Positions 1 through 34,977 of a DNA stretch of 34,977 nucleotides are shown here, piece after piece (the stretch's first letter is position 1; each line of letters starts with the position of its first letter). The notes under the pieces were generated by a model. It did not search any database and had not been told where the DNA came from. It saw only the letters and a list, made by a program, of their open reading frames with translations. The stretch comes from Candidatus Chloroploca mongolica (GTDB taxonomy: Bacteria > Chloroflexota > Chloroflexia > Chloroflexales > Chloroflexaceae): the NCBI RefSeq assembly GCF_004762035.2, contig NZ_SIJK02000053.1:1-34977 (forward strand), given 5' to 3'. The position numbers were made by a program, and so were the translations under genes.

Positions 1-1
1 G

Positions 2-1168
2 AACGAGGCCGGCCAGGCGACGGTGCCGAACGACCTTGGCACCGTCAGCCAGGTCAGCGCGGGTGGGAATCACACCTGTGCGGTAACGTCGGGTGGGGCG
101 TTGCGCTGCTGGGGAGAAAACAACTTTGACCAAGCGACGGTGCCGGGCGACCTCGGCGCGGTTAGCCAGGTCAGCGCAGGTGGGTATCACACCTGTGTGG
201 TGACGGCGAACGGGGCGCTGCGCTGCTGGGGGAACAATCGGTACGGCCAGGTAACGGTGCCAGCCGATCTCGGCAGCGTGAGTGCGATCAGCGCGGGGGG
301 ATGGGGTCACACCTGTGCCGTGACGGTGGAGGGGGTGCTGAGCTGCTGGGGATGGAATTTGGACGGCCATGCGACCGTACCGAATGACCTCGGCACAGTG
401 CGTGCAGTTAGCGTTGGCAGGGGCACATACATTTCTCAATTTATGGACACAGCGTCGCACAGCTGTGCCGTGACGGTGGAGGGGGTGCTGCGTTGCTGGG
501 GATGGAACGGGGACGGCCAATTGAACGTACCGAACGACCTCGGCGTAGTCAACCAGTTCAGCGCGGGAGGAGCCCACACGTGTGCGGTAACTACAGACGG
601 GAATCTGCGCTGCTGGGGGCGGAACAACTGGGACCAGGCGACCGTGCCGGGTGACCTCGGCGCGGTCAGCCAGGTCAGCGCGGGCCAACAACACACCTGT
701 GTGGTGACGGCGAACGGGGCGCTGCGCTGCTGGGGGTGGAACTACAGCGGCCAGGCGACGGTGCCGGACGACCTCGGCATAGTCAGCCAGGTCAGCGCGG
801 GCCAACAACACACCTGTGTGGTGACGGTGAACGGGGCGGTGCGCTGCTGGGGTGACCAAGCGACGGTGCCGAGCGACCTTGGCGCGGTCAGCCAGGTCAG
901 CACGGGCTATCAACACACGTGCGCGGTGGCGGTGGACGGGGCAGTGCGCTGCTGGGGGGGAAACTACAGCGGCCAGGCGACGGTGCCGGACGACCTCGGC
1001 ATAGTCAGCCAGGTCAGCGCGGGTCGGGATCACACCTGTGCCCTAACGGTGAAGGGGGTGCTGCGCTGTTGGGGCGATAATCAGTACGGCCAGACGACCA
1101 TCCCCCGTGATCCGTTGCGGGTCACGGGTCGCGATGCACGGGTCTATGTGCCAGTGTTGCGTCGGTAA
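2..1168 (+). CDS. Secreted RCC1-repeat (beta-propeller) protein, 5' truncated by window edge
   Basis: The reading frame is already open at base 2, before the first GTG at 23, so this is the 3' part of a longer gene. It encodes nine RCC1/ATS1-type repeats of about 39 residues with the pattern ATVPxDLGxVSQVSAG, then HTCxVTxxGxLRCWGxN. Such repeats fold as blades of a beta-propeller and usually mediate binding; no enzyme motif is visible. Each repeat carries two cysteines (HTC and RCW), which suits a secreted, disulfide-bonded protein. The fourth repeat has an insertion of about 11 residues and the seventh lacks the NxxxQ turn. The protein ends with RVYVPVLRR, a hydrophobic-proline-arginine tail resembling that of the giant protein ending at 18099. 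The signal peptide must lie upstream of the window. The RCC1-like class is secure; ligand and role are unknown. Confidence 0.85.
   Translation, partial: NEAGQATVPNDLGTVSQVSAGGNHTCAVTSGGALRCWGENNFDQATVPGDLGAVSQVSAGGYHTCVVTANGALRCWGNNRYGQVTVPADLGSVSAISAGGWGHTCAVTVEGVLSCWGWNLDGHATVPNDLGTVRAVSVGRGTYISQFMDTASHSCAVTVEGVLRCWGWNGDGQLNVPNDLGVVNQFSAGGAHTCAVTTDGNLRCWGRNNWDQATVPGDLGAVSQVSAGQQHTCVVTANGALRCWGWNYSGQATVPDDLGIVSQVSAGQQHTCVVTVNGAVRCWGDQATVPSDLGAVSQVSTGYQHTCAVAVDGAVRCWGGNYSGQATVPDDLGIVSQVSAGRDHTCALTVKGVLRCWGDNQYGQTTIPRDPLRVTGRDARVYVPVLRR
740..1023 (+). repeat. 62-bp exact direct repeat inside the RCC1 gene
   Basis: Bases 740-801 and 962-1023 are identical over 62 bp, and the surrounding RCC1 units are near-identical over much of their 117-bp length. 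This points to recent duplication or gene conversion between blades. Confidence 0.85.
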
Positions 1169-1345
1169 GCGAGGAGGTGCGCTCTGTCACTCCGTTCCGT
1201 TCTCGCGCACGATGGAGCTTGTTCTTGTTCTACACCTGGGATCGGGGTGAACGATGCTTTTTTGTCGAGCTACCCCGTGGCGTGAACAACGCCAATGATA
1301 CCACGTAAACCTTGTGGCAAGCCTCTTCGAGCGGGGCGTACTCAG

Positions 1346-1379
1346 AATGACATCTTCGCGCCGAGCTTCCCGGAAGCTG
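1346..1379 (+). repeat. 34-nt dispersed repeat, copy 1
   Basis: It contains ATGACATCTTCGCGC followed by the palindrome AGCTTCCCGGAAGCT. The reverse complement of 4020-4053 matches it with two differences in 34. Confidence 0.75.
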
Positions 1380-1455
1380 TCTGTCAGGCGTGCGTGCAAG
1401 ACGTTTCGTCGCACCCTCTGGTTGTACGTGTTCACATGTGGGGTAAAGCACCACC

Positions 1456-1516
1456 CTGGGAGCGAGGGCGTCCCGCCCTCGAAGGCATTCCGAGGGCGAG
1501 ACGCCCTCGCTCCCAG
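1456..1516. repeat. 61-nt palindromic (REP-like) element, copy 1
   Basis: Arms 1456-1481 and 1491-1516 are 26-nt inverted repeats with one mismatch around a 9-nt loop. A diverged copy of exactly the same length lies at 31099-31159. Its place downstream of the RCC1 gene could let it act as a terminator or mRNA-end stabiliser, but there is no U-tract. Confidence 0.8.
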
Positions 1517-1544
1517 GACAAGCCTGAACACTTACATCGGTTGC

Positions 1545-1574
1545 TTGAAAAGGATCCCCGGAATACGGTACACT
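1545..1574 (+). promoter_or_regulatory. Putative sigma-70 promoter of the lipoprotein gene
   Basis: TTGAAA (1545-1550), an 18-nt spacer and TACACT (1569-1574). The predicted transcription start falls at or next to the ATG at 1582, and no Shine-Dalgarno sequence precedes that ATG, so the transcript may be leaderless. Confidence 0.5.
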
Positions 1575-1581
1575 ATGTGCT

Positions 1582-2826
1582 ATGAGAGCTTTTCTTGCGT
1601 TTCTTCTGTTGACACTGTTGCTGACTGGTTGTGCTCAGGCTGAGGTCGAAGCCCCGCCTGCACCGTCACCAACGAGTGCCGTTCGTCCAACCGACCCGGC
1701 GCCCGGGCCGCCGCCGCCCGATGAGCCTGTTGCTACCGCGCAGTTGTTGCCGGCTCCGCTCTATATGTTGGAAAGTGGTCAGATTGCCCGTATCGAGCGC
1801 GATATGGTAACGCGGGCGGTGGTGACGGCTGAACGTGTTGAGCTTCCTGGGGTCGAAGCGATTGCTGAATTTACCGTTGCGAGTGATGGCACGCTGGCCT
1901 ATATTGTGGGCGATGTGACTGCCGACCGCCTGGTGCTGACCGATGCTCGTGGCGAGGATCTGCGCGTCATCTATGAAGAGGCGCAGCACGAACTGAGTGA
2001 CCTGCTCTTTACGCCTGATAGCAGTGCAATCATCTTCCGCCTGCTCAATAATCGGCAGCCTGCTGATCCCAGTTTGCCGAGTGGCATCTATCGTTTGCCG
2101 CGTGAGGGTGGGGCGCTTGAATTGTTACGCCCCGATGACCCGGTTGATGATCCGGTCAATCCGGCGCGCACGGTCAGTGGCTATCGTCCGGTGGCCTTTG
2201 CGCCTGATCGCACCGCATTGTTAGTCGAGGTCTTTGCCCTCTTTTATGAAGATTGTACACTGGGCGTGATGGCTAGCGACGGCGGCGAGGTGACGCGCAT
2301 CACCGTGCCTGAGGGGGTACAGGTGCTTTGTGATGAAGCCGTCTGGACAACCGCGAGTGATGCGGTATTCTTGCTTGCGGTGCGGGTGGATGGTGACCAG
2401 GGACAGGATGGCCCGACCCTCTGGCGCACACAACGAGGTGACGGGATGGCCGTGCCTTTGTTGACGCAGCCGGACATCTTTGCGCGTGCGCCGCTGAGTT
2501 TGCCTGGGCAAGCAGTGCAATTTTTCCTGGCGCAGCTTCAACGTGATCTGGCTGGGTTGATTACGGGGGCGACCTTTACCCCGGTGCGGCTTGATTCCCC
2601 CGAGGCAAGCCCGACGCCGCTTGGTCCTTCGTTTGCGCGCCGCCTTGATGGGGTGCTCTGGGCACCTGATGGGTCAGGTGCGCTTGTGGCGCTTGGCTCC
2701 TTTGTCGAGGCCGAGGGCGAGGATAACCGCCCGGTGCTGCGCTGGTTGCCACGTGAAGGATCGCCGGTCGATCTGCCGACGGCGCGAATGTTTATCAATG
2801 GCCTGGCCTGGGCCCCAGAAGAATAG
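1582..2826 (+). CDS. Lipoprotein with TolB/WD40-like beta-propeller
   Basis: The 414-residue product begins with a lipoprotein signal peptide: a short positive N-terminus, a leucine-rich core and the lipobox LLTGC with the lipidated cysteine at residue 17. A Pro/Ala/Thr-rich linker (about 20-50) would hold the domain away from the membrane. The rest has repeated SDGTLAYI, TPDSSAIIF, APDRTALLV and APDGSGALVAL segments, typical of TolB/WD40-like propeller blades of about 45-60 residues. No catalytic motif is visible, so binding or envelope scaffolding is the fair guess. The ATG at 1582 is the only start that gives a proper signal peptide. The stop codon abuts the hemW start with no gap, so the two are almost certainly cotranscribed. 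Lipoprotein status is strong; the function is unknown. Confidence 0.8.
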   Translation: MRAFLAFLLLTLLLTGCAQAEVEAPPAPSPTSAVRPTDPAPGPPPPDEPVATAQLLPAPLYMLESGQIARIERDMVTRAVVTAERVELPGVEAIAEFTVASDGTLAYIVGDVTADRLVLTDARGEDLRVIYEEAQHELSDLLFTPDSSAIIFRLLNNRQPADPSLPSGIYRLPREGGALELLRPDDPVDDPVNPARTVSGYRPVAFAPDRTALLVEVFALFYEDCTLGVMASDGGEVTRITVPEGVQVLCDEAVWTTASDAVFLLAVRVDGDQGQDGPTLWRTQRGDGMAVPLLTQPDIFARAPLSLPGQAVQFFLAQLQRDLAGLITGATFTPVRLDSPEASPTPLGPSFARRLDGVLWAPDGSGALVALGSFVEAEGEDNRPVLRWLPREGSPVDLPTARMFINGLAWAPEE

Positions 2827-4005
2827 ATGCAACACCTCTATCTCCATATTCCCTTTTGCCATCGTCGGTGCAGTTATTGCGATTTTAATACGTATGCCAA
2901 TATGGAGCACCGGATCGAGGCATATGTCGAGGCGCTTTGCGCTGAGTTGCGGATGCGTGCCGCGCAGGAGCATGTTCCGGTGCCTCGTTCGACTGAGGCG
3001 GCGGCCTTGCCACCGACCATCTTTTTTGGTGGTGGTACCCCGACGATGCTCTCGTTGGGCCAGTTTGAACGCATCCTTGAGGCTGCGTCGGCCCTGGTGC
3101 CGCTGGAGGGGGCCGAGATTACGAGTGAGGCGAATCCGGGTACGGTGCTCGGGCGCGACTATTTGCGCGGGCTACGCAGCCTCGGGGTCAACCGGCTCAG
3201 CATGGGCGTGCAGAGTCTGCACGATCCGACGCTCCGGGTGCTCGGGCGGATTCACACAGCGGCTGAAGCGCGGCAAAGCTTTGAAGAGGCGCGCGAGGCT
3301 GGCTTTACCAATCTGAATCTCGATTTCATCTTTGGTTTGCCAGGGCAAGATCTGGCGCAATGGGAAGCGACGCTCGCTGCAATCACCACCTGGGGTGCCG
3401 AGCACTTCTCGCTCTACTCGCTGATTCTTGAAGAGCAGACGCCGCTCTTTGCGCAGGTCACAGCCGGCAATGTGGTGGTGCCTGACGATGATGCGGCAGC
3501 CGCGATGTATGAAGCGGCGATGATGCAATTTGCGGCGGCGGGCTATCAACAGTACGAGATTAGCAACTGGGCACGCAGCACCCCCGAGGATGGCCGCCTG
3601 CCCCGGTATGCCTGTAACCACAACCTGGCTTACTGGCTGAACAGCGACTATCTTGCGGTGGGTGCCGGTGCGCATGGGCATCTCTATCCCCGGCGTTATG
3701 CCAACATCCTTGGCATTGACGCCTATATCAAGGCGGTTGCGCAGGGCACCTTGCCGGTAGCAACCGTGACAGCATTGACGCCCGAAGATCTGCGGGCCGA
3801 AACAATGATGATGGGCTTGCGTCTGAACCAGGGGGTCAGCCAGGCGCATTTTATGGCTCGGTGCGGCCTTGGGCTTGACGAGGCCTACGGCCCCACCATT
3901 GCGCACCTCATCGATCTGGGTGTGCTCGAAAGCGATGCTGAGCGCATCAGACTCACAGCCCGAGGGCGCATGGTCGGCAACCAGGTCTTTGCCAAGTTTG
4001 TGTGA
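2827..4005 (+). CDS. hemW: Radical SAM protein HemW (coproporphyrinogen III oxidase-like)
   Basis: The 392-residue protein starts LYLHIPFC and carries the radical-SAM cluster C11-x3-C15-x2-C18 followed by DF, the HemW form (true HemN has a further cysteine). The SAM-binding FFGGGTPT follows at about 65-72, then the E-x-NPGT and RLSMGVQS strands, and the HemW-type YEISNWAR with the CNHNLAYW segment near 245-265. HemW proteins bind heme and are thought to insert it into respiratory enzymes rather than to oxidise coproporphyrinogen; many are misnamed HemN. The C-terminal HemN_C region (MMMGLRLNQGV) is present and the length is normal. The ATG directly follows the lipoprotein stop, implying coupled expression. 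Family assignment is firm; the exact role rests on family knowledge. Confidence 0.92.
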   Translation: MQHLYLHIPFCHRRCSYCDFNTYANMEHRIEAYVEALCAELRMRAAQEHVPVPRSTEAAALPPTIFFGGGTPTMLSLGQFERILEAASALVPLEGAEITSEANPGTVLGRDYLRGLRSLGVNRLSMGVQSLHDPTLRVLGRIHTAAEARQSFEEAREAGFTNLNLDFIFGLPGQDLAQWEATLAAITTWGAEHFSLYSLILEEQTPLFAQVTAGNVVVPDDDAAAAMYEAAMMQFAAAGYQQYEISNWARSTPEDGRLPRYACNHNLAYWLNSDYLAVGAGAHGHLYPRRYANILGIDAYIKAVAQGTLPVATVTALTPEDLRAETMMMGLRLNQGVSQAHFMARCGLGLDEAYGPTIAHLIDLGVLESDAERIRLTARGRMVGNQVFAKFV

Positions 4006-4019
4006 ACTGGGGTGCGACC

Positions 4020-4053
4020 CAGCTTCCGGGAAGCTCTGCGCGAAGATGTCATG
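4020..4053 (-). repeat. 34-nt dispersed repeat, copy 2 (inverted)
   Basis: The reverse complement matches 1346-1379 with two mismatches. It begins 14 nt after the hemW stop and includes the short palindrome AGCTTCCGGGAAGCT. Confidence 0.75.
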
Positions 4054-4102
4054 GCGCACCGACGTGCCTGAACCACCGATGAGCATGCTGCCACCACCGC
4101 GC

Positions 4103-4130
4103 AAGCTTCCCGGCTTCCCGGAAGCTTTTT
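4103..4130 (+). terminator. Likely intrinsic terminator of the lipoprotein-hemW operon
   Basis: AAGCTTCC (4103-4110) pairs with GGAAGCTT (4120-4127) around a 9-nt loop, and the run TTTTT ends at 4130. The T-run overlaps the -35 hexamer proposed for tRNA-Arg. Confidence 0.5.
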
Positions 4131-4157
4131 GCAAATCTGCGATCCTTGTGCTAGACT
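4129..4157 (+). promoter_or_regulatory. Putative promoter of tRNA-Arg
   Basis: TTGCAA (4129-4134), a 17-nt spacer and TAGACT (4152-4157), placing the start about 5 nt before the mature tRNA. The same -35 hexamer and spacer occur before the Trp/Ser tRNA cluster. Confidence 0.6.
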
Positions 4158-4168
4158 ACACGCGGCGG

Positions 4169-4244
4169 GGGCCGGTAGCTCAGGGGATAGAGCTGCAGTC
4201 TTCGGAACTGCGAGTCGGGGGTTCGAATCCCTCCCGGCCCGCCA
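4169..4244 (+). tRNA. tRNA-Arg (anticodon TCG)
   Basis: This is a complete 76-nt cloverleaf: acceptor GGGCCGG/CCGGCCC, D-stem GCTC/GAGC, anticodon stem GCAGT/ACTGC with loop CTTCGGA (anticodon TCG at 4202-4204), T-arm with loop TTCGAAT, discriminator G and encoded CCA. It reads CGN arginine codons. The 3' end of the glycosyltransferase gene runs antisense through most of it. Confidence 0.95.
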
Positions 4245-5430
4245 TCGCCTCGGTTTTTGCGTTTCCGCTCTTCCCTCCCTCTTTGATACACTCAAGCAGA
4301 ATCTGCTGCGTTGCCTGCGCCGTTGCTTCCCAGGTGAAGGTGGCGGCACGGGCAAACCCGCGTGCGCGCAGGCTCGTCCGTAGTGCGGCATCCCGCACAA
4401 GTTGGACGATACCTGCGGCCATTGCTTCGGTCGCGGTCGGATCGACCAGCAGCGCGGCGTCGCCAGCGACTTCGGGGAGGGCGCTGCTGGTGGAGGTGAG
4501 CACCGGCGCTCCGCAGGCCATTGCTTCGAGCACGGGCATGCCAAAACCTTCGTAGAGCGACGGGAAGAGAAACGCCGTGGCCCCGGTCAAAAGGGCGTTT
4601 AGGTCGCCGTCGGGCACGTAGCCAGGGAAGCGTACCAGGTCGCCGAGATCATGTTCAGCGACGTGCCGTTCGATGGCATCGCTGAGCCAGCCGCGTTGCC
4701 CGGCCAGCACCAGAAGCGGAGGGCCACTTACGCCTGGCTGCTCAAGGTGCGGCAAGGCGCGGGCAAAGGCGTCGAGCAGGCGCACCAGGTTTTTGCGGGG
4801 CTGAATGGTGCCAAGATAGAGCAGGTAGGGCCGGATCTGGTGTGTGCCTGGCACCAGCAAATTGTAACGCGCACACGTCGCCGCCACCTGCGCCGGATCA
4901 TCAATCGGCTGAAACGTTGTACTGAGGCCGTGATGCACTACCTGGATGCGCGACGGATCGGCCCCATAGGTGCGCACCAGATCGGCCTTGGTCGCCTGCG
5001 AGATCGCGATCACCTGCCGGGCGGCCCGCAGACTCCAGCGCGTCGTCAGATCGAGTTCGAGTCGTCGTCGTGCCGTATGCGCCTCGGGGAAGGCCAGGTA
5101 GCCAAGGTCGTGGATCGTCACAACGCTCGGGCGGGCGGCGACGAGCGGCACCACATGGGCGGGCACAAAGAGCACATCGGGTTGCTCGAAGAGCGTCGTC
5201 GGCCCGAGCCGCGCATGGGTCCAGAGCCGCCGCAACGGGATGTTGCGCAGGCGAACATTGGCCCCGAGCGGGGGCAGATCGGCTGGAATGCCATTGGTAT
5301 AGAGCACATAGTGATGAAATTGGTCAAGCCGCGCCAGAGCCGCGATCACCTCATAGCTATAACGCTCGGTACCAGTGCGATGGGTCGCACTGAGCCGACT
5401 GGCATCAATCGCAATGGTTGGCACCTTCAT
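4180..5430 (-). CDS. GT4-family glycosyltransferase
   Basis: This is a retaining GT-B enzyme of the GT4 group, which transfers a sugar from a nucleotide donor, probably in envelope or exopolysaccharide synthesis. The N-terminal half has the acceptor Rossmann fold with DASRL and VVTIHDLGYL; the C-terminal donor domain shows YLGTIQPRKN and the E-x7-E segment SLYEGFGMPVLEAM followed by SALPEVAGDAALLV. I start it at the ATG 5428-5430 (MKVPTIAID) because that codon overlaps the stop of the upstream small gene as ATGA; an ATG six codons earlier is less likely. The last 20 or so codons, including the stop at 4180-4182, are the antisense of tRNA-Arg and are not family sequence. The natural end of the domain is near QILLECIK. 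The specific sugar cannot be read. Confidence 0.88.
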   Translation of the reverse strand: MKVPTIAIDASRLSATHRTGTERYSYEVIAALARLDQFHHYVLYTNGIPADLPPLGANVRLRNIPLRRLWTHARLGPTTLFEQPDVLFVPAHVVPLVAARPSVVTIHDLGYLAFPEAHTARRRLELDLTTRWSLRAARQVIAISQATKADLVRTYGADPSRIQVVHHGLSTTFQPIDDPAQVAATCARYNLLVPGTHQIRPYLLYLGTIQPRKNLVRLLDAFARALPHLEQPGVSGPPLLVLAGQRGWLSDAIERHVAEHDLGDLVRFPGYVPDGDLNALLTGATAFLFPSLYEGFGMPVLEAMACGAPVLTSTSSALPEVAGDAALLVDPTATEAMAAGIVQLVRDAALRTSLRARGFARAATFTWEATAQATQQILLECIKEGGKSGNAKTEAMAGREGFEPPTRSSEDCSSIP

Positions 5431-5834
5431 TGGGCAAAAGCTTCCCATCCGCGTTGCAGCACTTCGGGAGACGGATCAGGCTGCGCCGGATCGAGCCCGA
5501 GGCCGCTGATGAACTGGGCAACCAGTGCCTCTTGCGCTCCGTTGGCCTGAGCCGCCTGGCGCAACGCTGCGGCGACAAGGTGTTTTTGATGGAGACTCAG
5601 CAGTTGGCGGGCCTCAGCGAGAAACTGCGTGCAACTGACCTCGCCGAGATAGCGCTCGACGCGATCGCGCAACTCGCGATCAGACGCCAGCCCCTCGGGC
5701 CAGAACGGGGCGACCTGCCCGTTGACATAGACACTGCGTGCCCCGGCGAGATGACCAAGCGCCGTCACCAGCGCTGCTGCCGGAGAGAGGCGCCCCGGCG
5801 GATAGATTGCGTCAAGTTCAGTCCATGAACCCAT
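5427..5834 (-). CDS. Small uncharacterised protein coupled to the glycosyltransferase
   Basis: A 135-residue product starting MGSWTELDAIYP, chosen because AAAGGAG lies a few bases upstream; the frame is open further but that part reads through the repeat element at 5859-6044. I do not recognise a family. There is no signal peptide or membrane segment. The sequence is mainly alpha-helical by eye, with a conserved-looking middle (SVYVNGQVAPFWPEG), a charged helix (DRELRDRVERYLGEV) and alanine-rich helices towards the end. The stop overlaps the glycosyltransferase ATG (ATGA), so the two are probably translationally coupled and may work together. Coding status is supported by the ribosome site, the overlap and protein-like composition; function is unknown. 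Confidence 0.7.
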   Translation of the reverse strand: MGSWTELDAIYPPGRLSPAAALVTALGHLAGARSVYVNGQVAPFWPEGLASDRELRDRVERYLGEVSCTQFLAEARQLLSLHQKHLVAAALRQAAQANGAQEALVAQFISGLGLDPAQPDPSPEVLQRGWEAFAQ

Positions 5835-5858
5835 AGTTTCTCCTTTGAGCGCGACAGT

Positions 5859-6044
5859 TGTAGTGCCGACTTTAGTCGGCTGAGGCCGACTAAAACGCTT
5901 GGTGTGAGTTCTCGTACACGGTTTTGCATCAGGATGCGGTACACGCGTAGCCTCCGCATCGCAATCGGGCGAAATATGCATTTTTCGGCGGCGTCCCAGT
6001 GCGGCAAAAACGATCTCACACCAAGCGTTAAAGTCGGCACTACA
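5859..6044. mobile_element. 186-bp MITE-like element with 16-bp perfect terminal inverted repeats
   Basis: TGTAGTGCCGACTTTA (5859-5874) is repeated inverted at 6029-6044. Next inside is a second perfect pair, AACGCTTGGTGTGAG (5894-5908) and its complement (6015-6029), and on the left a small hairpin GTCGGC-TGAG-GCCGAC (5875-5890). No transposase is encoded. It fills the space between murA and the small gene and may supply upstream sequence of the latter. Confidence 0.75.
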
Positions 6045-6058
6045 TAAAAACCTATGCA

Positions 6059-6105
6059 TATGCTGGCGCAAACGATCAGCGCAGTTGATCGTTTGCGCCA
6101 GCATA
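6059..6105 (-). terminator. 20-bp perfect hairpin just past murA
   Basis: Arms 6059-6078 and 6086-6105 pair perfectly around a 7-nt loop, starting 3 nt past the murA stop. In the minus-strand transcript only a loose U-rich stretch (GGTTTTTA) follows. It probably marks the end of the murA mRNA. Confidence 0.6.
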
Positions 6106-6107
6106 CA

Positions 6108-7433
6108 TTAACGTAAAACCCGTTCGATGTGCAGATTCATCTGAGCAAGGCGTGGGACGACATCGCCGTAGCCTCGTTCGAGCAGGTGGATGCCACGAAT
6201 ATACGAGGTACCACGCGCAATCGCCGCAGCAATGATATACGCCAGCCCAGCGCGGAGGTCGGGGATGGTAATCATTGTTTCGTCTGAAGTGAGGGGGGTT
6301 GGCCCGACGATGATCGCGCTATGTTCGTGATTCTGATTGCTAAAACGACAAGCCAACCCACCAAGACAGTGAGTGGTTAGCTGGGTATTAGCCCCCAGTT
6401 CGTTCAACGCCTTGAGGTAACCAAAGCGATTCTCGTAGACGGTCTCGTGGATGATCGAAATACCGTGCGCCTGGGTGAGCATGATCGCAAAAGGCTGTTG
6501 CCAATCGGTTGAAAACCCAGGGTAGACATCGGTCTCAACCACGGTGGGGGTCAAGGCCCGGCGGCGAAAGAAACGCACCTTGCGCGGTTCGAGCAGTTCA
6601 AAGCCGCCACCAACTTGTTGAAAATGGGCCAGGAAATTGCCCAGGTGGTTCGGATCAATGCCGCTCACCGTAATATCGCCGTCCGACGCCCCGGCGAGGC
6701 AGGCCCATGAAGCGGCCTCGATCCGGTCGCCGAGGATCGGCATGCGCGTGCCGAGCAACTGCGGCACACCCTCGATCACGATCTCGCGTCCGGCGGAGGT
6801 GAAGATGACCGCTCCCATTGAACGCAGCAGCGTAATCAACTCGATAATCTCGGGTTCAATCGCGGCATTGGCAATCAGACTGCGCCCCTCGGCCATCACG
6901 CCGAGGAAGAGACAGGTTTCGGTGGCACCGACGCTTGGGTAGGGCAGACGAATCTGGGTGCCGCGGAGCCGCCCACGGCGACGGGCCACATACCCTTCTT
7001 TTGTGGTTGTCACGGTGCCGCCAAAGTGTTCGATTGCCATCAGGTGAAAATCAACCGGGCGTTCCCCGATCCGGCAGCCACCAACAACCGGCACCGCGAC
7101 CTCGTCAAAACGGTGCAACAGCGCACCGAGTAACAGAATCGGAATCCGATTGCTGCCCGAGTCGGGAATAGGCACCTGCGACGACGTGATGTCCGTCGGA
7201 TCAATCGTCAACGTCGTGCCATCGGCGTGAATCTTCGCGCCAATCGCTTCGAGCATACTGTGGGTAATCACAACATCACCAATCGGTGGACAATTCAAGA
7301 GTTGGGTCGGGGTATCGGCCAACAGTGCGGCCACCATCGCCTTGGTCGCAAAATTCTTGGCCCCGAGTGCCGTCAGATGCCCCACGACTGGCTCGCCACC
7401 GCGGATGCGATAGACAAACTGATCACTAGCCAT
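6108..7433 (-). CDS. murA: UDP-N-acetylglucosamine 1-carboxyvinyltransferase (MurA)
   Basis: MurA transfers enolpyruvate from PEP to UDP-GlcNAc, the first committed step of peptidoglycan synthesis in the cytoplasm. The 441-residue protein keeps the key residues: K26-N27 in LGAKNFATKA, R96 in SNRIPILLLG, catalytic C120 with R125 in GGCRIGERPVDFH, the aspartate in FSTDWQQPF, the arginine in DLRAGLAYIIA, and RGYGDVVPRL near the C-terminus. The cysteine means fosfomycin would be expected to bind. The usual GAKNAALP is altered to GAKNFATKA, so this is a divergent copy, slightly longer than E. coli MurA (419). The ATG at 7433 follows AGGAG with about 9 nt spacing. A long hairpin lies just after the stop. 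Whether another murA exists elsewhere cannot be judged. Confidence 0.88.
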   Translation of the reverse strand: MASDQFVYRIRGGEPVVGHLTALGAKNFATKAMVAALLADTPTQLLNCPPIGDVVITHSMLEAIGAKIHADGTTLTIDPTDITSSQVPIPDSGSNRIPILLLGALLHRFDEVAVPVVGGCRIGERPVDFHLMAIEHFGGTVTTTKEGYVARRRGRLRGTQIRLPYPSVGATETCLFLGVMAEGRSLIANAAIEPEIIELITLLRSMGAVIFTSAGREIVIEGVPQLLGTRMPILGDRIEAASWACLAGASDGDITVSGIDPNHLGNFLAHFQQVGGGFELLEPRKVRFFRRRALTPTVVETDVYPGFSTDWQQPFAIMLTQAHGISIIHETVYENRFGYLKALNELGANTQLTTHCLGGLACRFSNQNHEHSAIIVGPTPLTSDETMITIPDLRAGLAYIIAAAIARGTSYIRGIHLLERGYGDVVPRLAQMNLHIERVLR

Positions 7434-7662
7434 ACGGTGTATCTCCTCATATGCAGGCTCTCAACATAGCCTGTCATGCCTCTGATCATACACCATGTTG
7501 CGCTGAGAACAACTGCTGGTTGCAATCTGCGTGCTCCGGTTGGTACCGTCGCGCTCAAGCGCTCGGCTCTGGGAAGCGAAGCCCGCGCAAGCGGGCCCGA
7601 AGCGTCGCAATGCGCAGGGGCAAGCAAACATCTGGGTGAGAAGGTCTCCAGGTGCTTCGTGC
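7434..7662. other. 229-bp gap between the dehydrogenase and murA
   Basis: No gene seen. It holds the murA ribosome site (AGGAG near 7445) and a small GC-rich hairpin GCCCGC-GCAA-GCGGGC near 7579-7594 without a U-tract. Confidence 0.5.
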
Positions 7663-8757
7663 TCAATAATAGGGCAACTGTTCATCAAAGCAGGTTCCCT
7701 GGTTGCGATGCCAGGCAACGACATGTTTGATGGCTTCGAACGCCTTGGTTCTGGCGGCAAGATCCGAATTGAAGCCCTGGTGCGGTTGCACGTAGATATT
7801 GGCACTGCGATCGAGGGCCTTGCGTACCATGTGGCGGGCAGCCGCATGATCATCGCCAACCTCTTCATCGCTACTCACCAGGGTCGCAAATTCTGCCTCT
7901 GACGAAAAGACATCCAGACCCAGGCCCATGATCTTTCCTGCACGATAGAGATCCCACAGACCCGCTTCGGGCGCGATTTCGCCTCGGGTTACATTGATAA
8001 AGATGAGTCCATCGCGTGCCTGAGCGAGATATTCCTTTGTGAAATAGCCAACATTATAAAAAGGACTCGCCTGGTTTTTGGTGAGGTTCATCGCGTTGAC
8101 GATGATATCACTTGACATAATTGCTTCGTCCTTGGAAACAAACGTGAAACCCTCACCGTATACGTTTTGCAGGGAATCTTGACGGAGATCAACGCCCTGA
8201 ACCGACAACCCATTGGCGGCGGCCAGTTCATAGACACGCTTGCCAATCTTGCCAACGCCATAGACCGTCAGGCTTTTGTGCGGGCCTAGCTCGACGAACG
8301 CACGTGAATTCTTGCGGTCAAAGGTCGCCGTCTGGTGCGTATAATGGTTCAGTTCGCCTGCCGCAGCGTAGAGCAATTTCATGACGGTCTGGGCAACCGC
8401 CGTGACGCAGTACTCGCGGAGGGAGGCGAGATTGACCGTGGCGGCTAGATGTTCGAGGTGATCATAGCCTGCACTTCGTGTGATCACGCTCTTCTTGGCG
8501 CCGGCCAGATAGTTCGCGGGCAGAACCGAGTGGGTTTTGATCGTGATGAGCTTCGGAAGCCGTGTTTCAGGATGCTCCTCCAGGTAGTCTTGCACACTGC
8601 GCGGCGTCATCAAAGAGGTGTGCGTGGGTGGAAGTTCGCCACGTTCCATCGCTATGCTGGTTGCTTCCCGCAAATGATCGGCCTCGGGGCCAAGCGCCTC
8701 GAAGTGGATCAGGTCATAGTCAGTTGCTCGGGCGTCATGTTCCTGGAATACGCTCAT
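7663..8757 (-). CDS. D-isomer-specific 2-hydroxyacid dehydrogenase family protein
   Basis: This NAD-dependent oxidoreductase family (D-lactate, glycerate and phosphoglycerate dehydrogenases) interconverts 2-hydroxy and 2-keto acids. In the 364-residue form the substrate-binding strand ITRSAGYDHLE is near 92-102, the Rossmann motif GVGKIG at 167-172, the catalytic arginine R258 in NVTRGE, DVF at 282-284, and the catalytic histidine H326 in QPHQG. I start at the ATG 8755-8757 (MSVFQEHD), preceded by GAGGTG; the frame runs further upstream but that part (rich in Arg, Lys and Pro) does not look like family sequence. The substrate cannot be assigned; D-lactate dehydrogenase-like is the closest impression. 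It stands alone, separated from murA by 229 bp with no obvious gene. Confidence 0.8.
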   Translation of the reverse strand: MSVFQEHDARATDYDLIHFEALGPEADHLREATSIAMERGELPPTHTSLMTPRSVQDYLEEHPETRLPKLITIKTHSVLPANYLAGAKKSVITRSAGYDHLEHLAATVNLASLREYCVTAVAQTVMKLLYAAAGELNHYTHQTATFDRKNSRAFVELGPHKSLTVYGVGKIGKRVYELAAANGLSVQGVDLRQDSLQNVYGEGFTFVSKDEAIMSSDIIVNAMNLTKNQASPFYNVGYFTKEYLAQARDGLIFINVTRGEIAPEAGLWDLYRAGKIMGLGLDVFSSEAEFATLVSSDEEVGDDHAAARHMVRKALDRSANIYVQPHQGFNSDLAARTKAFEAIKHVVAWHRNQGTCFDEQLPYY

Positions 8758-8885
8758 AGACACCTCATCAAAACAGGGCTTGGCCGTGCGTCTGGGAGTT
8801 GGGTGGCTCCTTACGTCATCAGATACCTCTTTCCACGCTGGTATAGTAGCGGTTTCCTTCGTCTCACGCAAGCGATACCAGCGCT

Positions 8886-9040
8886 TAGGGCGATTGCATC
8901 TTCCGTATAGGCACCCCGCCAAGGCACCCGCAAGGGCACCCGCAAGGGGTGCCCGTACACCGGATTCGGCCCCCGCCCCGGTACGGGCACCCCTTGCGGG
9001 TGCCCCGTTGTATCCGGTTTCGTATGATGCAATCGCCCTA
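8886..9040. mobile_element. 155-bp MITE-like element with 15-bp TIRs and 10-bp flanking duplication
   Basis: TAGGGCGATTGCATC (8886-8900) is repeated inverted at 9026-9040. Both sides are flanked by the direct repeat TACCAGCGCT (8876-8885 and 9041-9050), as expected of a target-site duplication. Inside, 8941-8958 and 8981-8998 form an 18-bp perfect stem. A second copy starts at 34930 and is cut by the window end. No transposase is encoded, so movement would need one in trans. Confidence 0.85.
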
Positions 9041-9059
9041 TACCAGCGCTAATGGCCGG

Positions 9060-9088
9060 TTGCAAAGCCAGGCAGAGTATGGTATTAT
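9060..9088 (+). promoter_or_regulatory. Strong promoter of the Trp-Ser-Ser tRNA cluster
   Basis: TTGCAA (9060-9065), a 17-nt spacer and TATTAT (9083-9088). The start would fall about 6 nt before tRNA-Trp. Confidence 0.75.
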
Positions 9089-9100
9089 CTCGCTGTGCAA

Positions 9101-9176
9101 AGGCGGGTAGCTCAATTGGCAGAGCAGCGGCCTCCAAATCCGCAGGTTGCAGGTTCGATTCCTGTCCCGCCTGCCA
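9101..9176 (+). tRNA. tRNA-Trp (anticodon CCA)
   Basis: A 76-nt cloverleaf: acceptor AGGCGGG/CCCGCCT, D-stem GCTC/GAGC, anticodon loop CTCCAAA (CCA at 9134-9136), T-loop TTCGATT, discriminator G73 as expected for Trp, and encoded CCA. The last anticodon-stem pair is a C-U mismatch. Confidence 0.95.
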
Positions 9177-9200
9177 GATCTTCTGCCGGACAAAACCAGT

Positions 9201-9294
9201 GGGGGTGTGGCGGAGCCCGGTTTATCGCGTCGGTCTTGAAAACCGAAGGGCGTAGCAATGCGTCCCGTGGGTTCGAATCCCACCGCCCCCTCCA
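9201..9294 (+). tRNA. tRNA-Ser (anticodon TGA)
   Basis: A 94-nt class II tRNA: acceptor GGGGGTG/CGCCCCC with one G-U pair, anticodon stem TCGGT/ACCGA with loop CTTGAAA (TGA at 9237-9239), a long variable arm (9247-9266), T-stem GTGGG/CCCAC and encoded CCA. The discriminator is T rather than the usual G of tRNA-Ser. Confidence 0.93.
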
Positions 9295-9316
9295 GTTCAG
9301 GTTGTTGTGTACGTAC

Positions 9317-9406
9317 GGGGAGGTCGCATAGAGGCCTAGTGCGGCGGTTTGCTAAACCGCTAGGGGAGCAATCCCCTCGAGGGTTCGAATCCCTCCCTCC
9401 CCGCCA
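9317..9406 (+). tRNA. tRNA-Ser (anticodon GCT)
   Basis: A 90-nt class II tRNA: acceptor GGGGAGG/CCTCCCC, anticodon stem GCGGT/ACCGC with loop TTGCTAA (GCT at 9351-9353), variable arm stem AGGGGA-GCAA-TCCCCT, T-stem GAGGG/CCCTC, discriminator G and encoded CCA. It reads AGC and AGT codons. Confidence 0.95.
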
Positions 9407-9414
9407 GTATGGGT

Positions 9415-9460
9415 AACAGCGAGGCGTGATGTAGGCAATCCTACATCACGCCTTGCTGTT
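9415..9460. terminator. 21-bp hairpin closing the tRNA cluster
   Basis: Arms 9415-9435 and 9440-9460 pair fully (one G-U) around loop CAAT, 9 nt after tRNA-Ser and followed by TGTTG on the plus strand. It also lies 23 nt past the stop of the convergent L,D-transpeptidase gene, so it may act in both directions. Confidence 0.75.
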
Positions 9461-9482
9461 TGTTGCGCAAGATGAGCGTTCG

Positions 9483-10703
9483 TTAGTACGAGATGATGAC
9501 GCGCGTGCCCAGGTCGGCCCAGCCATAGAGCCACTGGGCATCATCGATGCGCAGGTTGATGCAGCCGTGTGAGGCACGGATGCCAGTGCCGTGGTTGTCG
9601 TGCCAGTAGCTACCGTGCAGGGCTACGCCACCAACAACATACTGTACCCACGGAATATTTGGGACTTCCCAGCACTCGCCTCCCAAGCAGTCGGCCATCG
9701 TCTGCATCGGATATTTGAGGTAGATCGCATATTCGCCGACCGGCGTGTTGAAGCCGTCACGTCCGGTGGCAACGGGTGCGCGGAACACGAGCAGATCCCC
9801 TTCATAGGCCCTCAGCCACTGCTCGCTGAGGCTTACCTCGATGCGGCGTTCCCAAATGGCGGGGTGCCAGGTCAGCGTGCCGGGCATCTGGGTGACCGGG
9901 GCAATATTCACCCCACGGATTTGGGCCAGTTGCCGACCGAGATCGCTCAGTTGAATCTCGTGAAGCGAGTTGATCCGGTAGCCCGTCGAAGCGCGCATGC
10001 TCTGGAAGAAACTCGGCAGATCCTCGGGGAAATAGATGAATTTGGCCCGCTCGAAATACTGGACGAGCCGCCCCCCTTCGTCAACGGTTTCGCTTAATGG
10101 GAAGCCGAAGATGCGCATGCCGCCCCGCTTTTCCCAGGCTTTCCGGAACTCGCCCCAGAGGGTGTGGCCCGTTTCGGGGAAGTAGAGCACGCCTGTCTGT
10201 GGATCTTCGATCGGGGCCGGGAACCCCTGGTAGGCCAGCATATCGCGCCCCAGCAAGCCGAGTTGCACCTGTTCGTCGGCAGGCAGTTCGGGATGGTACT
10301 CGAAGCGTGCTCGCTCGAAGTATTGCACAATGCGCCCATCTTCGACAAACTCTTCGGTGAGCGGATAGCCAAACGTGTGGATTTGACCATTCGCCCGCCA
10401 GAAGTTGAGAAAGCCACTGCGGTTGCTCACGTGATGCCCCGTCTGCGCAAAATAGACGGTCTGCATCCGAGGCAATTGTTCTGCGTTCACGATGCCCGCC
10501 TGTTGGAACTGGCTGGCACGGAAAGCTACCTCGTTGGCCTGGGCCGCAACCACCGCAGCCCGCGCCTCACGGTAGCTCACCGGGGGCGCAAAATCAGCAC
10601 GCGGGTGACGCGCTTCAATATGCTGTGTCCAGAGAATACTACTTATGATAGCAGTAATAACGAGTAACGGAACGGCCAGTGGAAGCAAACGGCGAGCACG
10701 CAT
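9483..10703 (-). CDS. L,D-transpeptidase (YkuD domain) with two FGYP/VQYFERA repeats
   Basis: YkuD enzymes cross-link peptidoglycan (3-3 links) or attach proteins to it, outside the membrane. The 406-residue protein has an N-terminal membrane anchor (about 6-25). Two repeats of about 58 residues follow at 83-140 and 173-230, each with a YFxxTGH start, FG(Y/F)PLSE, then VQYFERA(R/K)F and a Y-x-PE end; I know this repeat from Chloroflexota surface proteins but not its function. The catalytic YkuD domain fills about 265-406, with H363 and the motif SHGC (catalytic C381) in HGTGIRASHGCINL. The ATG at 10703 follows AAGGA. A TATAAT promoter lies 50 bp upstream. The gene is single and ends against the tRNA-cluster hairpin. 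Confidence 0.9.
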   Translation of the reverse strand: MRARRLLPLAVPLLVITAIISSILWTQHIEARHPRADFAPPVSYREARAAVVAAQANEVAFRASQFQQAGIVNAEQLPRMQTVYFAQTGHHVSNRSGFLNFWRANGQIHTFGYPLTEEFVEDGRIVQYFERARFEYHPELPADEQVQLGLLGRDMLAYQGFPAPIEDPQTGVLYFPETGHTLWGEFRKAWEKRGGMRIFGFPLSETVDEGGRLVQYFERAKFIYFPEDLPSFFQSMRASTGYRINSLHEIQLSDLGRQLAQIRGVNIAPVTQMPGTLTWHPAIWERRIEVSLSEQWLRAYEGDLLVFRAPVATGRDGFNTPVGEYAIYLKYPMQTMADCLGGECWEVPNIPWVQYVVGGVALHGSYWHDNHGTGIRASHGCINLRIDDAQWLYGWADLGTRVIISY

Positions 10704-10754
10704 ACTATGTTTCCTTGGGATAAAGCCATGCGAGGAGGGTCGTTGTTTTTTTCT

Positions 10755-10783
10755 ATTATATAGAAAGTAAACGCTTTTGACTA
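10755..10783 (-). promoter_or_regulatory. Promoter of the L,D-transpeptidase gene
   Basis: On the minus strand, TAGTCA (10778-10783), a 17-nt spacer and the consensus TATAAT (10755-10760), giving a leader of about 45 nt. Confidence 0.65.
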
Positions 10784-10801
10784 GTGTTTATGGTGCAATA
10801 C

Positions 10802-10921
10802 CTTGCACATACGGCGGTTTTTTGACGCAAAGGCGCAGAGGCGCGAAGGTTTGAGGGACTTGCATGCGCAGCTTTGCGCCTTTGCGCCTTTGCGTCAATA
10901 CGAGTAGCCCGTATGTGCAAG
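10802..10921. repeat. 120-bp inverted-repeat element, GACGCAAAGGCGC family, copy 1
   Basis: Ends CTTGCACATACGG (10802-10814) and its exact complement (10909-10921). Inside, 10822-10844 and 10876-10898 form a 23-nt inverted repeat with one mismatch built on GACGCAAAGGCGC. A diverged copy is at 18148-18233. Confidence 0.8.
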
Positions 10922-11025
10922 ATCTTGGCTCTAGGCTCAAACGCTCGTGGCGACAATTTGTGGACACCTGGATGCTATGATGCTTGCATCCCCGATTTTT
11001 TCTCATATGGCGACAGGAGTCAACG

Positions 11026-14000
11026 ATGCGCTGGCTAGTTGGTGGGATGTTTCCACGGATGCGATACGTGGCGAGCGTGATGCTCTTGCTTAGCGGGTTG
11101 CTGCTGGCGGGCAATGCGGGCACGCTCGTGCGCGCCGAACCGTTGCTTCCGACATCTACGTTGGTCGTGACGACCACTGCCGATAGTGGTCCTGGTTCGT
11201 TGCGCCAGGCCATCCTTGATGCCAATGCCAACCCCGGCGCGGACACCATCACCTTTGCCATTGGCGCAAGTGGCAGCCAGCAGACGATCCAGCCCACCAC
11301 TGCCCTCCCTACCATCACCGGCCCCGTCACCATTGATGGCTGGAGTCAGGGCGGCAGTAGCTACACCGGCCCGCCGCTCATCGAGCTCAACGGTGCGTTG
11401 GCGGGTCCTCAGGCCGTCGGCCTCACCCTCACCGGCGGCGGCAGCGTCGTGCGCGGGTTGGTGATCAATGGCTTTGCGATTGGCGGCTTCGCCGGTGGCA
11501 TTCGCCTGCAAACGGGCGGCGGCAACTGGATCTACGGGAACTACATCGGCATAAACTTCGCCGGGGATACACGGGTTGCCAATACGCGCGGCATCTGGAT
11601 TGACGGCGGCTCTAGCAACAACCGCATTGGCACCAATGCCGACGGCGTCAACGATGTGGCCGAGCGCAACGTCATCTCTGCCAACGTCGAGCAGAATATC
11701 TGGATCTATCAGCCCGCCACTGTGGGCAACCTGATTATGGGCAACTACATCGGCCTGAATGCGTCGGGCACAGCGGCTGTGGGTACAAACAATCAGACCG
11801 TCGCTGCCGCCGGTATTCTGGTGCAGGAAGCCAGTTACACGGTCATCGGCACCGATGGCGACGGGCAAGGTGATGCGCTGGAAGGCAACGTCATTAGCGG
11901 CAGCATCCTCAACATCAACCTGACCGGCACAAGCAACCTCAACGAGAGCCACCACAACCGCATCTCCGGCAATCTGATTGGCACGAACGCCAGCGGCACG
12001 GCCAGCGTGGGCATCCAGGCGGAAGGCGTGCGTGTCTACGTCGCGTATGACAACCTCATCGGTACGGATGGCGACGGCGTTTCTGACGAATTGGAAGGCA
12101 ACGTCATCTCTGGCAACATCGATTTTGGCGTGATGCTGCAGCAGACCGGATCACGCAACACCGTCGTCGCCGGCAACAAGATTGGCACGGACATCACCGG
12201 GATGCTCTCCCTTCGCAACGGTTATGGCAGTTCGCCGCGCGCTGGCATCCTGCTGGGCGGCTACGGCAACCGCATCGGCACCAATAGCGACGGCGTCTCC
12301 GACGACCTGGAACGCAACCTGATCTCCGGCAACACCAATGTGTCCACGTACGCCATCTACTTCAACAACCTGCCCAACCCTGATGCGCCACCCACGATCA
12401 TCGCCGGGAATTGGATGGGAGTAGACGCCACCGGTCTGGCAGCGCTGCCCAACAATGTCGGCATCGGCAGCACCTCGTACGCTCCCACGATCATCCGCGA
12501 CAACGTGATCTCCGGCCACACTATTGAAGGCATCAGTACCCATTCGTCCAATATGCGGATCACCGGCAATCGGATTGGCGTGGGCGCGGATGGCGTCACG
12601 CCGCTGGGCAATGGGCAGCACGGGCTTTTCCTATCGGGCAATGACAATGTGATCGGCGGTACCGAACCCGGGGAAGCCAACATTATCGCCCACAATGGCA
12701 CAATCTCGGCATTCTACAGCGGCGTGAGAGTGGGCAATACTGGCCTGCGCAATGCGATTCGCGGCAACCGCATCTACGCCAATTCGCAACTGGGCATCGA
12801 TCTGCGCTGGCCCGATGGCGTGAATATCAACGATGATGACGACCTGGACACCGGCGGCAACAACCTGCAAAACTACCCGGTCATCACCTTTGCCCAGGGC
12901 TATGCCAATGGCACGACCGTGCTTCGAGGCACGCTGAACAGCAATGCCAACATCACCTTCACCCTCGATTTCTATTACAGCACCGAGGCCGATCCCAGTG
13001 GCTATGGCGAAGGTGAGTTCTACCTAGGTGCGGCCAGTGTAAGCACCGATGCCGAAGGCGACGCCGAATTTGACGTGACTCTGCCCACGACCATTCCGCC
13101 CAATCAGTTCGTCAGCGCCACCGCCACGCACGCCGATGGCAGCACGTCGGAGTTTTCGCTGGCCCTGCCCGCCGGGGGCGTGCTCGATCCACCAATCGTC
13201 GGACTGAACGCGGCCCACACCACCTCGGGCTATGCCAATGATCCTGTCACCTTTGCCGCCAGTATCAGTGCCGGGACGGGCGTGAGCTACGTGTGGCATC
13301 TGGGTGACGGCAATCTGGCCGCCGGGCCGCTGCTCGAACATAGCTACGCCGCACCGGGGGTCTATACTGCTACCGTCACGGCCAGCAACAACAGCAGTAG
13401 TGCGCAGGCGCACACGGTTGTCACGCTGGTCGAGGCCCCCAACATCAATGGCCGCGTCTGGCAGGATCTGGATCTTGACGGCATCCTGGGTCTCGGCGAA
13501 GGTGGCATGGCAGGGGTGACGGTTACGGCTGTTGGTTCCACCGGCAGCATCGAAGCCATCACCGATGCCGACGGTCGGTACCAGATCTTTATCCCCGAAC
13601 CGGGCCTTTATACCGTAAGCGCTTCAGCCGCGAATATGTCACCGACAACCGCGACCGATCTTGCCATTCCGATGGGCGATCAGGGCGGCACCGTCGTGAA
13701 CTTTGGTCTGCACGAAACGCCGCCCGCCGGTTTTGGCATCATCGCCGGGCGCACCTGGGTAGACCTGGACGGATCCGGCTTTCCCGAGCCAGACGAAGAG
13801 CCGTTGGCCGGGTTGCAACTCGATTTCTATGGCTTTCAATTTCCGCAACAGACTATGACCACCGACGCCGACGGCCTGTTTCGCCTGATCTTGCCCCACG
13901 AGCGGAGCTACGTTCTGCAGATGTATGCGCCAGGATTTTTCCCGCCCGAGCGTCGCTTAGGGGGCTTCAATATTTGGCTCGATCAGGACGATCCGCTGCT

Positions 14001-17000
14001 GAATTACCACGCGCCTTTCAATCGTGGCGGCACCGTCAGCGGGCGCGTGACGACGACCGGTGGCGCGGGCATCCCCAATGCGAGCCTGAACATCGGTCAG
14101 CCCTTCGCTGTGACCACTACGAACGCCAATGGCGACTACGCTTTTCTCAATCAGGAACCGTCCGCGAGCAAAGGTTTAGGCATCAATCCGCCGTTCCCCT
14201 ATGTCCTCGGCAGCAGTAGTGGTTTCCGGGTCTTTCCGCTGCCGCCGAACAGCTTTGTCACCGAAAACTGGCTGGCGGAGCGGATCGGCCGCCTCACCGT
14301 CCACACTCAGCAGACCATTGGCAGCCAGACTCTGCCAGCAGGGTTCATCTTTTTTCGGTTGCAGGGCAACGGCGTAGATCAGACGCTCGTCACTGGTGTG
14401 AACGGCCAGGCCTGGGCTGATCTGGACGCGGGCACGTACACGCTTACCGTTCTACCTGAATATCTGCCCCCCGAGACGATCGTCGCACCCACGTCGCGCA
14501 CCGTGGTTGTCGCCAATAATACCTTTGCCAACACCACGTTCACCGTCACCCCGGCACAAGCGCTGGCGGTGGGTTGCGAAGTTGCGGGGCAGGGCTTTCC
14601 GTGTACGGTGGAAATCTACGACGCCGATGGCAACCTGGTGGCAACGGTGGATTTGACCAGCGCCAATCCCGCGACGGTCATTACGGATCTGCCGCCGGGC
14701 AGCTACGAGGTTGTTGTCATCCCGGCAGAACCGGGCTGGCCGGAAAGTTCCAGCGTGGTGACGCTGGATGGCGAGACCCACGCCGAAGTGGACTATCCTT
14801 TCAACCCCACCAATCTCCAGACGATCAGCGGTTATGCCTATTGGGATCGCTGTTATCCGCTGGGGGTGCGCGGCAACACCGACTATTGCACCGAGACCAA
14901 TATCCCCAGCAATAACGACCTCACAGTGACGCTCGCGAACGCTACGGGAACCGTCATCAGCACGACGGTGACAACCGTTGGCACAGGCTGGAACACCGGC
15001 TACTATGCCTTTTCCAACCTGCCGGTGGGCAACTACCGCGTGACGATCAACTTCCCCGGTGGCTTTGTCCCCCAGACCGCTGCCTCGGCCTGGCGCAACC
15101 TGACCGGCTTTGGCTCGCCAGAGATGCTCAATTTTGGCTATACGCGTACCGAAAACCGCAGTCTGACCGGGTATGCTTTTTATGATGTCAACAACAATGG
15201 CAGCTACGACGTGGGCATTGATGATCCCTATGCCGGGGCGGCGATCACCGTTACAAGCCTGACAGACACCCCTATCTCCACCCACACAACCGCGTCTGAT
15301 GGCTCATTCACGGTGCTCTCGATCACCAGCGGCGAATACCGGGTTACGCTGAGCACGCCCGACCTGCAACTGACGCGCATCGCGGTTGTTCCGGCCAGCG
15401 GCGGGATCCCCTGGGTGCAATTTCCGCTGCCGCCCAATGATGCTCGTCCACGCGCTATCGTTTTTCTCGATAGCAATCACGATGGGCAACTCAATCCGGG
15501 GGAACAGCGCTTGGGCGGGGTCGATGTGGCCCTGACCAACCAGCCCTGCGGCGGGCTTGCCGCTCCCATCGACACCAGAACGACCAATACCGACGGACTG
15601 GTGCTCTTCACCAATCCGCTTGCGGCGCAGATGCGCACTCTGGCCGCCGCGCCCGGCAGTCCACCTGGGTGTGTCAAGATCGTCACCAGCACGCTACCCG
15701 CAGATGTTGCCCCGGCCAACTTGAATGGTGCAACAATGCCGCGCAACAGCGGCGTGCCCGTCATGCTCCCTGTCTATGCGCAGGGCACGCTGCTGGTGCA
15801 GGTCTTCTGGGACATAGACGGCGATGGCACCCACGACAGCAACGAGCCATTGCTTGGCAGCGGCTCGGCTACCGTGGGTGGCCAGACCAGAAGCGTCAGC
15901 GAAAACGGGGCGACCTTTGTGCTGGCAACGGGCAATTACAGTCTGAATGTAGTCGCTCCGGCGGGGTATACGTTCAGCGCGGCGCAGCCACTCAATGTTG
16001 TCGTTGGGGCCGGCGTGACGACGCGCAAGGTGGCGGTGCGGGTTGCCGGCGGCATCAGTGGTGCGGTCATTGGCCCGGAGGGGGCGATGGCCGGGACGAC
16101 GGTGCGCCTGACGAATGTGGCGACGAATCAGACCTACGAGACCGTCGCGGCGACCGGATGTGTCGGCTGGTGCAGCGACGCCTTCTACCAGTTCACCAAT
16201 CTCCCCACCGGCCAGTACCGTCTGAGCATCCCCACGCTGCCGCCGGGCCATCTGCTGGCGAGCGAGCCGGTCGTGAACTATGCCGCCGCCGGGCAGAGCA
16301 TCCAGCAAAACCTGCTGCTCAACCCGCTTGGCTACCTGAGCGGTCTGGTCTATCTTGATGCCAACCTGAATGCGCAGCGGGATGTGGGTGAAGCTACCGC
16401 GACCGGGTACGTGGTCACCCTGTTGAACGACGGCGGCTTGCCGGTGCAAACTGCCGTGCCTGATGCCAACGGAGCCTATCTTTTCACCAACGTGCAAGCG
16501 GGGGTACGGTATCTCGTCACGGTGGATCTCTACGTCAGCCAGGCGGCCAGTGCGAGCGATAGCCTGACCGAAGCGCCGGGCTGGTTTTTGCCGGGGACGC
16601 AGCCAGTGCAGGCCAACATCGGCATCTACCAGGGCGGCGGCGAGCACAACTACAATACGGTGTATGGACGGATCACCGCCAATGGTGCAGGCGTAGCTGG
16701 GGTGCGCATCGGGTACTACCAGTGGGTACCCGATGGCGGTTGCCAGCAGAGCAACCCGGCATGGCAGGGTCTCGAAACGACGAGCGACATCAACGGCGCG
16801 TACAAATTGCTGACCAACATGCTGCCGGGCAACGGTCTCGCCTACTGCATCGCTGCTCGTCAACTCAGCGGCTATCAGCAAAGCACCTTCCAGGCCACCG
16901 GAACCAATTTCAGCTATCAGACCACGGGCGGCGCGATCATCTGGCATCCGGGCTACTGGCAGCGCGACCTCACGCTTGTTCCCGCTGCCGCCCAGCCACG

Positions 17001-18099
17001 CAACCTGACCGAGAGTGCCGCGCTCGCGTGGTCGGCCTTCCGCGATGACAACCTGAACGGAGTCTGGGACGACAACGAACCATCCGTACCTGGTGTCCGG
17101 GTCGGCAGCGATACGACCGGTCTGATCACCGGTCTCGCCAACGGGCTCCAGACCCTGGATGTCGTAGCGCCGACCGGGTATCTGCCAGTGCAGGGCAACA
17201 GGGCCTCGATCTGGCTGAATGGCGCCGATGCAACGCTGCCGCCGCTGCCCTTCCGCTTTGCCGGAGGCTTGCAGGGGCACGTTTTTGCCGATGAAGACGG
17301 CGACACCTGGCTCCGCGAGGGCGAATCCGGCGTCGTCGGGGTGGTGCTTGCCCTGACTGGCCCCACGACAGCCACGGTTGTCAGCGATGCACAGGGCCGC
17401 TTCAGCCTCCCCACGCTTCCCGACGGAACCTACACCGTCACCGTTACGCCTCCGGCCACGTATGCCGCCGTCCCACCCCAGACGCTCACCCTCGAAGACG
17501 GTGGCGGGCTAAGCATCGCTCTCCGCCCCTTGGCGCAACTCTCGGGGGCCGTCTACGACGACTGGGACAACGACGGCCAGCGTGGTGCCGACGAGCCGCT
17601 GGTCACCACACCGATCACCGTGACCGTCAACGGCATAGGGGCGCAGCGCACAGCACTCGGCATGTTCCGTTTCTGGGAGGTGCCTGACGGAGCGTACACC
17701 GTCACCCCCTGGTGGCGGGCCGTCGATCCAGGCGCGGCCAACCCCACAACAACCAGCGCCATCGGCCTCCCTGCCGTCCCGGCGGGCATCGTCCGCGGCA
17801 CCGCCTGGCTCGACAGCAACGGCGACGGTCTGCGCCAACCCTGGGAAGCGCCGCTCGCTGGCGTACCCATCGTGCTCGGTGAACAAACGACTGTCACCGA
17901 TCACGACGGGCGCTATCTGTTGGGAGAAATCCGCCCAGGTACCTACCCACTTGCCGCGAACCTCCCGCAGGGGCTTGCGGTAAGCCTGGAACCGATCACG
18001 ATCAGTGACACACGTGGGCTTGCCATTGGCCTCGCCGCCACGCCAGCGCAACCGGGCGAACGGTATCGCATCTTCTTGCCAACCCTCGCAGCCCGGTAA
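11026..18099 (+). CDS. Giant secreted protein: beta-helix, PKD and about 14 SdrD/CnaB-like modules
   Basis: I start this 2,357-residue protein at the ATG 11026 because AGGAG lies 8 nt upstream and a clear signal peptide follows (hydrophobic core about 14-28, cleavage likely near VRAEP). Residues about 45-700 form a right-handed beta-helix opened by the SLRQAILDAN segment, with repeated IGTxxDGxxDxLExNxISGN coils. A PKD domain follows (about 721-803, with VSYVWHLGDG and GVYTATVTA). From about 806 to the end come some 14 SdrD_B/CnaB-like modules of the type GxVWxDxDxDGxxxxGE..LxGVxV, many with an acidic DxDxDG loop that probably binds calcium. The tail reads YRIFLPTLAAR, like the RCC1 protein. 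There is no LPXTG motif. A cell-surface stalk or adhesin is likely by architecture; the ligand is unknown. Confidence 0.9.
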   Translation: MRWLVGGMFPRMRYVASVMLLLSGLLLAGNAGTLVRAEPLLPTSTLVVTTTADSGPGSLRQAILDANANPGADTITFAIGASGSQQTIQPTTALPTITGPVTIDGWSQGGSSYTGPPLIELNGALAGPQAVGLTLTGGGSVVRGLVINGFAIGGFAGGIRLQTGGGNWIYGNYIGINFAGDTRVANTRGIWIDGGSSNNRIGTNADGVNDVAERNVISANVEQNIWIYQPATVGNLIMGNYIGLNASGTAAVGTNNQTVAAAGILVQEASYTVIGTDGDGQGDALEGNVISGSILNINLTGTSNLNESHHNRISGNLIGTNASGTASVGIQAEGVRVYVAYDNLIGTDGDGVSDELEGNVISGNIDFGVMLQQTGSRNTVVAGNKIGTDITGMLSLRNGYGSSPRAGILLGGYGNRIGTNSDGVSDDLERNLISGNTNVSTYAIYFNNLPNPDAPPTIIAGNWMGVDATGLAALPNNVGIGSTSYAPTIIRDNVISGHTIEGISTHSSNMRITGNRIGVGADGVTPLGNGQHGLFLSGNDNVIGGTEPGEANIIAHNGTISAFYSGVRVGNTGLRNAIRGNRIYANSQLGIDLRWPDGVNINDDDDLDTGGNNLQNYPVITFAQGYANGTTVLRGTLNSNANITFTLDFYYSTEADPSGYGEGEFYLGAASVSTDAEGDAEFDVTLPTTIPPNQFVSATATHADGSTSEFSLALPAGGVLDPPIVGLNAAHTTSGYANDPVTFAASISAGTGVSYVWHLGDGNLAAGPLLEHSYAAPGVYTATVTASNNSSSAQAHTVVTLVEAPNINGRVWQDLDLDGILGLGEGGMAGVTVTAVGSTGSIEAITDADGRYQIFIPEPGLYTVSASAANMSPTTATDLAIPMGDQGGTVVNFGLHETPPAGFGIIAGRTWVDLDGSGFPEPDEEPLAGLQLDFYGFQFPQQTMTTDADGLFRLILPHERSYVLQMYAPGFFPPERRLGGFNIWLDQDDPLLNYHAPFNRGGTVSGRVTTTGGAGIPNASLNIGQPFAVTTTNANGDYAFLNQEPSASKGLGINPPFPYVLGSSSGFRVFPLPPNSFVTENWLAERIGRLTVHTQQTIGSQTLPAGFIFFRLQGNGVDQTLVTGVNGQAWADLDAGTYTLTVLPEYLPPETIVAPTSRTVVVANNTFANTTFTVTPAQALAVGCEVAGQGFPCTVEIYDADGNLVATVDLTSANPATVITDLPPGSYEVVVIPAEPGWPESSSVVTLDGETHAEVDYPFNPTNLQTISGYAYWDRCYPLGVRGNTDYCTETNIPSNNDLTVTLANATGTVISTTVTTVGTGWNTGYYAFSNLPVGNYRVTINFPGGFVPQTAASAWRNLTGFGSPEMLNFGYTRTENRSLTGYAFYDVNNNGSYDVGIDDPYAGAAITVTSLTDTPISTHTTASDGSFTVLSITSGEYRVTLSTPDLQLTRIAVVPASGGIPWVQFPLPPNDARPRAIVFLDSNHDGQLNPGEQRLGGVDVALTNQPCGGLAAPIDTRTTNTDGLVLFTNPLAAQMRTLAAAPGSPPGCVKIVTSTLPADVAPANLNGATMPRNSGVPVMLPVYAQGTLLVQVFWDIDGDGTHDSNEPLLGSGSATVGGQTRSVSENGATFVLATGNYSLNVVAPAGYTFSAAQPLNVVVGAGVTTRKVAVRVAGGISGAVIGPEGAMAGTTVRLTNVATNQTYETVAATGCVGWCSDAFYQFTNLPTGQYRLSIPTLPPGHLLASEPVVNYAAAGQSIQQNLLLNPLGYLSGLVYLDANLNAQRDVGEATATGYVVTLLNDGGLPVQTAVPDANGAYLFTNVQAGVRYLVTVDLYVSQAASASDSLTEAPGWFLPGTQPVQANIGIYQGGGEHNYNTVYGRITANGAGVAGVRIGYYQWVPDGGCQQSNPAWQGLETTSDINGAYKLLTNMLPGNGLAYCIAARQLSGYQQSTFQATGTNFSYQTTGGAIIWHPGYWQRDLTLVPAAAQPRNLTESAALAWSAFRDDNLNGVWDDNEPSVPGVRVGSDTTGLITGLANGLQTLDVVAPTGYLPVQGNRASIWLNGADATLPPLPFRFAGGLQGHVFADEDGDTWLREGESGVVGVVLALTGPTTATVVSDAQGRFSLPTLPDGTYTVTVTPPATYAAVPPQTLTLEDGGGLSIALRPLAQLSGAVYDDWDNDGQRGADEPLVTTPITVTVNGIGAQRTALGMFRFWEVPDGAYTVTPWWRAVDPGAANPTTTSAIGLPAVPAGIVRGTAWLDSNGDGLRQPWEAPLAGVPIVLGEQTTVTDHDGRYLLGEIRPGTYPLAANLPQGLAVSLEPITISDTRGLAIGLAATPAQPGERYRIFLPTLAAR

Positions 18100-18147
18100 G
18101 CATCTCGTTGCCGCAGCATCTCAGGCTCTGCGTTCTGAACCCAATAT

Positions 18148-18233
18148 CTTGCCAAGAAGGCGGTTGTTTTGACGCAAAGGCGCAAAGGCGCAACGTTTTT
18201 CGCGTAGGTGAGCACCCCTTCGCGCCTTCGCGT
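18148..18233. repeat. GACGCAAAGGCGC repeat, copy 2 (degenerate)
   Basis: TTTTGACGCAAAGGCGC begins at 18167 and pairs loosely with GCGCCTTCGCGT at 18222-18233. The left flank CTTGCC..GGCGGTT resembles copy 1. It separates the convergent giant and amidase genes, where it could help end both transcripts. Confidence 0.65.
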
Positions 18234-18237
18234 GAGC

Positions 18238-19845
18238 TTATGTGAAACTTATTAGCCCTGAACCCGGTTCCCATCGCACATAGCCCAGGCTTTGTTCGAC
18301 CACATAGGCGGCGCGGAGCAGGGTTGCTTCACGCCAGGGGTGGGCAACAAGCTGGACGCTGAGCGGCAAGTCGTCACTGCCAAACCCGGTTGGTTGGGTG
18401 AGGGCGGGCCATCCGAGACAGTTGAAGGGGATCGCCAGGCCATTGGTTGCCGGTACGCCACGTTCTGGGATTGGCCCTGGATGGATCGGCCCAAGCAACA
18501 GATCAAGGTCGGCGGTGCGCGCACTGATCGCCCGGCGCAAGAAAGCCCGCGCCTGCTGCGCACGCACAAAAGAGTCTGCTTCATAGGCAAAGGCCGAGAG
18601 GATGCGCTGGCGCATAAATTCGCCATAGTCACCGAGTCGCGTCTGCAACCAGGGCATATGAAACGAGGCCGCTTCCATGGCGAGCAGCGCACTGCCAATC
18701 ACCCGTAGCCCATCGAGTTCAGGCATATCCATCGCGATGACGGTCGCGCCGGCGGCTTCAAGGGCCTCGGCGGCCTGACGTACGGCATCGAACTGCTCGA
18801 CCCCGGCCATCGGCAAGCCACTGCCATCACTGATCATCATACCAATCCGCAGGCCACGTACCCCTGCCCCAAGCTCGCCTGTGACATACGGAGGTGCCGC
18901 TCGCAACGTGCGCCCATCGCGTAGATCAGGCCCGGCCAGCACCTCTAACATTGCTGCGGCATCAGCGACGGTGCGCGCCAATGGCCCAAGATGATCAAGC
19001 GACCACGAGAGCGTCACGGCACCCGCCAGGCTGGTGCGTCCCCAGGTGGGTTTGAGTCCGACCAGGCCACAGAAAGCTGCCGGAATACGGATCGAGCAAC
19101 CCGTGTCGGTTCCCAGGGCAGCATAGGTCATGCCTGTCGCCGTTGCCGCCGCCGAGCCACTACTCGATCCGCCGGTATCACGGGTCGGGTCAAACGGGTT
19201 GGCGGTTGACCCATAGTGGGCATTGTTCGAGCCAGGTGAATAGGCGAACTCGGACATACGGGTGCGCGCCACCAGAACCGCCCCGGCGTCACGCAGGCGT
19301 GCGACCGCCGTCGCATCCTCAGTTGCCACGTGCCCGGCGCAAATCAATGAACCAGCCGCCGTCGGCAAGCCGGCCATATCCAGAAGATCTTTGATCCCCA
19401 GGGGGATGCCGTGCAGCCAGCCACGATCATGACCTGCCGCCAGTTCCGTTTCAGCCCGTTGGGCCGCCTCATAGGCTTGTTCAGCCAGCACCATTTGTAC
19501 CGCATTCAACGCTGGATCATACGCCGTAATGCGGGCCAGCGCCTCTTCGAGCAGCGCCGTTGGGGTCGTTGCCCCGCTGCGGATCTGCGTGGCGACGCCA
19601 AGGAGACTATCAACGGAACCATCCAGGGGTAAAGGCGCTGCCGCAACAACCTCAGATGGAACAGGCAAACTCTGGGCATCCAGGTAATCTGGAACGGTCG
19701 CCGCAGGCACCTCAGCAACAATGCGCGCAAAATCGGCCAGCCGACTCAAGAACCCCTTCGCCGCAATCCCCTCAAGATCCTCATCACTCGCCGCAATGCC
19801 CGCAGCGTGCAAACGATGGCGTAACCGATCATCAAGTGTGGTCAT
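18238..19845 (-). CDS. Amidase-signature family hydrolase
   Basis: The 535-residue protein belongs to the amidase signature family, which hydrolyses or transfers amides with a Ser-cisSer-Lys triad. The lysine is K152 in [11 protein letters not shown], the cis-serine lies in GGSSSGS (226-231), and the nucleophile is S251 in [10 protein letters not shown], where the usual DTGGS has cysteine for the second glycine. The core continues through [13 protein letters not shown] start at the ATG 19843-19845 because GAGGA precedes it; 14 further in-frame codons upstream overlap the glycosyltransferase end. It could be mistaken for GatA, but no gatB or gatC is nearby and it follows a glycosyltransferase by 38 bp, so a free amidase is more likely. 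The substrate is unknown. Confidence 0.85.
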
Positions 19846-19883
19846 GACTTTGTCCTCGTCGTACCTTCGAGGGCAAGATGCCC

Positions 19884-20996
19884 TCATCGCCTGATCGCCT
19901 CGGCATAGATCGTTTCGATCCGATCGAGCATCGTGACCAGGCTAAACTCGCTTGCGGCGCGGAGGCGTCCGGCGTTGCCGTAGGCCTGCGCAAGGGCGGG
20001 GTTGGTTAGCAAGAGGCGTAACGCACGCGCCAGGGCTTGCGCATCGCCCGGCGGCACAACAATGCCCGTTGTCCCGTGCTTGGTCACGTAACTCGTCCCG
20101 GTACCGAGTTCCGTGCAGACTATCGGGAGACCTGCCGCCTGGGCTTCGACCTGGACAAGACCAAAGGACTCACTTCGTTCAAGCGAGGGCAGGACAAAAA
20201 CGGTTGCCGCGTGGTAAAACGCACGCAGATGCTCGTCATCCTGAGCACCGACAAAATGCACGCGTTCGGCGACCCCGATCTGCCTTGCCAGATCGATCAA
20301 ATCGGCCCGGCGCACCGTCGCATCAGCGCCGACAAAGATCGCCTGGCCTGGCACTTCAGCCATCGCCCGCACCAGCACCTCGGCCCCTTTATAGTAGCGC
20401 AACCGGCCAACAAAGAGCACGAGCGGGCCTGGGTAGCGGGCCTGGAGCGCGGCGACCAAGCGTTGATCAGCCTGACCAAAGCGTTCGAGAGGTAACCCAT
20501 ACGGCACGACGCGGCAGTGTGTAGCGATCGGTGCTACCCATGGCGATGAGTGCATATACGCTGGGCTACCAACCACAATGCTGGCAGCGGTGCGCAATGT
20601 GCGACGCACCAATGGTGCTACCACCAGTTTCAAGCGGCGCTGGCGGATAATATCGCTATGATAAGTTACCACAAATGGTATACGCCGCCCGGCCAGCAGA
20701 ATCGCCAGATCGCCAGGAGGATAGGGATGGTGCAGATGGATCAGATCGGGGCGCAGGCGGGCCAGTTGCTGTGGAAGGCCAGGACTCAGGGGGGTCGACG
20801 CGACCGTCGCCAGACGCCCAACGGCAATGATGCGCACGCCTCGCTCTTCATACGAGCGTGAGCGCAACCCGGGTGCGCTGACGAGTACCGTCACCTGATG
20901 ACCACGCGCCACGAGTCCCTCGGCGAGCAGGGCCAGATGATGCTCGATCCCCCCGGTGACCGGGGGGTAATCCTTGTAGATCTGCACAACATGCAT
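19884..20996 (-). CDS. GT4-family glycosyltransferase
   Basis: A 370-residue GT-B glycosyltransferase. The N-terminus reads YPPVTGGIEHHLALLAEGL, the GG loop that contacts the donor phosphate in GT4 enzymes; LIHLHHPYPP and FVVTYHSDI follow. The donor domain shows LFVGRLRYYKG, VHFVGAQDD and the E-x7-E segment SLERSESFGLVQVEAQA followed by GLPIVCTE. It is probably a mannosyl- or glucosyltransferase of phosphoinositide or surface-glycan type; the acceptor cannot be read. No signal peptide or membrane segment is visible, so it would act at the cytoplasmic face. It starts 21 bp after the response regulator stop and ends 38 bp before the amidase start, suggesting one transcript of three genes. Confidence 0.88.
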   Translation of the reverse strand: MHVVQIYKDYPPVTGGIEHHLALLAEGLVARGHQVTVLVSAPGLRSRSYEERGVRIIAVGRLATVASTPLSPGLPQQLARLRPDLIHLHHPYPPGDLAILLAGRRIPFVVTYHSDIIRQRRLKLVVAPLVRRTLRTAASIVVGSPAYMHSSPWVAPIATHCRVVPYGLPLERFGQADQRLVAALQARYPGPLVLFVGRLRYYKGAEVLVRAMAEVPGQAIFVGADATVRRADLIDLARQIGVAERVHFVGAQDDEHLRAFYHAATVFVLPSLERSESFGLVQVEAQAAGLPIVCTELGTGTSYVTKHGTTGIVVPPGDAQALARALRLLLTNPALAQAYGNAGRLRAASEFSLVTMLDRIETIYAEAIRR

Positions 20997-21017
20997 AGCC
21001 GAGCTTTCCCCGCAGGG

Positions 21018-21386
21018 TTACGGCTGACGGGCAAAATAGGCTTTGACGCGCCGATCAAGATCCTCAAAATCAATCGGCTTGGTCATATACTCGTTGACCC
21101 CGCTCTGCAGGGCCTGCTTTTCGGTATCCCGTGAGCCAAACGCGGTGACCATGATAATATAGGCGTCGGAACCCTGGTTGCGTAGCGTTCGGGTTAGCTC
21201 AATGCCACCCATGCGCGGCATATTCATATCGGTGATAATCACATCGCAGGGGTGGCTTGACAGTATCTCCAGCGCGGTGATACCATCTTCGGCCTCAAGC
21301 ACTGTGAAGTTGCTATTCACGAGCAGAAAACGATAGAGCCGACGAGTTGCTGGCTCGTCTTCTACAACCATCACCGTATTCGTCAC
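21018..21386 (-). CDS. Stand-alone receiver-domain response regulator
   Basis: A 122-residue single receiver domain of the CheY fold with acidic residues E9-D10, the phospho-acceptor D53 in IITDMNMPRMGG, the switch threonine in VTAFG and KP in TKPIDF. There is no output domain, so it would signal by binding a partner. I start at the GTG 21384-21386 (VTNTVMVVEDE), preceded by GAGG; the longer frame reads antisense through the terminator hairpin of the TPR gene and is not credible. It has its own extended -10 promoter and is cut off from the chemosensory operon by that hairpin, while a glycosyltransferase and an amidase follow closely. It may be a phosphate target of the neighbouring CheA, but this is inference. 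Confidence 0.85.
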   Translation of the reverse strand: MTNTVMVVEDEPATRRLYRFLLVNSNFTVLEAEDGITALEILSSHPCDVIITDMNMPRMGGIELTRTLRNQGSDAYIIMVTAFGSRDTEKQALQSGVNEYMTKPIDFEDLDRRVKAYFARQP

Positions 21387-21423
21387 ATCAGCCTCGCTCT
21401 TGTCCCAGTTGATCCTGTTGCAA

Positions 21424-21432
21424 ACTATACCA
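21424..21432 (-). promoter_or_regulatory. Extended -10 promoter of the response regulator unit
   Basis: On the minus strand, TGGTATAGT matches the TGnTATAAT extended -10 form, with about 30 nt to the GTG start. No good -35 is seen. Confidence 0.5.
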
Positions 21433-21502
21433 TATTCCTGCCAATCAGGATGCAGAAATGTACTATTCTCTGTAGCAAAGCTAACGAGTTTCGAAAAGCG
21501 TG

Positions 21503-21541
21503 TGTGTGTGTGCTCGCGGCGTAGACGCGAGCACACACACA
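21503..21541 (-). terminator. 16-bp hairpin ending the chemosensory operon
   Basis: Arms 21503-21518 and 21526-21541 (TG repeats plus CTCGCG) pair perfectly around a 7-nt loop, 6 nt past the TPR gene stop. In the transcript GCTTTTCG follows. Confidence 0.7.
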
Positions 21542-21547
21542 GCACCT

Positions 21548-23119
21548 TCACCCATGATTGTGGAGCATGCCCATTTTGTGGCGCATCATCGCAAGCGGCG
21601 TAACAGGTGAATCCTGTCCATGAATAAGGGCATCATACCGATGCAGATAGGCTTTCCCCAGGGACGTATTACCAATCTGAAGATAACAAGCCCCCAGATA
21701 ATAGAGCGCCTGGGCGTGATGAGGGTTGCGCCGCAAGACTTTTTCGAAAAAAGGGATCGCACGATTGGGTTCGGTCAGTTCCTTATGGCAGATCCCAAGG
21801 ATAAAGTTCGTTTCAAGATCGTCGGGCCAGTGCGCCAGCACTTGCTGAAATTCCCGCACCGCCAGATCGTAGTAGCCACGTCGTACATACAGATAGCCCA
21901 GGTCATAGCGCAGCGATTGGGCCTCGGGGGCCAGGTTGACGGCCTTCCGCCACGCCGCGAGCGCCCAACTTTCACGACCGAGCAGGTTATACATAAAACC
22001 GAGCAGATAGTGCGCCTGCGGATCATTGGGCAACAACTGCACCGCTCGTTCAAAGGCCCGCACGGCTTGCAGAGGCAGATTCATATCGTAGAGGAGTTTG
22101 CCCATCTGCAGAAAGAGTGGCCCCTCACTTGGATTGAGCCGGGCACATGCAAAGAGGATTTCATACGCCTCGCGGGTCTTCTGTTGAAGGCGCAAGATCG
22201 CACTCATCCGCATGCGTGCTGCCACAAAACGACTATCTTCGGCTGGCACGGTGCGATAGTGTTCCAGGGCCTCTTCCCAGCGGTGCTGACGGGCCAGCAG
22301 ATTCCCAAGCCGATAGTGGGCCAGATACTCATCAGGCCGCCATTGCAGCAACGCCCCATAGATACGTTCGGCCTCTTCTTCATACCGTTGGTGTTTCAAG
22401 GCATCGCTCAGGCGATAGTACCATGCAATCACCTCTTCGTCACTGCGCACCACGGGCTCTCTCGTTTCGGCTTCAGGATCAGGGGGGACAAACGTTGGTT
22501 CGATGCGTCGTGCTTCTTGAAAATAGCGCTGGGCAAGTTCGTATGCACCACGGCTCTGATGCATCCGGCCCATATGGTAGCGGGGTTCGGCGGCATTGGG
22601 GCGAAGTCCACAGGCACGACTATAATGGATATAGGCGCGCCCCGCATCGTCAGCTTGCTGATAGCAGCGCGCCAGCGCAAAATGGGCTTCGTAGAGTTGC
22701 GGATTAGCTTCAAGGGCAGCGCGAAACGCACCAATGGCTGCTTCAAGTTCCTTGAGAACCGTAAAAGCCACCCCCAGGTTGTAGTGTCCTTCGGCGAGGT
22801 GCGGATCGCTTTCCGTCGCTTCGTGGTATTCGCGTAGTGCGGCGGCCCAGTCGTGCTGAAACGCAAGTGCATTGCCAATGTACACATAGATAATGGCGCG
22901 TTCCTGGACAAAGGCTTGCGCTTGTTCCTCACCATCAACATAGACCGCAATCAGGGCCGCTTTGAAATGTTCAATCGCATCATGGTACGCCGCCCGCAAA
23001 TAGGCGCGGAGCCCCTGGCTATACGCCGTCCCCAGCCGTGTTCCGGCCATTAAACGCTCACTCCCGCTATACATCCCTGGATCGAGCGGCATCAATTGCA
23101 ATTGTTCACTGGCCGACAT
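21548..23119 (-). CDS. TPR-repeat protein of the chemosensory operon
   Basis: About 523 residues from the ATG at 23119 (MSASEQLQL), chosen because GGAG lies 8 nt before it; an ATG four codons upstream and a GTG at 23143 are also possible. It is nearly all tetratricopeptide repeats, at least ten units of 34 residues with the W/L-G-Y-A-F-A-P pattern, for example EGHYNLGVAFTVLKELEAAI and AHYLLGFMYNLLGRESWALA. TPR solenoids hold protein partners; no enzymatic motif is seen, nor a signal peptide. It begins about 32 bp after cheR, which itself ends in TPRs, and it is the last gene before the operon hairpin. A role as a scaffold that places the array or connects it to output machinery is inferred. 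Confidence 0.85.
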   Translation of the reverse strand: MSASEQLQLMPLDPGMYSGSERLMAGTRLGTAYSQGLRAYLRAAYHDAIEHFKAALIAVYVDGEEQAQAFVQERAIIYVYIGNALAFQHDWAAALREYHEATESDPHLAEGHYNLGVAFTVLKELEAAIGAFRAALEANPQLYEAHFALARCYQQADDAGRAYIHYSRACGLRPNAAEPRYHMGRMHQSRGAYELAQRYFQEARRIEPTFVPPDPEAETREPVVRSDEEVIAWYYRLSDALKHQRYEEEAERIYGALLQWRPDEYLAHYRLGNLLARQHRWEEALEHYRTVPAEDSRFVAARMRMSAILRLQQKTREAYEILFACARLNPSEGPLFLQMGKLLYDMNLPLQAVRAFERAVQLLPNDPQAHYLLGFMYNLLGRESWALAAWRKAVNLAPEAQSLRYDLGYLYVRRGYYDLAVREFQQVLAHWPDDLETNFILGICHKELTEPNRAIPFFEKVLRRNPHHAQALYYLGACYLQIGNTSLGKAYLHRYDALIHGQDSPVTPLAMMRHKMGMLHNHG

Positions 23120-23151
23120 ATCTCGCTCCATCAGTCCTGGCACATCACTGC

Positions 23152-24693
23152 TTACAGGTTGTATTTGCGCTCAGGACGTAATCCTTCCATCGAACGCCGA
23201 CATGTCTCACTGAGCCACCGTGCCGCGACGCCATCAAGCAGTTTGTCGGGCGGATGGCGAGTTAACTGGCGTATACAGTTGCGATATTCGCGGAGGGCAT
23301 CATCGCGCCGTCCCAGTTGACGATAACACTCGGCAAGATGAAAGGCGAGCACGGGTGATTGATTATCAAGGTACCGCGCTCGTTCGAACTGAACCAGGGC
23401 CGCACTATGGCGATGCTGGCGCGCATAGATTAGCCCGATCAAGCAATAGGCTTCGGTCGTCAAGGGATTTAACTCAAGTGCGCGATGCGCCTCGGCCCCA
23501 GCCAGTTCAAAGTCGCCCCGGTTGGCATGCGCCCGGGCCATCAAGGCGAGGATCTGAGGTGCAGCGCTGCCGATCAGGGGCAAACTCTGCAAGCGGGCTA
23601 GCGCTTCTTCCGTCTGGCCTGTATCAAGCAAACCTTGGATCTGCTCAATGATGGCGCTGGTTGCACGATGATCGATGTGCGGCTGGCTCGGGCGTGAAGG
23701 GCGTCGCGTTGCGCGGGATAGTTCTGGCTGACACGCTGGCGCTAGAGCAGGCACCCCGCGTGACAGTGGGCCAGGATCGGTAGGCAAGGCTAGCGTGCGG
23801 CGATACCGTTGCTCGTCTATTTTTGCGGTGTCTTTGTAGTACACAAAAGAGTCACCCACTTCACGCCAGCGCAACTTGTTAAAAATGTTCCAGAGCGTCT
23901 CGGAAAAGCCAAGAAAGAGGAAGCCGCCATCATTGAGCGCATGGTAAAAACGTTCCATCAGGGAACGACAGGTATTGATTTGAAAATAGATCGTGACGTT
24001 TTGACAAAACAGGATATCGACGCCCTGCCCCTGGGCCGGAATCGGGTCGAGGAGATTGAACTGATCAAATTGAACGAGGCGTCGTACCCGCGAGGCAACC
24101 GTTAATTCAGCCCCGTGGGCGTCAAAATAGCGGACACGTTGTTGCGGGGTCAGGTTTGCCAGACTCCGCCCTTTATAGACCCCGGCTTTTGCCCGCGTGA
24201 GGGCGGCGCTACTCAGGTCAGTGGCCCAGATGCGAATGGGGCGGGGAAGTGGCTCGCCAAAAGTTTCGAGGACGGTAATCGCCAGTGAATAGGCTTCTTC
24301 GCCCGTCGCACAGCCGGCACTCCAGAGACGCAGGGGTTGACCGGGGGGCAGGCGTTGATGCAACTCGCGCAAGATGACCTCACGGAGCGCCTGCATATGC
24401 GGTTGGTTGCGAAAAAACTGTGTTTCGTGATTGAGCAATTCTTCCGTGAGGAGTTGGAGCTCTTGCTGATCAGGTTGATTGGTGAGTTGGTTCGTATAAC
24501 GCTCAGTCGACATGCCAAGCGCGCTACTCCGTTGTTGAATGGCTGCTTCCAGCGTTCTGGTGCGTGTATCATCCAGATAGAGACCATAGGCGGTCGCAAT
24601 CCTGTCCCGCAGCATCACAAGATCAGGTTGTTTAAGCAGTTCGTTTCGCGCCAGCGCCAGGTACATAGGTTCCACTCTCTTGCCAATAGTCAT
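23152..24693 (-). CDS. cheR: Chemoreceptor methyltransferase CheR with C-terminal TPRs
   Basis: CheR methylates glutamates of chemoreceptors using S-adenosylmethionine. The 513-residue protein has the N-terminal helical domain with NHETQFFRNQPH (about 88-99), the SAM-binding segment LWSAGCATGEEAYSLAI (about 123-139), IWATDLSSAAL, and the C-terminal FLFLGFSET of the catalytic domain. The usual FCRNVxIYF reads FCQNVTIYF here. After a proline- and arginine-rich linker (about 305-340) come about three TPR units (about 350-490), as in FrzF-type methyltransferases. The ATG overlaps the cheB stop as ATGA and is preceded by AGGA, so translation is coupled to cheB. TPRs suggest it is placed by partners rather than by a receptor pentapeptide, which the local receptor lacks. 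Confidence 0.92.
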   Translation of the reverse strand: MTIGKRVEPMYLALARNELLKQPDLVMLRDRIATAYGLYLDDTRTRTLEAAIQQRSSALGMSTERYTNQLTNQPDQQELQLLTEELLNHETQFFRNQPHMQALREVILRELHQRLPPGQPLRLWSAGCATGEEAYSLAITVLETFGEPLPRPIRIWATDLSSAALTRAKAGVYKGRSLANLTPQQRVRYFDAHGAELTVASRVRRLVQFDQFNLLDPIPAQGQGVDILFCQNVTIYFQINTCRSLMERFYHALNDGGFLFLGFSETLWNIFNKLRWREVGDSFVYYKDTAKIDEQRYRRTLALPTDPGPLSRGVPALAPACQPELSRATRRPSRPSQPHIDHRATSAIIEQIQGLLDTGQTEEALARLQSLPLIGSAAPQILALMARAHANRGDFELAGAEAHRALELNPLTTEAYCLIGLIYARQHRHSAALVQFERARYLDNQSPVLAFHLAECYRQLGRRDDALREYRNCIRQLTRHPPDKLLDGVAARWLSETCRRSMEGLRPERKYNL

Positions 24694-25886
24694 TGAGGTC
24701 CTGGGGCAAAGCGCTTGATCAACGTGGTTGCAATGCGCTCAGGGGGCAATACAAGATCGGCTGCCCCAAGTTCGATGGCCGCTCGTGGCATGCCAAAGAT
24801 GGTCGATGTTGCTTCATCTTGGGCAATCGTAAACCCGCCGGCACGACGGATCGTGCGCATGCCGATGGCACCATCACGCCCCATCCCGGTCAACAACACG
24901 CCGGTCGTTGCGGCCCCAAAGACGGCAACCACCGACTGCATCGCGATATCAACCGCCGGACGTTGCATCAACAGAGGCAATCCACTTAGATGAACGGTAC
25001 AATTCGGCTGAATGAGCAGATCAAACTGATCAGGAACCAGAAAGACATGGCCTGCTTGCAGGCGCATCCCTTCAGTGGCAAGGTGAACTGGCAACGTAAG
25101 CTGATCACTGAGCCATTCAGCCATGCCGGTACTGAACCCCTGTGCGATATGTTGCACCACAATCACGGTTGCCGCAAAGTCACCTGGCAGGCGCGCCAGG
25201 ATCTGGCAGACCACCCGCGGGCCGCCGGTTGAGGCCCCGATCACCACGGCATCAAAACGACACGCTGCACTGCGCATCGGGGTCATCGTGTGCGGTGGTA
25301 TGCCTGTGGCGAGTGGGGTCACGGGCTTGAATAGGGGAGCTCCGCTTGCCCCTGGCTGCGGCGGTGGTTTGGGGGGCACGGGCAGAGCGGGTTTCTCGGG
25401 TGCAGCTGGGGATGTTTCGGCGGGCACGACATAGGTGTCACTCTGCTTGCCGCGCCGCCCGCGCAAATGAGTCACAACCTGGATCCGGGCGAGCATGCGC
25501 ACCTTGCGTACGAGTGACCGCCGGGCCTCTTCGAGGGCCCCTGGTTGATCAAGCCGCGGTTTCTCCATCACATCAAGTGCGCCTGCACCGAGCATCTGAA
25601 AGGTAATGTCAATATCATAACTACTGAGTGAGGTTGTCAGGACAAGGATGGGGAGCGGATGGTAGGCCATGAGCTGGCGGGTGGTCTCGACCCCATCCAT
25701 GATTGGCATCCGCACATCCATCGTGACGAGATCCGGATGTAACGCCACAACCATCTCAATCGCTTCACGTCCATTGCACGCTTCACCCACGACCTCGACC
25801 AGCGGATCGCTTTCCAGGAGTTCACGAAGCAGCCTGCGCGCCAGGGCCGAGTCATCAACGATCAGAATGCGCAAGGTTTTGTTCAT
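24690..25886 (-). CDS. cheB: Chemotaxis methylesterase CheB with receiver domain
   Basis: CheB removes methyl groups from chemoreceptors and deamidates glutamines; phosphorylation of its receiver releases the active site. The 398-residue protein begins LRILIVDDSALARRLL with the receiver phospho-acceptor in LVTMDVRMPIMDG, then a long Pro/Ala-rich linker (about 150-200), then the esterase domain with catalytic serine in IGASTGGP, histidine in VVQHIAQGFS and aspartate in TGMGRDGA. I start at the ATG 25884-25886 (MNKTLRI); the frame extends 31 codons upstream into the preceding cheY and is not receiver sequence. It lies 19 bp after cheY and overlaps cheR by four bases. Confidence 0.93.
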   Translation of the reverse strand: MNKTLRILIVDDSALARRLLRELLESDPLVEVVGEACNGREAIEMVVALHPDLVTMDVRMPIMDGVETTRQLMAYHPLPILVLTTSLSSYDIDITFQMLGAGALDVMEKPRLDQPGALEEARRSLVRKVRMLARIQVVTHLRGRRGKQSDTYVVPAETSPAAPEKPALPVPPKPPPQPGASGAPLFKPVTPLATGIPPHTMTPMRSAACRFDAVVIGASTGGPRVVCQILARLPGDFAATVIVVQHIAQGFSTGMAEWLSDQLTLPVHLATEGMRLQAGHVFLVPDQFDLLIQPNCTVHLSGLPLLMQRPAVDIAMQSVVAVFGAATTGVLLTGMGRDGAIGMRTIRRAGGFTIAQDEATSTIFGMPRAAIELGAADLVLPPERIATTLIKRFAPGPQ

Positions 25887-25905
25887 AAAGAACCCGATTT
25901 CTGGG

Positions 25906-26265
25906 TTACATCTCAAGCACCAGCTTGATGCGGTTGGGGAGATTGAAGAGCTCGACATCTTTGTTGAGATAATCGTCAACTCCTACCTCAAAGGCGGCAT
26001 GTTTTTCATCACTGGAGGTTAACATAATAATGCGTAACTCATCAAGCTCGGGCCTGCTCCGCACACGGCGGCAGACTTCAAAGCCGTCAATGCCCGGCAT
26101 CTGAACATCAAGCACCATCAGATCGGGGGCTTCTTCTTCAATCATTGCCAGGGCCTCTTCGCCACTGCCGGCCAGGCGTACCTCGTACCCAAACATTTCC
26201 AGGCGCATCTTGACGATATCCGTAATGAGTTTGCTATCATCAACGACAAGAATCTTGTGTGTCAT
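25906..26265 (-). CDS. CheY-like single-domain response regulator
   Basis: A 119-residue receiver domain with D9-D10, the phospho-acceptor D53 in MVLDVQMPGIDG, threonine in MLTSSDE and the conserved lysine in YLNKDVE, where aspartate replaces the usual proline after lysine. There is no output domain, so it would act by binding, as CheY does. A perfect AAGGAGG lies 4 nt before the ATG, the strongest ribosome site in the operon, so it may be made in excess over CheA and CheB. It sits 39 bp after cheA. Output could be a motility machine or, given the absence of flagellar genes in view, pili or another process. Confidence 0.9.
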   Translation of the reverse strand: MTHKILVVDDSKLITDIVKMRLEMFGYEVRLAGSGEEALAMIEEEAPDLMVLDVQMPGIDGFEVCRRVRSRPELDELRIIMLTSSDEKHAAFEVGVDDYLNKDVELFNLPNRIKLVLEM

Positions 26266-26304
26266 GCCCCCTCCTTATAGTAACCCTCTGGTCAGGATGT
26301 CTGG

Positions 26305-28575
26305 TCAGTTCGCTGTGCCAAGCAGTTGCTGCACTACATCAAGCAGGCTCTCTTGATTGAACTGACTCTTCACAATATAGGCCTGTGCGCCTGCCTCCAA
26401 CCCACGGCGGCGATGTTCTTCTGAGGCCAGGCTCGTAATCAGGATGACCGGTATGCGACTGGTGGTCGGATTGGCGCGGATCTGGCTGGTGAGGCCAAAA
26501 CCGTCAACTCGTGGCATTTCGATGTCACTAACGACAAGATCGTATGGCTGCTGCTGCATCCGCCCGAGGGCATCAGCGCCATCGATGGCTGGCGTGACCT
26601 CATACCCTGCCGATTGCAAAATGCTGCAGATCAATTCTCGGGTGGTAAACGAGTCATCCACGACCAGCAACCGTGAACGCTGGACTGTCGGGGCCTGGCT
26701 CACGACGATGTTGCTCCGTTTGTTCTGGATGACCTGCACCGGATTGAGCAACAGCACCAGGGTACCATCGCCAAGCTGGATGGCCCCGCCGAAGTGTTGG
26801 TGCTTCTCGAACAAGGGGCCAAGTGGTTTGACCACGGCTTCACGCTCGTCGACCAGTTCATCCACCAGCAACGCCACGGGGCGCTGGTTGCTCCCCGTGA
26901 TAATGGCAGGGACACGGCTGTGGCGACTGAATGGCGACGGTTCTGACAGGCCGAGCAGTTCGGCGAGGGCGATCAGGGCAAGCGTACGCTCTTCAACAAG
27001 GATCGTTGGCTGGCCTTCAAGCGAGCGGATCTCGTTGTGATAGGCCCAGACAGTACCATAACAGCTTGTGGCTGGCAGCGCAAAGATCGATCGCCCTGTG
27101 CGTACCAATAAAATGCGGGTCGTGACGAGGGTTAAGGGCAACGTGAGGATAATGCGACTCCCGTGGCCGAGTTCAGACTCGACTTCGACCTGTCCACCGA
27201 GTTCGGTCAGATTGGCGCGCACAACATCCATGCCAACGCCACGTCCCGAGATCTCGGTGATCTGCTGTGCCGTCGAAAACCCGGGTTGAAAGATTAGTTC
27301 GAAGGCTTCGCTATTGGGCATCAATGCGGACGCCTCGGCCGAGAGCAGACCGAGCCGCACGGCGCGCTCACGCAGGCGTTGCGGATCCATGCCACGACCA
27401 TCATCACTGATGATGATTCTTACTTTGCCGCCAAGCGTTTCGGCGCGCACTTCGATCAAGCCGTAGGGTGGTTTGCCTGCCGCCTCGCGTTCGGCGGGAG
27501 GTTCGATGCCGTGATCAACCGCGTTGCGCACCATATGCATGAGTGGGTCGTTGATCAATTCCAGGACTTTGCGATCAAGTTCAACGGTTTCGCCGTACAA
27601 TTCGATCCTGGCCTCGTGGCCGGTCGTCTGCGTGAGATCGCGGACGGCGCGGGGCAAGCCGGCATAGACCGTCGCGATGGGCAAGAGTCGGGCGCGCATC
27701 ACCTCCTGTTCCAGATCTTTGACCAGTTGGGCGTGCTGGTTGGTGTGACGCATGACGCGATCACTCTCTTGATGGATCAGCCCACGGACTTCGCGGCCGA
27801 TAGCATGCAAGCTCCCCAGGTGCTGATCAAGTTGTTTGCGTTGTCCTCCCGTCAGAGCCATGCTTTCCAGAGCTTCTTCAAACGCAAGCATCGCGGCTTG
27901 TTGTTGCGAGCATTTGTTTTGCAGTTCTTGCCACTGCTCGCCATGATTTGCCAGGCTCTGTTGGCTGATAACCAGTTCGCCGGCAAGGTTGAGCATCCGA
28001 TCCAGGCGATCAACCCGTACCCTGATCGTCGGCTGGTTCTGATGACGCTGGTTGACAACACGGCTTAAGGGCACGGTTGTCGATGGAGGTGCTGCCGCAC
28101 TGGCCGAAGTTCCACGAGGGGGAGGTGCTGCCTCAGGTGCTGGTGGTGCTTCGGACACGTCTGTTGCTGGCATAGCGGCTGGCGCTGCGTTGGCCTGCGC
28201 ACCGCCCAGACCACCAATCAGTTCATCCACATTCACGGGACAGGGGCGACCCTCGATCGTGGCATTGATCAGTTCCAGGATGGCATCGCCGCTGCGCAGC
28301 AAGACATTGGCAAGCGGGCGTTCCAGCGCACGTTTGCCCTGGCGCATCTCGCCCAGCACCGTCTCGAGCTCGTGGGCCAACCGGCCAACCTCATCAAACC
28401 CGAGCATACGGGCCGAACCCTTAATCGTATGCATCGCGCGAAAGATCTGGGCAATCGTCGCCTGCTGCTCACCTGGATCAGTGGCTTGTTCCAGGTTCAA
28501 CAAGCCCTCACCGAGAACACGGACATTCTCGACGCTCTCTTCACGAAATTGATGATAGAAACTCGACAGATCCAT
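26305..28575 (-). CDS. cheA: Hybrid chemotaxis histidine kinase CheA with C-terminal receiver
   Basis: CheA phosphorylates itself in the receptor-CheW array and passes phosphate to receivers. The 756-residue protein has an N-terminal Hpt domain with H49 in AMHTIKGSARMLGF, a Pro/Ala linker (about 115-175) in place of the CheY-binding P2 domain, the dimerisation helices with LNLAGELVISQQSL, the ATPase domain with MHMVRNAVDHGIE, DDGRGMD and GRGVGMD, a CheW-like regulatory domain (about 470-610), and a C-terminal receiver (about 635-756) with the acceptor in VVSDIEMPRVDG. Such hybrids occur in pilus- and gliding-linked systems. It starts 5 bp after the receptor gene. The terminal receiver may act as a phosphate sink or relay; this is inference. 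Confidence 0.95.
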   Translation of the reverse strand: MDLSSFYHQFREESVENVRVLGEGLLNLEQATDPGEQQATIAQIFRAMHTIKGSARMLGFDEVGRLAHELETVLGEMRQGKRALERPLANVLLRSGDAILELINATIEGRPCPVNVDELIGGLGGAQANAAPAAMPATDVSEAPPAPEAAPPPRGTSASAAAPPSTTVPLSRVVNQRHQNQPTIRVRVDRLDRMLNLAGELVISQQSLANHGEQWQELQNKCSQQQAAMLAFEEALESMALTGGQRKQLDQHLGSLHAIGREVRGLIHQESDRVMRHTNQHAQLVKDLEQEVMRARLLPIATVYAGLPRAVRDLTQTTGHEARIELYGETVELDRKVLELINDPLMHMVRNAVDHGIEPPAEREAAGKPPYGLIEVRAETLGGKVRIIISDDGRGMDPQRLRERAVRLGLLSAEASALMPNSEAFELIFQPGFSTAQQITEISGRGVGMDVVRANLTELGGQVEVESELGHGSRIILTLPLTLVTTRILLVRTGRSIFALPATSCYGTVWAYHNEIRSLEGQPTILVEERTLALIALAELLGLSEPSPFSRHSRVPAIITGSNQRPVALLVDELVDEREAVVKPLGPLFEKHQHFGGAIQLGDGTLVLLLNPVQVIQNKRSNIVVSQAPTVQRSRLLVVDDSFTTRELICSILQSAGYEVTPAIDGADALGRMQQQPYDLVVSDIEMPRVDGFGLTSQIRANPTTSRIPVILITSLASEEHRRRGLEAGAQAYIVKSQFNQESLLDVVQQLLGTAN

Positions 28576-28580
28576 AGTGG

Positions 28581-30074
28581 TTACTGCTTTTCATTCGCCA
28601 CAATTCCGTGAAGGCGATCGGCAATCGAGGTCAGCGTAACAGCCGCTTCAGCCATCTGCCGTGAGCCAAGCGCCGTCTGGCGGGCCACCTCAGCGATCTC
28701 GCGCATCGTTTCGACCACCTGCTCGCTGGCACTCTGCTGTTGCGCGGTCGCCAGGCCAATCTCGGCGGCGCTCTGGGCCGTCCGTTCGGCGACCATCACG
28801 ATATTGTCCATCGTCTGGCCGGCGCGATGGGCAAGTTCGACCCCTCGTTCCACCTCTTTGCTCCCCTCTTCCGAGGCCAGCACCGAGGCTGAGGTCGCCT
28901 GGCGGATCTCTGCAATGACACCTTTGACTTCGCGTGCGGCCGCGAGCGTTCGATTGGCCAGACTTTTGACTTCAGCGGCGACCACGGCAAAGCGTCGCCC
29001 GTGTTCACCGGCACCCGCCGCCTCGATCGCCGCATTGAGTGCAAGCAGATGGGTTTCGTCAGAGATGTCGTCAATCAGGTCAATAATCTCGCCAATCTGC
29101 TGCGAACGCTCGCCGAGGCTGAGCACCCGATTCGAGACATCCGACACCCGGCCACGGATGCGTTCCATGGCTTGAATGCTCTCATCAACGGCGTCCTGCC
29201 CACTGCTCAGATTTTCGAGTGTCTGTTGGGCGGCTTGCGAGACATGGTCAGCCAGTTGCGCAATCTGGCGCGCCGTGCTGCCGAGTTGTTCAATCGTAGT
29301 CGAAACCTCAGAGACGGCGCTCGCCTGATCGGTCGCCCCGCTCGCCTGCGATTGCGAGGCAACCTGCAACTGCCCTGCGGCGGCGGCGAGCTCACTGCCC
29401 AGTTCGATTTGCTGAATATTCTTTTGCATCAACTGATCGGTCTTCTCGATCAACTGCTGCGCCCGCTGCTGTGACTGGGCGACGACCATCGCCAGATCGC
29501 GGCCACTCATGCCCGACATATACGCGATGAAACAGCCCGTCAAACTGAAAATAACCGCGTTGACCGCCGGCGAGAGATCCATCGGCGTGTAGAGGTTCCT
29601 GGTCTGGGTGATGAACAGGCCCATATAGATGACCATCGTTGCTGCGGCGACAAAAAAACTATCGCGCCCGTTGCCCAGCAAGCCAGCGCTAATCACGGGC
29701 ACCAGAAACATAAAGGCGAGCGGGCCAAGCGGACCACCGAAGAGGATGACGCCAATCGTTGAACAGAGAATCATTGCATAGAAGAGGATGCGACGTCCCA
29801 GGACGGTATTCCGGTTCCGGATAAGAAAAAAAGCCGCAACATACATCACCAGCGAGACAATGACCAGGACGGCGACAAACCAGACCGTCAGTTGTCCGAT
29901 GCTCGCCGAATTCCACAAAAAACCCATCGAAAAGAGAAAGATAATCGAAAGCGAAAAGCCGCTCGCGTTCAACAGATGCATCATGCTCTGGTGATCGAGC
30001 AGCAGGACAAGCTTCTCGTCCTCTTCCTGATGGTCAAACCTTCCCACAGTTGCTGTCGTTTGCATAGGTTTCAT
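28581..30074 (-). CDS. Methyl-accepting chemotaxis protein with six-TM sensor and no HAMP
   Basis: The 497-residue receptor has six hydrophobic segments between about 35 and 215 with short loops, so there is no large external ligand domain. A coiled coil then leads straight into the signalling domain; I see no HAMP. The hairpin tip reads [20 protein letters not shown], then [17 protein letters not shown], the CheA/CheW-binding core. The end, IVANEKQ, is not a CheR-docking pentapeptide. The ATG at 30074 is used here; the ATG three codons later has GGGA at better spacing and is equally possible. The sensor may read membrane state or a small hydrophobic molecule, by analogy with other multi-TM receptors. 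It lies between cheW-like genes and cheA in the operon. Confidence 0.92.
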
Positions 30075-30093
30075 TCCCGATCAAGACACGATC

Positions 30094-30498
30094 TCACACA
30101 ACCCCGAGGGCCACATCGGTCGCAATGCGCTGCAAATCAAGCACAAGGAGCAGTCGCTGTTCAAGGATGACAGCCCCGGTAAACCACGGACGAGCGAGGT
30201 GTTTGCGCATCAGCGGGGGTAAGGGGTGCACCTCTTCTGGCTGCGTCAGGCGTTCAACCCGATCGACCAGCAAGACCACGGTGCGGCGACGCAGGGTAAT
30301 GGTCAAAGCATGGTACCGATCGGGCTTGGCCTCCACTTGAGAACCAAGCAACGCTCCAAGTTCAGCATAGATCAGCGGACGACCCCGGGCATCATCCTGC
30401 TCAGGGGCCGTCGTTGGCAGCAACTGGCTCAGGTGATCGACGTGGGTTTGAGGGGCCAGGTAGCACTGGTCAGCGATATGGATCTCAAGCAGGAGCAT
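30094..30498 (-). CDS. Divergent CheW-like coupling protein
   Basis: A 134-residue protein from the ATG 30498 (MLLLEIHIADQCYLAP); a TTG seven codons upstream (30519) is an alternative start. It has the CheW beta-barrel pattern: a first strand pair, the YAELGALLG segment in the place of IDLR-LG, ALTITLRRRTVVLLVDRVERL, and FTGAVILEQRLLLVLDLQRI at the end. Similarity to CheW is clear in order but weak in detail, so it may couple only part of the array or bind a different receiver. It is about 20 bp before the receptor gene and about 100 bp after the first cheW, in the same direction. Family call is moderate; function is inferred from context. Confidence 0.72.
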   Translation of the reverse strand: MLLLEIHIADQCYLAPQTHVDHLSQLLPTTAPEQDDARGRPLIYAELGALLGSQVEAKPDRYHALTITLRRRTVVLLVDRVERLTQPEEVHPLPPLMRKHLARPWFTGAVILEQRLLLVLDLQRIATDVALGVV

Positions 30499-30596
30499 AG
30501 TAGCTTTCGCCTCACTCAACCAGGGTCATGCGCGTAACCTCACTGTTACTTTCTATGATACTGAGCGAACGAACGAAACAGGCACCAGTGCGTACT

Positions 30597-31061
30597 TCAG
30601 AGTGTTTCGTGGAGGACTGCGACCAGTGCGCCAAGGTTGAGCACCGCCAGGGTTGCTCCTTCAAGGGTGGTGACGCCGGCGAGCAAACGTACCCGTTGGG
30701 CATCAAGGGCCGCCGGTGGAGGCGCGATGCTCTTGGCGGTCAGGGGCACAAGATCAACGACGGTATCCACGAGCAGGGCCATCCTCGTGACGTCGTGCTC
30801 TACCAGCACCAGGCGGGTTGCACGGGTTGCGAGGTTCAGCGTCAGACCAAGTATCAGGCGCAGATCGATCACGGGAAAAATGACGCCACGCTGACTAATC
30901 AGCCCAGGCATGATCGCGGGGGCTCCGGGGACACTTGTTGGAGTTTGCCAGCGCATAACTTCGCGTACCGCAATCCCGGGGATGGCATAATGCTCGTCGG
31001 CGAGATTGACCACCAGGTACTCCTGGATCTCGGCGAGTACTTCGACTTCGTTCTGATTCAT
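30597..31061 (-). CDS. cheW: Chemotaxis coupling protein CheW
   Basis: CheW links receptors to CheA. The 154-residue protein has the full CheW fold: EYLVVNLADEHYAIPGIAVREVM, then PGAPAIMPGLISQRGVIFPVIDLRLILG, the strand RLVLVEHDVTRMALLVDTV and the C-terminal GVTTLEGATLAVLNL. I start at the ATG 31059-31061 (MNQNEVEVL); the longer frame upstream translates the palindromic repeat at 31099-31159 and is not CheW sequence. GGGAAG lies about 12 nt before the ATG. It is the first gene of the chemosensory operon, so the operon promoter should lie in the 200-bp region shared with the divergent ino1 gene. Confidence 0.92.
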   Translation of the reverse strand: MNQNEVEVLAEIQEYLVVNLADEHYAIPGIAVREVMRWQTPTSVPGAPAIMPGLISQRGVIFPVIDLRLILGLTLNLATRATRLVLVEHDVTRMALLVDTVVDLVPLTAKSIAPPPAALDAQRVRLLAGVTTLEGATLAVLNLGALVAVLHETL

Positions 31062-31098
31062 TATGATGATCGCTTCCCTTGAACTGTTCACACTTGTC

Positions 31099-31159
31099 CT
31101 GGGAGCGAGGGCGTTCCGTCCTCGAAGGCATCCCGAAGGCGAGACGCTCGCGCTCTCAG
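31099..31159. repeat. 61-nt palindromic (REP-like) element, copy 2
   Basis: Same length and same core (CTGGGAGCGAGGGCG, CTCGAAGGCAT, GGCGAGACG) as 1456-1516, with several differences that weaken the stem. It sits between divergent cheW and ino1. Confidence 0.75.
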
Positions 31160-31229
31160 GCTGGCCTGTTACCTTGCCGACTTGCCAAGGTAGTTCAGGC
31201 GCTGTATCATGTTGCGTTACCATATAAAG

Positions 31230-31245
31230 ATACCATAGCTGGTAT
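31230..31245. promoter_or_regulatory. Palindrome ATACCATAGCTGGTAT before ino1
   Basis: Six-base arms ATACCA and TGGTAT flank TAGC, 19 bp before the ino1 ATG. It could be an operator for ino1 or for the divergent chemosensory operon; chance is not excluded. Confidence 0.3.
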
Positions 31246-31264
31246 GTGGTTTGATGAGAAAGGT

Positions 31265-32350
31265 ATGCACTCTGTGAACAAGAAGATCCGGGTCGCGATT
31301 ATTGGCGTTGGAAACTGTGCCTCGTCGCTCGTGCAAGGCATTCATTATTACCGTGAGGCCCGCGAGGGCGATGATATTCCAGGGCTCATGCATGTAACGC
31401 TGGGCGGGTATCACATTAGCGATATCGAATTTTCGGCGGCCTTTGATATTGCGGATACCAAAGTTGACAAAGATCTCTCAGAAGCGATTTTTGCTGAGCC
31501 AAACAATACCTATGTTTTTAGCAAAGTACCGCACCTCGGGGTGCCCGTGTCGCGAGGCATGACCCACGATGGGATTGGCAAATATTTGAGTCAGGTCATT
31601 ACCAAGTCGCCACGCGATACCGATGATATTGTTGGCATTCTCAAGCAGACCCAAACGGATGTCGTTATCTCGTACCTGCCAGTGGGCAGCGAAATGGCAA
31701 CGAAATGGTATGTCGAGCAGATCCTTGAGGCTGGCTGTGCGTTCATCAATTGTGTGCCCGTCTTTATTGCCAGCCAGGAGTACTGGCGGCGCCGTTTTGA
31801 AGAGAAGCGGTTGCCGATCATTGGCGATGATATCAAGAGCCAGGTGGGGGCAACGATTACCCACCGTGTCTTGACCACCCTTTTCAAAGAGCGTGGGGTG
31901 CGCCTGGATCGCACCTATCAACTCAATTTTGGCGGCAATACCGACTTTTTGAATATGCTCGAACGGGAGCGCCTCGAGAGCAAGAAGATCAGCAAAACTA
32001 ACGCCGTGACGAGTCAGTTGAACTACGAACTCCCGGAAGCCTCGGTGCATGTCGGCCCAAGCGATTATGTGCCGTGGCTGGGCGACCGCAAATGGGCCTA
32101 TATTCGCATGGAGGGCACGACCTTTGGGGATGTGCCGCTCAACGTCGAATTAAAGCTCGAAGTCTGGGACTCGCCTAACTCAGCCGGGGTGGTGATTGAC
32201 GCGATCCGTTGTGCCAAACTGGCCCTTGATCGTGGCCTTGGCGGTGCCCTCGATGGTCCGAGCAGTTATTTTATGAAGACCCCGCCCAAGCAGTATACCG
32301 ATTATGAAGCACGCGAACTAACCGACCGTTTTGCCCGTGGCGAGGAGTAG
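31265..32350 (+). CDS. ino1: Myo-inositol-1-phosphate synthase (actinobacterial type)
   Basis: The enzyme converts glucose 6-phosphate to 1D-myo-inositol 3-phosphate with bound NAD, the entry to inositol lipids and inositol-based solutes. The 361-residue protein is very close in my memory to mycobacterial Ino1: [17 protein letters not shown] (NAD site), [59 protein letters not shown] (active-site lysines) and [13 protein letters not shown] are all intact. I choose the ATG 31265 (MHSVNKK), preceded by GAGAAAGG; a GTG at 31274 or an ATG at 31244 are alternatives. It is a single gene ending in a 19-bp hairpin and diverges from cheW. Phosphatidylinositol-type acceptors for the nearby GT4 enzymes are a possible link, but this is inference. 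Confidence 0.95.
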
Positions 32351-32353
32351 GAA

Positions 32354-32395
32354 CACAAACACCTGCGCAGGGTTCGCCCTGCGCAGGTGTTTGTG
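32354..32395. terminator. 19-bp perfect hairpin between convergent ino1 and topA
   Basis: Arms 32354-32372 and 32377-32395 pair exactly around a TTCG tetraloop, 4 nt after the ino1 stop and 14 nt past the topA stop. It probably ends both transcripts, though neither side has a U-tract outside the stem. Confidence 0.8.
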
Positions 32396-32408
32396 CTAAG
32401 AGGCCCGT

Positions 32409-34823
32409 TCAGGCGCTTTTCTTACGGGGAGGCTCTTTTTTTGTGCTGGTTGTCTTTTTGCTGGTGGCCGCCTTTTTGTTGGTCGGCGTCTTTTTGCTGG
32501 TGGCCGCCTTTTTCGTCGCGGTCGTTTTCTTGGTTGCCTTCTCTTTGCTCTCAGCTTGCACTGGGGTTGCTTCGACCGGGGCCATCTCTTCGAGGCTGTT
32601 GGTCAGATAGTCGCACTTTGGATAGCGTGAGCAGCCAAAGAAGGGCCGCCCAAAGCGCCCCCGGCGCCGCAGCAATTCGCCCTCGTGACACTTGGGACAG
32701 GCCACACCGGTGGGTTCGGGAAGGGGCACGGGCTTGCCATCTTTGCCGAGGCGCCGTGTATTGCTGCACTCGGGATAGCCTGAACAGCCGAGGAATGGCC
32801 CGAAGCGACTCTTTTTGATCACCATTGGCCGCCCACAGAGATTGCACATCACATCGCTGGTTTCGGGGGCGCTGGCTTTATCGAGAACGATTTTGCCGTC
32901 ACTGTCGCGATGGAAATCACTGGTGAAGTCACACGATTCAGGGCCACCATCTTTGCTGTACCGGGTACAAGCAAGGAACTCACCATTGCGTCCGAACTTG
33001 ATGGCGAGCAGACCCTGTTGACACTTGGGACACTGGAGATCGGTGACAATCTCTTCGCGCTTGAGATTGCGCATCTCAACCTTCGCATCAGCGAGGGTCT
33101 TCTGAAACGGCGCATAAAATTCGTGGAGGACAGGCACCCAAGCCTTTGATCCGTCGGCAATATCATCAAGTTGCTGTTCAAGGGCCGACGTAAAATCGTA
33201 GTCAACAATATTCGGAAAGTGGAGCACAAGGAGCTCGGTGACGACCCGCCCGAGGGTCGTTGGGATTAACTTCTTGTCGGCAGCCGTCACATAATCACGT
33301 TCCTGGATGGTTGAAATGATCGAAGCATAGGTCGAAGGCCGCCCAATGCCAAGGCGCTCAAGCTCTTTGACCAAGCTTGCCTCGGTAAAGCGGGGAAGCG
33401 GCTCGGTGAAATGCTGGATGGGCAGAAGTTCCAGCAGATCGAGCGGATCCTGCTCGACGAGAAGAGGCAGTCGGCGCTCGCTATCTTCGTCCTCTTCGCC
33501 CTCATCAAGGCTGACATTGTAGACCGCAAGAAAACCGGGGAACTTGAGCACCGAGCCGGTTGCCCGGAAGAGATAGGGCGCATTGCCAGTTGGCGCTGTC
33601 GGTGTCCAGGCCCCAAGATCAACGGTCGTACTATCAAAGATAGCCGGTGCCATCTGCGAGGCGACAAAACGCTTCCAGATCAACTCATAGAGCCGGAAGA
33701 GATCGCGTTCGAGGATCGCACTGACCTGCTCGGGTGCCCGCTCGCTACTTGTCGGACGGATCGCCTCGTGTGCCTCCTGGGCGCCTTTCGCCTTGGTTTT
33801 ATACACAGGGGGCTTATCGGGCAAATAGTCACGCCCAAAGCGGCTTTCGATCAAGCGCCGCGCCTCGGCTTGCGCTTCACTGGCCACATTGGTACTATCG
33901 GTACGCATATAGGTGATCAGACCGCTGACCCCCTCGTCGCCCCCAAGATCGACCCCCTCATAGAGACGCTGCGCGAGCATCATCGTCTTTTTGGCACTGA
34001 ACCCGAGTTTGCGCCCGGCCTCTTGCTGCAGGGTCGACGTCGTAAAGGGCGGAGCGGGGCTCCGGCGCTTATCTTTGCGGGTCACCTTCACCACGCGATA
34101 GGAAGCGCGGTCGAGGTCAGTCACAATCGCATCGGCCTGTTCCTGATCGGGCACCGCGAACTTATCGAGTTTCTTGCCTGCGCGCTCGATCAGTGTTGCG
34201 CGGAACGCATCGCGCGGGGCCGTACCCCCGGTCTTCAGCAGATCAGCCTCGATGGTCCAGTACTCAACGGGCACAAAGCTCTCGACCTCTTGCTCACGTT
34301 CGACAATCAGACGCACCGCGACTGACTGCACCCGGCCAGCGGAAAGCCCGCGCTTGACCTTATCCCAGAGCAAGGGACTCAGTTGATAGCCGACGAGTCG
34401 ATCGAGCACCCGGCGAGCTTGCTGGGCATTGACCAGATTCTCATTAATCGCACGGGGATGATCGAGTGCCTGTTGCACCGCATTACGCGTAATCTCCTGG
34501 AACACAACGCGATACACCGGCGTACGCCCGGGCTTGATGGCCTCGGTAATATGCCACGCAATCGCCTCACCCTCACGATCGGGGTCAGTCGCAAGATAGA
34601 TCGCATCGGCGTTGCGCATCGCCTGGCGCAATTCACTGACGACCTTCTCTTTGGTCACCTCATAGACGGGTTGAAAATTGTGCTCGACATCAATCGCCAG
34701 ATCACTCTTGGGCAAATCACGCACATGGCCCATACTCGAAGTGACCCGATACCCACGACCAAGATATTTCTGGATCGTCTTCGCCTTCGACGGCGACTCG
34801 ACGATAACAAGTTTGTCTCCCAT
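32409..34823 (-). CDS. topA: DNA topoisomerase I (type IA) with three zinc ribbons and Lys-rich tail
   Basis: Topoisomerase I relaxes negative supercoils through a 5'-phosphotyrosine link. The 804-residue form begins DKLVIVESPSKAKTIQKYLG (Toprim, catalytic E9) with D80-x-D82 in ATDPDREGEA, and the active-site tyrosine Y305 in GLITYMRTDSTN. Three C-terminal zinc ribbons follow (CPKC..C, CNLCGRPM..GCSGYPEC, CPKCHEGE..GCSRYPKC). The last 48 or so residues are a low-complexity tail of KKxAxxKK units like the tails of histone H1-like proteins. I use the ATG at 34823 because the Toprim domain starts there; 14 upstream codons are not conserved. A consensus promoter lies 60 bp upstream and a hairpin shared with ino1 lies past the stop. 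Confidence 0.96.
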   Translation of the reverse strand: MGDKLVIVESPSKAKTIQKYLGRGYRVTSSMGHVRDLPKSDLAIDVEHNFQPVYEVTKEKVVSELRQAMRNADAIYLATDPDREGEAIAWHITEAIKPGRTPVYRVVFQEITRNAVQQALDHPRAINENLVNAQQARRVLDRLVGYQLSPLLWDKVKRGLSAGRVQSVAVRLIVEREQEVESFVPVEYWTIEADLLKTGGTAPRDAFRATLIERAGKKLDKFAVPDQEQADAIVTDLDRASYRVVKVTRKDKRRSPAPPFTTSTLQQEAGRKLGFSAKKTMMLAQRLYEGVDLGGDEGVSGLITYMRTDSTNVASEAQAEARRLIESRFGRDYLPDKPPVYKTKAKGAQEAHEAIRPTSSERAPEQVSAILERDLFRLYELIWKRFVASQMAPAIFDSTTVDLGAWTPTAPTGNAPYLFRATGSVLKFPGFLAVYNVSLDEGEEDEDSERRLPLLVEQDPLDLLELLPIQHFTEPLPRFTEASLVKELERLGIGRPSTYASIISTIQERDYVTAADKKLIPTTLGRVVTELLVLHFPNIVDYDFTSALEQQLDDIADGSKAWVPVLHEFYAPFQKTLADAKVEMRNLKREEIVTDLQCPKCQQGLLAIKFGRNGEFLACTRYSKDGGPESCDFTSDFHRDSDGKIVLDKASAPETSDVMCNLCGRPMVIKKSRFGPFLGCSGYPECSNTRRLGKDGKPVPLPEPTGVACPKCHEGELLRRRGRFGRPFFGCSRYPKCDYLTNSLEEMAPVEATPVQAESKEKATKKTTATKKAATSKKTPTNKKAATSKKTTSTKKEPPRKKSA

Positions 34824-34880
34824 AGCGCCCCAGGCTAAGCCAAGAATAGTAACAAACTGCGGCACGCAATTCGCTATAGC

Positions 34881-34909
34881 ACTATACGCGGGCTATCCAT
34901 CCTTGTCAA
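34881..34909 (-). promoter_or_regulatory. Near-consensus promoter of topA
   Basis: On the minus strand, TTGACA (34904-34909), a 17-nt spacer and TATAGT (34881-34886), with a leader of about 50 nt. It is the best promoter match in the window. Confidence 0.8.
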
Positions 34910-34929
34910 TAGCCTGGTATCCAGGACAC

Positions 34930-34977
34930 AGGGCGATTGCATCTTCCGTGTATGCACCCCGCCAAGGCACCCGCAAG
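34930..34977. mobile_element. Second copy of the 155-bp MITE-like element, cut by window end
   Basis: Bases 34931-34977 match 8888-8934 with two differences in 47, including the terminal GGGCGATTGCATC and the GCACCCGCAAG core. It lies about 20 bp upstream of the topA -35. Confidence 0.85.

Follow-up and report, generated by a model that had tools for sequence, protein, structure and literature searches.

A short C-terminal tail on dissimilar exported proteins of Candidatus Chloroploca mongolica and other Chloroflexota: a candidate sorting tag

Do otherwise unrelated exported proteins of Candidatus Chloroploca mongolica share a sorting signal at their extreme C-termini? The window, that is, the whole stretch of 34,977 nucleotides that was analysed, is the entire contig C109 of the source genome (6.32 Mb, 160 contigs). 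It encodes a giant protein and an RCC1-repeat protein for which a first-pass annotation had proposed a common terminal peptide. Both endings, YRIFLPTLAAR in the giant protein and RVYVPVLRR in the RCC1-repeat protein, were confirmed in translation, with the start of the second placed at 1139 rather than 1141, a shift of two bases, and both are, by eye, the last residues past the final repeat module, as the annotation had it (Table 1). In the giant protein, PKD, carboxypeptidase-regulatory-like and SdrD_B-like domains (Pfam) are followed by the tail, and the C-terminus reads ...GERYRIFLPTLAAR; this tail is a looser member of the set described below, in which Thr replaces L/V and an additional residue precedes the Arg. 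The best-scoring stretch of the RCC1-like domain covers residues 223-368 of 388 in the RCC1-repeat protein (Pfam, best stretches only), and two RCC1-type proteins encoded elsewhere in the source genome (L007, L024) end RDERVYVPVLRR. Next to the giant tailed gene, on the other strand, lies a YkuD L,D-transpeptidase gene, which may be a link to the envelope.

Table 1. Features of the window
Feature	Positions	Strand	Basis and remarks
Giant protein, 2357 aa	11026..18099	+	ATG at 11026, stop at 18097-18099; exported by a home-made signal-peptide rule; domains from Pfam
Giant protein, probable Sec signal peptide	11026..11133 (boundary approximate)	+	Basic residues, then a hydrophobic core; home-made rule
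Giant protein, tail YRIFLPTLAAR and stop	18064..18099 (peptide 18064-18096)	+	Translation
RCC1-repeat protein, 5' end lost at contig start	2..1168	+	Pfam RCC1_2, E = 1.6e-84
RCC1-repeat protein, tail RVYVPVLRR and stop	1139..1168 (peptide 1139-1165, stop 1166-1168)	+	Translation
YkuD L,D-transpeptidase gene	9483-10703	-	

The tail and the exported proteins of the source genome

Across the 6.3-Mb source genome, the pattern Y-[LIVM]-P-[LIVM]-x-x-R followed by T-R-R yields 28 matches, compared with 3 for the reversed pattern that served as the control. Open frames of at least 91 residues are closed by 24 of the 28; the other four are a match that reads TGG (L002) and three frames of fewer than 45 residues (L003, L008, L019). 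The proteome was sampled over 835 kb, namely, 800 kb of contigs C72, C83, C94 and C116 plus the window, in which 639 genes were called; genes and signal peptides come from home-made scripts rather than from SignalP and Prodigal, and the class sizes are approximate. In this sample, [YFW][LIVM]P[LIVMFT]xx[RK] ends none of the 12,231 other ORF ends of at least 30 codons and 17 of the 639 called genes, a share that overestimates that of the genome because the contigs were chosen by size among those with a pattern match and are about twofold enriched in tails.

Within the sample, the difference between exported proteins and the rest is not affected by the choice of contigs in the same way, and it stands. 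A wider form of the tail, in which L is also accepted in the aromatic place and two or three spacer residues are allowed, is present in 14 of the 41 proteins that pass a strict signal-peptide rule and have no membrane segment further on versus 5 of the 597 others (Fisher p = 1.8e-14), so that the C-terminal enrichment on signal-peptide proteins predicted by the first-pass annotation is clear, in a sample of the source genome rather than in all Chloroflexota. By eye, these other five look like wrong starts or misread classes, one of them being the contig-truncated RCC1 gene. Under a loose export rule that admits many false positives (Rossmann folds), exported proteins carry the strict tail in 12 of 119 cases, one-TM proteins in 2 of 78, membrane proteins in 0 of 107 and soluble proteins in 1 of 334, and the one soluble carrier is, again, the truncated RCC1 gene. 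Within exported proteins, 16 copies of the core motif fall in the last 12 positions (1,428 residues) versus 3 in 46,404 interior residues, and tail frequency in the strict-signal-peptide set climbs with protein length (0/4, 1/12, 7/18 and 6/7, the last class comprising proteins of at least 800 aa). Lipoproteins, the smaller size of which is a confounder in this comparison, are tailed in 0 of 16 cases (p = 0.003) after the reassignment of one misread Sec protein, or in 1 of 17 as classified (p = 0.02); a second lipoprotein row, C116 38334-39998, may likewise be misread.

The carriers of the tail are dissimilar. A BLAST comparison of the 100 residues ahead of the tail sorted the 34 distinct tailed ORFs of the source genome into 30 clusters, with no detectable similarity between clusters in that region. 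In the two window proteins and 10 others, the carrier domains include RCC1 and Kelch propellers, a DUF5122 propeller, and laminin-G-like, SdrD_B and C11/C13 peptidase-like domains, with three of these 10 further proteins lacking any Pfam match. Only 4 of the 34 ORFs have a linker rich in P, T, S, G or A ahead of the tail. The consensus is R-V-[YFW]-[LIV]-P-[LIV]-[VAL]-x-[R/K], roughly R-V-Y-L-P-L-V-x-R, nearly always as the last nine residues, with W in place of Y in some tails, e.g., NIVWLPFAAR. At the positions that the search had left free, the 29 cluster representatives have V, A, L, T, I or M at -3 (29/29), V at -8 (20/29) and R at -9 (14/29). Because the most conserved features fall on alternate residues, namely, the aromatic at -7, Pro at -5, the aliphatic at -3 and Arg at -1, this pattern suggests that the tail may bind as an extended strand in a groove. 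In sum, the tail has the broad attributes of a C-terminal sorting tag: enrichment on Sec-exported proteins, a fixed position and dissimilar carriers.

Conservation and spread within the Chloroflexota

Ortholog pairs that had been picked for having the tail were left out as evidence, given the selection bias, and an ortholog set independent of the tail was obtained with the whole sequence of a 917-aa tailed protein as the query against 60 genomes of the order, from which 30 loci were fetched. In the close set of 19 loci (L240-L258), one (L250) is cut by a contig end, which leaves 18 aligned sequences, the query and 17 orthologs. Pro(-5) and Arg(-1) are present in all 18, as is L or V at -6, and the aromatic at -7 in 17 of the 18, whereas the mean modal frequency of columns -18 to -10, ahead of the tail, is 0.45; one ortholog (L257) has five extra residues beyond the tail. 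This conservation shows that the tail matters. Of 11 more distant, one-domain relatives, 8 extend beyond the fetched piece, and no tail is present in the 3 whose end can be read (L259, L262, L269). The 917-aa protein, exported, of the clostripain fold and kept across the family, is the most conserved tailed protein that we met; given that no His is invariant among the 18 aligned sequences, it is probably a pseudo-peptidase rather than an active enzyme. Of the 40 other genomes of the order that were searched with a 406-aa tailed protein, just one has a full ortholog, so that single carriers may turn over fast while the tag persists.

A search of 84,980 GTDB species genomes with RVYLPLVxR followed by T-R-R returned 31 records, where about 4 matches would be expected at random if base frequencies were equal. 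All 31 bear Chloroflexota names, taking the taxon names in the record titles to belong to this phylum, and with this one strict pattern no record named for another phylum was found in the 84,980 genomes. The names include Chloroflexaceae, Chloroploca, Viridilinea, Roseiflexus, Herpetosiphonaceae, Ardenticatenaceae, Thermoflexales, Anaerolineae and others, together with one metagenome-assembled genome (MAG) labelled Ktedonobacter. A true in-frame stop follows the motif in 31 of the 31 records and TGG in none, and 30 are frames of more than 100 residues, the remaining one (L108) being cut after 31 residues at the edge of the piece. The tail recurs across the Chloroflexota and, in its strict GTDB form, occurs under Chloroflexota names alone. 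The end of one tailed protein of the source genome (L001) is nearly identical to that of L112, which makes Candidatus Chloroploca the probable genus of the window. Two adjacent tailed genes lie on a MAG contig titled Ktedonobacter racemifer (L117); if that title is right, Ktedonobacteria would also use the tail.

The spread within the phylum is uneven. Among 301 Chloroflexota genomes, tail matches numbered 231 versus 10 controls in family f1 (19 genomes), 48 versus 7 in f2-f4 (10 genomes), 6 versus 6 in f5-f8 (8 genomes) and 114 versus 143 in the other 264; within the latter, f29 (15 versus 4), f45 (11 versus 2) and f57 (7 versus 0) stand above control, and long frames with the tail were read at loci of f29, f41, f45, f52 and f68. 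Because the strict pattern is at the control level overall in these 264 genomes of other classes, the tag is patchy outside Chloroflexales. In one genus (g6, six genomes), the Lys-ended form gave 33 matches, three of them reading TGG, versus 11 controls, and the Arg-ended form gave 16 versus 5; in f1, the Lys-ended form gave 8 versus 9 controls, yet 8 of the 8 places close long frames, and in the source genome the Lys-ended pattern has 0 matches. Conserved frames ending in YIPIEQR or YVPLSER (L045, L049, L050) and frames of 165-166 aa ending in YIYVPIREK or YIYVPVKEK (L274, L273) were set aside as false positives of the patterns, and one further, noisy pattern, for which the controls were near the counts in 4 of 6 genomes, served for sequence reading only.

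The position of the motif is a rule rather than an absolute. In the source genome, an N-terminal copy lies past a signal peptide, HFLFLPIVAQPG (HFLFLPIVAQ; C116 38334-39998, L097-L098); another, IVYLPFVAR, lies near the start of the mature chain of an exported protein (L220 8740-9387). An internal copy, SNAVYLPVVTRGG, is found at residue 464 of 711 (C83 156041-158176), and C83 165753-169937 encodes a tandem copy, HAIFLPMLR...HAVYLPLTLR. The extreme C-terminal placement claimed in the first-pass annotation is therefore upheld as the usual state and has to be relaxed for a small number of copies that lie N-terminally or internally or are slightly extended.

Comparison with known C-terminal tags

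The likeness to LPXTG/sortase signals lies in the C-terminal location on large, Sec-exported surface proteins of several families, in the L-P and in the sortases of these genomes; the difference is that the Chloroflexota tail, about nine residues in total, has neither the TM helix nor the basic cluster, nor the T-G, and stops 4-5 residues past the Pro, and that the source genome has a classical LPETS-type substrate apart from the tailed proteins, next to a sortase of its own (L219). In Firmicutes, the SdrD_B domain type precedes the LPXTG anchor, and in the giant protein, the tail takes the place of that anchor behind SdrD_B-type repeats. KDEL and PTS1, which are eukaryotic and intracellular, are short linear motifs that end unrelated proteins and have one receptor each; the Chloroflexota tail resembles them in its shortness, its linear form and its terminal position on unrelated proteins.

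PEP-CTERM, in the outline given by its source, consists of a motif, a TM helix and a basic cluster and goes with EpsH; like the tail, it is a short homology region near the C-terminal extreme that occurs in many copies per genome on varied signal-peptide proteins (PMC1569441). It differs in the TM helix and the basic cluster, both of which the tail lacks, and the exosortase family PF09721 has no match (E <= 0.001) in any of the 31 Chloroflexales genomes. MYXO-CTERM and GlyGly-CTERM are outlined as C-terminal tags of surface proteins that recur or span a lineage, the former tripartite with an invariant Cys (PMC11980579, PMC3237569, PMC13393428), whereas the Chloroflexota tail has neither Cys nor TM helix. 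The T9SS C-terminal domain of Bacteroidetes, as sketched in PMC4804311, is an export or anchoring signal that, like the tail, is C-terminal and has no TM helix, but is a folded beta-sandwich as opposed to a nonapeptide. The Por_Secre_tail model (TIGR04183) has no C-terminal match in three tailed proteins, and its sub-cutoff match in the giant protein lies at residues 1193-1230 of 2357. No best stretch listed for NCBIfam models falls on the tail in three full-length tailed proteins (E up to 10), and no stretch listed by Pfam for either window protein reaches it. In the literature searched on the motif and on Chloroflexi sorting signals, with few subscription papers covered, no description of the tail was found among the matches listed. 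For GhlA, the DUF11 hook protein of Litorilinea aerophila, the peptides detected extend to residue 6,566 of 6,596 (PMC13319060). The tail works like a sorting tag and is not a member of any named class whose defining features were tested.

Possible roles and candidate partners

The best reading, to which we assign about an even chance, is that the tail is a linear docking or retention tag, used after Sec export, on otherwise soluble Chloroflexota proteins. A tagged protein would leave the cell by Sec. One common surface component would then bind its extended tail, perhaps as an added strand in a groove; the likely recognised features are the Pro/aromatic pair and the positive charge of the last residue, which is Arg or, in one genus and some other families, often Lys. 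Large adhesin-like or hydrolase-like proteins, once bound, would stay on the cell surface or within the sheath. The tag would then play the part that LPXTG has in Gram-positives, with no need of a membrane helix. Release or assistance with export would predict the same enrichment as surface retention. The N-terminal, internal and extended (L257) copies do not fit a strictly C-terminal signal and do not conflict with docking; for the N-terminal, internal and tandem copies, a docking peptide is a better match than cleavage at the C-terminus. The undescribed anchoring or secretion signal envisaged in the first-pass annotation has gained support as a signal, from export enrichment, recurrence in the phylum and conservation in orthologs, whereas its role in anchoring or secretion is a putative one. 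With somewhat less than an even chance, in our estimate, the tail could belong to a phylum-specific, helix-free address system, in which one surface receptor would read the extended R-V-Y-L-P-L-V-x-R, usually at the C-terminus and also at the mature N-terminus, and so assemble large adhesins, propellers and hydrolases on the surface or sheath.

An unlikely alternative is a processed sorting signal, such that a partnerless sortase or another transpeptidase would cleave the LP-containing tail and join the protein to the envelope without the involvement of a membrane helix. Apart from the L-P itself, this scenario draws on the presence of sortase PF04203 in all 31 Chloroflexales genomes searched. 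It also draws on the four PF04203 matches of the source genome (L219-L222, with 10 kb read around each), only one of which adjoins an LPETS-TM-basic substrate, the other three having no LPXTG-type partner among the genes called around them, and on the finding that 7 of the 639 sampled proteins have a C-terminal membrane segment with basic residues, none LPXTG-like by eye. However, the tail has no TM helix or basic cluster of the classical kind, and sortase does not discriminate: PF04203 is present in 209 of the 301 Chloroflexota genomes, tail-poor families included (f13 17/17, f24 17/21, f25 15/16, f27 13/19), whereas genome G168 of f45 has tail-like ends, one closing a long frame (L133), yet no sortase match. 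Sortase was set aside as a candidate partner of the tail on these grounds; moreover, the copies at the N-terminus and within the chain speak against a cleavage signal confined to the C-terminus, and exosortase is absent from the 31 Chloroflexales genomes, as described above. Two further observations concern the sortases themselves. In two genera, a sortase gene is followed by a gene for a protein with an LPETSTG- or LPNTSAG-TM-basic end (L219 3931-7019; L223 4946-7647, genome G134), a classical pair; and in four genomes of the tail-poor f13 (G005, G018, G046, G255), the sortase domains are embedded in long open frames (about 2,700-3,600 aa).

Clostripain (C11, PF03415), found in 36 of the 301 genomes and in 17 of the 19 genomes of f1, co-varies with the tail, and several of its matches are tailed proteins themselves; it was rejected as a partner because it has no match in the strongly tailed genome G070 (16 tail matches versus 2 controls). 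Legumain (PF01650) is present in 5 of the 301 genomes, and by eye no gene neighbour of tailed genes recurs among the 31 GTDB loci. The co-occurring processing enzyme that the first-pass annotation had proposed to look for was not found, with exosortase absent, sortase non-discriminating and clostripain missing from some tailed genomes.

A late-export or folding signal, bound and then released by an extracytoplasmic chaperone or an outer-layer exporter, would account for the same enrichment data, and the greater frequency of the tail in longer proteins suits an aid for large proteins; it is nevertheless likewise unlikely, as no such machinery was found and an outer-layer exporter would be of doubtful need if the members are monoderm or atypical, as those of Chloroflexota are thought to be. 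It seems improbable that the tail is a quality-control or stability tag, read at the C-terminus by an extracytoplasmic PDZ-type protease or protecting against carboxypeptidases: the fixed position, the invariant last residue and the hydrophobic positions are as in PDZ/Tsp ligands, but such ligands usually end in hydrophobic residues, and the N-terminal and internal copies would be meaningless. Very improbable is an Lpp-like covalent link, in which an L,D-transpeptidase would join the C-terminal basic residue to peptidoglycan. The last residue is basic, with Lys in some clades, and the YkuD gene is adjacent to the giant gene, but the source genome uses Arg, its Lys-ended pattern being unmatched, and we know of no Arg acceptor for such a linkage. 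The absence of any function, with the tail arising by chance, from composition or through spread with a shared last domain, is almost certainly incorrect in view of the untailed non-gene ORF ends (0 of 12,231), the 30 clusters that lack similarity ahead of the tail and the invariance of Pro and Arg in the 18 aligned sequences.

Sorting tags render the exported, surface-bound proteome readable straight from sequence, and the LPXTG and PEP-CTERM classes led to the discovery of their enzymes. In the poorly understood envelopes of Chloroflexota, we now have a helix-free tag of about nine residues that matches no known class compared here. The tail is a means to annotate many uncharacterised secreted proteins and a handle for tracing their putative receptor, and might also be put to use in protein display.
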